DNA of 64,000 nucleotides from contig PERU01000001.1 of NCBI GenBank assembly GCA_002928965.1, positions 124,001 to 188,000 on the forward strand, read 5' to 3'. The notes under the pieces are model-generated. The model saw only the letters and a program-made list of their open reading frames with translations. It had not been told where the DNA came from and ran no database searches. Below, piece by piece: positions 1 to 64,000 of this stretch; position 1 is the first letter of the stretch; the number at the start of each line of letters is the position of its first letter. The DNA comes from Methylomonas sp. Lineage in GTDB: Bacteria > Pseudomonadota > Gammaproteobacteria > Methylococcales > Methylomonadaceae. Both the position numbers and the translations under genes were made by a program.

Positions 1-2
1 AT

Positions 3-281
3 GCGGCGCAGGAACTCTGGAACGAATTGGGGCATGTTGGCGACATCGTCATGGCTGCTTGGCCTGCAGTCGATGAATCCGCCTTGCAGCAAGATGCCAT
101 CGAAATGGTAGTTCAGGTCAACGGAAAATTACGCGGTAAGTTCTCAGTGGCTGCCAATGCAGGCAAGGAACAAATTGAGGCGTTGGTGTTAGCGGATGAA
201 CATGTGCAGCGCTATATCGACGGCAAACCGATCAGAAAGTTGATCGTTGTACCGCAAAAACTGGTGAATATCGTTGTCTAG
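3..281 (+). CDS. leuS: Leucyl-tRNA synthetase, C-terminal fragment
   Basis: This is the last 92 codons of a gene that begins before the window. The frame opens with AAQELWNELGH, typical of the class I LeuRS anticodon-binding domain, and continues into VQVNGKLRGKF and IRKLIVVPQKLVNIVV, the usual LeuRS C-terminal tail. LeuRS charges tRNA-Leu in the cytoplasm. A TTG at 27 is only an internal Leu codon, so no start is called. It lies 27 bases before lptE, the same leuS-lptE-holA order as in many gammaproteobacteria. Confidence 0.95.
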   Translation, partial: AAQELWNELGHVGDIVMAAWPAVDESALQQDAIEMVVQVNGKLRGKFSVAANAGKEQIEALVLADEHVQRYIDGKPIRKLIVVPQKLVNIVV

Positions 282-308
282 TACATCAATCACAAGCGGT
301 TGGTTTAA

Positions 309-809
309 ATGAAAAAAATCCGAAAATTTATTTTGGTCACTATGCTGAGTCTATTGGCAGCCTGCGGTTATCACATGCGAGGCTCGATTGCCTTGCCTGC
401 CGAATTGAAAAATATTTATGCCTTCGGGGTGTCGGGTGCTTTAAACAGAGAGTTGCAAGATATTTTGAAAGCATCGGATGGCAAAATGGCGACAACCCCT
501 AATGAAGCCGGCATTGTGGTGAAGGTTCTTAGGGAAGATATTCGTCGCCGGGTGTTATCTGTCGGATCCACAGGTAAGTCCAGTGAGGTAGAGTTGGACT
601 ATTATTTGCGGTTTCAGTTTTACGATAATAAGGAAAACCCTTTGTTGGAAGAGCAAACCATCGAAATCACTCGTGAGTTCTTTAATGATCAAACCGCAAT
701 CCTGGCTAAAGAAAACGAGGAGGTCATGATCCAAAGAGAGATTTATCGCCAAGCTGGGCGAATGTTGATGGTTAGGGCGCAAGCGGCGTTGGAAAGTCGT
801 AAAAGTTAG
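309..809 (+). CDS. lptE: LPS-assembly outer membrane lipoprotein LptE
   Basis: This 166-residue lipoprotein plugs the LptD barrel and helps insert lipopolysaccharide into the outer membrane. A lipoprotein signal is visible: a basic start (MKKIRK), a hydrophobic stretch and a lipobox LLAAC with Cys19, followed by GYHMRG, the CGY(H)LRG-like start of mature LptE. Length fits the family. It lies between leuS and holA, and its TAG is only 2 bases before the holA ATG, so the three genes are probably co-transcribed. Confidence 0.93.
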   Translation: MKKIRKFILVTMLSLLAACGYHMRGSIALPAELKNIYAFGVSGALNRELQDILKASDGKMATTPNEAGIVVKVLREDIRRRVLSVGSTGKSSEVELDYYLRFQFYDNKENPLLEEQTIEITREFFNDQTAILAKENEEVMIQREIYRQAGRMLMVRAQAALESRKS

Positions 810-811
810 TT

Positions 812-1855
812 ATGCGTATCAAGCCGGAGCAGTTGCAATCCGAGTTACGTAAATCATTGCAGCCTGTCTATCTGGTCTCCGGTGATGAGCCCTTACAGGT
901 GGGTGAGGCCGCAGACGCCATAAGAAATGCAGCACGATTGGCTGGATTTTCTGTTAGAGAAGTCATTAACATTGAGCAAGGCAATGAATGGGCGCAGTTG
1001 GCTGAAGAAGCCGATGCCTTATCCATTTTCGCAGATCAAAAGCTGATCGATTTGCGCTTGTTTTCGGCGAAACCTGGAAATGAGGGAGGTAAAGCTCTGA
1101 TTGGCTATTGTCAGTGTTTACCGTCTGAAACATTGTTGCTGATAACTGCAGGTAAATTAGATGCGGCTACTCAGAAGTCCCAATGGTTTCAAGCCATTGA
1201 CCGGGTTGGTGCTGTTATACAGGTTTGGCCTTTGCAGGGTCAGGATTTATTGGGTTGGTTGCAGCGTCGGGCGGAGACTAGGGGTATGCACATTGAGCCT
1301 GATGCGCTCAAAAGTCTGGCTGTGCGTATTGAAGGTAATTTACTGGCGGCGGCTCAGGAAATTGAAAAGCTGTTTATTCTGTACGGTCAGGCTAAGCTGA
1401 GTAAAGTCATGGTTGAAAATGCCGTTGCTGACAGTGCCCGGTTTGATGTGTTTAAACTTACAGATGCATTGCTGAGTGGAAAGTTGAATCGTGCGACTAA
1501 AATTTTGTACGGTCTTAAAACTGAGGGCGTTGCCGCTCCGGTAGTGCTTTGGGCAGTCAGTCGTGAAGCCCGGCTTTTGTTTAATGTCAAATCCGAGCTT
1601 AAGCAAGGCGGTCATCAGGAAGCCGTATTTAGAAAATTTCAAATCTGGGATAAACGTATCCCCTTGGTAAATGAAGCCATTAAGCGGCTCAATCTCACAC
1701 AGATACAGGCTGTATTGCTGGCTAGTGCAAAAGCGGATGCCGAGATCAAAGGGCAATTGACAGGGAATTGCTGGGAAACGATGTTTGAGATTTGTTCGCG
1801 ATTTTGTCTACCTTCATTTGCTGACTCAGCCGCTAAGACTTTAGGCGGGGTTTAA
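812..1855 (+). CDS. holA: DNA polymerase III subunit delta
   Basis: A 347-residue HolA, close to the E. coli length (343). Delta opens the beta clamp within the clamp-loader complex during replication. The N-terminal MRIKPEQLQSELRKSLQPVYLVSGDEPL is the family opening, with YLVSGDEPL the pseudo P-loop strand region. SLAVRIEGNLLAAAQEIEKL in the middle is the hallmark helix of delta subunits. The start follows lptE directly with a 2-base gap. Confidence 0.94.
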   Translation: MRIKPEQLQSELRKSLQPVYLVSGDEPLQVGEAADAIRNAARLAGFSVREVINIEQGNEWAQLAEEADALSIFADQKLIDLRLFSAKPGNEGGKALIGYCQCLPSETLLLITAGKLDAATQKSQWFQAIDRVGAVIQVWPLQGQDLLGWLQRRAETRGMHIEPDALKSLAVRIEGNLLAAAQEIEKLFILYGQAKLSKVMVENAVADSARFDVFKLTDALLSGKLNRATKILYGLKTEGVAAPVVLWAVSREARLLFNVKSELKQGGHQEAVFRKFQIWDKRIPLVNEAIKRLNLTQIQAVLLASAKADAEIKGQLTGNCWETMFEICSRFCLPSFADSAAKTLGGV

Positions 1856-1912
1856 TTTAAGTTGAATTCTTGATAAAATTAGTTGGTTATTAATTTGCAT
1901 TGAGTGTTAGTC

Positions 1913-2218
1913 ATGAGTGTCATCGAAAGAATTCAAGAACAACTTGCCAGTCAGCCTGTGGTTTTATATATGAAGGGAACACCTGATTTCCCCCAATGTG
2001 GTTTTTCCGGGCGGGTAGTGCAAGTGTTGCAGGCCTGTGATGCTCAATATCGCGCGATCAATATCTTTGAAGATCCTGAATTGCGCGATGCGTTAAAAGA
2101 GTATTCGAATTGGCCAACTTACCCGCAGTTATATATCAATGGTGAATTGATCGGTGGCTGCGATATTGTCATGGATCTGTATAACAAGGGTGAATTAAAG
2201 TCTATGCTGCCTGCATAA
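1913..2218 (+). CDS. grxD: Monothiol glutaredoxin (Grx4 type)
   Basis: A 101-residue CGFS-type glutaredoxin. FPQCGFSGRVVQVL carries the monothiol active site, and WPTYPQLYINGELIGGCDIV carries the glutathione-binding TYPQ and GGCD signatures. Proteins of this kind carry [2Fe-2S] clusters, often with BolA partners, and act in Fe-S delivery rather than disulfide reduction. ATG at 1913 (MSVIERIQEQ) matches the family start better than the in-frame GTG at 1904. Confidence 0.94.
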   Translation: MSVIERIQEQLASQPVVLYMKGTPDFPQCGFSGRVVQVLQACDAQYRAINIFEDPELRDALKEYSNWPTYPQLYINGELIGGCDIVMDLYNKGELKSMLPA

Positions 2219-2258
2219 ACTCCTTGTTGATGGCGACTCGACTCCAGCGGGTCGCCGT

Positions 2259-2885
2259 TCACGCTGCTTCGAAAGCTTGTAATTTTTTCCAGCGATTGTA
2301 AATAATACAAAACAGTTCCGCTGTTTGTTCTGCGTCATATAGTGCCGAATGCGCTCGTTGATTATCCCACGTCAGTCCCGCCGCTTCGGCAATTTTAGCC
2401 AGTACAGTTTGACCAAAAACCAGCCCTCCCAAGGTGGCTGTATCGAAGCTGCTAAAAGGATGAAACGGGCTGCGTTTATGTTGTGTCCGATCTATGGCGG
2501 CATTTAAGAAGTTGATGTCAAACGCCGGATTGTGGCCTACCAAAATTGCCCTTTTGCATTCATTGCGTTTTACGGCAGCTTTGATTGGCGCGAACAATTG
2601 ATTTAATGCCTCTTTTTCTTCAATCGCCATTCGAAACGGGTGATAAGGATCAATGCCTGTAAATTTCAAGGCAGCATCATCCAGCTCTGAATTTTTAAAT
2701 GGAATGATATTACAGTGATGTTTTTCGGTGATACTCAACCAGCCCCCGGCATCTTGCTCGACGATGATCGCGGCAATTTCCAGTAGTGGATTCTTTTTTG
2801 CATTGAAACCGGCTGTTTCAATATCAACAATGACGGGGAGATAACCTCTGAATCGATTGCCAAGAGGATAGTGACTATTTTCCAT
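2259..2885 (-). CDS. rnt: Ribonuclease T
   Basis: A 208-residue DEDDh 3'-5' exonuclease that trims tRNA and other stable RNA 3' ends in the cytoplasm. NRFRGYLPVIVDIETAGFNAK matches RNase T around exonuclease motif I (D and E of DIET). GHNPAFDINFL is motif II and AHSALYDAEQTAELF is motif III with its catalytic His and Asp. FNAKKNPLLEIAAI and the C-terminal NRWKKL also agree with E. coli RNase T. It is divergent from mlaA, with about 93 bases between the starts. Confidence 0.93.
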   Translation of the reverse strand: MENSHYPLGNRFRGYLPVIVDIETAGFNAKKNPLLEIAAIIVEQDAGGWLSITEKHHCNIIPFKNSELDDAALKFTGIDPYHPFRMAIEEKEALNQLFAPIKAAVKRNECKRAILVGHNPAFDINFLNAAIDRTQHKRSPFHPFSSFDTATLGGLVFGQTVLAKIAEAAGLTWDNQRAHSALYDAEQTAELFCIIYNRWKKLQAFEAA

Positions 2886-2978
2886 GGGCTGTGCTGGCTT
2901 GATAACTCGTGTAAAATAATATGTTACGTCAGATTTAGACGGCTATAAACAATAAACTAAGTTTGCGAGGAGAAACTT

Positions 2979-3764
2979 ATGCAATGTAGGAAACTCGGTT
3001 CGTTATTGGCTATCGGTGTGATGGCTATATTGAGCGGTTGCGCAACCGTGCAAACTGCTGACCCCAGGGATCCCTGGGAGAGTTGGAACAGAGGCGTACA
3101 ATCCTTTAACGATAACGTTGACAGTTTTGTGATGAAACCGGTTGCTAAAGGCTACAACTGGATCATGCCGGACTTCGCGGATAAAGGTGTTACTAATTTC
3201 TTCAGTAACTTGGATGACATCGGTGTTTTTACCAACGACTTGTTGCAAGGTAAATTCCTGCAGTCAGGAATGGATACGGCGCGATTTTTAGTCAATACCA
3301 CTGCGGGTGTGGGTGGCTTTGTTGACGTGGGCAGCATGATTGACTTGCCCAAACACAATGAAGATTTTGATCAAACTTTGGGCTTCTGGGGCGTCCCAAC
3401 CGGGCCTTACGTGGTGTTGCCATTTTTTGGCCCAAGTTCACCTCGCGGTATCTTGGGTTTGGCGGGTGATGCGGCCATGAATCCAATAACGTATGCAGGC
3501 ATTTATTTAAACCCTGAATGGCTGGGGGCGGCGGTGTCTATGGGGGCGGGGGCTGTTAAAGTGATTGATGCACGTTCCGATCTTTTAGGCCTGGAAAAGG
3601 TTGCTAATGAAGCTGCTTTGGATAGATACCAGTTTTTTCGGGATGCCTATTTGTCCAACCGTAATTATTTAGTCCACGATGGTAACGTGCCTGAAGAGGA
3701 TGTGTTGAAGTTTGAAAATCTTAAAGACGAAGGTTTTGGTCCACTAAATACCAATCCTTACTAA
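2979..3764 (+). CDS. mlaA: Phospholipid-retention lipoprotein MlaA (VacJ)
   Basis: A 261-residue outer-membrane lipoprotein. With the Mla pathway it removes mislocalised phospholipids from the outer leaflet. The signal ends in lipobox ILSGC with Cys21. DPWESWNRGVQSFND is the classic MlaA opening, and DFDQTLGFWGVPTGPYVVLPFFGPSSPRG is the family core. A good ribosome-binding site (GAGGAG) precedes the ATG. No mlaBCDEF genes are adjacent; the gene stands alone and is followed by a hairpin at 3784-3809. Confidence 0.94.
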   Translation: MQCRKLGSLLAIGVMAILSGCATVQTADPRDPWESWNRGVQSFNDNVDSFVMKPVAKGYNWIMPDFADKGVTNFFSNLDDIGVFTNDLLQGKFLQSGMDTARFLVNTTAGVGGFVDVGSMIDLPKHNEDFDQTLGFWGVPTGPYVVLPFFGPSSPRGILGLAGDAAMNPITYAGIYLNPEWLGAAVSMGAGAVKVIDARSDLLGLEKVANEAALDRYQFFRDAYLSNRNYLVHDGNVPEEDVLKFENLKDEGFGPLNTNPY

Positions 3765-3783
3765 GTTTCAAAGTTTGAAATCA

Positions 3784-3809
3784 GTGAGGCGCATACTTTT
3801 GCGCCTCAC
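3784..3809 (+). terminator. Hairpin after mlaA
   Basis: GTGAGGCGC and GCGCCTCAC form a perfect 9-bp stem around an 8-base loop, 20 bases after the mlaA stop and in the gap before the convergent mtaB end. No clear T-run follows, so it may be a Rho-assisted end or an RNA-protecting hairpin rather than a strong intrinsic terminator. Confidence 0.55.
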
Positions 3810-3903
3810 GCGATGTCTTCAGCTATTACCCAAGCCCTATTTTCAAGGGATTTTGTTCGAGCTGAGGTTGTATGGGCCAAATACGGCATTGCTCTCGACA
3901 GAC

Positions 3904-5220
3904 TCAGAACGTATTGTGTTTGGTGGACGAGTTATCACTCAATTCTGCAAAAATAAACCCTGATTCAGCCCTGAGCAATGTCGCTGGCACAATCCGGTTT
4001 TCCAACTCAATATCAGCATTAACTTCACAAGCCACTCTTAAATAATTTGGCGTATAGCCAAAATAACGAATTTTGCCGTTATTCAATGATTCTGATTGGC
4101 CCTCCCAAAGTATATCGACCTGAGTGCCAAGGTTCTGGCTATTGAACGCCAGCTTCATGGTTTCGGTCAGTTCGTGCAACTGTTTACTGCGCTGTTTCTT
4201 GAGTTCCTGACTAACGGCATTTGCAAAGGTGGCCGCTGCGGTGCCTTCACGCGGCGAATAGCTAAAGATGTGAATGTGGCCGAAGCCGATGTTTTGGATA
4301 TAGTCGAAGCTGTCCTGCCATTCCTGTTCGGTTTCGCCGGGAAAGCCGACGATAATATCGGTAGTGATGTTGAAATCAGGAATCGTCGCTCTGGCCAGAT
4401 TGACGATTTCAGCGAATTCCTCGGTCTTGCAGCGTCTGGCCATGCGTTTCAATACGCTGTCACTTCCGCTTTGCAGAGGTAGATGCAGGTGAGGCATCAG
4501 CCGTGGATTTTTGAATAAATCAAAAAAACCCTTTGGCAGTTCCCATGGCTCCAATGATCCCATGCGCAAGCGCGGGATTTTGGTTTTATTCAGGATCTGC
4601 GTAATCAGCTCGACCAGATTGCTGTTGATATCGCTACCATAGCCGCCTAAATGGACCCCGGTAATGATGGCCTCATTGACGCCCTGGTTGTGCAGTGTGT
4701 TGATCTCGTCGATTACATCCTGAATGGGCCGACTATGCTCGTCGCCACGCGCGACGGTGACGATACAGAACGTGCAGCGGTAACGGCAGCCGTCCTGAAC
4801 TTTAACGAATGCCCGTTGGCGGCCACGACTGAACAATGACACTTCGCCGGGCTCGGTTGACATTGCTGGCATGCTGTCCAGATTGAGTTCCGCCAGGGTT
4901 TTTTCGACCAATTGGTTTTTATCCTGGTTGCCGACGATCAAATCCACACCCATCAAGTGTGCGGCTTCGGTTTCGTTTAAAGTGGCATAACAACCGCTTA
5001 CCACTAGCTTAGCCTGAGGATTATCCCGATGGATGCGGCGGATCATTTGCTTGGATTTTTTCACGGCATCCTGTGTCACCGCGCAGGAATTGATGATCAC
5101 CAGTTGCGCCTCGCTCAGATTGCGGGTGATCGCGTGGCCCTTGGCCTGAAAGGCTTGAGCCCAGGTTTCCAGTTCGGCTTCGTTCAGGCGGCAGCCCAGG
5201 GTTTTTAAATGTATTTGCAT
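3904..5220 (-). CDS. mtaB: tRNA t6A37 methylthiotransferase MtaB
   Basis: A 438-residue radical SAM methylthiotransferase. The N-terminal UPF0004 domain has the three cluster cysteines in LGCRLN, NSCAVT and VSGCYA. The radical SAM motif is CRYRCTFC, preceded by [17 protein letters not shown] and FSYSPREGT are conserved in the family, and a C-terminal TRAM region follows. MtaB converts t6A37 to ms2t6A37 in tRNAs reading ANN codons. The opening QIHLKTLGCRLNEAE is MtaB-like rather than MiaB- or RimO-like. It probably belongs with the downstream-facing genes on the same strand (purB, spmAB-like). Confidence 0.9.
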   Translation of the reverse strand: MQIHLKTLGCRLNEAELETWAQAFQAKGHAITRNLSEAQLVIINSCAVTQDAVKKSKQMIRRIHRDNPQAKLVVSGCYATLNETEAAHLMGVDLIVGNQDKNQLVEKTLAELNLDSMPAMSTEPGEVSLFSRGRQRAFVKVQDGCRYRCTFCIVTVARGDEHSRPIQDVIDEINTLHNQGVNEAIITGVHLGGYGSDINSNLVELITQILNKTKIPRLRMGSLEPWELPKGFFDLFKNPRLMPHLHLPLQSGSDSVLKRMARRCKTEEFAEIVNLARATIPDFNITTDIIVGFPGETEQEWQDSFDYIQNIGFGHIHIFSYSPREGTAAATFANAVSQELKKQRSKQLHELTETMKLAFNSQNLGTQVDILWEGQSESLNNGKIRYFGYTPNYLRVACEVNADIELENRIVPATLLRAESGFIFAELSDNSSTKHNTF

Positions 5221-5281
5221 GTATGTCTAAAAAAACGTAGTTTGCAGTAGCTTGGTGCCATGCACCTTTAATCAAAAATAA

Positions 5282-6514
5282 TTAACCGAAAAACCAATAA
5301 GTCACCAAAATAGCGGCAATAATCCCGCCTAGGTCGGCAATGATGCCGCACACGGCGGCATGACGTATTTGTTGAATGTTCACCGCGCCAAAATACACCG
5401 CCAGCACGTAAAACGTGGTCTCTGTACTGCCCTGTACCACCGATGCCAAGCGTCCGGCAAAGGAATCGGCGCCGTGTGCCTGCAGGGTGTCTATCATCAT
5501 CGCCCGCGCGCCGCTGCCGCTGAACGGCTTCATCAATGCGGTTGGCAGGCCCTCGATAAAACGGTTGTCGATACCACCATAATTGACCAATAGTCTCACA
5601 CCATCGGTGATCAACTCCAGCGCGCCGCTGGCCCGAAACACGCCGAAGGCCACCAGCATGGCCACCAGATAGGGGATGATGGTGATGGCGGTCTGAAAGC
5701 CGTGTTTGGCACCCTCTATAAACAATTCGTAGGCATTCAAGCGTTTGTAGGTTGCTGCAGCGATGAAGGCAATCACCAAGCTGAACAAAATCACTTGGCT
5801 GACCAGTGCCGATTGCAGCAGCATTTCCGCCTGATCAAGATGAGCGAAATAAGTCAATATGCCGCCGACCAAGGCCGTGATGCCCATCCAGTACGCCAGC
5901 ACCACTCTGTTCAACAGATTGATTTTCTGCGCCATAGCGACGGCCAGCAAGCCGATCAGCGTCGACATATAAGTGGCGATCAATATCGGGATGAACACAT
6001 CGGTCGGATTGGTGGCGCCGAGTTGTGCCCGGTAAGCGAATATCGTCACCGGAAACAGCGTTACCGACGAGGTATTGAGTACCAGAAACAGAATCTGCGC
6101 GTCGCTGGCCCGCTCAGGATGGGGGTTCAGGGTCTGCATTTCCTGCATGGCCTTGATGCCCATGGGGGTTGCGGCGTTGTCCAATCCCAGCATATTGGCA
6201 GCGATGTTCATCACGATTGCTCCCAGTGCAGGATGATTATTCGGAATTTCAGGCATCAACTTGCTGAAAAGCGGGTTCAGAGCTTTAGTCAACAAATCTA
6301 TGAAGCCGCTATGCTCGCCAATTTTCATAATACCCAGCCATAAGGCCAGCAGCCCGCTCAATCCGAGTGAAATCTCGAACGCGGTTTTCGACAGGCTGAA
6401 CATCGCATTCATCAGATCTGAAAACACCTGAGTGTCGCCCAGCACCAGCAACTTGAAGGCGGCGGTGGCGAAAGCGCTCAGGAAGAAGAATATCCAGATG
6501 AAGTTCAGCAACAA
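5282..6514 (-). CDS. Fused SpmA/SpmB-like nucleoside-recognition membrane protein
   Basis: A 410-residue polytopic protein with two Gate/nucleoside-recognition domains. The first half has the SpmA-like NIAANMLGLDNAATPMGIKAMQEMQ; the second has the SpmB-like PFSGSGARAM and VVQGSTETTFYVLAVYFGAV. In Bacillus these are two spore-maturation proteins; in many Gram-negatives they are one polypeptide of unknown transport role. Multiple hydrophobic helices place it in the inner membrane. It lies 13 bases after purB on the same strand, so it is likely co-transcribed; a role in nucleotide or nucleoside handling is only suggested by that. Confidence 0.85.
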   Translation of the reverse strand: MLLNFIWIFFFLSAFATAAFKLLVLGDTQVFSDLMNAMFSLSKTAFEISLGLSGLLALWLGIMKIGEHSGFIDLLTKALNPLFSKLMPEIPNNHPALGAIVMNIAANMLGLDNAATPMGIKAMQEMQTLNPHPERASDAQILFLVLNTSSVTLFPVTIFAYRAQLGATNPTDVFIPILIATYMSTLIGLLAVAMAQKINLLNRVVLAYWMGITALVGGILTYFAHLDQAEMLLQSALVSQVILFSLVIAFIAAATYKRLNAYELFIEGAKHGFQTAITIIPYLVAMLVAFGVFRASGALELITDGVRLLVNYGGIDNRFIEGLPTALMKPFSGSGARAMMIDTLQAHGADSFAGRLASVVQGSTETTFYVLAVYFGAVNIQQIRHAAVCGIIADLGGIIAAILVTYWFFG

Positions 6515-6527
6515 CCTGTCCTGGTGT

Positions 6528-7898
<1,371 letters not shown>

Positions 7899-7917
7899 TT
7901 AGAAGATATATTGGTAA

Positions 7918-8610
7918 TTATTTAAAAACCGAGGCTAGCCAATTGCTGAAATTAGCAGCGGTTTCAATAGTTAATAGGTTTTCGGATAAGGCATCCGGCA
8001 ATCTTATGCCGGGCTCTTTTTGCCAGGCTCGCCATGTATAGATTCTGGCTTTCGATAAATGAATGTCTTTAAATAGCTTGGTGGGTAAGTTATTTATCGA
8101 GAGGTCTGCGTGAGCTAATAGGGCTTGTTGTTCTGTGCCTGTTGAAATCATTTGCTCGACAAAATTTTCAATCATTCCGTCATTTTGGTGGTCGGGCATG
8201 ATCCATAAGCCAATATCGGGTAAGCCATTTAAATGTTTGAAAATGTCACCTTTTTGATAATTAGGCTGGTCCGATATTTCGTAGAGGCCGTAATTATGTT
8301 CTTGTAAAAAAGTGTTTATTGTTTTGGTGATTAAGTCTCGTCTTGAAGTAACTCCACCATTGTTGTCTGGCGCAAAATCAGCATCGATTATAATGGCTAA
8401 TTTATCAATATCACCATTACGCAATCGTTTAATTTCTGTGGGTAAGTGGTCAATCAGGTTCGTCCAGCCGTTTCTTTGTGAGCCTCTGTCCTTCGGAGTG
8501 ACGATGGTTATTTCTGGCACATCGACATCAGTGATACCCAGTTTTTTGCAGAATGCCTTAACAAAGGCTCGATCATCATTGCCTTCAACCAACAATATCT
8601 TTTTAGACAT
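7918..8610 (-). CDS. DUF3226/TOPRIM-like protein paired with an OLD-type ATPase
   Basis: A 230-residue protein of a TOPRIM-like family (DUF3226 by pattern). TOPRIM motif I is visible as LLVEGNDD with Glu9, and motif II as IIIDADFAP with Asp76 and Asp78. These are the metal-binding Glu and DxD of topoisomerase/primase/OLD nuclease folds. Its ATG overlaps the stop of the upstream ATPase (TAATG), a sign of translational coupling. In PARIS (AriA/AriB) and AbiL-like systems an ABC ATPase is likewise paired with a small TOPRIM protein. A defence role is an inference from this pairing. The gene is clearly AT-richer than purB, which begins 31 bases further on. Confidence 0.78.
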   Translation of the reverse strand: MSKKILLVEGNDDRAFVKAFCKKLGITDVDVPEITIVTPKDRGSQRNGWTNLIDHLPTEIKRLRNGDIDKLAIIIDADFAPDNNGGVTSRRDLITKTINTFLQEHNYGLYEISDQPNYQKGDIFKHLNGLPDIGLWIMPDHQNDGMIENFVEQMISTGTEQQALLAHADLSINNLPTKLFKDIHLSKARIYTWRAWQKEPGIRLPDALSENLLTIETAANFSNWLASVFK

Positions 8611-9755
8611 TATCTGATCTCAAGTTCTGATGCAGTTATGGTTTGTAACTCGGCCTCGTCGTAAACGGTAGCAATGATTTTCCCATGATCGCTGGTGAGT
8701 TTGCTCTTTGAAACTTTTAGCAAAATGCCATCTTCCGGACTTTCAACGGCGGATTTAGTAAAACTTTCGATACAATCCCAACTGTGGGTTGTTGCAAATA
8801 CTTGAATATTTAGATCTTTCGCTAATTGGAAAATGATGCGCCAGACTTCTTCTTGAACGCTGTAGTGCAAGCCGTTTTCGAATTCGTCAATCAGTAAAAT
8901 TCCGTCTTTTGCTGGAAACACAGAAAGTATCAGTTGCAAGATACGCGACATGCCATCGCCCATGCTACTGAGGGGGATTCTGTTTTCTACATCTTTAGTC
9001 TTAACAATTGCAAAACGGCCGTTGTGGTTTTGATGAGATTCAATGAATGCTAGCTTTTCAATACGGTCATCAATTAACTGCAAAGCTTTTATGACAATAT
9101 TTTCATATGGGCTTAGTATAATTTCATCCCAAAGCGTAGAAAGTTGTTCTGATGATAAAAAGTCTGGCGGAACATAGCTTAATCCAAATGAATAAAGTTT
9201 AGAGTTTAGGAGCCAAAAAGTAGAAAACTGCGGTTTGGTTTCTTCTAATTCGTGAATTGTGTTCTTGCCTGATTCTAACGTTATGCGTATTGCTGGATAT
9301 AATAGTGCTGAATCTTTAGCATTGGATAAGTCAGATTTTACAATGACTCTGCGGCGAGTTGAAAATGGCTGGCCATCTTCGTCAATATCTGATTCATCTT
9401 TAAAGTAATAGAATATATATTCTATTTTTAAAAGGGTTTTCTCATCGGAGGACAAAGTTATATTGATATTGTCCTTTGAAGGGAATTTTCGATTGGGAAA
9501 GAGGTTTTTTAGTCCTGCCCAGTTTTTTACGTTAGTGTCAACAGGTGAGCGATCCAATCCATATGTTTCGTCATGTCCATTCAGTATTGTGCCAAGTAGC
9601 TCAAGATTTGCGTCGCCCGCATAGATGCGTAAAGCCTCTAGAATAGAGCTTTTGCCGCTATTGTTTTTGCCGACAATCAAATTCACGCGGCCAAGTTTTG
9701 GGATTTCCAAATCCTCTAACATGCGGAAGTTTTTAATGCGTAAATTGGTTAGCAT
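8610..9755 (-). CDS. AAA15/OLD-like ABC-type ATPase (putative defence component)
   Basis: A 381-residue SMC/RecF/OLD-like ATPase. It opens with LTNLRIKNFRMLEDLEI, typical of AAA15/AAA21 proteins. Walker A is GKNNSGKS (residues 29-36), a degenerate ABC signature is SSMGDGMSRIL, Walker B is ILLIDEFENGLH and the His switch is ATTHSWDCIE. There is no TOPRIM domain in this chain, which is shorter than class 1 OLD or GajA; the TOPRIM function is supplied by the coupled downstream gene. The start has AAGG 8 bases upstream. The gap to the XRE gene stop is about 60 bases and contains the palindrome CAGTACTG at 9787-9794, a possible operator. Expected to be a cytoplasmic sensor or regulator; function unproven. 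Confidence 0.8.
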   Translation of the reverse strand: MLTNLRIKNFRMLEDLEIPKLGRVNLIVGKNNSGKSSILEALRIYAGDANLELLGTILNGHDETYGLDRSPVDTNVKNWAGLKNLFPNRKFPSKDNINITLSSDEKTLLKIEYIFYYFKDESDIDEDGQPFSTRRRVIVKSDLSNAKDSALLYPAIRITLESGKNTIHELEETKPQFSTFWLLNSKLYSFGLSYVPPDFLSSEQLSTLWDEIILSPYENIVIKALQLIDDRIEKLAFIESHQNHNGRFAIVKTKDVENRIPLSSMGDGMSRILQLILSVFPAKDGILLIDEFENGLHYSVQEEVWRIIFQLAKDLNIQVFATTHSWDCIESFTKSAVESPEDGILLKVSKSKLTSDHGKIIATVYDEAELQTITASELEIR

Positions 9756-9814
9756 TGTTTACCTTATGTATAATTACTCTTAGGCACAGTACTGAAATGA
9801 CGAGAAAACTATTT

Positions 9815-10090
9815 TCACCAGACATTTAATTGGTCGAGATTAATTCTTAGAATAGACGCTATTTTCTTTAGCATGGTTTTGTTAGGATTTTCTAGGCTTT
9901 CAAGTTCGGTATATTCAGCTTCTGAGATATTTAAACGTGTGGCTAATTCGTTTATTGATAAGTGAAAATATTCCCGCCAAGCTTTAATGGGTGTAATGTC
10001 TTGTTTAATAACAGCGCCAACCACCTCATTAGGAATAGTGGTATTGTCAACAGTATGTTCTATCAAATAGTCGATATAAGGAATTACCAT
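9815..10090 (-). CDS. XRE/Cro-type helix-turn-helix regulator, probably 5'-truncated
   Basis: Ninety-one codons from the first ATG. ITPIKAWREYFHLSINELATRLNISEAEYTELES is an XRE helix-turn-helix of the kind found in antitoxin-like regulators, which typically read PVRAWREHRGLTQAELA. Upstream of the ATG the same frame reads GGYRVLFEFDDIKDSPTF straight back to the mnmA stop (10148-10150) with no ATG, GTG or TTG. That stretch looks like the normal N-terminus of this family, so the gene appears to have lost its start. No toxin gene is adjacent. It could regulate the ATPase/TOPRIM pair or be a leftover antitoxin. Confidence 0.65.
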   Translation of the reverse strand: MVIPYIDYLIEHTVDNTTIPNEVVGAVIKQDITPIKAWREYFHLSINELATRLNISEAEYTELESLENPNKTMLKKIASILRINLDQLNVW

Positions 10091-10147
10091 AAAAGTTGGG
10101 CTGTCTTTGATGTCGTCAAATTCAAATAATACTCGATAGCCACCGAT

Positions 10148-11248
10148 TCAATCCGATTCATTGTACTTCGATTCAATAATCCCACCACCCAAACAAATCT
10201 CGCCCTGATAAAACACCACCGATTGCCCCGGCGTAATGGCTCGTTGCAGCTCGTCGAAGCGGACTTTGACACGGGTGCCGCCATGCAGCGGCTCGACGAC
10301 GCAATCCTGATCGGGCTGGCGGTAGCGAGTCTTGGCTGCGCAGCGGATCGTTTCGGTCAAGGGCTGGTTGCCACACCAGTCCAGTTGTCCAGCTTCCAGT
10401 GTGTTGTGCAGCATCAAGGGGTGGTCGTGACCTTGGCCGACGATCAGCACATTATTATCCAGGTCTTTTTCCAACACGAACCACGGTTCGTCCGGTGCGT
10501 CCTTGACGCCACCAATCCCTAAGCCCTGGCGCTGGCCCAAGGTGTAATACATCAGGCCGTGATGCTGGGCTATGTATTGGCCTTCCGGGGTGCGCATTTC
10601 GCCGGGTTGGTGGGGCAGGTAGCGTTGCAAAAATTCCTTGAATTTGCGTTCGCCGATGAAGCAGATACCTGTGCTGTCTTTTTTGCGGCTGTTGGCGAAG
10701 CCGGCCTTGTCGGCCAAGGCGCGGATTTCCGGTTTGTGAAGGTGGCCGATGGGGAATAGGGTGCGGGACAGGGCTTTCTGGCCCATGGCGTACAAAAAGT
10801 AACTTTGTTCCTTGTTCGGATCCAGGCCTTTCAATAATTTAAACTCGCCGTCTTGTTCTCGCACGCGAGCATAATGGCCGGTCGCGATGTATTCGGCGCC
10901 CAGGTCTTCGATGGCATAGTTCAAAAATGCCCTAAATTTGACATGTTTGTTACAAAGAATGTCAGGATTCGGTGTGCGGCCGGCTTTGAATTCCGACAAA
11001 AATACTTCAAATACCTCGTCCCAGTATTCTGCGGCGAAGTTGACGGTCTTTAATTCTATGTCCAAGGTGTCGCAAACCTGCTGTGCATCGGCCAAATCCT
11101 GCATCGCGGTGCAATACTCGGTTCCGTCGTCCTCTTCCCAGTTTTTCATGAACAAACCGGTGACCTTATGGCCCTGTTCTTGCAATGTTAATGCTGTCAC
11201 GGAAGAATCGACGCCGCCGGACATGCCGACGATGATGTGCTTGCTCAT
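10148..11248 (-). CDS. mnmA: tRNA-specific 2-thiouridylase MnmA
   Basis: A 366-residue enzyme that makes s2U34 in Lys, Glu and Gln tRNAs, using sulphur relayed by TusE. The PP-loop is [13 protein letters not shown]. The two catalytic cysteines lie in [12 protein letters not shown] and [10 protein letters not shown], and GHYARV is conserved. The C-terminus normally ends near [10 protein letters not shown]; here extra residues ESKYNESD precede TGA, consistent with an altered 3' junction next to the accessory insert. The start overlaps the nudJ stop by 4 bases (ATGA). Confidence 0.96.
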
Positions 11249-11700
11249 GTTAAATCTAAAAATGTTTGCAATAGTGTTAGCGGGTAGCGCTGACCTTTTA
11301 AGTATTCATCCACGCAAATTAAAACCAGTGGGCTGCGAAGTTGATGCTGCTTGGCTAAAATTGTTTCCCGATCTAGCCAATGAGCAGTGATAATATCCGC
11401 GTCCAGTTGATACTGCGGGTTAAAACTATGTACTGTGCCGGTAAAACAAAATCTGACGAAGCTTGGATGATCCGGTGTTTTTCGCCACAACTGAACGGCT
11501 ATCAGCGCCTCGGGTTCAAAGTGCCAAGCGGTTTCTTCCAAAACTTCGCGTTTTATGGCGCTAATTAAATCTTCACCTGCTTCAAGATGACCTGCAGGTT
11601 GATTGAACGCAATGCCATTGTCAGTTGTCTCTTCAACAATTAGAAATAAACCATTTTTCTCTATGACAGCAGCTACGGTAACGTGAGGTTTCCAAACCAT
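11245..11700 (-). CDS. nudJ: NUDIX hydrolase, NudJ type
   Basis: A 151-residue NUDIX pyrophosphatase. [22 protein letters not shown] and [13 protein letters not shown] match NudJ of E. coli. The Nudix box runs from GHLEAGED to REVLEET, with the REXXEE glutamates present. LRSPLV and KGQRYPL near the C-terminus also match. NudJ hydrolyses nucleoside di- and triphosphates and thiamine-pathway HMP-PP. As in E. coli, it sits immediately before mnmA with overlapping stop and start, so the pair is translationally coupled. Confidence 0.9.
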
Positions 11701-11763
11701 GATGCATGATAAAGTCTTAAAGGAGGCGCATTTTACGCGAAATGTTTTTTATGTGGGTAAAGA

Positions 11764-11792
11764 TTGAAATTTGACTCGTTAACCGCTATTTT
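11764..11792 (+). promoter_or_regulatory. Candidate sigma-70 promoter for clpS-clpA
   Basis: TTGAAA at 11764 and TATTTT at 11787 are spaced 17 bases apart, 5/6 and 4/6 matches to consensus, upstream of the clpS ATG at 11824. A ribosome-binding site TTTAGGA precedes the ATG. Called by eye only. Confidence 0.35.
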
Positions 11793-11823
11793 AAAAACAT
11801 GTATCAATAGGTAATTTAGGAAT

Positions 11824-12147
11824 ATGACTGATTTCGATCCTTTAAAAGATCCCGATGGCGACATAGCTGTCCAACAGGCCAAACCGCAGTTAAAAAGACC
11901 TCCTTTATATAAGGTTATGTTGTTGAATGATGATTTTACCCCCATGGATTTTGTGGTCGAAATACTCACCCATTTCTTTAATATGAGTCAGGAAAGAGCT
12001 ACCCATGTGATGCTGCAAGTGCATACACAAGGCGTTGGAGTGTGTGGCACCTACACAAAAGATGTGGCCGAAACCAAAGTACATATTGTCAATGACTATT
12101 CCAGAGAGCATCATCATCCCCTGATGTGTAAGATGGAAGAAGCCTGA
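11824..12147 (+). CDS. clpS: ATP-dependent Clp protease adaptor ClpS
   Basis: A 107-residue N-recognin that delivers proteins with N-terminal Leu, Phe, Trp or Tyr to Clp[22 protein letters not shown] is the family signature: NDDFTPM lines the N-degron pocket, and the [26 protein letters not shown] helix and strand complete the core. It lies 10 bases before clpA on the same strand. The aminoacyl-protein transferases that create its substrates (aat, bpt) are 4 kb away on the other strand. Confidence 0.97.
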
Positions 12148-12157
12148 GAGGTAAGCC

Positions 12158-14434
12158 ATGCTAAGTAAAGAACTTGAAGTCACCCTGAATGCCGCCTTTA
12201 CCAATGCTCACGCCAAAAGGCATGAGTTTATAACCGTCGAGCATCTGCTATTGGCGCTATTGGATAACGTCACCACCATCCCCATTCTGATTGCCTGTGG
12301 TTGCAATGTAAATGCACTTCGAGGCGAATTGACGCGCTTTATAGATGAAACCATATCGTTAATCCCTGATGGTATTCAACGTGAAACCCAGCCCACTTTG
12401 GGTTTTCAACGGGTTTTGCAGCGCGCAGTTTTTCATGTGCAGGCGTCTGATAAAAAAGAAGTCACGGGTGCTAATTTGTTTGTGGCTTTGTTCAGTGAAC
12501 AGGACTCCCATGCGGTTTATCTGTTGAACAGGCAGGATATTACCCGTCTGGATGTAGTGAACTACTTGGCGCATGGTGTCTCGAAAATTGAGCAACCAAA
12601 ACCTGCTGTGGCTGAAGAGAGTGACGGTGAACGAGGGTCATCGGAGGCAACCGCCAGTCCGCTGGAAAAATATGCCACCAATCTGAATGAAGAGGCTTTG
12701 AAAGGGAATATTGATCCGCTAATCGGGCGAGATCTGGAAGTTGAAAGAACCATTCAGGTGTTATGTCGCAGGCGTAAGAATAATCCGTTATTGGTTGGGG
12801 AGGCGGGGGTTGGCAAGACCGCTATCGCGGAAGGCCTGGCTAAACGGATTGTTGAAGAAGAAGTCCCGAATGTTTTGCTGAATAACATCATTTATTCACT
12901 GGATATGGGGGCGCTTGTCGCCGGTACCAAATACCGTGGCGATTTTGAAAAGCGGTTGAAATCATTAGTGGCTCAACTTAAAAAGGAACCAAATTCAATT
13001 TTGTTCATCGATGAGATTCATACCATTATCGGTGCCGGATCAGCTTCTGGGGGCGTGATGGATGCATCCAATCTGATTAAACCGGTTTTGGCATCCGGTC
13101 AGTTGCGTTGTATAGGCTCGACGACTTATCAGGAGTATCGGGGGATTTTTGAAAAAGACCATGCGCTGGCGCGGCGATTTCAGAAAATCGATGTGGTTGA
13201 GCCCTCGGTAGAAGATGCCGTGCAGATTTTGAAAGGCCTGAAATCCCGCTTCGAGGAGCATCACGGCCTGAAATATACCCAGGAGGCTCTGCGGGCTGCG
13301 GTCGAATTATCCGTTCGTTACATAACCGACAGGCACTTGCCGGATAAAGCTATTGATGTGATAGACGAAGCGGGGGCAAGGCAGAGACTGTTCGTGGAAG
13401 GCGAGCGGAAAGACACTATCGACACGCCGGATATTGAGGAGATTATTGCTAAAATTGCCCGTGTGCCTGCGCAATCGGTGTCTTCCAGTGACAAAGACAA
13501 GCTGTCCAATCTGGAAAAAAACCTGAAAATGCTGGTTTTCGGTCAGGATGATGCGATTTCGGAGTTGGCTTCGGCGATTAAATTGTCACGGGCGGGTTTG
13601 CGCGATACGACCAAAACCATCGGTTCATTTTTGTTTGCTGGCCCCACGGGTGTTGGTAAAACCGAGGTTACCCGGCAATTGGCCAAGGTGCTAGGTATCG
13701 AGCTGATTCGATTTGATATGTCGGAATACATGGAGCGACATACAGTATCGCGTCTGATTGGTGCGCCTCCCGGATATGTTGGTTTCGATCAGGGAGGTTT
13801 GCTGACAGAAGCGGTGACCAAGCATCCGCATGCCGTATTGTTGTTGGATGAATTGGAGAAAGCCCATCCTGATGTCTTCAATCTGTTGCTGCAGGTTATG
13901 GATCACGGAACGTTGACGGATAACAACGGTCGCAAAGCGGATTTTCGCAATATCATCCTGATCATGACTACCAATGCGGGTGCTGAGGAAGGGGCGCGTG
14001 CCTCAATTGGCTTTACTCAGCAAGATCATGCGACCGATAGCATGAAAGTGATTGAGCGAGGGTTTTCCCCGGAATTCAGAAATCGCCTGGATGCCATCGT
14101 GCAATTTAAAACATTGGACATTGGTGTCGTCAGCAGTGTAGTGGATAAATTCATTTTCGAGCTTGAAGCTGTTCTGGCAGATAAAAATGTCACGTTAACC
14201 CTGGAAGCCGATGCCAGAATCTGGCTGGCAGAGCGTGGGTATGATGAAAAAATGGGGGCTAGACCAATGGCGCGCCTAATTCAGGAAAAAGTCAAAAAAC
14301 CATTAGCTGAAGATTTGCTGTTCGGACGCTTGGTGAATGGTGGTCATGTTCGCATCTATGTCGAAAACAACCAGTTGGCTTTTGGTGTGGAAAGCAAACA
14401 GCTTGTTGTTTCAGAGCTAAATCAGATGGTTTAA
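12158..14434 (+). CDS. clpA: Clp protease ATP-binding subunit ClpA
   Basis: A 758-residue AAA+ unfoldase, the same length as E. coli ClpA. It has an N-terminal Clp_N domain ([24 protein letters not shown]), a first AAA domain with Walker A GEAGVGKT and Walker B LFIDEIH, and a second with GPTGVGKT and [13 protein letters not shown]. The ClpP-docking IGL-like loop is seen as RASIGF. It forms a hexamer with ClpP in the cytoplasm and degrades N-degron substrates brought by ClpS. It ends in a strong hairpin shared with the convergent infA end. Confidence 0.97.
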
Positions 14435-14442
14435 ACGGGCGG

Positions 14443-14482
14443 CGCAATCGCAATCCCGCGTAAAACGGGATTAGCGATTGCG
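14443..14482. terminator. Long hairpin between convergent clpA and infA
   Basis: CGCAATCGC-AATCCCG and CGGGATT-A-GCGATTGCG pair over about 16 bp, with one bulge and a 7-base loop. The right arm covers the last codons and stop of infA, so it can act for transcripts from both sides. No T-run is present on either strand, so it is called a hairpin or barrier rather than a classical intrinsic terminator. Confidence 0.5.
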
Positions 14483-14689
14483 GAATGTGATGCGGCCTTT
14501 GGTTAGGTCGTAAGGTGTCATTTCTACTCTGACTTTGTCACCTGTAAGAATGCGGATGTAATGTTTGCGCATTTTGCCGGAAATGTGGGCAGTTACGATA
14601 TGTCCGTTTTCCAGTTCGACACGGAACATGGTGTTAGGCAGGGTGTCGATAACCTTACCATCCATTTCAATCTGATCTTCTTTTGCCAT
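14471..14689 (-). CDS. infA: Translation initiation factor IF-1
   Basis: A 72-residue OB-fold protein. [19 protein letters not shown] and [22 protein letters not shown] are diagnostic IF-1 sequences, and it ends [11 protein letters not shown]-1 binds the ribosomal A site with IF-2 and IF-3 during initiation. In Pseudomonas infA lies between ate/bpt and clpA, as here, except that efpL is inserted on the bpt side. Confidence 0.98.
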
Positions 14690-14790
14690 CTTTAAAGCCC
14701 TAAAATAAAAAGCGGCATTTTAACACAAAAGGCTGTTCTGACCGCTTATTTTTCTTGCGGGAGGTGGGCTTTTTTTGCTAGGGCGCTAAT

Positions 14791-15357
14791 TTACGCCCGT
14801 GAAGAAAACTCGCCGGTTTCGCTATTGACCTTGATCATCTCACCAGATTCGATGTATTCCGGGACTTGAACCTCCAGTCCTGTGGAGAGTTTTGCGGTTT
14901 TGGTGCGTTTGGTGGCGCTGGAGCCTTTCATGGAAGGGGGGGTTTCGATAATCTGCAAGGTTATGGTTGTCGGTAATTGAATACCCAGAGCAGCGTCATC
15001 CATCAACAGCAGAATGATGCCTTCCAGTCCATCGGTTAAATACTCAGTTTGGCCTTCCAGGTCGTCGGCAGACAGGCTGTATTGCTCGTAAGTCTCGCTG
15101 TTCATGAAATGGTAGGTGTCACCATCCTGATAGGAATATTGCACGTTACAACGTGAGCAATCGGCGGCTTTCAACATGTCGTCACTTTTGAAAGTTTCGT
15201 CCAGCTTTTGGCGGGTTTTCATGTGCGTGAAGCGAACTTTATACAGTGTGGTGGCGCCGCGTGACGTAGGATTACGTACGTCGATTTTTTTAACTACATA
15301 CGGTTCGCCATTGATTTCGATGGCGGTTCCTTGCTTGAGTTCGTTGGCTTTGGGCAC
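14791..15357 (-). CDS. efpL: EF-P-like elongation factor EfpL (YeiP type)
   Basis: A 188-residue EF-P paralogue rather than EF-P itself. It opens PKANELKQGTAIEINGEPYVV and has the loop NPTSRGATTLYK with Arg33 at the tip, as in E. coli YeiP (SPTARGAATLYK); EF-P would have a modified Lys or an unmodified Arg in a PGKG or GRGGA loop. It ends LSTGLEVQVPEY. EfpL helps ribosomes past proline-containing stalling motifs. The start is GTG with GAGGAT upstream, which matches the MPRANEI start of YeiP. It sits 12 bases after bpt and is likely in the trxB-aat-bpt-efpL-infA run. Confidence 0.9.
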   Translation of the reverse strand: MPKANELKQGTAIEINGEPYVVKKIDVRNPTSRGATTLYKVRFTHMKTRQKLDETFKSDDMLKAADCSRCNVQYSYQDGDTYHFMNSETYEQYSLSADDLEGQTEYLTDGLEGIILLLMDDAALGIQLPTTITLQIIETPPSMKGSSATKRTKTAKLSTGLEVQVPEYIESGEMIKVNSETGEFSSRA

Positions 15358-15369
15358 GGATAAATCCTC

Positions 15370-16089
15370 TTAAATTTTCTGTTGATGGATAAGTTGCCAC
15401 TCGTCGGCAATCAGACCTTCCAGTGGCTGGTATTGAATTTTGTAGTTCATTTTACGGCAATCGGCTATCCAAAACCCCAGGTAAACAAATTCGAGGTTTC
15501 TGCGTCTGGCTTCCTCAACTTGCCATAGCACTGCGAATACACCGGGGCTGTAGTCAGCAAAATCCGCATCGAAATAGGTGTAAACCGCCGATAGCGCATT
15601 AAATAGTTGGTCAACCACTGCCACAGCGGCCAGTCTGCCTTCTATCAGAAACTCCACAAACCAGGTTTCACTCCAGCGACTGCTTAAAAAATGCAGGAAA
15701 TCATCTCGGCTGATGCCATCTTCATGAGCTTTCTGGTGGCGGGCAATTTGATAGCGACGGTATAAATCAAAATGACGCTCGTTGAATTCCGCGGTTTTGA
15801 TAACGACTTGGGTGTGCTGATTTTTTTGCATACAGCGGCGCTGCTTGCGATTGGGCTTAAAGTCTTTAACCGGAATGCGGGTGGAAATACAGGCTTGGCA
15901 GTCATTGCAATAAGGTTTGTAAACCTGATCGCCGCTACGACGATAGCCGTGAGCAATAAGATTGGCATAGAGTGATATGTCTAGTTCAACATCAGGATGA
16001 ACCACTGCAGATTGCGCAAGCTTATCCTCCAGATAATTGCAGGCACTTTCTTGGGTGAGCCAAATAGGCAATGAAATTACTTTTGCCAT
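15370..16089 (-). CDS. bpt: Aspartate/glutamate leucyltransferase (Bpt/Ate family)
   Basis: A 239-residue protein from the ATG at 16089; an in-frame TTG at 16116 would add nine residues inside aat and is not preferred. [18 protein letters not shown] and KPNRKQRRC are the Cys-rich N-terminal signature of the ATE/BPT family, and [21 protein letters not shown] is the C-terminal one. It transfers Leu from Leu-tRNA to proteins with N-terminal Asp or Glu, creating ClpS-recognised N-degrons. Its start overlaps the aat end by 13 bases. Confidence 0.93.
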
Positions 16090-16799
16090 GCTGAACTGGA
16101 TACGGCCTGATCGCAAAACTGATCAAGCAGATTTGCGAACTGGCTTCGGGGGATTTCTGTGGCCCCCAAACTAAGCAGATGTTCGCTGCTCACCTGGCAG
16201 TCGATCAATTGGTAGTCCCAGGCTAGCAGATGGTTGACTAAATGCGCAAAAGCGACTTTTGAGGCGTCGGTTTTACGGTGAAACATGGATTCGCCAAAAA
16301 ATACTTTGCCGATAGCTATGCCGTATAAGCCACCCACCAATTCATGGTCATGCCAGGTTTCAACGCTGTGGGCGATACCTAATCTGTGTAGCTCCACATA
16401 GGCGTTCCGCATTTTGTCGGTAATCCAGGTGCCGCTGCTATAGGTTCTGGGAGCCGCACAAGCGTCAATGACCTGTTCAAAGGCAGAGTCGAAGCGTATC
16501 TCAAACTGATTTTTCCGTAAGGTTTTATGTAAACTGCGCGAAATGAGCAGCTGTTCTGGAAATAAAACCAAACGAGGATCCGGCGACCACCACAAAATGG
16601 GCTCACCAGGATTGAACCAGGGAAATACGCCATGCCGATAAGCATTCAACAATCGCTGAACGGATAAGCAGCCACCCAAGGCCAATAAGCCATTAGGTTC
16701 GTCGAGTGCTTTAATCAGCTCAGGAAAATGCTGCTGTGGAAAGGCAGGATCAAGGACGGTTAATTGCATTGGGGTGGTTGCTGGAATGTAGATAGACAT
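16077..16799 (-). CDS. aat: Leucyl/phenylalanyl-tRNA--protein transferase
   Basis: A 240-residue GNAT-fold transferase that adds Leu or Phe to proteins with N-terminal Lys or Arg. Family landmarks are [57 protein letters not shown] and [18 protein letters not shown]. Its products are destroyed by ClpS/ClpAP. It follows trxB by 13 bases on the same strand. An internal ATG at codon 11 (MQLTVLDP) is an alternative start. Confidence 0.96.
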
Positions 16800-16812
16800 T
16801 CCAGCAGAACTA

Positions 16813-17769
<957 letters not shown>

Positions 17770-17804
17770 CTAGGCAGTCTCCAAAATCGATTTAAGGTAA
17801 TAAA

Positions 17805-17904
17805 ATTATACGGGTAATCGGCAGGCGATAAAACCGTTAAGGCATTGCAGATTAGGCGGGCAAATGCTCAAGCTAATGTGAAATCTGTTTTTATCATCTA
17901 TAAT
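17805..17904. promoter_or_regulatory. Divergent trxB/ftsK promoter region
   Basis: Two perfect TATAAT hexamers face outward: minus strand at 17810-17805 toward trxB, and plus strand at 17899-17904 toward ftsK (ATG 17943). Neither has a good -35 at 16-18 bases, so only the -10 elements are supported. Confidence 0.35.
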
Positions 17905-17942
17905 CATGTTTTATTGGGTTTTATTTTGTGGGCATATAAAAC

Positions 17943-20261
17943 ATGGTAGCTGTTGTGGAAGAGAGAACTTCGAAAGGTTTTCGCGAAATTGCTTTAATGG
18001 GGTTTTCATGCTGCGGACTGTTTCTGTTAATTGCCTTACTGACGTTTGATTCTAACGATCCTGGCTGGAGTCATAGCACCTCATACCAAAGTATTCAGAA
18101 TGCCTGTGGCTTATTGGGGGCCTGGCTGGCAAATTTCGTGCTGTACTTCTTCGGGTTAATGGCCTACCTGATTCCACTGATGATATTCAGTTATGGCTAC
18201 ATGTTTTACACAGCTGATGCGGCATTCGCACAACGCTGGAGTGTTCTGACTCGGAGCAGTGGCTTTATTCTGTCCATGGTTTCCGGATCTGCGATTTTCT
18301 TTTTGCATTTTCACTTTTTAAGAACCAAGGTCGATTTGCCTGAGAGCCCCGGCGGTATTTTAGGTCGGGAAATCGGTGAGGTATTGGTGCATTTACTGGG
18401 GAACTCGGGTTCCACTTTGTTATTGCTGGCGGCATTCATGACCGGAATCACTCTGTTGACCGGCTTGTCCTGGTTTGGGGTGATGAACTGGGTGGGCAAA
18501 TGTGCGCTGGGGACTTTTACTGTCGTAGGTCGTGAAGCGATTGCCTCCTCAGCCCGTTATCGCGAAGAAAAATCGCAACGTCCGGAACGCCCGGTGGTTA
18601 CCAAGAAAACTCGTGTGGCTGTTCCAACGGCAGTCGCTGATGTGGATGTGGAAGAACAGCCCAAAAAGTCAAAATTACAAATCATCAAATCCGTTCAGGA
18701 AGATAAACCGGTTGCTGTTAAACCTCAACGTAAGAAAGAAGCGAAACTCGAAGATTTTGGGGAGGATATTTATTTAAATGCCTTGCCGCCATTATCGTTG
18801 CTGGACAAGCGGGAAATAAAAGTCAAACGCTATTCCAAGCTTGAATTGGAAGAGATCTCCAGGCAGGTTGAAGACGTGTTACAAGACTACGGTATTTCCG
18901 CAGAAGTGGAAGCTGTATTGCCAGGACCTGTCATTACGCGCTTTGAGTTGCGCTTGGCAGCCGGTGTTAAAGTCAGTCGTATCAGCAGTCTAGCCAAGGA
19001 TTTGGCGCGTGGCTTATCGGTCACCAGCGTGCGTATCGTGGAAGTCATCGAAGGCAAATCCGTGATTGGTTTGGAGATTCCGAATCAGGAACGGGAAATG
19101 GTATCACTGCGGGATTTGTTGGTATCGGATGAATTTGAAAGATCCAAATCCATGCTTAGCATTGCCATGGGTAAAGATATTTCAGGTACGCCCGTGGTCG
19201 CCGATTTGGGCAAAATGCCGCATGCCTTGGTGGCGGGTACTACCGGTTCTGGTAAATCTGTGGCGATCAATACCATGATTTTAAGCTTGCTGTATAAGTC
19301 CAAACCCGACGATGTGCGCCTGATCATGATCGACCCCAAAATGCTGGAACTATCGGTGTACGAGGGCATTCCACATTTGTTGACACCTGTGGTCACCGAT
19401 ATGAAGGATGCCCAAAATGCCTTGCGTTGGGCGGTAGCGGAAATGGAGCGTCGGTATAAGCTGATGTCCAAAGTAGGGGTTCGTAATCTAGCTGGTTACA
19501 ACCATGCCGTTAAAGAAGCCGAAGCTGCCGGCAAGCCGATGCGAGACCCGTTGTTCCGTCCGGAAACTCCAGTTGCTCTGGAAGATTATCCCATGCTGGA
19601 TACGCTACCCAGCATCGTTATCGTCATCGATGAGTTGGCTGACATGATGATGGTGGTGGGTAAAAAAGTCGAAGAATTGATTGCTCGTCTGGCTCAAAAA
19701 GCCCGTGCTGCAGGGATTCATCTGGTTCTGGCAACCCAGCGGCCTTCAGTGGACGTACTGACAGGTTTAATCAAAGCTAACGTGCCTACACGGATTTCAT
19801 TCCAGGTTTCATCTCGTATCGACTCACGTACCATTATTGATCAGGGCGGTGCCGAAGCTCTGTTAGGTAATGGTGATATGTTGTTTTTGCCATCAGGCAC
19901 CAGTATTCCATTGCGTGCACATGGCGCTTTCGTGGATGACCATGAAGTGCATCGGGTCGTGGAATTTTTGAAAAAAACCGGTCCCACCAATTATCTGGAC
20001 GAAATTACCCAGGAGCGCAGTGACAGCGGTGATATTGCCGCTGCCGACGGTGAAAGCAGTGAAAACGATGCCTTATATGATGAGGCAGTGGCGTTTGTGA
20101 CTGAATCCCGAAAAGCCTCTATTTCCAGCGTGCAGCGCCGGTTCAAAATCGGTTACAACCGTGCTGCACGCATTATCGAAGATATGGAAAATGCCGGTGT
20201 GGTGACGCCTGCAGAGACTAACGGTAGCCGGGAAGTATTGGCACCCCCCCCGCCCCGGTAA
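17943..20261 (+). CDS. ftsK: DNA translocase FtsK
   Basis: A 772-residue septal DNA pump. The N-terminal 190 residues hold the hydrophobic 4-TM domain, and the linker is short and charged. The motor has Walker A GTTGSGKS (432-439), Walker B IVIVIDELADMM and LATQRPSVDVLTGLIKANVPTRI. The C-terminal winged-helix gamma domain (YDEAVAFVTESRKASISSVQRRFKIGYNRAARI) reads KOPS sites and activates XerD. An 8-C run (20244-20251) near the stop encodes APPPPR. It starts a very compact run of five plus-strand genes. Confidence 0.97.
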   Translation: MVAVVEERTSKGFREIALMGFSCCGLFLLIALLTFDSNDPGWSHSTSYQSIQNACGLLGAWLANFVLYFFGLMAYLIPLMIFSYGYMFYTADAAFAQRWSVLTRSSGFILSMVSGSAIFFLHFHFLRTKVDLPESPGGILGREIGEVLVHLLGNSGSTLLLLAAFMTGITLLTGLSWFGVMNWVGKCALGTFTVVGREAIASSARYREEKSQRPERPVVTKKTRVAVPTAVADVDVEEQPKKSKLQIIKSVQEDKPVAVKPQRKKEAKLEDFGEDIYLNALPPLSLLDKREIKVKRYSKLELEEISRQVEDVLQDYGISAEVEAVLPGPVITRFELRLAAGVKVSRISSLAKDLARGLSVTSVRIVEVIEGKSVIGLEIPNQEREMVSLRDLLVSDEFERSKSMLSIAMGKDISGTPVVADLGKMPHALVAGTTGSGKSVAINTMILSLLYKSKPDDVRLIMIDPKMLELSVYEGIPHLLTPVVTDMKDAQNALRWAVAEMERRYKLMSKVGVRNLAGYNHAVKEAEAAGKPMRDPLFRPETPVALEDYPMLDTLPSIVIVIDELADMMMVVGKKVEELIARLAQKARAAGIHLVLATQRPSVDVLTGLIKANVPTRISFQVSSRIDSRTIIDQGGAEALLGNGDMLFLPSGTSIPLRAHGAFVDDHEVHRVVEFLKKTGPTNYLDEITQERSDSGDIAAADGESSENDALYDEAVAFVTESRKASISSVQRRFKIGYNRAARIIEDMENAGVVTPAETNGSREVLAPPPPR

Positions 20262-20266
20262 ACAGT

Positions 20267-20467
20267 ATGGCTATCATAGCCTTGCTGGTCATACTGGCGA
20301 TTGCTGCAATAACGGCATGGTTACTCCTGCGAGGCAAGACACAGGAAATGCCTGTTAAAGTGATGATGTTCGTGGGTTATTTCTGGTTGATTACTTTTCT
20401 GCAATTACTGACCTTTGGCTTGGTATATTTCATTAGTAATCGCTTTTTTGATATTCAACTGGTATGA
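20267..20467 (+). CDS. Small inner-membrane protein of unknown function
   Basis: Sixty-six residues with two hydrophobic helices separated by a short basic loop: roughly residues 1-22 (LLVILAIAAITAWLLL) and 32-58. I do not recognise the family. It starts 5 bases after the ftsK stop, and its own stop overlaps the SemiSWEET start by 4 bases (ATGA). This tight coupling on both sides supports it being a real gene. Confidence 0.65.
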   Translation: MAIIALLVILAIAAITAWLLLRGKTQEMPVKVMMFVGYFWLITFLQLLTFGLVYFISNRFFDIQLV

Positions 20468-20748
20468 CGATTCCCGACTTGGTCGGCTACATGGCCGCTA
20501 CTTTAACAACGGCTTCATTTTTGCCCCAGGCAATTTTGACCTTGAAAACCCGCGATACCCAAGCGTTATCGCTGGGCATGTATAGTTTATTTACGGCTGG
20601 AGTTTTATTGTGGCTGATTTATGGCATATTTTTGGAGAATCCGGCCATCATCATTGCAAACGCCATCACCTTAGTGCTGGCATCCGTGATTTTGTCTATT
20701 AAGATTTACAATACTGTTCGCCAGTCACGCACCTCTCAAATCCATTGA
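20464..20748 (+). CDS. SemiSWEET-type small transporter
   Basis: A 94-residue, three-helix MtN3/SWEET half-transporter. IPDLVGYMAATLTTASFLPQAILTLKTRDTQALSLGMYSLFTAGVLLWLIYG matches the SemiSWEET pattern, with the PQ motif after the first helix. Members dimerise to carry sugars across the inner membrane. Substrate is unknown here. It is translationally coupled to the preceding small membrane gene and precedes cobB by 4 bases. Confidence 0.88.
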   Translation: MTIPDLVGYMAATLTTASFLPQAILTLKTRDTQALSLGMYSLFTAGVLLWLIYGIFLENPAIIIANAITLVLASVILSIKIYNTVRQSRTSQIH

Positions 20749-20752
20749 ACCC

Positions 20753-22018
20753 ATGAAAATTGCTATGCTGGCTGGCACCCATTCAGGGTGCGGCAAAACC
20801 ACCGTTATGCTGGCTTTATTGCAATATATGAATCTTCAAGCGCACAATCCAAGGCCCTTCAAAGTCGGTCCGGACTTTTTGGATCCATTGTGGCACAAGG
20901 CTGTCACTGCTAAGGCATCCTATAACCTGGATACACACATGATAGGCATTGACGAATCGCGCCGTTTGCTGAATCGTTGCGCTGAAAGCGAGGGCTATGC
21001 TTTGATCGAAGGCGTGATGGGACTGTTCGATGGTCGATCAGGCGTTGGGGAGGCTGGATCCAGTGTGGATTTGGCCAGCCAATTGGCGGTGCCAGTGATA
21101 TTGGTGGTTGATGCGGGAGGTATGAGCGGTTCAATTGTGCCCCTGGCGAGTGGTTTTTGCGAGTTTGCCCAAAAATGCGGTGCCAGGATCGCCGGGATCA
21201 TTGCCAATCGGGTTGGCAGTGAATATCACGCCCGGTTGTTGAGCGAATCACTGCTCGAGTATGGTTTGCCGCCGTTATTGGGCTGGTTGAGCAAGGATGC
21301 ACCGAGGTTGGAAGAACGGCATTTGGGCTTGAAAATACCAGAATCAGTAAATGTGCCAGATTTTCAGGACAAGCTGCATATGAATGCCGAACATTTTGAA
21401 GCGGCTTTTTCCCTCTACCAGCCCATCCAGGACAATCCAGCGGAGTTGGGGGTGCTGCAAGGCAAAATCATTGCAGTCGCCAAAGATCAGGCCTGTTGTT
21501 TTATTTACCCTGCCAACGTTGATTGGCTGACAGAGCAGGGTGCAAAATTAGTTTGGTTTTCGCCTTTAGCAGGCGAGCCTGTGCCGGCTGCCGATGCATT
21601 ATGGCTCCCGGGCGGGTATCCGGAGTTACATGTCCGGCAATTGGCTGAATCGGCAACTCTGGCTTCGATTAAAACATTTATTGAAACAGGCAAACCCGTT
21701 TTGGCAGAATGTGGTGGAGCTATGCTGTTGGGGCAATCACTGATTGATCAACAAGGCAAAAGCTGGCCTATGGCAGAAGTGTTGCCATTTCGTTCCAAAA
21801 TGCAAAATAAACTGGCGGCACTCGGCTATCGACAAGAGCGTTCGGGTATGCGTGGGCATGAGTTTCACTATTCAGTCCGTGAAACAGATGATGCACTGGT
21901 CCCTTGCTTTGAAACTGATGTTGGAGACAAGGGTGTTTGTTACAAAAATCTGCGTGCCTCGTATGTTCACTGGTATTTCGCCAGTGCGCCGGCCGCAGCG
22001 AAAGCGTGGTTTACATGA
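20753..22018 (+). CDS. cobB: Cobyrinate a,c-diamide synthase
   Basis: A 421-residue CobB/CbiA enzyme. The N-terminal dethiobiotin-synthase-like ATPase has HSGCGKTTVML, VGPDFLDPLWH and VMGLFDGRSG. The C-terminal class I glutamine amidotransferase has PGGYPELHVRQLA and the nucleophile Cys in VLAECGGAMLLG. It amidates the a and c side chains of cobyrinate in cobalamin synthesis. Its TGA overlaps the cobO start. No cobalamin riboswitch is seen upstream, as the gene is embedded in the ftsK run. Confidence 0.94.
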   Translation: MKIAMLAGTHSGCGKTTVMLALLQYMNLQAHNPRPFKVGPDFLDPLWHKAVTAKASYNLDTHMIGIDESRRLLNRCAESEGYALIEGVMGLFDGRSGVGEAGSSVDLASQLAVPVILVVDAGGMSGSIVPLASGFCEFAQKCGARIAGIIANRVGSEYHARLLSESLLEYGLPPLLGWLSKDAPRLEERHLGLKIPESVNVPDFQDKLHMNAEHFEAAFSLYQPIQDNPAELGVLQGKIIAVAKDQACCFIYPANVDWLTEQGAKLVWFSPLAGEPVPAADALWLPGGYPELHVRQLAESATLASIKTFIETGKPVLAECGGAMLLGQSLIDQQGKSWPMAEVLPFRSKMQNKLAALGYRQERSGMRGHEFHYSVRETDDALVPCFETDVGDKGVCYKNLRASYVHWYFASAPAAAKAWFT

Positions 22019-22551
22019 AAACAAAAGAACGAAGACAAGGTGTTGTGTTGGTGCATACCGGAGAAGGCAAGGGAAAATCATCCAGTGCTTTTGGTATGGT
22101 ATTTCGTGCAGCCGGCTGGGGCATGAAAGTCTGTGTGATTCAATACATTAAAGGGCAATGGCAAACCGGCGAGCAGCGGGCTGCTGAACGGTTTGATAAT
22201 ATCGAATGGCATGCCTTGGGGGATGGTTTTACCTGGGATACCAAAAACCCTGAGCAGGACATCAAAACCAGTCGGGACATTTGGGAATTTAGCCAACAAA
22301 AAATCCTCTCTGAAGAATTTGATCTGGTGATACTGGATGAAATCAATTATTGCTGTGGCTATGGCTGGATCAGTGGGCAGGAGATCGCCGATTTTATCCA
22401 GACTAAAAAACCAGCCTGGATGCATCTGGTGTTGACCGGCCGAAATGCCTCACCGGAAGTGATTGCTGCTGCCAACACAGTTACTGAAATGACCCGCATC
22501 AAACACGCCTATGAAACCGGTATCAAAGCCGAGCAGGGTGTAGAATTTTAA
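22015..22551 (+). CDS. cobO: Cob(I)yrinic acid a,c-diamide adenosyltransferase
   Basis: A 178-residue CobO/BtuR-type adenosyltransferase. VLVHTGEGKGKSSSAFGMVFRAAGWG has the reversed P-loop, QYIKGQWQTGE is the corrinoid-site segment, and EFDLVILDEINYC and HLVLTGRNA are also typical. It attaches the adenosyl group to cobalt, the step next to CobB. ATG at 22015 (MKTKERRQG) overlaps the cobB stop by 4 bases and is preferred to longer in-frame starts inside cobB. Confidence 0.94.
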   Translation: MKTKERRQGVVLVHTGEGKGKSSSAFGMVFRAAGWGMKVCVIQYIKGQWQTGEQRAAERFDNIEWHALGDGFTWDTKNPEQDIKTSRDIWEFSQQKILSEEFDLVILDEINYCCGYGWISGQEIADFIQTKKPAWMHLVLTGRNASPEVIAAANTVTEMTRIKHAYETGIKAEQGVEF

Positions 22552-22614
22552 GCTGAAAAAAACTGGCGATTCTGGCAAAATTGTCGCCTTTTAACCTTTC
22601 CAGCGAGCGCTAGC

Positions 22615-23022
22615 ATGCAACAAGCTATAAAACTTATCGAAAATTACTATCAGGCCTTCAATAACAATGATATGGACACTTTTCTGAGTTTGTTGACCGA
22701 TGATGTGGTGCACGACATCAATCAAGGCGATCGTGAACAGGGTAAGGCTGCTTTTACCAAGTTCATGGAGAAAATGAACCATCATTATCGTGAGCAGTTA
22801 GTGGATATGGTGGTGATGGCCAATGAAGAGGGCACTCGTGCAGCTGCTGAGTTTGTGGTTTTGGGTGAATACCTTAATACCGACGAAGGTTTGCCGGAAG
22901 CTAACGGCCAAACATACCGTCTGCCAGCCGGCGCGTTTTTTGATATTCGTGACGGCAAGGTTGCTCGTGTGACCAATTACTACAATTTAGGCGATTGGTG
23001 TGCGCAGGTTGATCCGCAATAA
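22615..23022 (+). CDS. NTF2-like (SnoaL/ketosteroid isomerase fold) protein
   Basis: A 135-residue NTF2-fold protein. KLIENYYQAFNNNDMDTFLSLLTDDVVHDINQG and YRLPAGAFFDIRDGKVARVTNYYNL are the two ends of a SnoaL-like domain. Members are cytoplasmic isomerases, cyclases or binding proteins with little sequence clue to substrate. It follows cobO after about 60 bases, with no obvious ribosome-binding site. Function is unknown. Confidence 0.75.
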   Translation: MQQAIKLIENYYQAFNNNDMDTFLSLLTDDVVHDINQGDREQGKAAFTKFMEKMNHHYREQLVDMVVMANEEGTRAAAEFVVLGEYLNTDEGLPEANGQTYRLPAGAFFDIRDGKVARVTNYYNLGDWCAQVDPQ

Positions 23023-23150
23023 TCCGTTTAGGCAAATATTGATTTCCGCAACTTGTGAATCAGTATTTGCTGATAAAGCAAACATGGCATAGAATCCAAA
23101 GCTTGAAATTCGGAACTCCCGAAGATAACTATAACAACCAGGAGAGCACC

Positions 23151-23513
23151 ATGGGTGAAACACAGAAACTGATGATTGCAGTGGTAGGTGTGTTTGCAGT
23201 CGGATTTATAATGGTAGGCGCCAACAAGCAGCAAACCAACGAAGAAAAAGAAGCCGCTTCGCAAATTCGTTCGTTAGTGGCCATGCAAGAAATGGCTAAT
23301 CAGAAATGTCCCAAATTGATTCAGAACAAAACCGGCACTCAGGTTTATTTTCCTTCCAAAACAGACACTGACAAGGAAACGTATGTGACTATGGAATGGG
23401 TTGGCGAACCGAATGATAATTTCAAAACAGCGTCGTGCACATTGCATCAACAATTGGGTGGCGTTTCAAAACTTGTTATTGATGGCAAAGTATTGATTGA
23501 CAAAAAGTTCTAA
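23151..23513 (+). CDS. Membrane-anchored hypothetical protein
   Basis: A 120-residue protein from the ATG at 23151, which has the ribosome-binding site AGGAGA 6 bases upstream. Residues 6-24 form one N-terminal hydrophobic helix (LMIAVVGVFAVGFIMVGA). The rest is soluble and probably periplasmic, with two cysteines (in NQKCPKL and TASCTLH) that could form a disulfide. I do not recognise the family. A strong hairpin follows at 23519-23554. Confidence 0.7.
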   Translation: MGETQKLMIAVVGVFAVGFIMVGANKQQTNEEKEAASQIRSLVAMQEMANQKCPKLIQNKTGTQVYFPSKTDTDKETYVTMEWVGEPNDNFKTASCTLHQQLGGVSKLVIDGKVLIDKKF

Positions 23514-23518
23514 TAGTC

Positions 23519-23554
23519 TTGGCGTTCCTGCACAGAGCGTTGCAGGGGCGCCAA
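23519..23554 (+). terminator. Two-tier hairpin
   Basis: TTGGCG pairs with CGCCAA and CCTGCA pairs with TGCAGG, with a 2x2 internal loop and an 8-base terminal loop, 5 bases after the hypothetical gene stop. No long T-run follows; likely a transcript end. Confidence 0.5.
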
Positions 23555-24187
23555 TTCAGCTGTTCCAATTCTCAGAAAGCAACGTAAGCCGTTTGTACTT
23601 TGACTGCTTTCAACTCCGCTATTGATTTTCTATCCCACAAAACAGATGTCGAGGCTAATGTGTGTAAGCAATAGCTGAACAAATCGATTGCACAGACACT
23701 CTCCAATGCTTCAGTGGTTGGAGACGCTCTCGGCAACTGGTTCTGGGTTGCCGACGCCTTCATCCTGACTCTTGACCACGAACGGAATCAACCCCTCTAC
23801 CTTTAACCTTAAAGGCGTTTATGCCGAGATTGTCGAAGGTTTGATCAGCGTTCCTTTTAGCATGAAAGGCCTCGCCCTAGCCAAGCTGCCTTTCATTCGT
23901 CAGGGGCGATGCACTGATTTCATGAGCGGTCGGCTGATTTTACGTTGTATCAAAAGTGTGGGTTTCCGGTTTAATAATATCCTTGACTGTACTTATCAAA
24001 AAATGGACTGGCAGGCCTGAATTTTTACGATTTAGTGAAGCTGTCTTTGCCAATGTGTTCCTGTCGATGTGGTCTGTTATCATGGGCGCGATTTGAAAAG
24101 TAGGCTCATATTCAGCCTCCTGATCTTCATCAATAGCAGACGAGTAAGTAACAATTCAGTAACAATGACAAGACAGAGGTGAATTTG
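23555..24187. other. Stretch without a convincing gene
   Basis: About 630 bases between the hairpin and the cold-shock-domain gene. Two short open frames exist: minus 23572-23763 (63 codons) and plus 23772-24020 (82 codons). Neither has a ribosome-binding site or a recognisable family. Both may be decayed coding sequence. The last 60 bases carry the leader of the next gene (AGAGGTGA before the ATG at 24188). Confidence 0.5.
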
Positions 24188-24514
24188 ATGTCAGAAGCAA
24201 CTCAAAAAGGCGTTTTAAAAACATGGAAAGATGACAGAGGTTTTGGTTTTATTCAGCCTGACAATGGTGACAAAGATATTTTTGTGCATATTTCGGCTTT
24301 AAGAGGTATGGCTCGCAGGCCGATGCGGGGTGATGTCGTGTTTTATGAGGTAAGCCGCGATGCAGGCGGTAAATTCAAAGCCATTAATGCCCGCATCGAA
24401 GGTGTTGACGTCATACGGACGTCCCCCAAAACCAATAAAAAATGGCTTTGGATAATCGCGGCGGCGTTGGGGTTGGTCAGCGGTGCTGCGGCATACGCTT
24501 ATTACGTCCAATAA
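24188..24514 (+). CDS. Cold-shock domain protein with C-terminal membrane helix
   Basis: A 108-residue protein. Residues 3-66 are an OB-fold cold-shock domain: GVLKTWKDDRGFGFIQPDNGDKDIFVHISAL carries RNP1 (GFGFIQP) and RNP2 (DIFVHIS). The C-terminus is a single membrane helix (WLWIIAAALGLVSGAAAYAYYV) after a basic KTNKK stretch. ATG at 24188 with AGAGGTGA upstream is preferred to the GTG at 24179. It resembles the CSD-plus-DUF1294 architecture but with only one helix left. RNA binding at the membrane is inferred. Confidence 0.82.
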   Translation: MSEATQKGVLKTWKDDRGFGFIQPDNGDKDIFVHISALRGMARRPMRGDVVFYEVSRDAGGKFKAINARIEGVDVIRTSPKTNKKWLWIIAAALGLVSGAAAYAYYVQ

Positions 24515-24550
24515 GCTACACACATCACCGGCATACAACGAGGCTAATAC

Positions 24551-25189
24551 ATGGAATGGGTAACTTATTTACTTGATATCGTCATGCATATTGACAAACA
24601 TTTGGCAAATATCATCGGCGAATATGGCACGTTGACTTATGCCATTTTGTTTTTGGTGATCTTTGTCGAGACGGGTTTTGTGGTAATGCCTTTTTTGCCG
24701 GGTGATTCTTTATTGTTTGCGGCTGGCGCATTTGTGGCTATGGACATGCTGAACCTACCGATGGTGTTGGGATTGTTGTCTCTGGCGGCCATACTTGGTG
24801 ATACAGTCAATTACTGGATAGGACGCAGTTTGGGACGACGGGCTTATTCCAAAACATGGGTTAATCATCAGCATCTGGATCGGGCGCAGAAATTTTATGA
24901 TACGTATGGCGGAAAAACCATAGTCATAGCTCGTTTTGTGCCCATCGTCCGCACCTTTGCGCCGTTTGTGGCTGGTATTGGTCATATGTCTTATGCTTTC
25001 TTTATTGCCTATAACATTTTGGGTGGGATATTGTGGGTTTCGGTATGCAGTCTGACGGGCTATTTCTTTGGCAACATGCCGGTGGTAAAGCAGAATTTTG
25101 AGTTGGTGATTTTTGGCATCGTCGCTGTGTCGATATTGCCGATTGTCATTGAGTTATATAAGGCCAAAAAGGCATCGGTTACAGAGTAA
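24551..25189 (+). CDS. DedA family inner-membrane protein
   Basis: A 212-residue DedA/SNARE-associated protein. FVVMPFLPGDSLLFAAGAF and FYDTYGGKTIVIARFVPIVRTFAPFVAGIGHMSY are the family's two re-entrant signatures, with the conserved E of FVETGFV and the R residues of ARFVPIVRT. DedA proteins recycle polyprenyl or phospholipid carriers and affect proton-motive force and envelope stress. It lies 6 bases before the AI-2E family gene and is likely in one transcript with it. Confidence 0.92.
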   Translation: MEWVTYLLDIVMHIDKHLANIIGEYGTLTYAILFLVIFVETGFVVMPFLPGDSLLFAAGAFVAMDMLNLPMVLGLLSLAAILGDTVNYWIGRSLGRRAYSKTWVNHQHLDRAQKFYDTYGGKTIVIARFVPIVRTFAPFVAGIGHMSYAFFIAYNILGGILWVSVCSLTGYFFGNMPVVKQNFELVIFGIVAVSILPIVIELYKAKKASVTE

Positions 25190-25194
25190 ATATC

Positions 25195-26280
25195 ATGGGC
25201 ATGAGCGATTCGCAAAAATGGTTGCTGTTGGCTTTTGTTGGGGTAACGGGCTGGTTATTGTACCTGTTGGCGCCCATTCTGATGCCGTTTGCTGTTGCCG
25301 CCACCTTGGCTTATCTGGGCGATCCGTTGGTGGATCGATTAGAAACTCTCCGCTATAAAAGATTCCGGTTAAGTCGTACTTTGGCTGTCTCGCTGGTGTT
25401 TTTGGTGATTATTGTGGTTGCTACTGCCATTTTGCTGGTGGTAGTTCCGACCATTGAATATCAAATCAGCGAATTTATCGATAAGTTGCCATCTTATTTG
25501 CAGTGGTTTAATAAATCCGTTGTGCCAGATTTGCAGAAATATTTAGGCCGAGGCATCAGGCCTTTAAAAACAGAGCAACTGATCAGCTGGGTGCGGAGTT
25601 ATTGGCAGGATGACTCAAGCATGTCGCAAAACTTTCTGCAATCAGTGTCGCATTCAGGTGCAATCATCATTGGCTGGATCATGAACCTAGTGTTGATTCC
25701 TGTGATCAGCTTTTATTTGTTACGTGATTGGGATCACTTGGTTGCCAAAATTCATGACTTGTTTCCACGCCGCGCGGCTGCTACGGTTGGTAAACTGGCA
25801 ACAGAAGCAGATGATGTACTCGGCGCATTTTTGCGAGGTCAGTTTTATGTGATGCTGGCTTTAGGTTTTATCTACAGCATCGGTTTATGGTTGATTGATT
25901 TGGATCTGGCTTTACCAATTGGCATGATTGCAGGCCTGATTAGTTTTGTACCCTATATGGGCATGATCATGGGTATAGGTATGGCCTGTATAGCAGCCTT
26001 GTTGCAGTTTCAGGATGTGATGTATCTGTTATCGGTACTACTTGTGTTCGGTATTGGTCATACTATTGAAAACATAGTGCTTGTGCCCTGGCTGGTGGGC
26101 AATAAAATTGGTTTGCATCCGGTGGCGGTCATATTTGCTGTACTTGCCGGTGGGCAATTATTTGGCTTCCTAGGTGTTTTATTGGCGTTGCCGGTCGCTT
26201 CGGTGATCATGGTGCTGTTACGTCATATTCATGAGCGCTATACCTTCAGTGGATTTTATAGCGGTAGTTCTTATTTGTGA
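25195..26280 (+). CDS. AI-2E/PerM family transporter
   Basis: A 361-residue membrane protein with 7-8 helices. LAPILMPFAVAATLAYLGDPLVDRLE at the start and ALPIGMIAGLISFVPYMGMIMGIGMACIAALLQF plus VLVPWLVGNKIGLHPVAVIFAVLAGGQLFGFLGVLLALPVA near the end are PerM/TqsA-family hallmarks. Members export signals or exchange ions; the substrate is unknown. Its TGA overlaps the GTG start of the next gene. Confidence 0.9.
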   Translation: MGMSDSQKWLLLAFVGVTGWLLYLLAPILMPFAVAATLAYLGDPLVDRLETLRYKRFRLSRTLAVSLVFLVIIVVATAILLVVVPTIEYQISEFIDKLPSYLQWFNKSVVPDLQKYLGRGIRPLKTEQLISWVRSYWQDDSSMSQNFLQSVSHSGAIIIGWIMNLVLIPVISFYLLRDWDHLVAKIHDLFPRRAAATVGKLATEADDVLGAFLRGQFYVMLALGFIYSIGLWLIDLDLALPIGMIAGLISFVPYMGMIMGIGMACIAALLQFQDVMYLLSVLLVFGIGHTIENIVLVPWLVGNKIGLHPVAVIFAVLAGGQLFGFLGVLLALPVASVIMVLLRHIHERYTFSGFYSGSSYL

Positions 26281-27050
26281 GCTTTAGGTGTCTGGGTGCT
26301 TTTCTGTTATTTCTGTTGACGCTGGTTGCATATGCCAGTGACCAACAACGTGAACTTGAATACGCTCATGACTTGCAAAAAATCAATAGTAATAATGTTG
26401 TTTGGTTAAAAGCTGCTGACCAGTCTTTTTTAGGGTTGTTTACCGAGGCAGAGAAGACCAATAATGCCAACGCTGTAATACTGTTGCATGATGTCGGCGG
26501 CTACCCAGACCAGCAGCCATTGATTCAAGGTCTGCGAAGTTTGTTGCCTCAGCGGAATTGGTCGACACTGGCCATCCAATTGCCTCTGCGAGAAATGGGT
26601 GCCAGTCAGGATGAATATTTTGGCTTATTTGACGAAGCCCATCTGCGGATAAAGGTTGCGGTCGATTATCTGCGGAATAATGGCGCACAAACCATTGCCT
26701 TGATTGGTTACGGCATGGGAGGCGCAATGGCTGCTTATAGCCTTAGTCGGGAATCGGCTGGTTTGGCTGGTTTTGCGGCGATTAGTCTTCCGCTGCCAGA
26801 TAGTGGTTTGCCGCAAGCCCAGGTTGGAGGATTTATAAAACAGATAAACTTGCCGTTTCTGGATATTTACGCTGAATTCGATTTGCCCAATGTGGTTGAT
26901 ACTGCTCGGCAACGGCGCATGCTAGGCAAAGACAATCCGGTGTATAAGCAAGTGATGATAAGCGGAGATAACCATGCGTATCAAAATGATCCCAACATGT
27001 TGATTAAACGCGTATATAGCTGGCTGGCTTTAAACGTGACTCAGAATTAA
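26277..27050 (+). CDS. DUF3530 family periplasmic alpha/beta-hydrolase-like protein
   Basis: A 257-residue protein with a cleavable signal (about residues 1-21, ending AYASD). The rest has an alpha/beta hydrolase pattern: ILLHDVGGYPDQQPLI, WSTLAIQLP, a nucleophile-elbow-like IGYGMGGAMA in which Met replaces the usual Ser or Asp, and a possible late His in SGDNHAYQ. Lack of the nucleophile Ser suggests a non-catalytic or unusual member, as in DUF3530. GTG start overlaps the transporter stop (GTGA), so translation is coupled. Confidence 0.8.
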   Translation: MSFRCLGAFLLFLLTLVAYASDQQRELEYAHDLQKINSNNVVWLKAADQSFLGLFTEAEKTNNANAVILLHDVGGYPDQQPLIQGLRSLLPQRNWSTLAIQLPLREMGASQDEYFGLFDEAHLRIKVAVDYLRNNGAQTIALIGYGMGGAMAAYSLSRESAGLAGFAAISLPLPDSGLPQAQVGGFIKQINLPFLDIYAEFDLPNVVDTARQRRMLGKDNPVYKQVMISGDNHAYQNDPNMLIKRVYSWLALNVTQN

Positions 27051-27080
27051 AATTATTATCCCTAAAACAGGAGCATTGTA

Positions 27081-27317
27081 ATGCGCATTACCGACGAAAC
27101 AGTCGCAGAAATCCACTTATTATCGCTGTACAACTTGGCGTCCCATCTGGAAGGGGTGAAAGTTCACCATGATGCGGAGCCGCACTTGATCGAAGCAGCC
27201 AAACGATTGTTTAACAAGGGTTTGACTACCCAAGACGATGGTGGTTATTTGACTGATTTGGGCATAGAAGTTGCCGAGCACACGCAAAGAATGTTGACGA
27301 TTTTAAATGCTGAGTAG
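27081..27317 (+). CDS. TIGR02647-like small conserved protein
   Basis: A 78-residue soluble protein. ETVAEIHLLSLYNLASHLEGVKVHHDAEPHLIEAAKRLFNKGLTTQDDGGYLTDLG has the winged-helix-like pattern of the small conserved family TIGR02647 (also seen in Pseudomonas), sometimes labelled DNA-binding. A ribosome-binding site CAGGAG lies upstream. Function is unknown. Confidence 0.75.
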   Translation: MRITDETVAEIHLLSLYNLASHLEGVKVHHDAEPHLIEAAKRLFNKGLTTQDDGGYLTDLGIEVAEHTQRMLTILNAE

Positions 27318-27322
27318 TGTGT

Positions 27323-27688
27323 TCATAGCCCTAGTTTCAATACCCAGGCGGTAGATACATAGGTTATCAACCCAATAATACCAGCAAGAAAAATAAAGCG
27401 CAGCGGGTGCCGTAAGTTGTGAAGTAGAAAACCGGGTTCATGGCCTTGTTGTCTGCGAATTACATACAAAGCCCGTTGCTCATTGGCTCGTTGTTGTTGA
27501 TAGACGTCGAACAAGTGTTGTGCCAGAGTTAAATCATCTTCATGGTTCAACCAGATGGCCGGTAATGAAATGCCGAACATGCCTGCCGACGTTTCATAAA
27601 ATGTAATCTGATTGTTTGTCAGTAATTCTCGTATGTCCTCGGCTTCATCAGCAGGGACGCCTCTTAAATGGAAAAACAGGATGGACAT
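27323..27688 (-). CDS. DUF6164-like membrane protein
   Basis: A 121-residue protein from the ATG at 27688; a TTG at 27700 would add four residues. The first 75 residues form a small ferredoxin-like domain (ILFFHLRGVPADEAEDIRELL, TSAGMFGISLPAIWL). A C-terminal hydrophobic helix (FIFLAGIIGLITYVSTAWVL) anchors it in the membrane. The pattern matches DUF6164; function is unknown. Confidence 0.72.
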   Translation of the reverse strand: MSILFFHLRGVPADEAEDIRELLTNNQITFYETSAGMFGISLPAIWLNHEDDLTLAQHLFDVYQQQRANEQRALYVIRRQQGHEPGFLLHNLRHPLRFIFLAGIIGLITYVSTAWVLKLGL

Positions 27689-27808
27689 AGTGCATGGCAA
27701 AAAAGCGAATAAAGCCTGATTATAAAATGACTTATGCTTGCCGGTTTGGGTTAATCCTGTTTGATAGCTGTCCTTAATGCATATTCTTGAATCCGGAAGG
27801 ACCTCGTT

Positions 27809-29470
27809 ATGATTTTATTGCTTGCAGATGACAACGCCCAACAACAAGAATTAGCGCAGCAACTATTGGGGGTTGGATATTACTGTTATGCAGTCAGCTC
27901 GATCTCAGAAGCTGCTGCATTTATTGTAAGCAAGGCAGAGGTTGAATTGTTGATTTTGTTGACTCAGGCACGCTTGAGTCCTGAGTTACAAACTCTGCGT
28001 GGTCTGGTTGATATCTATCTTCCTGTTATTGTGGTTAGCGAGCGAGTGGATGAGGCATTACTGGATCATTATCATGACGCCGGAATTGATAGCTATATTA
28101 CCCTGCCAGTTAATATTCGCTTGTTAGACAATACAATTCGGTCTGCCTTACGAATGCGTCAGCTTTATCACGATCAAGTCAGGCAGTGTCAGCAGTTGCT
28201 GAGTTTTTCGCAAAATGTCGAGCTTGAACAGGATCTGGCTGCTAAGGTTTACAACTCGGTATTGCAAAGCAATTTGTTACAGACTGAAGCCGTGAAAGCC
28301 GACATGTCACCGCTAGCCTTATTCAATGGCGATGTGCTGTTGGTGGAAAAAACCCCGGATAATCATTTGTATCTATTGTTGGGGGATTTTACCGGTCATG
28401 GTTTGACGGCTTCCGTAGGTGCGATTCCGGTGGCCGATATTTTTTACAGCATGGCCCGCAAGGGTTTTGCCTTGTCTGATATTGTGCAGGCCATCAATCT
28501 TAAACTGCATAAAATACTGCCTGTGAATATGTTTCTGGCAGCCACGGCAGTTGCCTTGTATCCAGATTCAAAAACGCTAAGCCTGATTACCTGCGGTTTA
28601 CCGGAGCATTTTATTGTTAATGATCGTGATAGCAGCTATCAAACCGTATATGCCAAAAACTTTCCGCTCGGGATTACCGAATGCATTGACTTGGACATTC
28701 AAAATTTCCGTGTCGATAAGCATCATCATTTATTCCTGATGACCGATGGGGTGTTTGAAGCAGAGAATTCCCAAGGACAGGTTTTTGGAGCCTTGCCTAT
28801 CCTGGATGCGTTGAGACAGAATCTCAATCTCTCCATTGATACCTTAAAAGCCAGCTTGGCTGAGCATACCCAGGGTTCGACCCAGCAAGATGATATTTCT
28901 ATTGTTGAACTGGTGTGTGATGTTGAAAACATACCTTGGCAAGCTAGTCATAAAGTCCAAACCGTTCAGCCTATCAAAGCCTTGCATTGGAAGGCCGGTA
29001 TGGAGTTTGATATTGATGCACTGCGGCAGGTGAATCCGGTGCCGGTGATAGTGAATGCGTTAATGGAAATTCAGGGGCTGCAGCATTTCCGACAAGCGAT
29101 TTTTTTGATTGTCAGCGAATTATTTGCCAATGCGCTGGATCATGGTGTGCTCAAACTGGATTCGAATCTTAAAAAAAATCCTGATGGTTTTATGCGTTTC
29201 TATCAGCTAAGAGAAGATCGTTTATCAAATTGGGGGCAGGGACGTATCGGGTTTCTGTTTAGACACCAACCAACTGAGCAGGGCGGTCGATTGACAATAA
29301 AAGTCAGAGACAGTGGTGATGGTTTTAATTGGTCTAAGCATATAAACACTTTAGATGATAACGAAAGTTTGTCCGGGCGGGGCGTTAAATTGCTGGAAAC
29401 TCTGTGCTCAAGTCTGACATATCAAGGCAAAGGCAATCGCGTGACTGCAGTGTTTGACTGGAAAAAATAA
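27809..29470 (+). CDS. SpoIIE/RsbU-type phosphatase with receiver and HATPase domains
   Basis: A 553-residue three-domain protein. Residues 1-115 are receiver-like and keep the acidic pair ADD near the start. The phospho-acceptor position reads LLILLTQ and the conserved Lys region reads YITLPVN, so both Asp and Lys are missing. Residues about 150-370 are a PP2C-like SpoIIE domain (GDFTGHG, LMTDGVFEAEN, QQDDISIVEL). Residues about 410-553 are an anti-sigma-type HATPase (SELFANALDHG, VRDSGDGF, SGRGVKLLE). Such proteins usually control a STAS anti-anti-sigma factor; none is seen nearby. AAGGA precedes the ATG. Confidence 0.85.
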   Translation: MILLLADDNAQQQELAQQLLGVGYYCYAVSSISEAAAFIVSKAEVELLILLTQARLSPELQTLRGLVDIYLPVIVVSERVDEALLDHYHDAGIDSYITLPVNIRLLDNTIRSALRMRQLYHDQVRQCQQLLSFSQNVELEQDLAAKVYNSVLQSNLLQTEAVKADMSPLALFNGDVLLVEKTPDNHLYLLLGDFTGHGLTASVGAIPVADIFYSMARKGFALSDIVQAINLKLHKILPVNMFLAATAVALYPDSKTLSLITCGLPEHFIVNDRDSSYQTVYAKNFPLGITECIDLDIQNFRVDKHHHLFLMTDGVFEAENSQGQVFGALPILDALRQNLNLSIDTLKASLAEHTQGSTQQDDISIVELVCDVENIPWQASHKVQTVQPIKALHWKAGMEFDIDALRQVNPVPVIVNALMEIQGLQHFRQAIFLIVSELFANALDHGVLKLDSNLKKNPDGFMRFYQLREDRLSNWGQGRIGFLFRHQPTEQGGRLTIKVRDSGDGFNWSKHINTLDDNESLSGRGVKLLETLCSSLTYQGKGNRVTAVFDWKK

Positions 29471-29476
29471 CGCTAT

Positions 29477-30292
29477 TCAGGATTGGCAGTGGTTGCAAAA
29501 ATAGCTGGCTCGTTGAGCTAACTTGAGATGTTGAATCGGTTCCGCACATTTCAAGCAGCTTTGTCCGGTGCGGCCGTAAACAGATAACGATTGTTGAAAG
29601 TAGCCAGGCTTACCTTGCGCATTCACAAAATCTCGCAGTGTAGTGCCGCCTTGGTCGATAGCCCATTGCAAAACGGTTTTAATGGCAGTGGTTAGACGTT
29701 GGCATTCGTTTAACGTTACATCCTCAGCGGGTCTGGTTGGGAGGATACCTGCCATGAATAAGGATTCACTCGCATAGATGTTGCCCACTCCAACCACCAC
29801 ATGGCTATCCATGATCAGGCTTTTGATGGGAATGCGGCGATTCTGACAGCGATTGAATAAATAATCTGCGTGGAAGTGTTCCGACAGAGGTTCCGGGCCC
29901 AATTCGGCTATTAATGGGTGTTGTTCAGTAGCACTGTCTGTCCATAAAACAGCGCCAAATCGGCGTTGGTCGTTAAAGCGCAGAATGGTTTGGTCGGCAA
30001 ATACAAAATCCACATGATCGTGTTTAAGAACGGGTTGATCGGCTGTAGTGATGCGCAGATTGCCGGACATCCCTAAATGCAACAACAAGCTGCCGGCTGT
30101 TGTACTTAACAGCAGATATTTACCTCGTCTGTCGATCTGATCCAGTCTCAGGCCGGGTAATATTCCGGCTATTGTGTCAGGCACCGGCCAACGCAGATTG
30201 GGTTGGCGGATGGTGACTTGTTGGAAGGTTTTACCAAGTATATGAGGGGCAATGCCGCGACGGCTGGTTTCTACTTCGGGCAATTCCGGCAT
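29477..30292 (-). CDS. mutM: Formamidopyrimidine-DNA glycosylase
   Basis: A 271-residue Fpg/MutM repair enzyme that removes 8-oxoguanine. It has N-terminal MPELPEVETSRRGI with the catalytic Pro2 and Glu3, the LLLHLGMSG lysine region, MDSHVVVGVGNIYASESLF and a C-terminal zinc finger (CLKCAEPIQHL ... FCNHC). Length fits. It is the last gene of the minus-strand run that includes hflD, which stops 6 bases before it. Confidence 0.96.
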   Translation of the reverse strand: MPELPEVETSRRGIAPHILGKTFQQVTIRQPNLRWPVPDTIAGILPGLRLDQIDRRGKYLLLSTTAGSLLLHLGMSGNLRITTADQPVLKHDHVDFVFADQTILRFNDQRRFGAVLWTDSATEQHPLIAELGPEPLSEHFHADYLFNRCQNRRIPIKSLIMDSHVVVGVGNIYASESLFMAGILPTRPAEDVTLNECQRLTTAIKTVLQWAIDQGGTTLRDFVNAQGKPGYFQQSLSVYGRTGQSCLKCAEPIQHLKLAQRASYFCNHCQS

Positions 30293-30298
30293 GTTTGT

Positions 30299-30922
30299 TC
30301 AGACTGTTGCAAGTAAACGTTTGGCTTCGTCTTGGAGTTTTTTTCTGTGAAATAGCAAATGCCAACGACTGCCGCCGCATTGACGCCATAACAAACTGGC
30401 GCGTATACCGGCCAGCAATAGCGAACGGATTTTATTGACAATTATCGGATTGCTCAGATGTTGCGGATCGCCGTTAATCATGATTCTTGGTTGCATCGTA
30501 CTGATGGTGCTATGGTAAACGTCTGCCAGATTTGCCAAAACATTCTCATGCATCACGCCAAAATGCTCGGATTGAGCCTGGGCTTTAGTGATGCCAATTT
30601 GTATTTGATTCATCATCTGATGATTCTGGCTGAGTTGTTTTTGCAGATGCACCAATTGAGCTGCATAACGAGCCTGTTCCGGGTTGGCAACTACGCGGTT
30701 GGTTAATTGTTTGTCCAGCTGCTCCAATCCATGTCGTATACCGTTTATACCGGCGTAAACATCGATAACGCTATCGGAGTCGATTTTTAATACACTGGTA
30801 ATGCTGGCAGACATGGCATCCAAATCGGCATTGCCGGTAGTGGCCAATTCACGCACCAGTGAACAGGCTTGGGCAATGCCAGCTAAGGCAACAGTTTGGT
30901 TGCTAACTGAAACTAATGACAT
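30299..30922 (-). CDS. hflD: High-frequency lysogenization protein HflD
   Basis: A 207-residue HflD homologue: QTVALAGIAQACSLVRELATTG at the start, PRIMINGDPQHLSNP in the middle and LLAGIRASLLWRQCGGSRWHLLFHRKKL near the end match E. coli HflD, which binds phage lambda CII at the membrane. In E. coli hflD lies between mnmA and purB. Here it sits between rhodanese and mutM, 20 kb from its usual site, which is occupied by the accessory insert. Confidence 0.92.
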   Translation of the reverse strand: MSLVSVSNQTVALAGIAQACSLVRELATTGNADLDAMSASITSVLKIDSDSVIDVYAGINGIRHGLEQLDKQLTNRVVANPEQARYAAQLVHLQKQLSQNHQMMNQIQIGITKAQAQSEHFGVMHENVLANLADVYHSTISTMQPRIMINGDPQHLSNPIIVNKIRSLLLAGIRASLLWRQCGGSRWHLLFHRKKLQDEAKRLLATV

Positions 30923-30927
30923 GACGT

Positions 30928-31365
30928 TTATTTACAGGCAATTTGTGTGCAGTTGGCTGACACTGGGTGATTGGTTTTTAGCCAGGACTGTAGACCGTTA
31001 TCCAAATGATATACGTTGTTAACACCCATTTTTTGCGTCAAAAGCGAGCCCACTTTTGCACTGCGACTGCCGGAACGACATACCAGAATCACCGGTTGAT
31101 CGGGCGAAGATTTCATTTTGTTCAAATCGGCCAGCCATTTATCTTCATCAAAATGACCTTGGCTATCAAAAGACTGTAGTTTATGGCTATTGGCTATGAT
31201 GCCGGAAGCTTGCCATTCAGCTTCGGTACGAATATCGACGACAAGGGCATTATTCTGTTGTTGCATGTCCAATAACTGTTCCGGGGAAACGGCGACCAAT
31301 TCACCAGCAGCAAGATTGGCGCTGAATACCAAGCTTGAAATGAGTAGGGTTAAAAATTTGATCAT
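30928..31365 (-). CDS. Periplasmic rhodanese-like protein
   Basis: A 145-residue single-domain rhodanese with an N-terminal signal (about residues 1-20, ending LAAG). ALVVDIRTEAEWQASG and the active-site loop CRSGSRSAKV with Cys96 are intact, so sulphur transfer or disulfide chemistry is plausible. Two more cysteines at the C-terminus (ANCTQIACK) could form a disulfide or carry sulphur. It lies 5 bases before hflD. Confidence 0.88.
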   Translation of the reverse strand: MIKFLTLLISSLVFSANLAAGELVAVSPEQLLDMQQQNNALVVDIRTEAEWQASGIIANSHKLQSFDSQGHFDEDKWLADLNKMKSSPDQPVILVCRSGSRSAKVGSLLTQKMGVNNVYHLDNGLQSWLKTNHPVSANCTQIACK

Positions 31366-31380
31366 GAGTATTTCACTGAA

Positions 31381-32583
31381 TTATTTGATAAAGGGTAAGA
31401 CTTGAGTGCTCCACCATTGAATGCACTCCAGGTAGATTGCGGCAATCCGCTGAGGTTCAATATCCGCAAATGTAGATTGGCCCATTTCCCACCGTTCATA
31501 ATCCAGCACATATTGTAACGCCTGACCCAACATGCCGGTTTTATGCAAAATAGCATCGGCGACCGTTTGTGAAAGTGGTAATTGTTGCAAGGCGTGATCT
31601 AGTGGTAAATCCAAAATGCTATCCAGTCCGGACAATAGACCCATCAAAAAATAGGTTTCAGAATCCTGGTTGATTTCTAGAGCCAGCAGTTCGCACATTT
31701 TGGCGCGCACCAGAGTCGTTTGTAGCACCGCCGGTGGTTTGGTGGACATGGAAGATAAAGCCAGTATATTGACCCATCGTCTAATTTCCTTCAGACCCAA
31801 GTAGGTGATGGCGTGTTGAATGGAATCTATTTTACCGGGTATGGCAAATGAAGCAGAGTTGATGAAATGCAATAATTTGTAACTTAAACTCACGTCCTGG
31901 GAGATAATTTTGCCGACTTCCTGAAAAGTGACATCCGAATGGTTGATGGCTGAAAGTAACTGAATGGTGGCTGTCTGGGATACGCCCAGGCGTTTGCCTT
32001 CCACCACTTTGGGCTTGCTGAAGAAAAAGCCTTGGAAAAGCTCACAACCCCAGGATTTCAATAATTCGAATTCGTGATGGGTTTCTACTTTTTCGGCCAG
32101 CAGCTTGAGGCCGTATGGTTTTAACTTTTCAATCAGTTGGCGGGTTTCGTCGAGGCTATGCGCCATGATGTCTAGCTTGATAATATCGACAAACTCGAGT
32201 AATGGCAGCCACTGTTCAGTAAGTTCAAAATCGTCCAGGGCTATGGTGTAGCCTTGAGAAGACAGTTCGCGCAGATTTTTGATAATGTGCTTGTCAACCG
32301 TTACATTCTCTAAAACTTCAACCACTATTCTGTCTTTAGGTAAATCCAGCGGGGTTTTTTCCAGTATATTTTGTGCGGTGAAGTTGATAAAGGCCAAATG
32401 CGGCCCCACCAATTCATTTAAACCAATCTCCAGAATGGTGTCTGTAATGACTTGCTTGGTGGCTGAGGCGGCACTTTCTTGAATGGACAAGTCAAAGTCT
32501 TTACCACGGAACAAAATTTCATAAGCAAAGGTGTTTAACTTACTGTCGAGAATTTGTTGACGACCGATCAAGAACTCTGTCAT
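31381..32583 (-). CDS. EAL-HDOD domain signalling protein
   Basis: A 400-residue protein. Residues 1-200 are an EAL domain whose signature reads YEILFRG instead of EALLR, while ALDDFEL, IIKLDI and LLAEKVET are kept. Residues about 200-400 are HDOD (TIQLLSAI, DVSLSYKLLHFINSA, IDSIQHAITYLG, FLMGLLSGLDSIL), in which the HD residues are characteristically not all kept. This is the YuxH/CdgJ-type architecture, usually regulatory. Cytoplasmic; a c-di-GMP-binding role is possible. It begins the run down to mutM. Confidence 0.9.
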   Translation of the reverse strand: MTEFLIGRQQILDSKLNTFAYEILFRGKDFDLSIQESAASATKQVITDTILEIGLNELVGPHLAFINFTAQNILEKTPLDLPKDRIVVEVLENVTVDKHIIKNLRELSSQGYTIALDDFELTEQWLPLLEFVDIIKLDIMAHSLDETRQLIEKLKPYGLKLLAEKVETHHEFELLKSWGCELFQGFFFSKPKVVEGKRLGVSQTATIQLLSAINHSDVTFQEVGKIISQDVSLSYKLLHFINSASFAIPGKIDSIQHAITYLGLKEIRRWVNILALSSMSTKPPAVLQTTLVRAKMCELLALEINQDSETYFLMGLLSGLDSILDLPLDHALQQLPLSQTVADAILHKTGMLGQALQYVLDYERWEMGQSTFADIEPQRIAAIYLECIQWWSTQVLPFIK

Positions 32584-32661
32584 TTAGTTTACGAATCTGG
32601 AAGCGTTGAACTATGATGAAAAATAAAAAACTTATACCATGAGTTGGGAAAACAAGTCGAG

Positions 32662-32690
32662 TTGACAACTGTCTAATCGATACCACTAAT
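32662..32690 (+). promoter_or_regulatory. Candidate sigma-70 promoter for copZ-copA
   Basis: A perfect TTGACA at 32662 and ACTAAT at 32685 are separated by 17 bases, 25 bases upstream of the copZ ATG with its TCAGGAGA ribosome-binding site. The spacer is 17, not the 19 typical of MerR/CueR-controlled copper promoters, so CueR control is not evident. Confidence 0.45.
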
Positions 32691-32715
32691 CTTTTTTTGA
32701 AATCAGGAGAATACC

Positions 32716-32925
32716 ATGTCCGAATCTGTATCCATTTCTGTAACCGGGATGAAATGCGGTGGTTGCGAAAATACCGTTACTACTGCATTGATGGCCAGTG
32801 CAGGCGTTCTATCCGTCAAAGCTTCTCACAAAGACAAGCAGGTTAATGTGGAGTTCGATCCATCCCAAACCGACCTGGAAAGTATAGAAGATATCATTAC
32901 CGATGCTGGTTTTAGTGTCGAATAA
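32716..32925 (+). CDS. copZ: Copper chaperone (HMA domain protein)
   Basis: A 69-residue single heavy-metal-associated domain with the Cu(I) site GMKCGGCENTV (CxxC). The remainder VKASHKDKQVNVEFDPSQTDLESIEDIITDAGFSV is the rest of the ferredoxin-like fold. It likely hands copper to CopA, encoded 51 bases downstream on the same strand. Confidence 0.92.
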   Translation: MSESVSISVTGMKCGGCENTVTTALMASAGVLSVKASHKDKQVNVEFDPSQTDLESIEDIITDAGFSVE

Positions 32926-32976
32926 TTGCAGTTGTAAATCCCGTCATTTGAATAAAGTCCACCAGCGCAGGTTGTT

Positions 32977-35235
32977 ATGAATACAGAACACACCATAAGT
33001 CAGGAACAGGAAATTCGTTTATCCATTCTGGGTATGCGCTGTGCAGGCTGTATTGCTGCTGTTGAAACCGCCCTTCAGGAGGTGGTGGGCGTCAAGTCAG
33101 TGAATGTCAATTTTGCCGATCACTCTGCCGTGGTGACGGGTGTTGCGCCGCCAGAGCAGATGAAGCGGGCGTTGAAACAGGCAGGTTACGATGCAGCCGT
33201 CATGGAAGGTCTTGAAGATCCGGCTGAAGAAGAACAGCAAGAAGCAGACCGTTACCGGGATTTGATGAAAAAAGCTTCGGTTGCCGGTGTTTTAGGGGTG
33301 CCATTGATGTTGGGTGCGCATTTGGACTGGTTTCCAATGATGGGTACTGCCGCCGGCACCGAGTTTTGGACTTATGTGGCTTTGTTGACATTAGCCGTGA
33401 TGTTTTATGCAGGCGGGCATTTTTTTGCCAGCGCCATAAAACTGCTGCGTGTGAAGCAGGCCAATATGGATACCTTGATTGCTTTGGGAACTGGCTCCGC
33501 CTGGTTGTATTCTTCTATAGTCATTGATTATTCAGATCAACTGCCGTCTTTATCCAATCATGCGTATTTCGAAGCCTCCGCAGTCATTCTGGCATTCATC
33601 AACTTGGGCAGCGCTTTGGAAACACGGGCCCGCGGTAGAACCTCTGCGGCCATAAGAGCCTTGATTGGCTTACAGCCCCGCACAGCTAGGGTGATTCGTG
33701 ATGGTCAGGAACTGGATATAGCCATCGAAGATGTGGGGCTGGGTGAGGTGTTACGGGTCAGACCGGGTGAAAAAATTGCTGTGGACGGCATATTGCAGGA
33801 AGGCCATTCGACCGTTGATGAATCAATGCTGACAGGTGAATCGTTGCCTGTGGAGAAAATTGCCGGCTCCAGTGTGGCGGCAGGCACTATCAATCAAACC
33901 GGCAGCTTTCTGTTTACAGCTACCCGCATTGGGCGGGATACCGCTTTGGCGCAGATTATTCACAGTGTACGTCAGGCTCAAAGCAGCAAGCCGGAATTGG
34001 CGAGACTTGCCGATAAGATTTCGGCGATTTTTGTGCCGGTAGTGGTGGGCATTGCGCTGTTTACATTTTTGGTCTGGCTGATTTTTGGGCCTACGCCTTC
34101 GCTCGGTTATGCCTTTGTAACGGCGATGACGGTGCTGGTGATTGCTTGTCCGTGTGCGCTAGGGCTGGCAACACCGATTTCAGTGATGGTTGCCGTGGGC
34201 CGGGCTGCCCAAATGGGAGTATTGATTCGTAAGGGCGAAGCCTTGCAAACAGCCGGCAAACTCACCTGCATGATTTTGGATAAAACCGGCACAGTAACCT
34301 TAGGCAAGCCTACGCTGGCGCATGTCGCGGCTTTTGAAGGTTATTCCGAAGAGCAAGTGCTGCAGCGTGCTGCCAGTCTGGAGTCAGGTTCCGAGCATCC
34401 GCTGGCAGCTGCCATTTTGTCGGCTGCACAAGCAAGGTCGCTCACGCTGGACAAAGTCAGAAAATTTCACGCCGTAGCTGGCCACGGCATCACTGGCCGG
34501 ATTAGGGATCAACAATGGTTATTGGGTAATGCGGCATTGATGGCTGAGCATGCTATTTCAATTGATGCTCATAAAGATCAGATGGCAGCATTAGCGGCCA
34601 TGGGACAAACCCCCATGTTCCTGGCTGTTGAGCAAACCATAGCCGGTATTGTTTCGGTTGCCGATCCAATTAAAACTGATTCTGCGCTAGCAGTTCAACA
34701 ATTGAAGCAACGCGGTATCAGGGTGCTGATGGTGACAGGGGATAACGAAATCACGGCCAAAGCCATCGCTGCACAAGCCGGTATAACAGAGGTTCGGGCA
34801 CAAGTATTGCCGCAGGATAAGGCAGCGGTGGTGAAGCAGTTGCAGGCACAAGGTGAAAAAGTCGGCATGGTAGGTGATGGCATCAATGACGCACCGGCTT
34901 TGGCTCAGGCTGATGTAGGTTTTGCTATAGGCTCTGGAACCGATGTAGCCATTGAAAGTGCGGATGTAGTGCTATTACAAGGTTCGTTGCTGAAATTACC
35001 TGAAGCGATCAGTTTATCTAAACTGACGGTCAAAAATATCAAGCAAAATCTGCTGGGTGCGTTTTTTTACAACACCATTGGTATTCCGGTAGCTGCGGGG
35101 CTTTTGTATCCGTTGTTTGGTGTTTTGCTGAATCCAATGATTGCCGGGGCCGCCATGGCCATGTCATCGGTGACTGTCGTGACCAATGCGAATCGTTTAC
35201 GTTGGGTCAAGTTGGAAGAGCCGGTCAGCAAATAA
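32977..35235 (+). CDS. copA: P1B-type copper-exporting ATPase
   Basis: A 752-residue Cu(I) P-type ATPase. One N-terminal HMA domain has GMRCAGC (Cys22 and Cys25). The membrane copper site is CPC (391-393) in [11 protein letters not shown]. The phosphorylation motif is DKTGT (Asp435), with [10 protein letters not shown] (the HP motif) and [17 protein letters not shown] (hinge). It exports copper from the cytoplasm. Paired with copZ; copper handling fits, but does not prove, a methanotroph. Confidence 0.95.
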
Positions 35236-35553
35236 TCTGTAGCGCTGGATCAATCATAGGTGTCTGTTTGTTGTTTTGATTGGGATGGATCAGCGTATGA
35301 GCATTGTTTTTAGCCGAAGTGTATGCATTTTACAAAGGCGGTTGCCACTGCTTGGAAATTGAATCAAACCATCATGAGAGCTAACCATCACCCTGGTCAC
35401 AATGAAAGGTGGGGCGATGCCAGGCGTGATCCCATAGCCATCGGTTCGAGACTGCTGTCGCTCCTACGATAACCTTCACAGTAATGTTACAATGCACGGT
35501 TTTACGCCGGGTCAGTGTGGCTTGGGAAACAGTGGATCAATGTGTGGTCGTCT
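35236..35553. other. Intergenic stretch with a REP-like motif
   Basis: About 318 bases between copA and gnnA with no convincing gene. The notable content is a REP-like sequence at 35445-35467 and the leader of gnnA. A GTG at 35515 opens in frame with gnnA but adds a non-family N-terminus. Confidence 0.5.
35445..35467 (-). repeat. REP-like element
   Basis: On the minus strand it reads GTAGGAGCGACAGCAGTC followed by TCGAA, the GTAGGAGCG... layout of REP elements common in gammaproteobacterial genomes, with an imperfect GAC/GTC stem. A single copy in the window; whether it is one of a family needs the whole genome. Confidence 0.35.
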
Positions 35554-36492
35554 ATGAGTAAACTGAAATGTGCTGTGATTGGCACGGGCTATTTAGGGAA
35601 ATTTCATGCAGAGAAATATGCATCCTTAAAAGATTGTGAATTAGTGGCTGTCGTTGATATTGATTTGGAAGCGGCAACACAGGTGGCTGAAAAACACGCC
35701 GCAAAAGCCTTGACCGATTACCGCGCCTTGTTGGGCGAAATTGATGCGGTGAGTATTGTTGTACCCACCATTTTGCATCATCAGGTTTCACGCGATTTCT
35801 TACTGGCCGGCACACATGTTTTGGTTGAAAAACCGATTACAGTCACAGTCGAAGAAGCGGATGATCTGATTGCCATTGCCAAAGAAAAAAACGTGATTTT
35901 GCAAGTCGGCCATTTGGAACGATTTAATCCGGCTGTCAGCGGTCTGGAAAAGATGGAAGATAAGCCGCTATTCATTGAATCGCATCGATTATCCCCTTTT
36001 AATCCGCGCGCCAATGACGTCAGTGTGGTGCTGGATCTCATGATTCATGACATCGATATTATTTTGGCCTTGGTGGACTCCGAAGTCGAACGCATTGATG
36101 CCAGTGGTACTGCCGTATTGACCAATGGTACCGATATAGCCAATGCCCGGATTACCTTTAAAAACGGTTGTGTTGCTAACGTGACTGCCAGTCGCATCAG
36201 CATGAAAATGGAACGCAAAATGCGCATGTTCCGGCCTTGCTCCTACATTTCAGTGGATTTTCAAAATCGGGTGCTGATCAAACACAGGACCGGTGAAAAA
36301 GAGATGTTCCCCGGTATTCCGGAAATCGTCACCGAAGAGTCGGTGTTTGAATCCGGCGATGCCTTACTCGAAGAAATTAAACATTTTGTCAATTGCATCA
36401 AGACCGGCGAAAATCCGCTGGTACCGGGTGAGGCAGGGCGGAGAGCACTGGCTACGGCTATCGAAATCACTCGTTTTTTACAACACGGATAA
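35554..36492 (+). CDS. gnnA: UDP-GlcNAc 3-dehydrogenase GnnA-like (Gfo/Idh/MocA)
   Basis: A 312-residue NAD-dependent oxidoreductase: Rossmann motif AVIGTGYLGKFHAEKY, EKPITVTVEEA (catalytic Lys region), QVGHLERFNPA and DLMIHDIDIILAL. ATG at 35554 (MSKLKCAVIG) is the family start. Followed 12 bases later by a DegT aminotransferase and then lpxB. In Acidithiobacillus ferrooxidans GnnA oxidises and GnnB transaminates the 3-position of UDP-GlcNAc for lipid A, and gnnAB lie between lpxA and lpxB. The same neighbourhood here supports the call; sequence alone gives only the superfamily. Confidence 0.82.
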   Translation: MSKLKCAVIGTGYLGKFHAEKYASLKDCELVAVVDIDLEAATQVAEKHAAKALTDYRALLGEIDAVSIVVPTILHHQVSRDFLLAGTHVLVEKPITVTVEEADDLIAIAKEKNVILQVGHLERFNPAVSGLEKMEDKPLFIESHRLSPFNPRANDVSVVLDLMIHDIDIILALVDSEVERIDASGTAVLTNGTDIANARITFKNGCVANVTASRISMKMERKMRMFRPCSYISVDFQNRVLIKHRTGEKEMFPGIPEIVTEESVFESGDALLEEIKHFVNCIKTGENPLVPGEAGRRALATAIEITRFLQHG

Positions 36493-36504
36493 AAGGCTAG
36501 CATT

Positions 36505-37602
36505 ATGATCCCTATGGTCAACCTGAAGGCGCAATACGCGGAGATTCAAGACGAAATCGTCACTGGCTTTGCCGAAACCCTTGATAACTGTGCGTTTATC
36601 CTGGGGCCTAACGTGCAGGCGTTTGAGAAAGAAGCGGCGGAGTATTTGGGGGTGAAGCATGCCATTGGCTGCGCTTCCGGCACCGATGCGCTGCATTTGG
36701 CGTTGCTGGCTGAAGGCATTGGCCCTGGCGACGAAGTGATTACCAGTGCTTTCACTTTTATAGCCACAGCTGAAGCCATCAAGTATGTTGGGGCAACCCC
36801 GGTTTTCGTGGATATTGATCCTGGTACTTTCAATATCACCCCTGAAAATATTTTAAAAGCCATCACCCCAAAAACCAAAGCGGTGATGCCGGTACATTTG
36901 TTTGGTCAACCGGCTGATTTGCCTGCCATTCAGGCAATCTGTCTAAAACATGAGTTAAAACTGATTGAGGATTGTGCACAGTCGTTTGGTGCGACAGTGA
37001 GTAATCAACAGACCGGCAGTTTTGGTCATTCAGCCGGATTCAGCTTTTTCCCGAGTAAAAATCTCGGCTGTTTCGGTGACGGTGGTTTGGTCACTACAAA
37101 CAGCGATGCAGTTGCTGCCAAAATCAAGCAGTACCGCAATCATGGCTCGGATGTGCGTTATTACCATGATGTGGTGGGTTACAACAGTCGACTGGATGAA
37201 CTGCAAGCGGTGGTGCTTCGGGCCAAGTTGAAACGTATCGATCAATACAACGCTGCCCGCCGACATGCGGCGCATTTATATTCCAGTTTGATGGCTGATT
37301 TGCCGTTGACTCCGCCTTATGAAGATGGGGTGGGTGTGCATGTCTATCATCAATATACCTTGTTGTGCGACCGCCGCGATGAAGTAATGAAAGCACTGCA
37401 GGATCAACAAATTGCCTGTGCAGTGTATTATCCGGTGCCTTTGCATCAGCAAAACGTATTCAAAGCAGAGTGTGCGAATGTATCTTTGCCTGTGACTGAA
37501 TCGGTAGCCGCGCGTTGTTTTTCGCTGCCGATTTGCGCTAATTTAAGTGATGACACCGTCAAACACATTGTTGATGTGATTCGTAAGGTTTTGACCGCTT
37601 AA
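36505..37602 (+). CDS. gnnB: PLP-dependent aminotransferase GnnB-like (DegT/DnrJ/EryC1)
   Basis: A 365-residue sugar aminotransferase. IPMVNLKAQYAEIQDEI, GCASGTDALHLALLAEGIGPGDEVI, LIEDCAQSFGA and FSFFPSKNLGCFGDGG (PLP Lys in PSKN) are DegT-family landmarks, and RNHGSDVRYYHDVVGYNSRLDELQA is typical of nucleotide-sugar aminotransferases. With GnnA it would make UDP-2,3-diamino-GlcNAc3N, a precursor of amide-rich lipid A. Co-transcribed with gnnA, and ends before a hairpin ahead of lpxB. Confidence 0.84.
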   Translation: MIPMVNLKAQYAEIQDEIVTGFAETLDNCAFILGPNVQAFEKEAAEYLGVKHAIGCASGTDALHLALLAEGIGPGDEVITSAFTFIATAEAIKYVGATPVFVDIDPGTFNITPENILKAITPKTKAVMPVHLFGQPADLPAIQAICLKHELKLIEDCAQSFGATVSNQQTGSFGHSAGFSFFPSKNLGCFGDGGLVTTNSDAVAAKIKQYRNHGSDVRYYHDVVGYNSRLDELQAVVLRAKLKRIDQYNAARRHAAHLYSSLMADLPLTPPYEDGVGVHVYHQYTLLCDRRDEVMKALQDQQIACAVYYPVPLHQQNVFKAECANVSLPVTESVAARCFSLPICANLSDDTVKHIVDVIRKVLTA

Positions 37603-37617
37603 AATTTAAAATCTACA

Positions 37618-37644
37618 AGGTGGACTGATTCCTCCAGTCCACCT
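37618..37644 (+). promoter_or_regulatory. Hairpin in the gnnB-lpxB gap
   Basis: AGGTGGACTG and CAGTCCACCT form a perfect 10-bp stem with a 7-base loop, ending 11 bases before the lpxB ATG. No T-run follows. It could reduce readthrough or shape lpxB translation, since no clear ribosome-binding site remains unpaired. Confidence 0.5.
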
Positions 37645-37655
37645 GCTTATAGCCT

Positions 37656-38810
37656 ATGTCTATACCCAATACTTCCTACTCTGTATTATTCAGTGCCGGC
37701 GAATCGTCTGGCGATCAGCATGCCGCTCACATGTTTCAGGCGTTGCAGCAACAGTGCCCGGCCATTCGTGGACTGGGTATGGGGGGTAGCAAAATGCGTC
37801 AGGCGGGTATTGAGATTTGCGTGGATTCCTCCGGGATTGGCGTGATAGGTTTGGTGGAAGTTCTCAAACATTACGCTGAGATTCAGAGGGCACTGAAACA
37901 GATGAAACAAATCGTCACTACTGAAAAACCCGATTTACTGGTTTGTGTCGATTATAAAGAATTCAATTTAAAGTTGGCTCAGTTTGCAAAGAAACAGGGT
38001 ATTAAAGTGTTGTTTTATGTCAGTCCTCAAGTTTGGGCTTGGCGGCCGGGTCGAGTAGTGACCTACGGTAAAGCCATTGACATGATGGCGGTGATATTTC
38101 CTTTTGAAACGGCCTTTTACGATGCCCAAAAAGTCCCGGTACGTTATGTCGGGCATCCTTCCGTTGATAAAGTGCAGCCTTTACGTAGTAAATCGGAAGA
38201 TTTTGAATTATTTGGCCTGAATCCAACGCAGCCGGTGGTCGGGGTGTTACCGGGCAGTCGCGTGAACGAAATCAAACGAATGTTGCCGGTGATGTTGCTG
38301 GCGGTAAAAAAACTTGCAGAACGCCATCCAGATTTGCAATTTTTGCTGCCTCAAGCGGATTCTGTCAACGACGAAGACTTGCAACAGCATCTGCTGAATT
38401 GTTCTGTACCTATCAAAGTGGTTAAGCGGCAAGCCTATGATGCCATTCAATGTTGCGATGCGGTCATGACCACATCCGGCACTGCATCGCTTGAAATCGC
38501 TTTATTACAAGTGCCCATGGTGATTGCCTACCGTTTATCACCTTTGACATATTGGCTGGGAAAGCAATTGGTTAAAATACCATTTATAGGTCTGCCGAAT
38601 ATTATTGTCGGCCGGTCTATTGTCAAAGAATTGATACAGAATGCGGTAACGGCAGACAGTTTGTCCGCTGAGATCGATTTATTGCTGACTGATTCCGTAT
38701 ACCGAGCTAGCTGTCTGAAGGGTTTGCAACAAGTTAAAGCTGGATTGGGCGAGGGTGGAGGATCAAAAAATATGGCTAGTCTGGCATTAGAAATGTTGCA
38801 AACCCATTGA
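37656..38810 (+). CDS. lpxB: Lipid-A-disaccharide synthase
   Basis: A 384-residue GT19 glycosyltransferase that condenses UDP-diacyl-glucosamine and lipid X at the inner membrane. SAGESSGDQHAAHMFQALQ, CVDYKEFNLKLA, FYVSPQVWAWRPGRV, GVLPGSRVNEIKRMLP and ATTSGTASLE-like TTSGTASLEIALLQVPMVIAY are diagnostic. The lpxA, lpxC and lpxD genes are not in the window. The preceding gnnAB genes suggest its substrates carry an amino group at C3. Confidence 0.96.
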   Translation: MSIPNTSYSVLFSAGESSGDQHAAHMFQALQQQCPAIRGLGMGGSKMRQAGIEICVDSSGIGVIGLVEVLKHYAEIQRALKQMKQIVTTEKPDLLVCVDYKEFNLKLAQFAKKQGIKVLFYVSPQVWAWRPGRVVTYGKAIDMMAVIFPFETAFYDAQKVPVRYVGHPSVDKVQPLRSKSEDFELFGLNPTQPVVGVLPGSRVNEIKRMLPVMLLAVKKLAERHPDLQFLLPQADSVNDEDLQQHLLNCSVPIKVVKRQAYDAIQCCDAVMTTSGTASLEIALLQVPMVIAYRLSPLTYWLGKQLVKIPFIGLPNIIVGRSIVKELIQNAVTADSLSAEIDLLLTDSVYRASCLKGLQQVKAGLGEGGGSKNMASLALEMLQTH

Positions 38811-39023
38811 AGCGACAAAAAGTCTGATTTTTGCTGTCAAACACGATAAACGGCAGATTTTGATTGGACTCGGATGACGGTCTGCGCTATGTTGAAAAAA
38901 AATACTAATTTCAGGTATTTGCCAACTATATTAGTTGTCTAGTTTAGCGTTTGGTTACTTTTAGTTTCTCCCAAAGACCACAGATGATATTGTTTTTTTC
39001 GTCAAGCTTAGGCTTATTTTAAA

Positions 39024-40244
39024 ATGTCACAGGTTTCTGACGGCACCCGAATTCATGTCAACGAGCTGAGAATCGGCATGCGGGTTGTTCAACTCGAAAT
39101 TCTGGAAGGTAGCTCGCCTTTTTTGCTGGATATTATCGATATCAGAACCCAAGCAGATATTCAGGCGATTCAAAAGATTTGTGACTATGTCTTTATTGAT
39201 GTTAAGTGGCAGAAAACGCAACACGGCTATATTCCAACCCGACATTCAGACGCCACCAAACATTTGGGTTTTGCGCGAGCTTTTGAGCAAACCAGCAATA
39301 CCTTCCAGAAAACCAGCAATTTGGTTAAAACTGTGTTTGACGATATTCGTTTTGGCAATCAACTCAGTGTGTCAGCGGTAAAGGAAGCCGTAGCGGAATG
39401 CGTAGATCAGACTCTGGAAAATCCGGATGCCATGTTATTGCTGACCCAGCTTAAAAACCAGGATGAATATACTGCCCAGCACAGTATGAATGTTTGCGTC
39501 TTGTCGATACTCCTTGGAAAAGAACTGGGTTTTAATCTGGATGAATTGAATAAAGTCGGCACTTGTGGCCTATTGCATGATATAGGCAAGATGAAAGTGC
39601 CGCTGGAGATACTGAATAAACCTGGAAAACTCGACAATGATGAATTTGAAATCATGCGCAAGCACACGGTCTATGGCCGTGATATTTTAATGTCGGCAAG
39701 GCAGTTGTTTTCAGGTACGGTTGATGTTGCGTTTGCTCATCATGAGCATCTGGATGGTCGAGGTTATCCGCGCGGTATTGATTCGGCAGGTATTTCTATA
39801 TTTACCCGCATAGTGGCTGTGGTCGACGCCTATGATGCCATTACCAGTGACCGGGTTTACCAACGCGGCAAGCCGCATTTGATAGCATTGGGAATATTGG
39901 TTAAAGGCATGAGCTCTCATTTTGAGGGGTAATACGTCACCCAGTTCATTAACTGTATCGGATTTTATCCGCAGGGTAATATTGTCGAACTGAGCAGTGG
40001 CGATGTGGGATTGGTCGTAGAACAAAATAAAACAGACCGCCTGAAGCCCAAAATTCTTTTGATTCTCGATAGTAATCAACAACCTGTTCAGCGAAGAATT
40101 TTGGATATGGCGCAAAATCCTCGAGATTCAGGCGGACAGTTGTATCGGGTGAAGCAGATAATTCGACCTCAAGACCATGCCATTGATTTACATCAACTCT
40201 ATCACGAAGGCGCCTTTACCAAGGCTTACCCGCTAGTGTCCTGA
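39024..40244 (+). pseudogene. HD-GYP phosphodiesterase interrupted by an in-frame TAA
   Basis: The frame encodes a DUF3391 N-domain (VNELRIGMRVVQLEILEGSSPF) and an HD-GYP domain (LLHDIGKMKVP, FAHHEHLDGRGYPRG, VVDAYDAITSDR) up to MSSHFEG. A TAA at 39930-39932 then interrupts, after which the same frame resumes as YVTQFINCIGFYPQGNIVELSSGDVG, exactly the normal tail after HFDPxxV in this family, and ends at TGA 40242-40244. The stop replaces one codon (GAA or CAA to TAA would do it). The 302-residue product keeps the catalytic motifs but lacks the conserved tail. Either a recent nonsense mutation or a read error. HD-GYP enzymes hydrolyse c-di-GMP. Confidence 0.85.
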
Positions 40245-40250
40245 TTTTTC

Positions 40251-40748
40251 ATGATTAAAAAAATCCCGGTAGAACGGTTGTCAATTGGTATGTTCGTGTG
40301 CGGGAATGACCGAAAATGGTTGGAAACACCCTTCTTTAGAACGAAATTTATGCTCAAAACCGCGCAGCAGGTTGCTGAGTTACGTGACTATTGCACCTAT
40401 GTGTTTATTGATACCGACAAAGGCATCGATGTATCAATGCCTGAGGAACCAGTGATTACTGCCGAACTTCAAATGAGTGCCGAAAAAATTAATGCTGTTG
40501 TCTATCCGGAAGGAAGCATTGTAGAACTGAGTAATGGTCAGATGGCTGTCGTTGTAAAGAGTAATCCTGCAGCACCTTTGAAACCTGAGATTCTGTTAGT
40601 AACAGATACGAAAAAAAATATGCTGTCTGACGCGAAGACTATCAGTTTGGACGATGCGAATATGCAATTATCAATTCTTGATACACTGCAACCCGATGAT
40701 CCGCTTATAGATTTTATAAAGCTGTTTCTAAAGCCGGTTACAAAATAA
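40251..40748 (+). CDS. HD-GYP-family relative lacking the HD-GYP core
   Basis: A 165-residue protein. Residues 1-60 are a DUF3391 domain (IKKIPVERLSIGMFVCGNDRKWLETPFF, TYVFIDTDKG), and residues about 82-115 are the tail region of HD-GYP proteins (VYPEGSIVELSNGQMAVVVKSN). The some 200 residues of HD-GYP between them are absent. It starts 6 bases after the interrupted HD-GYP gene, whose tail (YPQGNIVELSSGDVGLVVEQN) it resembles, so it looks like a tandem duplicate with an internal deletion. It may regulate or bind rather than hydrolyse. Confidence 0.72.
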   Translation: MIKKIPVERLSIGMFVCGNDRKWLETPFFRTKFMLKTAQQVAELRDYCTYVFIDTDKGIDVSMPEEPVITAELQMSAEKINAVVYPEGSIVELSNGQMAVVVKSNPAAPLKPEILLVTDTKKNMLSDAKTISLDDANMQLSILDTLQPDDPLIDFIKLFLKPVTK

Positions 40749-40770
40749 AGACCGGTCGTTTTCTGCATTG

Positions 40771-43700
40771 CTAAGCTTTAGGTGTCAAGCGCACTAACAG
40801 CTTCTCCAAAAACACCACTTTATCTTCCATATCCTTAAAGGCTTGGGTAAAGCGTAATTTATCCGCGCCGTCGAATTTATACACCTGTGACTGGCTTTGA
40901 ATCATCAGGATCAACTCGCCGGTATCGATCTGCGGGGTGGCGGTAAAGACGATGCGGCCGCCGGTGGCGTGGGCTTCGATTTTGCGGATGCCCAGGTGCG
41001 CGGCTTGTTGCTTCAGTTCGGTGATAACGAACAAGGCTTTGACTTGATCCGGCAATAAGCCGAAGCGGTCGATCATTTCGATTTTTAACTTGCGCAAATC
41101 GTCTTCGGTTTCGGCGCTGGCGATGCGTTTGTAAAGCACCAGACGGGCGTGAATGTCCGGCAAGTAGTCTTCCGGAATCAGCGCGGCGATTTGAAAATCC
41201 ACTTCCGGGCCGGTGTCCAGCGGCGCGTCCAGTTCTGGCTGTTTGCCGGATTTCAAGGCTTTGACTGCGCGTTCCAACAATTCGGTGTACAGGGTAAAGC
41301 CGATTTCCTGAATTTGGCCGCTTTGCTCGTCGCCCAGCAACTCGCCGGCGCCGCGGATTTCCATGTCATGCGAAGACAGCATGAAGCCGGCACCCAGTTC
41401 GCCTGAGGTCTCGAAGGCTTCCAGACGTTTGATGGCGTCCTTGGTCATTAACGACTTGGGTGGCACGATGCAGTAGGCGTAGGCGCGGTGATGCGAACGG
41501 CCAACCCGACCGCGCAACTGATGCAACTGAGCGAGACCCAGCTTGTCGGCGCGGTTGATGACGATGGTATTGGCGCTGGGAATGTCGATGCCGCTTTCAA
41601 TGATGGTGCTGGCAATCAGCAGATTGAATCGCTGGTGATAAAAATCTAGCATGATTTGCTCCAGCTCGCGTTCGGCCATCTGGCCATGGGCGATCTGAAT
41701 CCGCGCCTCCGGCACCAGTTCACCGAGTTCGCGCATCATTTTCTCCATGCTTTTCACGTCGTTGTGCAGGAAAAACACCTGGCCGCCACGTTTGATTTCC
41801 CGTTGGCAGGCTTCCTGCACTTGCGAGTCTATCCATTCAGTCACGAAGGTCTTGATGGCGTGGCGGTTGGGCGGCGGGGTGGCGATGATGGAAATATCGC
41901 GCAGGCCGGCCATGGCCATGTTCAAGGTACGCGGGATTGGTGTCGCGGTCAGGGTCAACAAATCCAGCTCGTGGCGTAGCTTTTTGAAATGTTCTTTTTG
42001 GGTGACGCCAAAGCGGTGTTCTTCGTCGATGATCACCAGGCCCAAGGCTTTGTAGCGCATCTCTTTGGATAACAGCTTGTGCGTGCCGATGACGATATCG
42101 ACCTTGCCGTCGGCCAAGTCATCGGCGATGGCTTTTTGCTGTTTGGGTGTAACGAAGCGCGAGGTGACTTCGATCCGCACCGGCCAGTCGGCGAAGCGGT
42201 CGCGAAAGTTTTGATAATGCTGCTGAGCCAGCAGGGTGGTGGGCACCAGCACTGCGACCTGTTTGCCGCTTTGCACCGCCACAAAGGCGGCGCGCATTGC
42301 GACCTCAGTTTTGCCGAAACCGACGTCGCCGCAGACCACGCGGTCCATCGGCTGAGTGGCTGCCATGTCTTGCAGGATGGCGTCGATGGCGCTGAGCTGA
42401 TCCGGGGTTTCCTCGAACGGGAAGGCGGCGGCGAAAGCGTTGTAGTCGCTGTTGTCGATGTTAAAGGCAAAGCCTTCGCGGGCGGCGCGTTTGGCATGGA
42501 TGTCCAGCAGTTCGGCGGCCACGTCGCGGGCGCGCTCCATGGCTTTTTTCTTGGCTTTGCTCCATTGGTCCGTACCTAAACGATGCAGCGGCGCGTTTTC
42601 GGCGCTGACGCCGCTGTAACGACCGATCATGTGCAAGGACGATACCGGTACATAAATCTTGTCGTTATTGGCGTATTCCAACATCAAAAATTCGGCATCG
42701 ATGCCGCCGACATTAAGGATCTGCAACCCCAGATAGCGGCCAACGCCGTGTTCCTGATGCACCACCGGCGATCCGATGCTTAGCTCGTCGAGATTGTTGA
42801 AAATGTTTTCCAGCGCTCGGGCTGCCGATTTTTGTCGACGCCGACGTTGCTGGACTTTCTCGCCGCTGAGCTGGCTTTCGGTGATGATGGCCAGCGGCGG
42901 CAATCGTTCCAGACGATTTGCCGCACTTCCACCATTCATGGCGGTCGTGGTTCCATCCAGCCAAAGCCCATGGTCCATCGGCGCGACGACAATGCACGGC
43001 GTATGATCGGTTTTTAGAAACTCCGGCCAGCTCTGGACTTGTTTGGCGGCGAGTTTGACGCTTTTCAGTTTGTCGATCAGGCCTTCGCGGTGGCCGGCGG
43101 TTTCGGCGACGAACAGGATCTTGCCGTCAAAGCCTTCAATAAACTGCCGCAACCGTTGGGCGGGTTCTTTTAAACGGCTATCGATAGCGACATCCGGCAG
43201 CAGTTTGCAGTCGAATGCATGGCCGTTTTCCGCCTGATTGTCCAGCACCACGCGGCTGAAGCTATCGGTGTGTTGTTGGATTTCCTCGGCTGACAAAAAC
43301 AGGCGCGTCGGCGGTAACAAGGGCCGGTCGGTATCGTATTTGCGTTGCTGATAGCGTTCGTCGGCTTCGCTGTAAAAACGCTGGGCGTTTTCGGCAAACT
43401 GGGGTGGCAGCACAAACAAGGCGGTTTTCGGCAAATAGGCAAACAGCGATTCGGTGCGTTCCACGAATAAGGGCAAATAATATTCGATGCCAGCCGGGGC
43501 GATTTGTTTGGAGACGTCGAGGTACAAATTGTTCTTAGGCGAAGCGTCTGGGAATTGTTCTCGGAAGGCCTGCCGAAAACGTTTGATGGCTTCGTCGGTA
43601 AACGGAAATTCGCGGGCCGGGAACAACTCGACTTTTTGCATTTTGTCTTGCGACATTTGGGTGTCGGGGTCGAAGCTGCGGATTGATTCCACATCGTCGT

Positions 43701-44268
43701 CGAACAGCTCAATGCGGTAGGGCTGTTTGGAGCCCATCGGGAACAAATCCAAAATCGAGCCGCGCACCGCGAATTCACCGTGTTGATAAACTTGCGAGAC
43801 GCACTGATAGCCCACCGCTTCCAGTTTGGCGCGGGTGACTTCCAGGCTTAAAGTGCCGCCGACTTCGATCGCAAAGCTATGCGCCAGAATATGTTCGCGC
43901 GGCGCCAGCCGGTGCATCAGCGTAGCCACCGACAAAATCAGCGCGCCGCGTTTGGTGTCGGGCAGCAGCGCCAAGGTGCGCAAGCGTTCGGAAATAATCT
44001 CCGGCAACGGCGAGAATACGTCGTAGGGCAAGGTTTCCCAATCCGGAAAATGCAGAATCGGCAGGCTGTGGTCTAGGAAAAATGCCAGTTCGTGTTCCAG
44101 ACGCAACGCGGTTTGCGTGTCCGGCGTGACGATGACCAGCAGGCGTTTTTCTTGGGCAATGCTGTTGGCTAATACTAGTGCATCGCCGCAGCCACTTAGG
44201 CCTCTCCAGTAAATGGGTTGCTCGGCTGTTGAGGGAATTGCCGATTGGGGGATGGCTGAAAACGACAT
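40771..44268 (-). CDS. mfd: Transcription-repair coupling factor Mfd
   Basis: An 1,165-residue SF2 translocase that removes stalled RNA polymerase and recruits UvrA. It has the UvrB-like N-terminal module, the RNAP-interacting domain (IGSPVVHQEHGVGRYLGL), translocase motifs GDVGFGKTEVAMRAAF (Walker A), IIDEEHRFGV (DEEH box) and STIIESGIDIPSANTIVI with QLRGRVGRS, and the C-terminal D7 domain. Length and order are normal. It is convergent with the HD-GYP-like gene and has a 4-aa tail after LVRLTP. Confidence 0.97.
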   Translation of the reverse strand: MSFSAIPQSAIPSTAEQPIYWRGLSGCGDALVLANSIAQEKRLLVIVTPDTQTALRLEHELAFFLDHSLPILHFPDWETLPYDVFSPLPEIISERLRTLALLPDTKRGALILSVATLMHRLAPREHILAHSFAIEVGGTLSLEVTRAKLEAVGYQCVSQVYQHGEFAVRGSILDLFPMGSKQPYRIELFDDDVESIRSFDPDTQMSQDKMQKVELFPAREFPFTDEAIKRFRQAFREQFPDASPKNNLYLDVSKQIAPAGIEYYLPLFVERTESLFAYLPKTALFVLPPQFAENAQRFYSEADERYQQRKYDTDRPLLPPTRLFLSAEEIQQHTDSFSRVVLDNQAENGHAFDCKLLPDVAIDSRLKEPAQRLRQFIEGFDGKILFVAETAGHREGLIDKLKSVKLAAKQVQSWPEFLKTDHTPCIVVAPMDHGLWLDGTTTAMNGGSAANRLERLPPLAIITESQLSGEKVQQRRRRQKSAARALENIFNNLDELSIGSPVVHQEHGVGRYLGLQILNVGGIDAEFLMLEYANNDKIYVPVSSLHMIGRYSGVSAENAPLHRLGTDQWSKAKKKAMERARDVAAELLDIHAKRAAREGFAFNIDNSDYNAFAAAFPFEETPDQLSAIDAILQDMAATQPMDRVVCGDVGFGKTEVAMRAAFVAVQSGKQVAVLVPTTLLAQQHYQNFRDRFADWPVRIEVTSRFVTPKQQKAIADDLADGKVDIVIGTHKLLSKEMRYKALGLVIIDEEHRFGVTQKEHFKKLRHELDLLTLTATPIPRTLNMAMAGLRDISIIATPPPNRHAIKTFVTEWIDSQVQEACQREIKRGGQVFFLHNDVKSMEKMMRELGELVPEARIQIAHGQMAERELEQIMLDFYHQRFNLLIASTIIESGIDIPSANTIVINRADKLGLAQLHQLRGRVGRSHHRAYAYCIVPPKSLMTKDAIKRLEAFETSGELGAGFMLSSHDMEIRGAGELLGDEQSGQIQEIGFTLYTELLERAVKALKSGKQPELDAPLDTGPEVDFQIAALIPEDYLPDIHARLVLYKRIASAETEDDLRKLKIEMIDRFGLLPDQVKALFVITELKQQAAHLGIRKIEAHATGGRIVFTATPQIDTGELILMIQSQSQVYKFDGADKLRFTQAFKDMEDKVVFLEKLLVRLTPKA

Positions 44269-44376
44269 TACGAGAGGATGACGCTAAAAAAAAGAGGCTT
44301 AATTATAAACTCCTTGTAGTTTGATTCGTCAGCAAGTTGAACGACGAGGCAATCATTGTTCAATAGGCTGTTGATT

Positions 44377-45117
44377 TCAAGAGCTGAGGTTTTTGAGTTG
44401 TAACTCAATTTCCTGCATATAGCGTTGAATACTGGTTTCAAAATTGGTTGGCAAACCATAGAAAAGACAACCTATCCGGTCTTGCAAGGTAAGTGCGTTA
44501 TTTCGCACTGTTACATTGTTTTTAATGACGAAGGCTACCGAGGCCTGATTTCCGTTGTTCAAATGTAACGTACAGCCTTCGAACTCATTGTCCGGTTGGA
44601 ATAGATCGGCCCACTTTGGATCTGGATTTAGAAAGGAAAATCCGGTAATGCTCAAATCGCTAAGCAAAAATTTGACGGTTTCAACGCTGTCACCGTCCTC
44701 AGATTTTAAGTTGAGGGTACAGTAACTGGCAGTGTGTGAAAACGGAATTTTGATTCGGTAATACTGACGGCGCTGCATCCAGAAGATACTGTCTGGAAGT
44801 GGCATGGCAAAAACGGCTTCACCGTCAGCTTTGGTTTTTTTTATGTTTTTGGCGCTGAATGAGACTTTAATGCCGTTGTATTCAGTACGAAACAATACTT
44901 TATCAGAGGCTAGCAACTGATTGTCTATCGCCTCGGAAGGTCCGCAGTCCAGAAGCAAGGTCTTGTTTTTGGGATCTATTTCGATAATAGTGGTCAGAAA
45001 TGAAGCGTTTCGGTCACCGAAATGTGCAGAGATTAGGCACTTTTTGCTAATCAATTCATTGAAGTGACCGAGGACTGCTTTGGGCGCTTTGACGATGTAA
45101 TCGGATTCCGTTGCCAT
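44377..45117 (-). CDS. YcgR-like PilZ domain protein
   Basis: A 246-residue protein with an N-terminal YcgR-like barrel (about 1-110) and a C-terminal PilZ domain. The c-di-GMP-binding motifs are RRQYYRIKIP (RxxxR) and DLSITGFSF (DxSxxG). YcgR proteins slow flagellar motors or act on other surface machinery when c-di-GMP is bound. With HD-GYP and EAL-HDOD genes in this window it belongs to a c-di-GMP network; no flagellar gene is adjacent. Confidence 0.88.
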   Translation of the reverse strand: MATESDYIVKAPKAVLGHFNELISKKCLISAHFGDRNASFLTTIIEIDPKNKTLLLDCGPSEAIDNQLLASDKVLFRTEYNGIKVSFSAKNIKKTKADGEAVFAMPLPDSIFWMQRRQYYRIKIPFSHTASYCTLNLKSEDGDSVETVKFLLSDLSITGFSFLNPDPKWADLFQPDNEFEGCTLHLNNGNQASVAFVIKNNVTVRNNALTLQDRIGCLFYGLPTNFETSIQRYMQEIELQLKNLSS

Positions 45118-45198
45118 TAAGTATGCTAAATGTTGCAGTTTAACAAAGCAGCTATTGTAAAATAGCCAATATTATTATGTATATAAAAGGATTAGTTA

Positions 45199-45519
45199 AT
45201 GGGGTGGTTATTATTGTTTGCCGCTGGCTGCTCGGAAATTATTTTTGCTATAAGCCTAAAGTACAATGAAGGTTTTAGCAAATTATGGCCCAGTGTGGTG
45301 ACATGCATATCGGGCGCAGGCAGCTTTGGGTTGCTCATGTGGTCTTTAAAAACCTTGCCATTAGGTACCGCCTACGCTGTGTGGACCGGCATGGGAGCGG
45401 TCGGCGTAGCCATCATTGGCATCTTTTTGTTTAAAGAGTCTTCCGACTGGATACGTTTGAGTTCCATCATGATGATTGTGATCGGCATTGTGGGTTTGAA
45501 ACTGACACACGTGGATTGA
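45199..45519 (+). CDS. SMR-family exporter, Gdx/SugE type
   Basis: A 106-residue four-helix SMR protein with the essential Glu13 in AAGCSEIIFAISLK and the VWTGMGAVG motif typical of Gdx/SugE guanidinium exporters rather than EmrE. Works as an antiparallel dimer in the inner membrane. Its TGA overlaps the tusB ATG (TGATG), an unusual pairing with sulphur-relay genes. No guanidine riboswitch is visible in the 80-base leader. Confidence 0.9.
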   Translation: MGWLLLFAAGCSEIIFAISLKYNEGFSKLWPSVVTCISGAGSFGLLMWSLKTLPLGTAYAVWTGMGAVGVAIIGIFLFKESSDWIRLSSIMMIVIGIVGLKLTHVD

Positions 45520-45812
45520 TGCTGCATTTAATTTCCGATTCCACATTATCCGAGTCAGTAATTGCACGCATTGCTAACGATGATGATGTCATTTTGCAGG
45601 CTGGTGCGGTTTGGGCAGCTTTTCACGGTCACCAGGATAATCCCAAAATTAATCTGCTTTTGACGCAAACCCCTTATGTTTATGCCCTGCAGGATGTTTT
45701 GGTTATGAGCGGTATCAATCAGCAGCAGTTGCTGCTGGGCGTTACGGCTATCGATTATGCGGGATTTGTCGAGTTGACGGTCAAAAACCCGGTAATTCAT
45801 ACATGGTGCTAA
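45519..45812 (+). CDS. tusB: Sulphur-relay protein TusB/DsrH
   Basis: A 97-residue DsrEFH-fold protein starting MLHLISDS. DDVILQAGAVWAA, VYALQDVLVMSGI and ITAIDYAGFVELTVKNP-like VTAIDYAGFVELTVKNP match TusB/DsrH. ATG at 45519 overlaps the SMR stop; the TTG at 45516 is not needed. TusC and TusD partners are not adjacent. In E. coli TusBCD passes persulfide to TusE for MnmA. The next gene overlaps its end by 10 bases. Confidence 0.85.
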   Translation: MLHLISDSTLSESVIARIANDDDVILQAGAVWAAFHGHQDNPKINLLLTQTPYVYALQDVLVMSGINQQQLLLGVTAIDYAGFVELTVKNPVIHTWC

Positions 45813-46135
45813 ACATTGACGGCGTTGAATTGGAAACCACTGCAGAGGGGTTTTTACTGGACGCTGCAGTTTGGAATGAATTTGTGGCAACTGAAATGGC
45901 GCAATTAAATGGCATAACCATCAGCCCGGCGCACTGGGAAATCCTGTTATTCATACGCGAATATTATTTTCAGTATCAACATTTACCCAATGCCCGCATG
46001 TTTGCTGCGGCTATTCGTAAAAAATTGGGTGAAGACAAAGCCAACAGTCGTTATCTGCAAAAACTGTTTCCAGATGGACCGTTAAAATACGCCTGTAAAT
46101 TGGCTGGATTGCCCAAACCGCCCACCTGTTTGTAA
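45803..46135 (+). CDS. tusE: DsrC/TusE sulphur carrier
   Basis: A 110-residue DsrC-family protein: GFLLDAAVWNEFVATEMAQLNGITISPAHWEIL, FIREYYFQY and LFPDGPLKYACKLAGLPKPPTCL. The last segment has both conserved cysteines (YACK and PPTC, 11 positions apart), as in DsrC. E. coli TusE has only the final one. It carries sulphur to MnmA in s2U synthesis or takes part in sulfite metabolism; no dsrAB is seen. It ends 24 bases before rimO. Confidence 0.9.
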   Translation: MVLNIDGVELETTAEGFLLDAAVWNEFVATEMAQLNGITISPAHWEILLFIREYYFQYQHLPNARMFAAAIRKKLGEDKANSRYLQKLFPDGPLKYACKLAGLPKPPTCL

Positions 46136-46159
46136 TTTAAATTTTTATTGAGAAGGTAC

Positions 46160-47470
46160 ATGAGTAACCCCCGTGTTGGTTTTATTAGTCTAGGTTGTCC
46201 GAAAGCCTTGGTCGACAGCGAGCATATTTTGACGCGCTTACGCAGTGAGGGCTATCAGGTTTCACCGAATTACAAGGATTCCGATTTGGTGATTGTGAAT
46301 ACCTGCGGGTTCATTGATGCCGCCGTAGAAGAATCGTTGGACAGTATTGGCGAAGCACTGGCTGAAAATGGCAGGGTAATTGTTACGGGTTGCCTGGGTG
46401 CCCGTCAGGATGAGATTTTAGCCCGTCATCCGCAGGTTTTAAAAATCACCGGCGCCCATGCTACCGATGAAGTGGTGGCTGCGGTACACGAGCATTTGCC
46501 TCCGGCTCACAATCCTTTTCTGGACTTGGTGCCACCACAAGGCATCAAATTAACGCCACAGCATTATGCGTATTTAAAAATTGCTGAAGGCTGCAATCAT
46601 CGATGTACCTTTTGCATCATTCCGTCGATGCGCGGCGATTTGGTCAGTCGACCGATTGACGATGTGATGTTGGAAGCTGAACGTTTGGCAGACGCCGGCG
46701 TTAAAGAATTGCTGATTGTCTCTCAAGACACCAGCGCGTATGGCCTGGATTTGAAGTATCAAAGTCGGCGTTGGCGCGGTCGTGAATTACAGACGCGTTT
46801 TTATGATTTGGCGGAAGCTTTGGGGGATTTGGGAATCTGGGCGCGTATGCATTACGTCTATCCGTATCCGCATGTCGATGATGTCGTGCCATTGATGGCT
46901 GAGGGCAAAATTCTGCCTTATCTGGATATTCCGTTTCAGCATGCCGACAGTCGGATTTTAAAACTGATGAAGCGTCCGGCAGCCGCAGAAAATAATCTGG
47001 AGCGCATTCGCGCTTGGCGGAACATATGTCCCGATTTGACCATACGCAGTACGTTTATCGTAGGTTTTCCTGGGGAAACCGAGCAAGAGTTTGCAGCATT
47101 GCTGGAGTTTCTGAGCGAAGCGCAAATGGATAGAGTCGGCTGTTTTGCCTATTCACCGGTTAAAGGCGCAGTAGCCAATGATTTGCCTGATTCTGTGCCG
47201 GAAGACGTCAAACAGGAACGCTTGGCGCGATTCATGGAGCATCAGGCAGTTATCAGTGCCGAACGCTTGCAGCGCAGGGTAGGCCGGATTGAAACCGTGT
47301 TAATCGATGAAGTGGTAGAAGAAGGTGCGGTTGCTCGCAGTAAAAGTGATGCACCGGAAATTGATGGTCAGGTCTTTATCGATGGTGCCACCCATCTGAA
47401 TGTAGGCGATTTTGTCGAGGTTGAAATTGAAGAAGCGGATGAATACGACTTGTGGGCTAAATTGCGATAA
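46160..47470 (+). CDS. rimO: Ribosomal protein S12 methylthiotransferase RimO
   Basis: A 436-residue radical SAM enzyme that methylthiolates Asp89 of S12. [36 protein letters not shown] and [11 protein letters not shown] give the three N-terminal cluster cysteines, CNHRCTFC is the radical SAM motif, and [11 protein letters not shown] and a TRAM end are present. ATG at 46160 has AGAAGG upstream, while an in-frame TTG at 46148 is not favoured. Follows tusB-tusE, which is suggestive because the reaction needs sulphur. Confidence 0.95.
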
Positions 47471-47504
47471 GTCTGGTATTAAGCGGGATTTCCTGCCGGC
47501 ATAA

Positions 47505-47530
47505 AAAAGGCCCCTTAAGCGGGGCCTTTT
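47505..47530. terminator. Bidirectional intrinsic terminator (rimO / csp)
   Basis: AAAAGGCCCC and GGGGCCTTTT form a perfect 10-bp GC-rich stem around TTAAGC, with T/A runs on both flanks. It lies between the convergent rimO and csp genes and can stop transcripts from either side. Confidence 0.88.
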
Positions 47531-47548
47531 CATTTTATAGGCGTTAGC

Positions 47549-47758
47549 TTATAAAGGATTAACGTTTTCAGCTTGTGGGCCTTTTTGACCGTTGGTCACT
47601 TCCATGGTCACTTTTTGTCCTTCTTTCAGGGTTTTACGACCGCTACCAACGATTGCACTGAAGTGAACGAATACATCTTTGCCACCATCTTGCTCGATGA
47701 AACCGAAGCCTTTTTCATCGTTGAACCATTTTACTTTGCCTTCTACTTGTGCTGACAT
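47549..47758 (-). CDS. Cold-shock protein, CspA family
   Basis: A 69-residue single cold-shock domain: [30 protein letters not shown] carries both RNA-binding motifs (GFGFIEQ and DVFVHFS), and [16 protein letters not shown] is the usual end. It is an RNA chaperone. A promoter and structured leader lie upstream (47850-47898), and its 3' end faces the terminator shared with rimO. Confidence 0.96.
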
Positions 47759-47849
47759 AAATCTCTCTTTCTTAAATTGCCAAAAATCGGCGTTTTTGTT
47801 ACGGGTAGTGAATAAAGCGGGTAGTGGAAGACGTGTAAAGCGACAACGA

Positions 47850-47869
47850 TTACCGAGCTAAATCGGTAA
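47850..47869 (-). promoter_or_regulatory. 5' stem-loop of the csp leader
   Basis: TTACCGA and TCGGTAA form a 7-bp stem with a 6-base loop at the predicted 5' end of the csp transcript, about 110 bases before the start codon. Long structured leaders are usual for cspA-type genes; a specific thermosensor function is not shown. Confidence 0.5.
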
Positions 47870-47870
47870 C

Positions 47871-47898
47871 ATTATACATACCTCTGAAAATACGCCAA
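47871..47898 (-). promoter_or_regulatory. csp promoter
   Basis: On the minus strand TTGGCG and a perfect TATAAT are separated by 16 bases. Transcription from here would give a leader of roughly 105 bases before the csp ATG, in line with long cspA leaders. Confidence 0.55.
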
Positions 47899-48203
47899 GA
47901 AAAAAGATGGATTCTGTCTGTTACTGTTTCGTGTCAAGAATGCGTCAGATATTTCAAGCAAATGTATTTGGATATAGGCTTTATCAAAACAATTAAAAAT
48001 GCATGTATTGCAAAAGGATGATCTGAAATAAATCACTTATAAGGCTTGTTTTTCCTTGTAATCAACAAGGTTAAAACCACTGCAAAAAAAGTGCTATTGA
48101 CGGGATCAAGCAAATGGTCGTTTTCAGAAAAGCATCTTAGGAAAGTCAAAACCAAAATTTTGAATTAATACTAGCTTCAAAAGAAAAAAATCCGTCTATG
48201 CCG

Positions 48204-49649
48204 TTAAAAATAATGCGCATTGATAAAAAAATGGGTAACAATACTGGCAAAGAAACCCAGCATAATGACCGGCATCCATTTCAAATGAGTGCCAAAGGTG
48301 TAAATACCTTTCATTTGTCCCATCAAGCCTACGCCTGCGGCTGATCCGATGGCCAATAAGCTACCACCCACTCCTGCTGTCAAGGTAACTAACAACCATT
48401 GACCTTCTGAAATATTTGGATGCATGGTCAAGACCGCAAACATGATGGTGCCGTTATCGATAAAGGCTGACAAAAAACCCACTACGATATTGGCGATGGT
48501 CGGGTCCATTCCGACATACAGTACATCAGATGCCATGGTTAAATAGCCTATAAAGCTCAGACCTCCGACGCTCACCATGACACCGTAAAAAAACAGCAGT
48601 GTATCCCATTCAAGATCCGCTACGTTTTTGAAGACATCGAAACGTTGAGTGTTATTTGCTTTAGGTAAATCCACGTTGAACAGTTTATAAACATGCGCAA
48701 AATCGCTGATTTTTTGTTCAGCTTCGGTTTTTTGCAGATAGAAACTTAGGAATTTCAGATAAGTCAGACCGGCCATCATCCCAGCGGCTGGCGGCAATTC
48801 CAGGAAATTCTCAAAGCAGACAGCCGTTACTATGGTCAAAAGAAACAATACAATCATCGCAATTGCACCGCGTTTCATTTCAGGGGCTTTACCCACTGCA
48901 GCAGGATGTTGTTTGGGTATCCAAAAATGCATAATGCTTGCAGGCAACGCGAAATTGACTACCGCGGGGATAAACAAAGAATAAAAATCTGCGAATGGTA
49001 CTACGCCGCTTTGCCAAACCAGTAGCGTAGTAATGTCGCCAAATGGGCTATATGCACCACCGGCATTTGCCGAAATTACAATGTTAATGCAGGATAGCGT
49101 TAAAAACTGACGGCTATCCTTACCCATCGACATGACAACCGCTCCCATCAACAAAGCTGTAGTCAGGTTGTTACAGACGGAGGACATGAAAAAAGACATG
49201 ATGCCGGTAATCCAGAACAGCTTACGATAACTAAAGCCTTTGCTGAGTAACCACACCCTTAAGTTATCAAATACTCCACGATCTTCCATGGCATTGAGAT
49301 ATGCCATGGATACCATGATGAACAAAAACAACTCAGCATATCCTTCGAGAGCTGAGCGAAACGCTATGCCAGCATTCTCGCCCATACCACCGGACACATA
49401 AATGCTGGCAATAAATACCCAAATCAGGCTGGCTGCCAACACCATCGGTTTTGATTTATTTAATTCAGTTACTTCCTCGAACATGGCAACTGCATATGCC
49501 AGAGCAAATATAGCTAGTGATAGATATCCTGCCCAGTGATGTGTCAGATTAAGTGGCAGAAAATCGCTTGCCGGTTCATTTGCAAAAACGAATTGAGGCA
49601 GAGTGAATAGTAGTATGGCTAAAGAGGCTGGTAAAACTCTATTCTTCAT
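48204..49649 (-). CDS. nhaD: Na+/H+ antiporter NhaD
   Basis: A 481-residue ion-transporter-superfamily protein with an N-terminal signal-like helix (ending FVFANEP) and about 12 membrane spans. SSVCNNLTTALLMGAVVMSMG, NIVISANAGGAYSPFGDITTLLVWQSGVV and SAFIDNGTIMFAVLTM are NhaD landmarks with the polar residues of the transport path. It exchanges Na+ or Li+ for H+ at the inner membrane. It is followed upstream by a second cation antiporter gene, about 55 bases away. Confidence 0.92.
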   Translation of the reverse strand: MKNRVLPASLAILLFTLPQFVFANEPASDFLPLNLTHHWAGYLSLAIFALAYAVAMFEEVTELNKSKPMVLAASLIWVFIASIYVSGGMGENAGIAFRSALEGYAELFLFIMVSMAYLNAMEDRGVFDNLRVWLLSKGFSYRKLFWITGIMSFFMSSVCNNLTTALLMGAVVMSMGKDSRQFLTLSCINIVISANAGGAYSPFGDITTLLVWQSGVVPFADFYSLFIPAVVNFALPASIMHFWIPKQHPAAVGKAPEMKRGAIAMIVLFLLTIVTAVCFENFLELPPAAGMMAGLTYLKFLSFYLQKTEAEQKISDFAHVYKLFNVDLPKANNTQRFDVFKNVADLEWDTLLFFYGVMVSVGGLSFIGYLTMASDVLYVGMDPTIANIVVGFLSAFIDNGTIMFAVLTMHPNISEGQWLLVTLTAGVGGSLLAIGSAAGVGLMGQMKGIYTFGTHLKWMPVIMLGFFASIVTHFFINAHYF

Positions 49650-49704
49650 GAATATTCCCGTCCTGATTGAAATATGGGTGGTAGCGTTTAAGTTAAAACT
49701 GGAC

Positions 49705-51795
49705 TTAATTTATTTTATTCTCTGAAAGTTCATTGCGAAGCATGATGAACAGCTTATTGGTAATGACTTCATTTTTATAAAGTTTGTTCAATGTTTCAAT
49801 TTGTATTGCATTTACTGAGGTTTTGGCTGCAGAGGCATTCAGGCTGTTTAGTAAATCTGAATTTTCTTTTATTAAGGTCTGCATTTTATGGCGAGTATTG
49901 CTTTCCAAGTCCTTATAAAGCGAAAGAATTTTTTCTAAAGCATTACTGTCATCAAAAATGTCACGCACACTGCTATTTTCAGGTGATTGTAATTCTGCGA
50001 TCACTCTATGAATGATTTTGTTTAAGGTACGCTCGTATAAATATAACTCGCTTACTTTAAAAGCATGTTTGCGCCAGAACGCCAATCTGCTGAACAGTAA
50101 AGCCAATTGTTCAAAACCATCGATCGGGAAATGCTCATTAGCAGAGGTCACCTGAGGTTGTCCTTGTTTGATACGTTCGGTTTGAATGCTCAGCATGTTC
50201 AAGATCTTTTTATATATTTTTTCATTGATCTCACCGCGCTGATAAATGCATTTTAATTCTTCCTTTTCAATGCCTAGTGCATAAATACGCAGCATGTCTT
50301 CATTTAATCGAGGGCATTCTCCGATAGCTTTTCTACATTCATAACATGCATTTTCATGCAACAACTGATAATGCTGCTGTAGACCATGATGTTGCTCGGG
50401 AATTAATTGTTGTAACTGCAAAAGCTCATTAATCTTAAGCAGGGACTCATTAAACATTCTCGCCTTGCTTTTGTGATAACCAATGATTTCTTGATCGGTT
50501 AATCTGTCAATATTCAACGCTCTCATGACTTTTCCGATGGTGGTTGCTTTAATTAATAACGTAAAATATATGCTGCCAATTGTCACAGCGGCAATAAATT
50601 GTTTAACACTAAAGCTGAAATGCCAGTCGGGGATGGTTAAATTGTCGGGAATTAGTAGCACCATAATCACGGCCAGAGAACCACGCAGACTGCCCCAGGC
50701 CAGTAAATGCATCCAATGCCGCGGAATGGTGCGCTCTTTGCCGGTCTTATTCATTAACCATAAAAGTGGATATACCGATACTGCGCGACCGACAGCGACA
50801 ACGGCAATTGCCAGCAAGATAGGTAAAATGGCAACGTTTAAATCGATGGCTAGATCCGCAAATAATAGCCCCATCAGAATGAACACTAAAGAGTTGGTTA
50901 CGAAGGCAAAATACCCCCAGAATTGTTCCATGTATTCTTCGACGTGGGGAGACATTTTATAGCGGCCAAAATTACCCATGACCATGGAGGCGATTAAGGT
51001 GGCAATGATGGATGAAAGACGGATTGAGTGCTCACCTATTTTTAAATGTTCAGAAATTACTTCGGATAGTATGAAGGTGAGGTGGGCTACCAGTAATGTC
51101 AGGGTAATTTCCAGGTGCTCGTTGCCACGCACGGTTTCAATCAGTTTGGCAAAGATAAAGCCCATGATCAAACCAAATGCAATCCCACCGCCTAGCATGG
51201 TGGAAAATGAGAATAATGAGGCGAGTGCCGACTCATACCCCTGATAACCTTGGGTCATCAAGTCCAGCACTATTAAAAAGGCTGCAAAACCAGTGGCATC
51301 GTTGAATAAACTTTCACCTTCGAATATTAAGGTTAGCCGTTGCGGCGCACCGTATTCTTTAAACAGCGCTAAAACCGCCACCGGGTCGGTGGAAGAAATG
51401 ATGGCACCAAACAGCAGTAATACCAGCATTGGCACCGGGAAGTTGGCAGCATCGAACAAGTAATAACCCACCACGCCGACAAATAATGTCGAGACTATTA
51501 AGCCCACCACGGCAAGCAGACCGATAGAATAAATGTTTTCGGTGACGTGGCGAATATTCATGTTATAGGCCGACTCGAAAATCAAAATCGGCAAAAACAC
51601 AAAAAACAGCAGCTCAGGTGTCAGTTCAAAGCTGGTGATATAGGAGAACAGCTCGATATGTGAAAGGGGTACAAGCAATGAACCTGCAATTACCAGCAGC
51701 ACGGTATAGGGCAGATTCAATTTTTTTGATACAAGAAAGACAGCTAAGGAAATCAGCATCAAGCTGAACAATGACAGGAAAACATCAAGATTCAT
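49705..51795 (-). CDS. CPA1-family cation/proton antiporter with long cytoplasmic tail
   Basis: A 696-residue NhaP-like antiporter. Residues 1-420 are about 12 helices with LIFEGESLFNDATGF (family ND motif), FGAIISSTDPVAVLALF and LLAWGSLRGSLAVIM. The C-terminal 270 residues are soluble, helical and charged, with a Cys pair region (ACYECRKAIGEC), probably regulatory. It would exchange Na+ or K+ for H+. NhaD lies next to it, so the two may respond to the same ionic or pH stress. Confidence 0.9.
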   Translation of the reverse strand: MNLDVFLSLFSLMLISLAVFLVSKKLNLPYTVLLVIAGSLLVPLSHIELFSYITSFELTPELLFFVFLPILIFESAYNMNIRHVTENIYSIGLLAVVGLIVSTLFVGVVGYYLFDAANFPVPMLVLLLFGAIISSTDPVAVLALFKEYGAPQRLTLIFEGESLFNDATGFAAFLIVLDLMTQGYQGYESALASLFSFSTMLGGGIAFGLIMGFIFAKLIETVRGNEHLEITLTLLVAHLTFILSEVISEHLKIGEHSIRLSSIIATLIASMVMGNFGRYKMSPHVEEYMEQFWGYFAFVTNSLVFILMGLLFADLAIDLNVAILPILLAIAVVAVGRAVSVYPLLWLMNKTGKERTIPRHWMHLLAWGSLRGSLAVIMVLLIPDNLTIPDWHFSFSVKQFIAAVTIGSIYFTLLIKATTIGKVMRALNIDRLTDQEIIGYHKSKARMFNESLLKINELLQLQQLIPEQHHGLQQHYQLLHENACYECRKAIGECPRLNEDMLRIYALGIEKEELKCIYQRGEINEKIYKKILNMLSIQTERIKQGQPQVTSANEHFPIDGFEQLALLFSRLAFWRKHAFKVSELYLYERTLNKIIHRVIAELQSPENSSVRDIFDDSNALEKILSLYKDLESNTRHKMQTLIKENSDLLNSLNASAAKTSVNAIQIETLNKLYKNEVITNKLFIMLRNELSENKIN

Positions 51796-51948
51796 GGGCG
51801 ATTCTCCAAAATCAGTGTTGCGGCATCAAGCACGTCCTTCAGGCAGGATTGTATTCAAATCACTGCCTGAAAGATAACATTTAACCCTGATAATTCAGGT
51901 TTGCTTATACTTTTGGCTCATCTATAAGTCTGGCGGAATTAGTCAGGA

Positions 51949-54900
51949 TTATGCTTTTTCAAGCAAATAAGTCAGCCACAAAGAAGATAGTTTTTCCTGC
52001 ACCGTATTTTGACGCAGACGAGCGGCCAGATTCGGAAAGTCCACGTAATCCAATGCCTGATCCTGGTTGTAGCAGGAATACGTAAAGCTTTCCTCGCCGG
52101 TTTCCGGATCGACATGTTTACATAGACACTGGGCGCAGACGCCTTTCATCATGCATTGCATCGGCGAGTTGATCGAACCGACTGCTTCATGGCCTGCTTT
52201 CAAGTAAGGTTGCAACGCGGCAAAGCGAGCCGCTTTTACGGCTGCCATCATCCGGTCGGAACCAATCACAATCAAATGATCGACGTCTTGCAGGCGGATG
52301 CTGGTTTCGCCCATTTTTCCAGTGGCATAGGACACCATGGCTTCGACGATATTGCCGACGAAGGTTTTATCCTGTGGTCGGGTGATGGGTATCGCGTCGT
52401 TACCCGGTCTGTCATCGACTGCCCAGACGATGACGTCGGAAGCATCCTCGATTTCCGGCACCTTGAACAAGTCTTCACTGTTACGGTAGCCGGCGAAATA
52501 TAACACTTTGTTGCCCGCGTTGCGCATGGCTTTACCGATTGAAAACAACACTGCATTGCCCAGACCGCCACCCAACAACAAAACGGTTTTGCCGGTCGGG
52601 ATTTCGGTTGGCGCACCGGTTACGCCCATCAATACCAGTGGATCGCCTACTTTCCAGGTGGCGCACAAGCGGCTGGAGCTACCCATTTCCAAGGCAATCA
52701 AAGAAACCAAACCTTTGTCTTTGTCCACCCAGGCACCGGTCAAGGCTAAGCCTTCGGCAGCCAAAGCGGTGCCTTCCACCACGGGAGCCAGGGATTCGTA
52801 GTTTTGTACCCGGTAAAATTGTCCAGGCTCAAAGTGTTTCGCAGCTGCGGGCGCTTTGATGACCACTTCAATGATGGTTGGCGTCAGACGATTCACTTCG
52901 ACGACATGCGCCAGCAAGGTGGCATCCAGTCGTTGTTGCAGATCCCGGAGTTGTGCATCGCGTTGCGGTTGTTGCGCAGCATCCAGTGCCGCAATTTCGT
53001 TCGCGAACAGTTTAACGATGTATGGATAGCCATCTTTGGCGCTGGCCATGGCTTTGACCACGTTGCCGGCGTAGACAGGATGGTTGTCTCCATAGAAGGT
53101 AATGTAGCGCCCATCACTGTTATAGGACGTAAAAGGTGCGGGTTTACCCACTTTGACCTGCGTAGCGTCATCGGATACCACCAACGCCGCCTGACCTTTC
53201 AGCCAGTCGGGTTCGTGACGTTTATAAAATTTCCGATCCATCACAAAAGTGCCAGGATGTTCTGACTGGTAAATGGTATTCGGCGCAGTACCGGCAGCGA
53301 TGAACAGACCGCGCAGTTTCACTTCCACTTCAGCGGTTTTACGCCATTTTCCCTCTTGTTCGGCCAGCTTTTCAAATGTAACCGCCTGCAGATGGCCGTA
53401 TTGGTCTTCGATGGCTTCCAGCGGGCTCATGCCTTCTGCCAGATAAATACCTTCAGAGATGGCTTCGTGAATTTCTTCGTGATTTTGACGATAAGCCGGC
53501 GAGTCTTTTATGCCTTTACGGTAGAACAGCGTCACGCCGCCCCATTGTTTCAGGAAGGGCAGGAAGTTGGGTGTTTCGCCGGCAGATTTAGCGCGAGCGC
53601 GCTCCTGTTCGATGATGCGACCATGTGCCAAAAACTCTTCCAGGATGTCCAGTTCTTCGGCGTCGTAACGGCCACGGACGTCTGCTTCGCCGTATTTGGC
53701 AACCAGTTTGTCATAGCGCTTGACGATTTTGCTGACCTGCACCGGGTAGTAAGCCAGTAATTCGGTAGCCGTATCGATAGCGGTTAAACCGCCGCCGATG
53801 ACACCCGCGGGCAGGCGTACTTGCAAATTGGCCAAAGAAGAATCTTTTGCAGCGCCGGTTAATTGCAGGCCCATCAAAAAGTCCGAGGCTTTACGAATGC
53901 CACGGATCATGTTGTTTTTCAGGTCGATGATAGTAGGTTTACCGGCACCACTGGCGATAGCAATGTGATCAAAGCCCATTTCCCAAGCTTCATCGATAGT
54001 TAACGTGCCACCGAAACGCACGCCACCATAGCATTTAAAAGCATTACGACGCATCAGGGTCAAGTAAATCACTTTCAAAAAGTTTTTATCCCAACGCACG
54101 GTAATACCGTATTCGGCTACGCCGCCAAAACCCAGCATGACCCGCTTGTCCAGATCTTCATACAGATCTTTGAAGTCCATGATAGGCATGGGCGGGTTGT
54201 CGTGGTCGCCGGTTAAATGCAGCGGCAGCGGTTCGATTTTCAGGGCGTCGATACCGACTACCCCAAAACCTTCGTTCAACAGGTAATGCGACAAGGTATA
54301 ACCGGCTGGTCCCATGCCGGCCACCAACACGTTTTTGCCGTTGTAAGGCTGGGCAGTTGAGCGCTTAATATTCAGCGGGTTCCAGCGGGTCAGCAGACTG
54401 TATATTTCAAAGCCCCATGGCATGAACAACACATCGGTCAGCACATTGGTTTCGATTTGCGGAATATTCACCGACTCGGTTTTTTGATAAATACAACCGC
54501 GCATGCAGTCGTTGCAAATCCGGTGACCTGTGCCGGGGCACATCGGGTTGTCGATGATGATCATCGCCAGTGCGCCGATATTGTCGCCTTCGCGTTTCAC
54601 TACATGCATTTCGGAGATTTTTTCTTCCAGCGGGCAGCCGGTCATCAAAGCGCCGAGATGGTTGGTTTTAAACGTATTGTCTTTTTTGTTTTTGATGCCC
54701 TTGGAGCAGGAATCGTTGTCGCGGTCGTGGCAATAAATGCAATGATCAACCTCGTACAAAGTCTGTCTTTGCTTGAAGCGTTTATCGGTCAAGGCAAAAC
54801 CGTCACGGCGACGGATGTGGTGTTCATTGCTGGCCCAAACGTCATATCCTGATTGGGCAACCGTGTCGTGATCGACCAGATTCTCCAGGTTGGTTTTTTC

Positions 54901-55542
54901 CGGGACTTTAAAGCTCAGCCATTTCGAGACAAAGGCTTGTAATTCAGGCACCTGTCTGGCGGCAAAACTCCAGCGGCACACCGTTTCATAAGCGGCAAGA
55001 TCGGCTGGGCTGGGGTTTTCCTGTTTCGACAAGCGCCATAAATCTGCACCCAGTTGGCTGACGGCCAATTCCGGGTCGTCTTCAAACAGTGCTTGTTTGC
55101 CGGCGGCTGTCAATAAACTGTCCAGTTGCGTACCCAGAGCGGCAATATCCCAACCGTCTGTGGTTTGACCTTTGAACAGTTTGTTCAGATTGCCGACGAT
55201 TTCAGTGCGGTAGGTAAATACCGAGTCAAATTCGCCGCGAATGTGGCCGATTTGCTGGTCGCGTACATCGCTGATGTTGAACAAACGGGCAACGAAGGTT
55301 CCCACCAGCGGCGCCATTCTGACCAATAACTCGGAAATTTGTTCCGGTTTCATGTCTTCGCCGGCACAGGCGCGATAAGCGCTGATTTCTGCGAATAGGT
55401 CCGGATCGTGGTTTTGCACCGACTCATCGAATATCGCCAATAAATCATTGAGACGTTTGGCGTCATACAAGTCTTTGTATTCAAAACCCGGAATACCGAG
55501 GGTCAGTTGGGTCAGTTGGCTGGTGTTGAGCTGTTGTGTCAT
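51949..55542 (-). CDS. Fused Nfn-like FAD/Fe-S oxidoreductase (GltD-like plus PyrK-like)
   Basis: A 1,197-residue protein from the ATG at 55542; a TTG at 55578 is less likely. Residues 1-255 match no family I know. A Cys-rich Fe-S region follows (Cys268, 271, 279, 303, 335, 343, 346, 350). Next is a GltD/NfnL-like flavoprotein with FAD motif VAGMGPAGYT (407-416) and NAD(P) motif GVIGGGLTAID (about 580-590). The C-terminal third is PyrK/NfnS-like: an FNR barrel (FEPGQFYRVQN), VLLLGGGLGNAVLFSI, and a [2Fe-2S] set CMMKGVCAQC...C (from Cys1130). The domains are in NfnL-NfnS order in one chain. A transhydrogenase or electron-bifurcating role is inferred. It lies 51 bases after secF. Confidence 0.82.
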   Translation of the reverse strand: MTQQLNTSQLTQLTLGIPGFEYKDLYDAKRLNDLLAIFDESVQNHDPDLFAEISAYRACAGEDMKPEQISELLVRMAPLVGTFVARLFNISDVRDQQIGHIRGEFDSVFTYRTEIVGNLNKLFKGQTTDGWDIAALGTQLDSLLTAAGKQALFEDDPELAVSQLGADLWRLSKQENPSPADLAAYETVCRWSFAARQVPELQAFVSKWLSFKVPEKTNLENLVDHDTVAQSGYDVWASNEHHIRRRDGFALTDKRFKQRQTLYEVDHCIYCHDRDNDSCSKGIKNKKDNTFKTNHLGALMTGCPLEEKISEMHVVKREGDNIGALAMIIIDNPMCPGTGHRICNDCMRGCIYQKTESVNIPQIETNVLTDVLFMPWGFEIYSLLTRWNPLNIKRSTAQPYNGKNVLVAGMGPAGYTLSHYLLNEGFGVVGIDALKIEPLPLHLTGDHDNPPMPIMDFKDLYEDLDKRVMLGFGGVAEYGITVRWDKNFLKVIYLTLMRRNAFKCYGGVRFGGTLTIDEAWEMGFDHIAIASGAGKPTIIDLKNNMIRGIRKASDFLMGLQLTGAAKDSSLANLQVRLPAGVIGGGLTAIDTATELLAYYPVQVSKIVKRYDKLVAKYGEADVRGRYDAEELDILEEFLAHGRIIEQERARAKSAGETPNFLPFLKQWGGVTLFYRKGIKDSPAYRQNHEEIHEAISEGIYLAEGMSPLEAIEDQYGHLQAVTFEKLAEQEGKWRKTAEVEVKLRGLFIAAGTAPNTIYQSEHPGTFVMDRKFYKRHEPDWLKGQAALVVSDDATQVKVGKPAPFTSYNSDGRYITFYGDNHPVYAGNVVKAMASAKDGYPYIVKLFANEIAALDAAQQPQRDAQLRDLQQRLDATLLAHVVEVNRLTPTIIEVVIKAPAAAKHFEPGQFYRVQNYESLAPVVEGTALAAEGLALTGAWVDKDKGLVSLIALEMGSSSRLCATWKVGDPLVLMGVTGAPTEIPTGKTVLLLGGGLGNAVLFSIGKAMRNAGNKVLYFAGYRNSEDLFKVPEIEDASDVIVWAVDDRPGNDAIPITRPQDKTFVGNIVEAMVSYATGKMGETSIRLQDVDHLIVIGSDRMMAAVKAARFAALQPYLKAGHEAVGSINSPMQCMMKGVCAQCLCKHVDPETGEESFTYSCYNQDQALDYVDFPNLAARLRQNTVQEKLSSLWLTYLLEKA

Positions 55543-55593
55543 CAAGTTATTCCGATTCTGTTCTCTGGAATGTATCAAGTAAAGTGTTCAATA

Positions 55594-56523
55594 TTAGGGT
55601 AATTCGTCGACTGTAGCGTCTTTTTCGGCAGGCATTAAGTCTTCGCGAGTCAGGCCAAAGGTCAAGGCCAGGGAACTGGCAATGTAAATGGAAGAATAGG
55701 TGCCTTTGATTACCCCGATCAACATGGCAATCGCAAAACCGTGTATGGTTTTGCCACCCAAAGTAGCCAAGGCCACTAAAGTTAAAAATACCGTCAAAGA
55801 CGTCAAAATGGTTCTGCTTAAGGTGTCGTTCAGGGCATTGTTGACGATTTCATGGATCGTTTCTTTAACACGGCTGACCCGGGTGGTTTCGCGAATCCGG
55901 TCATAAACCACTATGGTGTCGTTGATCGAGTAACCGATCAAGGCCAGAATGGCAGACAGCACGGTCATGTCAAATTCCCAGCCAAATACTGAGAAGAAGC
56001 CAATAGTGATAATCGTGTCATGGAGCAGTGCGGCGATCGCGCCAACGGATAGCTTCCATTCAAAACGCATGCTGACATAAATCATCACGCCAATGAATGA
56101 CAAGAACACCGCAAGCCCGCCGTCATCAATTAAATCTTCGCCGACTTGTGGTCCAACAAACTCTACCCGACGTACTTCGCCTGCTTGAGGTTGGCTGCTG
56201 TTGCTGACAGTCAGCACTTTTTCAGTCAGTTCTTTTTGGTCGATGTTTTCCACCGGTTTCAACCGAATCAATACATCTTCCGAACTGCCGAAATGTTGCA
56301 GATTGGCGTCAGAGAAGCCTTGTTGTTCCAGAGTACTGCGCATTTTGTCCAGATCGACAGACTGGTTGTAGTGTAATTCGTAAACACTGCCGCCGGTAAA
56401 ATCAATGCCTAACTCCAGGCCTTTGACAGCGAACGAAATCAGCGAAATTAAAAACAACGTACCAGAAAAGAAAAAAGCCAGTTTTCTCTTACCGAGAAAA
56501 TCAAGTTGCCGAGTTGAGTTCAT
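55594..56523 (-). CDS. secF: Protein translocase subunit SecF
   Basis: A 309-residue SecF. LGIDFTGGSVYELHY is the periplasmic-domain signature, FVGPQVGEDL follows, and the membrane part has ILALIGYSINDTIVVYDRIRE and NDTLSRTILTSLTVFLTLVAL. With SecD it pulls exported proteins across the membrane using proton flow. Unusually, secD is not upstream: the next gene on this strand is trkH. Confidence 0.95.
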   Translation of the reverse strand: MNSTRQLDFLGKRKLAFFFSGTLFLISLISFAVKGLELGIDFTGGSVYELHYNQSVDLDKMRSTLEQQGFSDANLQHFGSSEDVLIRLKPVENIDQKELTEKVLTVSNSSQPQAGEVRRVEFVGPQVGEDLIDDGGLAVFLSFIGVMIYVSMRFEWKLSVGAIAALLHDTIITIGFFSVFGWEFDMTVLSAILALIGYSINDTIVVYDRIRETTRVSRVKETIHEIVNNALNDTLSRTILTSLTVFLTLVALATLGGKTIHGFAIAMLIGVIKGTYSSIYIASSLALTFGLTREDLMPAEKDATVDELP

Positions 56524-56617
56524 GCCAAATCCTAGTAAAAATAAAAGTTAGTTATCCAAATTTAACGAAATTGAGCCGATCACATAGTGCCCGAGGCCGC
56601 ATATGGTATGAATTGTA

Positions 56618-58075
56618 CTATTTTCTCCAAAACGAGGGAGTAAAAAGCACCAGTAAGGTAAATATTTCCAGTCGACCCAATAGCATGGCAATTGAGCAAA
56701 TCCAGGTCTGGAAATCGGTCAGACTTTGATAATTGGTGGCCGGGCCAACCAAATGTAAACCCGGTCCGGCATTATTGATGCAAGCCAAAATGGCGCTGAG
56801 TGCTGAGATGGGGTCCAAGCCTGCGAACATCAAAGAAAATGTCAATACGACCACCGAGATGAAATACAAAAAGATAAAAGCCAAAACCGCAAAAATGATT
56901 TTGTTGGGAATCGGCATGTTACCAATCCGCACCGGATTAATGGCGCGCGGGTGCAGCAGGCTGAACAGTTCGCGGCCGGCCTGTTTCCAAAGTAACAAGG
57001 TTCTGAACATCTTGATGCCTCCGCCTGTGGAACCGGTACAAGCTGTCACGCAGCTTAAATATAGCATCCACCAAGGGACGAAGGGCGGCCATTTGTCGTA
57101 ATCGGTACTGACAAAACCACAGTCGGTGGCAATCGATACCAGATTGAAAGTGACGTGGCGCAAGCCGGTATAAAAATCCGGATAGGTGTTGTTATGCCAA
57201 AGATAGCCTGCACACAGCAAGATGCTGCCGGCAATGACTGCCAACATAGGTAGCGCTTCGGGATCCGATGAATAGGCATTGAAATTATGCTGATGCAACG
57301 CCGTGTAATGTGTGGCGAAGTTGATGGCAGACAGCAGCATGAATACGGTCAAAATCAATTCAATCAACGGCGAATCAAAATACCCTACACTCGCATCATG
57401 CGTGGAAAATCCACCTAATCCCAAGGTGGCAAAGGCATGACAAATGGCGTCCAGCCAACTCATATCCGCTAATTTCAGACAGAAAATACAAGCCAGGGTC
57501 ATACCTGCATACACCAACCATAGCAAGCGTGCCGTTTCGGTAATGCGCGGGGTCATTTTGCTGTCCTTCACCGGGCCGGCAATTTCGGCTTTGTACAATT
57601 GCATGCCACCGACACCCAGTAAAGGCAGAATCGCCACGGCCAAGACGATGATTCCCAAACCACCGATCCAGTTGAGTTCATGTCGCCATAGATTTAGTGA
57701 TGGCGCCAGAGTATCCAGACCCACCAAAACAGTTGCGCCAGTGGTAGTAAAACCAGATGTGGTTTCAAAGAAAGCATCAGTAAATGATAAGCCTGGAATG
57801 CCCCACAGCAATGGTAAAGTTGCTGCCGAAGACATTAAAAACCAGAATGAAGCCACCAACAGATAACCATCCCGAGTCATCATTTCACCTCGAAAGCGCA
57901 TGGTCAAACCGGCCAGAATGCCGCCGACACCAATATTGATGGACATACCGTTCAGGAAATAATCCAGCATGCCATCGTTATAGATCAGGGAGGTAATAAT
58001 CGGTAACGAATAGGTTAGCCCGAAAATCATCAAAATGAGGCCCAGCACAAAAACCAGTGTACAAAAGCGTTGCAT
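56618..58075 (-). CDS. trkH: Trk potassium uptake membrane subunit TrkH
   Basis: A 485-residue K+ channel-like transporter with four selectivity loops: ETTSGFTTTGATVL, FATLGLGGFSTHDAS, ATDCGFVSTDY and CINNAGPGLHLVGPATNY. Also GCGFNRRGL-free but GSTGGGIKMFRTLLL is present, the TrkH/KtrB gating loop. Works with TrkA; no trkA is seen in the window. It is divergent from the glycosyltransferase gene. Confidence 0.95.
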   Translation of the reverse strand: MQRFCTLVFVLGLILMIFGLTYSLPIITSLIYNDGMLDYFLNGMSINIGVGGILAGLTMRFRGEMMTRDGYLLVASFWFLMSSAATLPLLWGIPGLSFTDAFFETTSGFTTTGATVLVGLDTLAPSLNLWRHELNWIGGLGIIVLAVAILPLLGVGGMQLYKAEIAGPVKDSKMTPRITETARLLWLVYAGMTLACIFCLKLADMSWLDAICHAFATLGLGGFSTHDASVGYFDSPLIELILTVFMLLSAINFATHYTALHQHNFNAYSSDPEALPMLAVIAGSILLCAGYLWHNNTYPDFYTGLRHVTFNLVSIATDCGFVSTDYDKWPPFVPWWMLYLSCVTACTGSTGGGIKMFRTLLLWKQAGRELFSLLHPRAINPVRIGNMPIPNKIIFAVLAFIFLYFISVVVLTFSLMFAGLDPISALSAILACINNAGPGLHLVGPATNYQSLTDFQTWICSIAMLLGRLEIFTLLVLFTPSFWRK

Positions 58076-58350
58076 AGATTGCCTAATTCAAAGGGAAAGT
58101 CAGATCGTGAATCAGAGAGGTATCTGGGGTATAGGCTGAATTGTAACAAACATTCCCTTAAATACCTGTTGTCACGCAATCTTAAAATTAGCTTCACATG
58201 ACTGTCATAAACTCGCATTAAGCTGACCAAACTTGGAAATTACCGGTAAATGGCACGGCAGATTGGAAAAATTCCTTGTCTTGATGGGCGTTTTGCTAAG
58301 CGATTTTCGGGCACCTTTTGGCATTTGGTACAGCAATTTTAGGGTATATG

Positions 58351-59391
58351 ATGAAAATATTTTACGGCGTACAAGGTACTGGCAACGGCCACATCACGCG
58401 GGCGCGTGTGATGGCGAAGGCGTTGTATGCGGCAGGTTTTGATGTGACTTTTCAATTCACCGGCAGGCCGGCTGACAAGTATTTTGATATGCAGGTGTTC
58501 AATGGCTATCAAACCCGTGAAGGTTTGACGTTTAACACCAGCAAAGGCCAAGTGTCTTATTTCAAAACGGCTCTGCAGGCAAGTCCGATTCAATTTGTCA
58601 AAGATATCAATCAGTTGGATTTGAGTGGTTATGACTTGGTGATCAGCGATTTTGAACCGGTGACGGCCTGGGCCGCCAAGCGCCAAAATAAGCAAGTTAT
58701 AGGTATCGGTCATCAATATGCCTTTGGGCATGACATACCGCGCAAAGGTGCCGATCCTGTCGCCAATCAAGTGATGAAGTATTTTGCTCCGGCTGATGTG
58801 GGCGTAGGCTTGCACTGGCATCATTTCGGGCAGCCGATTTTGCCACCAATTATCGAAACCCCTCAGGTTCCGGAGCAGGTCCAGGCAGATAAAATCCTGG
58901 TGTATCTGCCGTTTGAAGACCCCAGCGACGTGATACGGCATTTATGTGCCTTTGAAAATTTTCAGTTTTATGTGTACTCGCCGGACCCGGTAAAGTCTAA
59001 TTATGACAATATCGTCTTCAAACCACTTTCTCGTGATGGCTTCCAGAAGGATTTATACGATTGTATCGGCATCATCAGTAATGCCGGATTTGAGTTGGCC
59101 AGTGAGTCCTTACAACTGGGCAAAAAAATTCTGGTTAAACCGCTGCATGCGCAAATGGAGCAGATTTCCAATGCCGCCGCATTGGAACAATTGGGTTATG
59201 GACATACCATGTTCGACCTGGATACCCAAGTAATCGAAGATTGGCTGCACAACCCGCATGCTGTTCGAGTCACCTATCCTTGTGTGGCCAAAGTGCTGGT
59301 GCAATGGCTAGAAAATGGCATGCCTAAAATGGATAGTACTTTCATCGAAAAGGTTTGGGAGAGTGTGGAAGTGTTGCAGGTTAAGCACTAA
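58351..59391 (+). CDS. MJ1255/VC2487-family glycosyltransferase-like protein
   Basis: A 346-residue GT-B-fold protein. It opens MKIFYGVQGTGNGHITRARVMAKAL, a glycine-rich GT28-like start, and has the donor-site segment YDCIGIISNAGFELASESLQLGKKILVKPLHAQMEQISNA resembling MurG/UGT proteins. It matches the MJ1255/VC2487 family, whose product is not known. AGGG six bases before the ATG at 58351 supports that start (58348 is also possible). Confidence 0.85.
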   Translation: MKIFYGVQGTGNGHITRARVMAKALYAAGFDVTFQFTGRPADKYFDMQVFNGYQTREGLTFNTSKGQVSYFKTALQASPIQFVKDINQLDLSGYDLVISDFEPVTAWAAKRQNKQVIGIGHQYAFGHDIPRKGADPVANQVMKYFAPADVGVGLHWHHFGQPILPPIIETPQVPEQVQADKILVYLPFEDPSDVIRHLCAFENFQFYVYSPDPVKSNYDNIVFKPLSRDGFQKDLYDCIGIISNAGFELASESLQLGKKILVKPLHAQMEQISNAAALEQLGYGHTMFDLDTQVIEDWLHNPHAVRVTYPCVAKVLVQWLENGMPKMDSTFIEKVWESVEVLQVKH

Positions 59392-59477
59392 CGGAGCGCT
59401 GAACCAATCGATGCCGGCCGTACCCTCTGGGGCACACGTGGTTTGATAGGCACACTGCTAACGGAATCAATCACTTA

Positions 59478-59502
59478 CCGTTCATCCTGAGCTTGTCGAA
59501 GG
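59478..59502 (+). repeat. Widespread short repeat with core CTGAGCTTGTCGAAG
   Basis: The sequence contains CTGAGCTTGTCGAAG preceded by CCGTTCATC, the form of a short repeat dispersed in intergenic regions of many proteobacteria. One copy in the window, in the gap between the glycosyltransferase and the convergent orphan adaptor gene. Confidence 0.55.
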
Positions 59503-59572
59503 GTTAATGTCCGACGGGTCTGAGCGGAATTGATTTGATCAATGCTGTCTTAAGTACAGTGGAGTTAGGACG

Positions 59573-60577
59573 TTAATCATTGTCTTCATTCGGAATCAGA
59601 TTTTTTAGTTCTTGAGATAACAAAGTCTGTGCGCCTGTGGTGACAATATCTTCGTTTGGCTTAAAACCTGTGCGCGCAAAATAGCCGTTTGGACCAGGGA
59701 TGAGCTCTGGGAGCAGCCGCCGCTCAAATTGATCGGCTGCCGTTTTGATGAACACGAATGACTGTCCCAAATGCCAGACGACAGCGTGTTCTGGAATGAT
59801 CACACCGTTGCTTTGTTTGTCGTCTTCTTCATCAGCTAGCCATGCCGTGAAACGGGTGCCGAGCGGCAGTTTGCGAGCTTCGAGTTTGCAGAATAAGCGT
59901 TCGCCCTGAGTGACTGGGTCAACCTGCGGTGCGATAGCGATCAAACTGGCGGCAACGGCATTTTGCCGACGACCTTGCTCATCAATCCAGAGTGTTTTTT
60001 GCCCCGGTTTCAAGTGGGTATTGCTGGGTAGGCTGATTTGCAATAGTTGAGCACGATTTTTTAAAAAGTGTTCGGCTTGCGGGTGGGTGTTCTGGGTAAA
60101 CCAGCCGGTGAGTAATTCGCCCCATTGCAGATAGCTGGTTGAAAGCAGGGTTTGTTGTTGATAGCTGCTGGTCGCCAGATTGGCTTTATCGTTGCGCCAT
60201 AGGGCTTGCTGTTCTTGTAGTCGATGGGTGGAGACAATATCCTGCTCGTGCAAGTTGCGGGTGCGGGACAGGTTTTGGTCGGCTGCTTGATAACGCGCAA
60301 GCGCGCTGTCCTGTTGTGCTTGTGCGGCCAGGAATTGCTGACGCAATCTGAGTAGGGGCTCCATATCAACGACTATGCCTTGTACGGACAGTTCGGGGTG
60401 ATTGGCGGCAGTTTGCAACGGTGTGGTTTTGATGCCGGCACCTTGCTGTAAATCGGTGGCTTTTGCTGAAGTGGCGGCAGTGGGGTGAATATCGTCATCA
60501 TCGTCTGCAGGGGCAGCATGGCTGTTAAGGCAGTAAAGCACAGCTAGAAAAACCATTGGGCGCGTTAATAAAGTCAT
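59573..60577 (-). CDS. Periplasmic membrane-fusion-like (HlyD/RND adaptor) protein
   Basis: A 334-residue secreted protein with a signal (about 1-21, ending SHAAP). Acidic run ADDDDDIHP follows. Residues about 75-150 form a coiled-coil hairpin (LLRLRQQFLAAQAQQDSALARY ... LHEQDIVSTHRLQEQQALW) and the rest is barrel-like (LKPGQKTLWIDEQG, VVWHLGQSFVFIKT, VTTGAQTLLSQEL) like RND adaptor proteins. There is no visible lipoyl half-motif before the hairpin. No RND pump or outer membrane channel gene is adjacent. Confidence 0.75.
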   Translation of the reverse strand: MTLLTRPMVFLAVLYCLNSHAAPADDDDDIHPTAATSAKATDLQQGAGIKTTPLQTAANHPELSVQGIVVDMEPLLRLRQQFLAAQAQQDSALARYQAADQNLSRTRNLHEQDIVSTHRLQEQQALWRNDKANLATSSYQQQTLLSTSYLQWGELLTGWFTQNTHPQAEHFLKNRAQLLQISLPSNTHLKPGQKTLWIDEQGRRQNAVAASLIAIAPQVDPVTQGERLFCKLEARKLPLGTRFTAWLADEEDDKQSNGVIIPEHAVVWHLGQSFVFIKTAADQFERRLLPELIPGPNGYFARTGFKPNEDIVTTGAQTLLSQELKNLIPNEDND

Positions 60578-60710
60578 GATCAGGGTTGAGGTTGCCGATT
60601 GCTGCGGAATTATAGAGTTTGGTCGCTTGATGGCTGTACTTTTTTGTTGTGAAAATAAAATAGCCGGTTATGCTTTGCGGCTTGATATGTAGTTGAACAC
60701 AGGAAACGAT

Positions 60711-61094
60711 ATGAAAGACATGCCAAATAATTTGAAATATGCCGCCACCCATGAATGGGCCAGTCTGGAAGCCGATCAAGTGGTGAGAGTCGGCATTACC
60801 GATTTTGCCCAGTCTGAATTGGGTGACATCGTGTTTATCGGTTTACCGGAAGTAGGTCGGGCAGTTGCGGCTAACGAACAAATGGCTGTAGTGGAGTCGG
60901 TCAAAACTGCATCCGACTTGTTTGCCCCGGTAAGCGGCAGCGTGGTTGAAGTAAATGAATCCGTGCAGGATGCGCCCGAGCAAGTCAATGAGGATGCCTT
61001 TGGCACCTGGTTGTTTTGCATTAAAGCGGATAATCCTGCCGAACTTGAGCAACTGCTGGATGCCGAGGCATATCAGCGCATGATAGAGGAATAG
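60711..61094 (+). CDS. gcvH: Glycine cleavage system H protein
   Basis: A 127-residue lipoyl carrier: KYAATHEWASLEADQVVRVGITDFAQSELGDIVFIGLPEVG and AVVESVKTASDLFAPVSG with the lipoylated Lys65. ATG at 60711 has AGGAAACG upstream; a TTG at 60693 is not favoured. H protein shuttles the aminomethyl group from glycine between P, T and L proteins. The gcvT and gcvP genes are not in the window, and no glycine riboswitch is seen. Confidence 0.95.
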   Translation: MKDMPNNLKYAATHEWASLEADQVVRVGITDFAQSELGDIVFIGLPEVGRAVAANEQMAVVESVKTASDLFAPVSGSVVEVNESVQDAPEQVNEDAFGTWLFCIKADNPAELEQLLDAEAYQRMIEE

Positions 61095-61103
61095 TGATTT
61101 CGT

Positions 61104-61463
61104 ATGGCCAATCAAAATGCCAAAGGTTTTAAACGGCTGGTGAATGCCTGTTTTTTTTCGATTGCCGGCTTTAAAGCCACTTGGGAACATGAAGAAGCCT
61201 TCCGTCAGGAGGTGATGTTATTTCTGGTTAGCACGCCGCTGGCGATTTGGTTGGGCGAGACAGCAATTGAAAAGCTGCTGCTGATCGGCAGTGTTATCTT
61301 GGTGCTGTTGGTTGAGTTGCTCAATTCAGCCGTGGAAGCCGTGGTGGATCGAGTCGGTTTTGAGCATCACGAACTGTCTGGTCGGGCCAAGGATATTGGT
61401 TCTGCAGCCGTGATGTTGTCTCTAATCTGGGCGGCAATTACCTGGGCTTTAATTCTGCTATAA
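61104..61463 (+). CDS. dgkA: Diacylglycerol kinase
   Basis: A 119-residue three-helix DgkA. FKATWEHEEAFRQEVMLFL and ELLNSAVEAVVDRVGFEHHELSGRAKDIGSAAV contain the active-site Glu and the conserved ERADK-like end. It rephosphorylates diacylglycerol left over from membrane-derived oligosaccharide and LPS modification. It lies 9 bases after gcvH, with the stop and start close enough for one transcript. Confidence 0.94.
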   Translation: MANQNAKGFKRLVNACFFSIAGFKATWEHEEAFRQEVMLFLVSTPLAIWLGETAIEKLLLIGSVILVLLVELLNSAVEAVVDRVGFEHHELSGRAKDIGSAAVMLSLIWAAITWALILL

Positions 61464-61776
61464 GCCAGAATTTGAGCTGATTATAAAGACGCGTCAGCAA
61501 CAACGTCATTCCGATACTCTCTGGTGCACAAGAGTAGTCCTGGAATAGTGCGCCCACAAGGGCATCTTATCTTACAGGGTGAAAATTCTTGTTGGTTTAA
61601 GTCATAGCGCCTCCATGGCTTCTGGATCTGGGCAATCCCTGTCGAGAACACGATTTTTGACTGGGTTGATTGATCTTTATGACCAGGAAATTTTATTTGT
61701 GGTTAATCTTGGGTCTTGTGCCTGTAGCAAACATCCGTTACCTTAAGCCACACAGTACCAATCAAAAAGGAAAACA
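61464..61776. other. Gene-free gap between dgkA and the PfkB kinase
   Basis: About 313 bases with no open frame I can support. The stretch around 61505-61550 (GTCATTCCGA ... CCTGGAAT) weakly resembles decayed intergenic palindromic repeats. The last 40 bases carry the leader of the next gene, with a ribosome-binding site AAAGGAAA before the ATG at 61777. Confidence 0.45.
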
Positions 61777-62709
61777 ATGAGCGCTTTAATTTGTGGATCA
61801 ATGGCTTACGACACCATCATGGTGTTTCACGACAAATTCAAACATCACATCCTGCCGGACAAAGTGCATATTTTGAATGTATCATTTTTGGTGCCGGTGA
61901 TGCGTCGTGAGTTTGGCGGTTGTGCGGGTAACATTGCCTACAATCTGCAGCTGCTGAAAGAAGAGCCACTGATTATGGCCACGGTGGGACATGATTTCGA
62001 ACCGTATGCGCAATGGCTCAGCCAACGGGGTATCAGCGCCCGCTATATCAAAATTCTGGACGATCAATACACCGGCCAAGCCTACATCACCACCGATGTA
62101 GAGGACAACCAGATAACCGCCTTTCATCCCGGTGCCATGAACTTTTCGCATTTAAACGACGTGCCAGCCACACCGGAAATCACCATCGGGATTGTCTCGC
62201 CTGATGGGAAGCAAGGTATGCAACAACATGCGCAACAATTTGTTGATCAAGGCATTCCGTTTATTTTCGATCCGGGTCAAGGCATGCCCATGTTCGATGG
62301 TGATGAATTGCTGGCTTTTCTGGATTTGGCGAATTACGCCACTTTTAATGATTACGAGTCCGAATTAATGCAAGAGCGCACAGGGTTGAGCCTGGAGCAA
62401 ATTGCCGGAAAGGTGGACGCCTTGATCATTACTTTGGGCAATAAAGGTTCAAAGATTTATACCCAGGGTAGCTGCATAGACATTCCACCCGCGACGCCAA
62501 AACAGGTGCTGGATCCAACCGGTTGCGGCGATGCCTATAGAGCCGGTCTGTTGTTCGGTTTGATCAATGATTACGACTGGGATGTGACCGGTCGCATCGC
62601 TTCATTGTTGGGTGCCATCAAAATCGAACACAACGGCACCCAAAACCATGTATTTACCATGGATGAGTTTAAGCAACGTTACCTGGATACTTTCGGCAGC
62701 GTATTTTGA
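61777..62709 (+). CDS. PfkB-family kinase (adenosine/ribokinase-like)
   Basis: A 310-residue ribokinase-fold protein. ALICGSMAYDTIMVF opens it, GGCAGNIAYNLQLL is the substrate-site glycine region and DPTGCGDAYRAGLLFG is the catalytic PfkB motif with its Asp base. Likely phosphorylates adenosine or a sugar; substrate is not readable. Its TGA overlaps the TTG start of mazG, so the two are coupled. Confidence 0.87.
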   Translation: MSALICGSMAYDTIMVFHDKFKHHILPDKVHILNVSFLVPVMRREFGGCAGNIAYNLQLLKEEPLIMATVGHDFEPYAQWLSQRGISARYIKILDDQYTGQAYITTDVEDNQITAFHPGAMNFSHLNDVPATPEITIGIVSPDGKQGMQQHAQQFVDQGIPFIFDPGQGMPMFDGDELLAFLDLANYATFNDYESELMQERTGLSLEQIAGKVDALIITLGNKGSKIYTQGSCIDIPPATPKQVLDPTGCGDAYRAGLLFGLINDYDWDVTGRIASLLGAIKIEHNGTQNHVFTMDEFKQRYLDTFGSVF

Positions 62710-63527
62710 GTTTGACTAACACCCAGGAACTGCTGGCCTTAATGGCCCGTTTGCGAGATCCGCAAACGGGTTGTGCGTGGGATCAAAAGCAGGATTTTTA
62801 TAGCTTGATTCCTTATACCATCGAAGAAGCGTATGAGGTGGCTGATGCCATCGAGCGGCAGGATTTTGATGATTTGCGCGGCGAACTGGGCGATTTGTTA
62901 TTGCAGGTGGTATTTCACTCCCGTATTGCCGAAGAGCGGGGTTTGTTTGATTTTGAACAAGTCGCCGCTGGCATTAGCCAAAAACTGATTACTCGTCACC
63001 CGCATGTATTTGCCGGCGTTACCTTTGATAGCGATGAGCAGCGCCAACAGGCCTGGGATGATGCCAAAGCGCAAGAGCGGCAACAAAAGCAGCCCGAAAA
63101 TAGCCCTGAAAGCGTATTGGCCGGTGTCGCCAAAACCTTGCCGGCTTTGGTAGCCTGCGAGAAAATTCAAAATCGTGCCGCCAGCCATGGCTTTGATTGG
63201 CCGGATACCGAACCGGTATTTGACAAAGTCATGGAAGAACTGCAAGAAGTCCATGAAGCTTGGCAGTCCGGCGATCAGCCCCACATCCAGGAAGAGATTG
63301 GCGATTTATTGCTGGTGGTGGTTAATCTTGCCAGACATTTGAAAGTCAATCCGGAAATTGCCTTAAAAGAAGCCAATAAAAAATTCACTCGCCGCTTCAA
63401 TTACATCGAACAGCAAGTTGATGCCTCGGGTCGGCAATTGCGGGATTGTGCATTAGACGAACTGGATGATCTTTGGAATGAAGCCAAACAGGTACAAAAA
63501 AACCATAACGCCGACCATGCTGAATAA
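62706..63527 (+). CDS. mazG: Nucleoside triphosphate pyrophosphohydrolase MazG
   Basis: A 273-residue tandem MazG protein. LMARLRDPQTGCAWDQKQDFYSLIPYTIEEAYEVADAI and GELGDLLLQVVFHSRIAEERG form the N-terminal half; EKIQNRAASHGFDWPD and EEIGDLLLVVVNLARHLKVNPE form the C-terminal half. It hydrolyses dNTPs/NTPs to monophosphates, limiting faulty nucleotides. TTG start (62706) overlaps the kinase stop; a TTG at 62712 is another option. Confidence 0.93.
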   Translation: MSLTNTQELLALMARLRDPQTGCAWDQKQDFYSLIPYTIEEAYEVADAIERQDFDDLRGELGDLLLQVVFHSRIAEERGLFDFEQVAAGISQKLITRHPHVFAGVTFDSDEQRQQAWDDAKAQERQQKQPENSPESVLAGVAKTLPALVACEKIQNRAASHGFDWPDTEPVFDKVMEELQEVHEAWQSGDQPHIQEEIGDLLLVVVNLARHLKVNPEIALKEANKKFTRRFNYIEQQVDASGRQLRDCALDELDDLWNEAKQVQKNHNADHAE

Positions 63528-64000
63528 AAATTATGGGTATTTGATGGTTGGCCTGGGATTGGGGCTGTATGGGGCATTGGCAGATGCCGATGAACTCCTG
63601 GGGCATATTTCCGATGACACAGAGCCTAAAACCGCACTGTCTTCACCCGCAGATGAAAACGCAAATAGTGATAGAAAAATTATCTATCGTGTCATCTGTT
63701 CGCCAGCAGACGAACAATTACCGGATTGCGAAAAACCTTTTCATGATGTTGAGTCAGAAACCAAGCCGCAGCTTGCAGAGGAGGTCTCAGAACAGCCAAA
63801 AGATGCTGATCAGGCCGAATCGGCAACTGATGACAAACCGGAAAAGCCGGCGCAGACAGTCAAGCCTGCAGTGAAAGATTCACAAAAAACAAAGGCTGCC
63901 GGCAAAAAACAGCCTGACAGCAAAAAGTCCAAAGCAGCGGCAAAAAATCCCCCAAACAAAAAAGGCGTTAAAAAGACGCTGACTAAGCCCACCGTAAACA
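63517..64000 (+). CDS. Exported Lys/Ala/Pro-rich protein, partial
   Basis: At least 161 codons, open past the window end. It starts inside the mazG end (ATG 63517) or at the internal ATG 63544. The first 25 residues are a signal-like helix (LMVGLGLGLYGALADA). After KIIYRVICSPADEQLPDCEKPF (two cysteines) the chain becomes a Glu-rich then Lys/Ala/Pro-rich region (AGKKQPDSKKSKAAAKN), histone-H1-like in composition. No recognised domain. Position after mazG suggests co-transcription. Confidence 0.6.
   Translation, partial: MLNKNYGYLMVGLGLGLYGALADADELLGHISDDTEPKTALSSPADENANSDRKIIYRVICSPADEQLPDCEKPFHDVESETKPQLAEEVSEQPKDADQAESATDDKPEKPAQTVKPAVKDSQKTKAAGKKQPDSKKSKAAAKNPPNKKGVKKTLTKPTVN

Follow-up and report, generated by a model that had tools for sequence, protein, structure and literature searches.

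An ABC-type ATPase coupled to a DUF3226 TOPRIM protein: a putative anti-phage module at the mnmA-purB site of Methylomonas and on small plasmids

Closest described systems and the Methylomonas gene pair

Systems that combine an ABC ATPase with a TOPRIM domain, such as OLD, Gabija, PARIS and AbiL, are common, and the coupling of sensing to the nuclease is understood for few of them. In PARIS, a hexameric ATPase is described as holding three nucleases and freeing them upon binding of a phage protein (PMC12409363, PMC11455837). The PARIS nuclease, AriB, cuts tRNA (PMC12409363), and the detection rule given for the system asks for a DUF4435 partner (PMC9122126). The active site of OLD is reported to contain the ligands of metals A and B, a basic residue and an S/T ligand of metal B (PMC7049728). 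Further candidates are catalogued as PDCs, described as unpublished putative systems from a guilt-by-embedding screen, with experimental validation still awaited for most of those that are common (PMC12988326).

The gene pair described here lies in the window, a stretch of 64,000 nucleotides from Methylomonas sp. (contig PERU01000001.1, positions 124,001 to 188,000). Its features are as follows.

8610..9755, minus strand: AAA_15/RecF-type ABC ATPase of 381 aa (PDC-M38A), presumed sensor and nuclease holder
8970..9623, minus strand: variable central part of the ATPase, spanning residues 45-262, exchanged between strains and presumed to be the sensor region
8613..8621, minus strand: codons of the C-terminal Glu-Ile-Arg, adjoining the ATPase stop codon
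7918..8610, minus strand: DUF3226 protein of 230 aa with a TOPRIM fold (PDC-M38B), presumed nuclease, with E9, D13, D76, D78, E148 and K187

The two ORFs have one base in common. The ATPase stop codon TAA (8612-8610) and the TOPRIM start codon ATG (8610-8608) form the junction TAATG, so that the ORF coordinates bear out the overlap described in an earlier note on this DNA. A search with Rfam at gathering scores over 6400-11800 matched no RNA component.

The earlier note knew of no named system with this pairing, which has to be corrected: the pairing is already catalogued as the PADLOC candidate PDC-M38. PDC-M38A matched the ATPase with 449.7 bits (residues 1-381, model positions 1-383 of 383) and PDC-M38B matched its partner with 223.5 bits (residues 1-230, model positions 1-219 of 219). 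With the window included, 19 of 19 DUF3226 proteins matched PDC-M38B and 18 of 18 ATPases matched PDC-M38A. A literature search, with preprints and supplements outside its scope, found no paper naming PDC-M38 or DUF3226, no experiment on the pairing and no report of the C-terminal [E/D]-x-R tail or the exchanged centre described below. To the PDC-M38 entry the present analysis adds the tail, the location at the mnmA-purB site, the occurrence on plasmids and the exchanged centre.

PARIS is likewise composed of two genes, an AAA_15/AAA_21 ATPase and a separate TOPRIM protein, and the AriA models matched the ATPase with 104 and 98 bits. However, the partner matched Pfam DUF3226 (1.3e-47), and a search at E up to 1 did not match it to DUF4435, which agrees with the family assignment made in the earlier note; the host genome gave no DUF4435 match either. 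The ATPase also matched the PADLOC model AbiLi over its full length with 218 bits, compared with 450 bits for PDC-M38A, but its TOPRIM partner had no AbiLii match at E up to 1. Among 19 aligned partners, one matched AbiLii weakly (5e-4). Because the partner is DUF3226, membership of PARIS and AbiL was ruled out. The resemblance to PARIS, AbiL and split OLD systems proposed earlier stands as kinship with the split-OLD/PARIS type, and not as membership of PARIS or AbiL. Separately, contig C72 of the same genome (L172/L001) carries an AbiLii match with one internal stop beside another AAA_21 ATPase, which ends in Gly-Lys-His.

OLD and GajA share with the pair an ABC ATPase joined to a TOPRIM, most of the two-metal residues and a place among the better fold matches. 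OLD Classes 1-3 carry ATPase and TOPRIM in one chain, whereas two ORFs are present here. Gabija has a UvrD/PcrA/Rep-type helicase next door, whereas the next downstream gene here is purB. The MADS models mad3 (54.6 bits with the ATPase) and mad4 (E 9e-4 with the TOPRIM protein) were matched weakly, far below PDC-M38. The combination of an ABC ATPase with a TOPRIM protein is of a known kind; what sets this pair apart as a variant among characterised systems is its DUF3226 partner, together with the tail and the exchanged centre.

Conserved features of the two proteins

DUF3226 was present in 8 of 61 relatives, including 7 of the 37 genomes of the genus (its own genome counted), and in 11 of 397 genomes of the phylum, nine of them over the cut-off. 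All 20 distinct DUF3226 genes over the Pfam cut-off, from 16 genomes, were directly preceded by an ATPase gene on the same strand; this count leaves out the sub-cut-off matches G183 and G184. The two genes overlapped at 17 of the 20 loci and were separated by 6-14 bases at the other three; one locus (L053) consisted of two tandem pairs and one (L046) was broken. Compared with the relative G018, dN/dS was 0.09 for the ATPase and 0.13 for the TOPRIM gene, and values across four comparisons ranged from 0.09 to 0.14, so that both genes are, as judged from codon changes, under purifying selection. The repeated gene order together with the low dN/dS against G018 places the pair beyond chance. A search with the ATPase alone gave matches in 10 of the 61 relatives; in G022 and G032 the match covered only about 80 residues and DUF3226 was missing.

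The ATPase matched AAA_15 (5.7e-32) and AAA_21 (8.3e-24) in Pfam. Walker A (G29, N31, G34, K35), Walker B (D290, E291), the His switch (H324) and H297 were invariant among 18 aligned ATPases, and the complete AAA15 motif set noted previously was thereby confirmed. The broken locus L046 is absent from this alignment and from that of the 19 partners, and L055 is absent from the ATPase alignment. The predicted ATPase model (pLDDT 78.9) matched SMC/Rad50 heads (Z up to 16.8) and PtuA (Z 16.0).

Of the 36 ATPases paired with DUF3226, 35 had [E/D]-x-R as their last three residues, whereas none of 47 control frames did. In the remaining one, L056, EVR stands two residues short of the end. The 36 pairs take in the near-copies L154/L155, L101/L102 and L049/L050 and the broken-gene loci L046 and L102. 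L161, with the ATPase end DLRGAN, was left out because its second gene was not recognised by Pfam; including it gives 35 of 37. The control frames comprised 28 AAA_15, 9 PtuA, 7 PARIS-like, 2 RloA-like and 1 AbiLi-like sequences. The 28 AAA_15 frames came from the 30 best loci, and one or two of them are other P-loop proteins. The DUF4435 control drew on 9 selected loci out of 20, of which 7 yielded a frame; unlike the pair studied here, these seven ATPases from separate-gene DUF4435 loci lacked the [E/D]-x-R end. In the alignment of 18 ATPases, whose mean column identity is 23%, 15 columns are invariant and the tail Arg is among them.

The possibility that the tail merely reflects a Shine-Dalgarno sequence imposed by the overlapping genes was weighed and rejected. 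In the 35 loci, the final Arg used all six codons (AGA 13, CGC 7, CGT 7, AGG 4, CGA 1, CGG 1), and the tail was also kept at L047, L052 and L055, where 6-14 bases separate the genes. Because six codons are used and the tail is kept without gene overlap, the Arg is read as selected in the protein. The acidic residue was encoded by GAG at 22 loci and GAA at 8 (Glu), and by GAT at 3 (Asp); the Glu, being mostly GAG, may come partly from the ribosome-binding site. Model confidence was 74 for ATPase residues 371-380 and 54 at residue 381.

Two size variants were also seen. Three IMG/VR contigs (L162, L163 and L164) encode a 143-residue mini-ATPase ending in EVR, with the Walker A region nearly abutting Walker B, and no TOPRIM partner was found in their ORF list. 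The ATPases of L056 and L161 are about 730 residues long, with an N-terminal extension that looks ParB-like by eye, and a DUF3226 or TOPRIM-like gene comes next.

The DUF3226 partner also matched OLD-like_TOPRIM below threshold (2.8e-4). E9, D76, D78, E148 and K187 were invariant and residue 13 was acidic (D/E) in the 19 aligned partners. The E9/D76/D78 site of the 230-residue protein, proposed earlier from its sequence, therefore held across these partners, and the TOPRIM motif aligned in profile and structure comparisons. E9, D/E13, D76, D78, E148 and K187 fit the residues by which OLD binds metals A and B, and its basic residue, as set out in PMC7049728; the S/T ligand of metal B, which that account places two residues before the later glutamate, was not conserved as S/T across the 19 partners. 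The predicted TOPRIM model (pLDDT 73.9) was closest to PH0156 (2p62; Z 12.6, rmsd 3.0, 189 residues aligned), and matched the OLD C-terminal regions 6nk8, 6p74 and 6njv with Z 9.7, 8.9 and 8.7, respectively, within a range of 8.4-9.7 for OLD. Retron Eco2, GajA and AriB gave Z 7.5, 7.4 and 6.5, respectively, and values under 8 perhaps reflect a common arrangement only. Foldseek placed OLD chains first (E 0.006-0.026), with no match at E 0.001 or better. The sequence alignment with AriB was weak (E 0.15), and its register sets AriB E26/D30 on E9/D13; E26 is reported as catalytic and E26A as the Toprim mutant of AriB (PMC12409363). The partner is presumed to be a TOPRIM nuclease that retains the greater part of an OLD-type two-metal site, in agreement with the predicted fold.

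The mnmA-purB site, exchange of the ATPase centre and mobile carriage

The pair lies between two core genes which we take, by eye, to be mnmA and purB. The surrounding features are as follows.

10148..11248, minus strand: mnmA, the core gene bordering the variable site upstream
10091..10161, minus strand: ParE-like frame remnant overlapping the mnmA end, with the start kept, the interior lost and the frame broken (judged by eye against the intact L065, L066 and L081; lower limit approximate)
9815..10090, minus strand: HTH protein of 91 aa, antitoxin-like, left from a ParE/HTH pair
6528..7886, minus strand: purB, the core gene bordering the variable site downstream

The GC content of the pair is 39.2%, compared with 53.6% for mnmA, 54.1% for purB and 47.2% for the window, and a GC content as low was found in 3 of 311 window stretches of equal length. 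mnmA is a tRNA modification gene; any connection with tRNA-cutting effectors was put down to coincidence.

Of 34 genus loci fetched, 31 had both flanks (G019, G020 and G032 had no mnmA in the stretch); G003, G010 and G033 are outside the fetched junctions. The 31 Methylomonas junctions held the pair in 5 genomes, Septu in 9, a ParE/HTH pair in 3, PDC-S57 in 2 and PDC-M28 in 1, and were empty in 11, where only 34-156 bases separated the flanks. One genome per cargo type was scanned with PADLOC or Pfam and the others were typed by similarity to it; for Septu, the scanned locus gave 422 and 254 bits in PADLOC, and the other eight were 60-66% (PtuA) and 42-60% (PtuB) identical. The cargo genes have the same orientation as mnmA and purB, and at several loci they begin across the mnmA stop codon. 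In relatives the site also holds known or candidate defence systems, contrary to the lack of a defence neighbourhood that the earlier note had named as counter-evidence. Outside the genus, 2 of 6 junctions held other cargo, which was not recognised as defence by eye. The ParE/HTH toxin-antitoxin pair whose remnant survives in the window is intact at the site in L065, L066 and L081. Behind the pair of L081 (1417-2787) lies a gene for a 456-residue protein that matched neither Pfam nor PADLOC at E 0.001.

In a tree built from mnmA and purB, flanking genes which may themselves recombine with the cargo, site occupancy required at least 12 changes, and occupancy by the pair, scored alone, required 4. 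Since 12 changes are fewer than in all 200 of 200 shuffles (mean 17.3), occupancy partly follows descent; the 4 changes of the pair were equalled or beaten in 134 of 500 shuffles. The six TOPRIM genes beside mnmA (five site pairs and G010, whose contig ends before purB) formed one clade with support 97, so that the pair is an old resident moving between strains, not a repeated new arrival, and the local picture is partly vertical. Purely vertical inheritance within the lineage, which the earlier note had named as evidence against a defence role, is contradicted by the other genera and the plasmids that carry the pair as well.

Septu, which shares the site in nine relatives and whose PtuA is matched by the ATPase model, differs in its effector: PtuB is an HNH protein, whereas the DUF3226 partner had no HNH match. 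Its ATPase is also variable in the centre. Among the nine PtuA alleles of the site, mean pairwise identity was 14-43% in columns 51-200 and 95-98% in columns 276-375.

A comparable pattern was found in the pair. Over the central segment (residues 45-262 of the window ATPase), G006 and G024 were 93% identical in DNA, and 54% identical over the TOPRIM gene. G006 and the window, in turn, were 50% identical in the centre, 86% in the C-terminal part of the ATPase and 90% in the TOPRIM gene. mnmA and purB were 84-86% identical among the three. Because its centre is near that of G024 and its TOPRIM gene near that of the window, G006 is a natural chimera, as if ATPase sensors had been swapped between strains. 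The central segment would then be the part that senses phage.

The pair is also carried by plasmids. A protein search of plasmid records found the TOPRIM protein on 9 and the ATPase on 145, and carriers of the pair belonged to Acinetobacter, Citrobacter, Plesiomonas, Klebsiella, E. coli and Salmonella. On the Plesiomonas plasmid the pair lies fairly near phage tail genes, and in one Acinetobacter plasmid copy the ATPase is split in two pieces. The version from Klebsiella was found by DNA search on 144 of 72,556 plasmid records, 138 of them from Klebsiella and 138 at identity of at least 99%; the Klebsiella records are mostly near-copies and not independent events. With the E. coli plasmid copy as query, 9 of 5,426 E. 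coli genomes matched, all on plasmids and 8 of them near-identical, and the Citrobacter copy as query matched nothing in E. coli genomes.

Three plasmids of 3.8-4.7 kb from Klebsiella, E. coli and Salmonella (L154, L155 and L156) carry the pair as near-sole cargo beside replication or mobilisation genes. Besides the pair, the Klebsiella plasmid (4,167 bases) holds only rop and an HTH gene, the E. coli plasmid (4,693 bases) holds rop, an HTH gene and a small YdgH-type gene, and the Salmonella plasmid holds rop and mobA.

Six IMG/VR contigs carry the pair, and on one of them (L159) genes for a phage integrase, Mrr_cat and Schlafen AlbA_2 surround it; three scans of viral contigs with single or close queries gave no match. 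Neither the TOPRIM protein of the window nor that of Citrobacter matched any of 50,697 phage records. The ATPase had two matches there, on contigs labelled Acinetobacter phage. In one of these, L158, labelled Acinetobacter phage MD-2021a, glyQ and glyS adjoin the match, and the contig looks like bacterial chromosome.

Proposed mechanism and alternative explanations

The pairing, the shared site, the plasmid carriage, the OLD-type site and the predicted fold make the defence reading of the pair well supported, and the recurrence of the pair, its site and its plasmids speak for the defence role that the earlier note had suggested. On these grounds and by analogy with PARIS, from which holding, sensing, release and arrest are proposed, we consider it rather probable that the pair is an anti-phage module of an ABC ATPase and a separate TOPRIM nuclease. 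The ATPase would assemble as an ABC-type oligomer and keep the DUF3226 protein inactive. Its variable central segment would recognise a product of the infecting phage, and an ATP-driven change would then free or activate the DUF3226 protein as a two-metal-ion TOPRIM nuclease. The freed nuclease would cut a vital nucleic acid, the first guess being tRNA (as AriB) and the second DNA (as OLD), and the cutting would arrest the growth of the infected cell. Several observations count against this reading: the TOPRIM protein had no match among the phage records, its likeness to AriB is weak in sequence and in fold, Foldseek reached no match at E 0.001, the S/T ligand of metal B is missing, site occupancy partly follows descent with the six TOPRIM genes in one clade, two junctions outside the genus hold cargo not recognised as defence, and G022 and G032 have partial ATPase matches but no DUF3226.

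A further, tentative proposal is that the system is modular: a constant [E/D]-x-Arg lock would engage the TOPRIM protein and an exchangeable centre would be traded by recombination, so that a single nuclease would serve many triggers. On this view, the small ColRNAI plasmids of Klebsiella, with few other genes, would be dedicated to phage defence.

The ATPase could instead gate a DUF3226 nuclease that degrades invading DNA, as in OLD or Gabija, and not host tRNA. The nearest folds among characterised nucleases are the OLD C-terminal regions, K187 sits 39 residues past E148, comparable to the far-downstream lysine of B. pseudomallei OLD, and the invariant H297 is comparable to the D-loop His of TsOLD (both as described in PMC7049728). 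However, the separate chains resemble PARIS, a tRNA cutter, the S/T ligand is not conserved, and a substrate cannot be read from fold kinship. We regard this DNA-degrading activity as possible, at well under even chances.

A toxin-antitoxin or plasmid-maintenance function, with DUF3226 as toxin, the ATPase as antitoxin and carriage on small plasmids as addiction, appears unlikely. It would account for the pair as near-sole cargo of small plasmids and for the use of the chromosomal site by a ParE/HTH pair as well, but at the Methylomonas site the pair takes turns mainly with Septu and PADLOC candidates, strains exchange the centre of the ATPase, and in PARIS, according to PMC9122126, either gene can be deleted without toxicity. 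Competition between plasmids, or an anti-plasmid function in place of anti-phage defence, is less likely still: the pair does occur on small Klebsiella and larger Acinetobacter plasmids, but its site-mates in Methylomonas include Septu, reported as antiphage in E. coli (PMC13096335). A housekeeping RecF-like recombination or repair pair travelling by chance, to which the match with SMC/Rad50 heads would be suited, is very improbable, given that no more than 7 of the 37 genomes of the genus and 11 of 397 from the phylum have the pair and that it alternates with defence genes at its site.

If the pair is the anti-phage module proposed, the natural chimera, with a different putative sensor beside an almost unchanged nuclease, would make recognition by the ATPase directly testable. 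The module would also provide a testable function for the uncharacterised DUF3226 family and for small Klebsiella plasmids that carry almost no other genes, and the mnmA-purB junction of Methylomonas would be a place to seek new defence genes.
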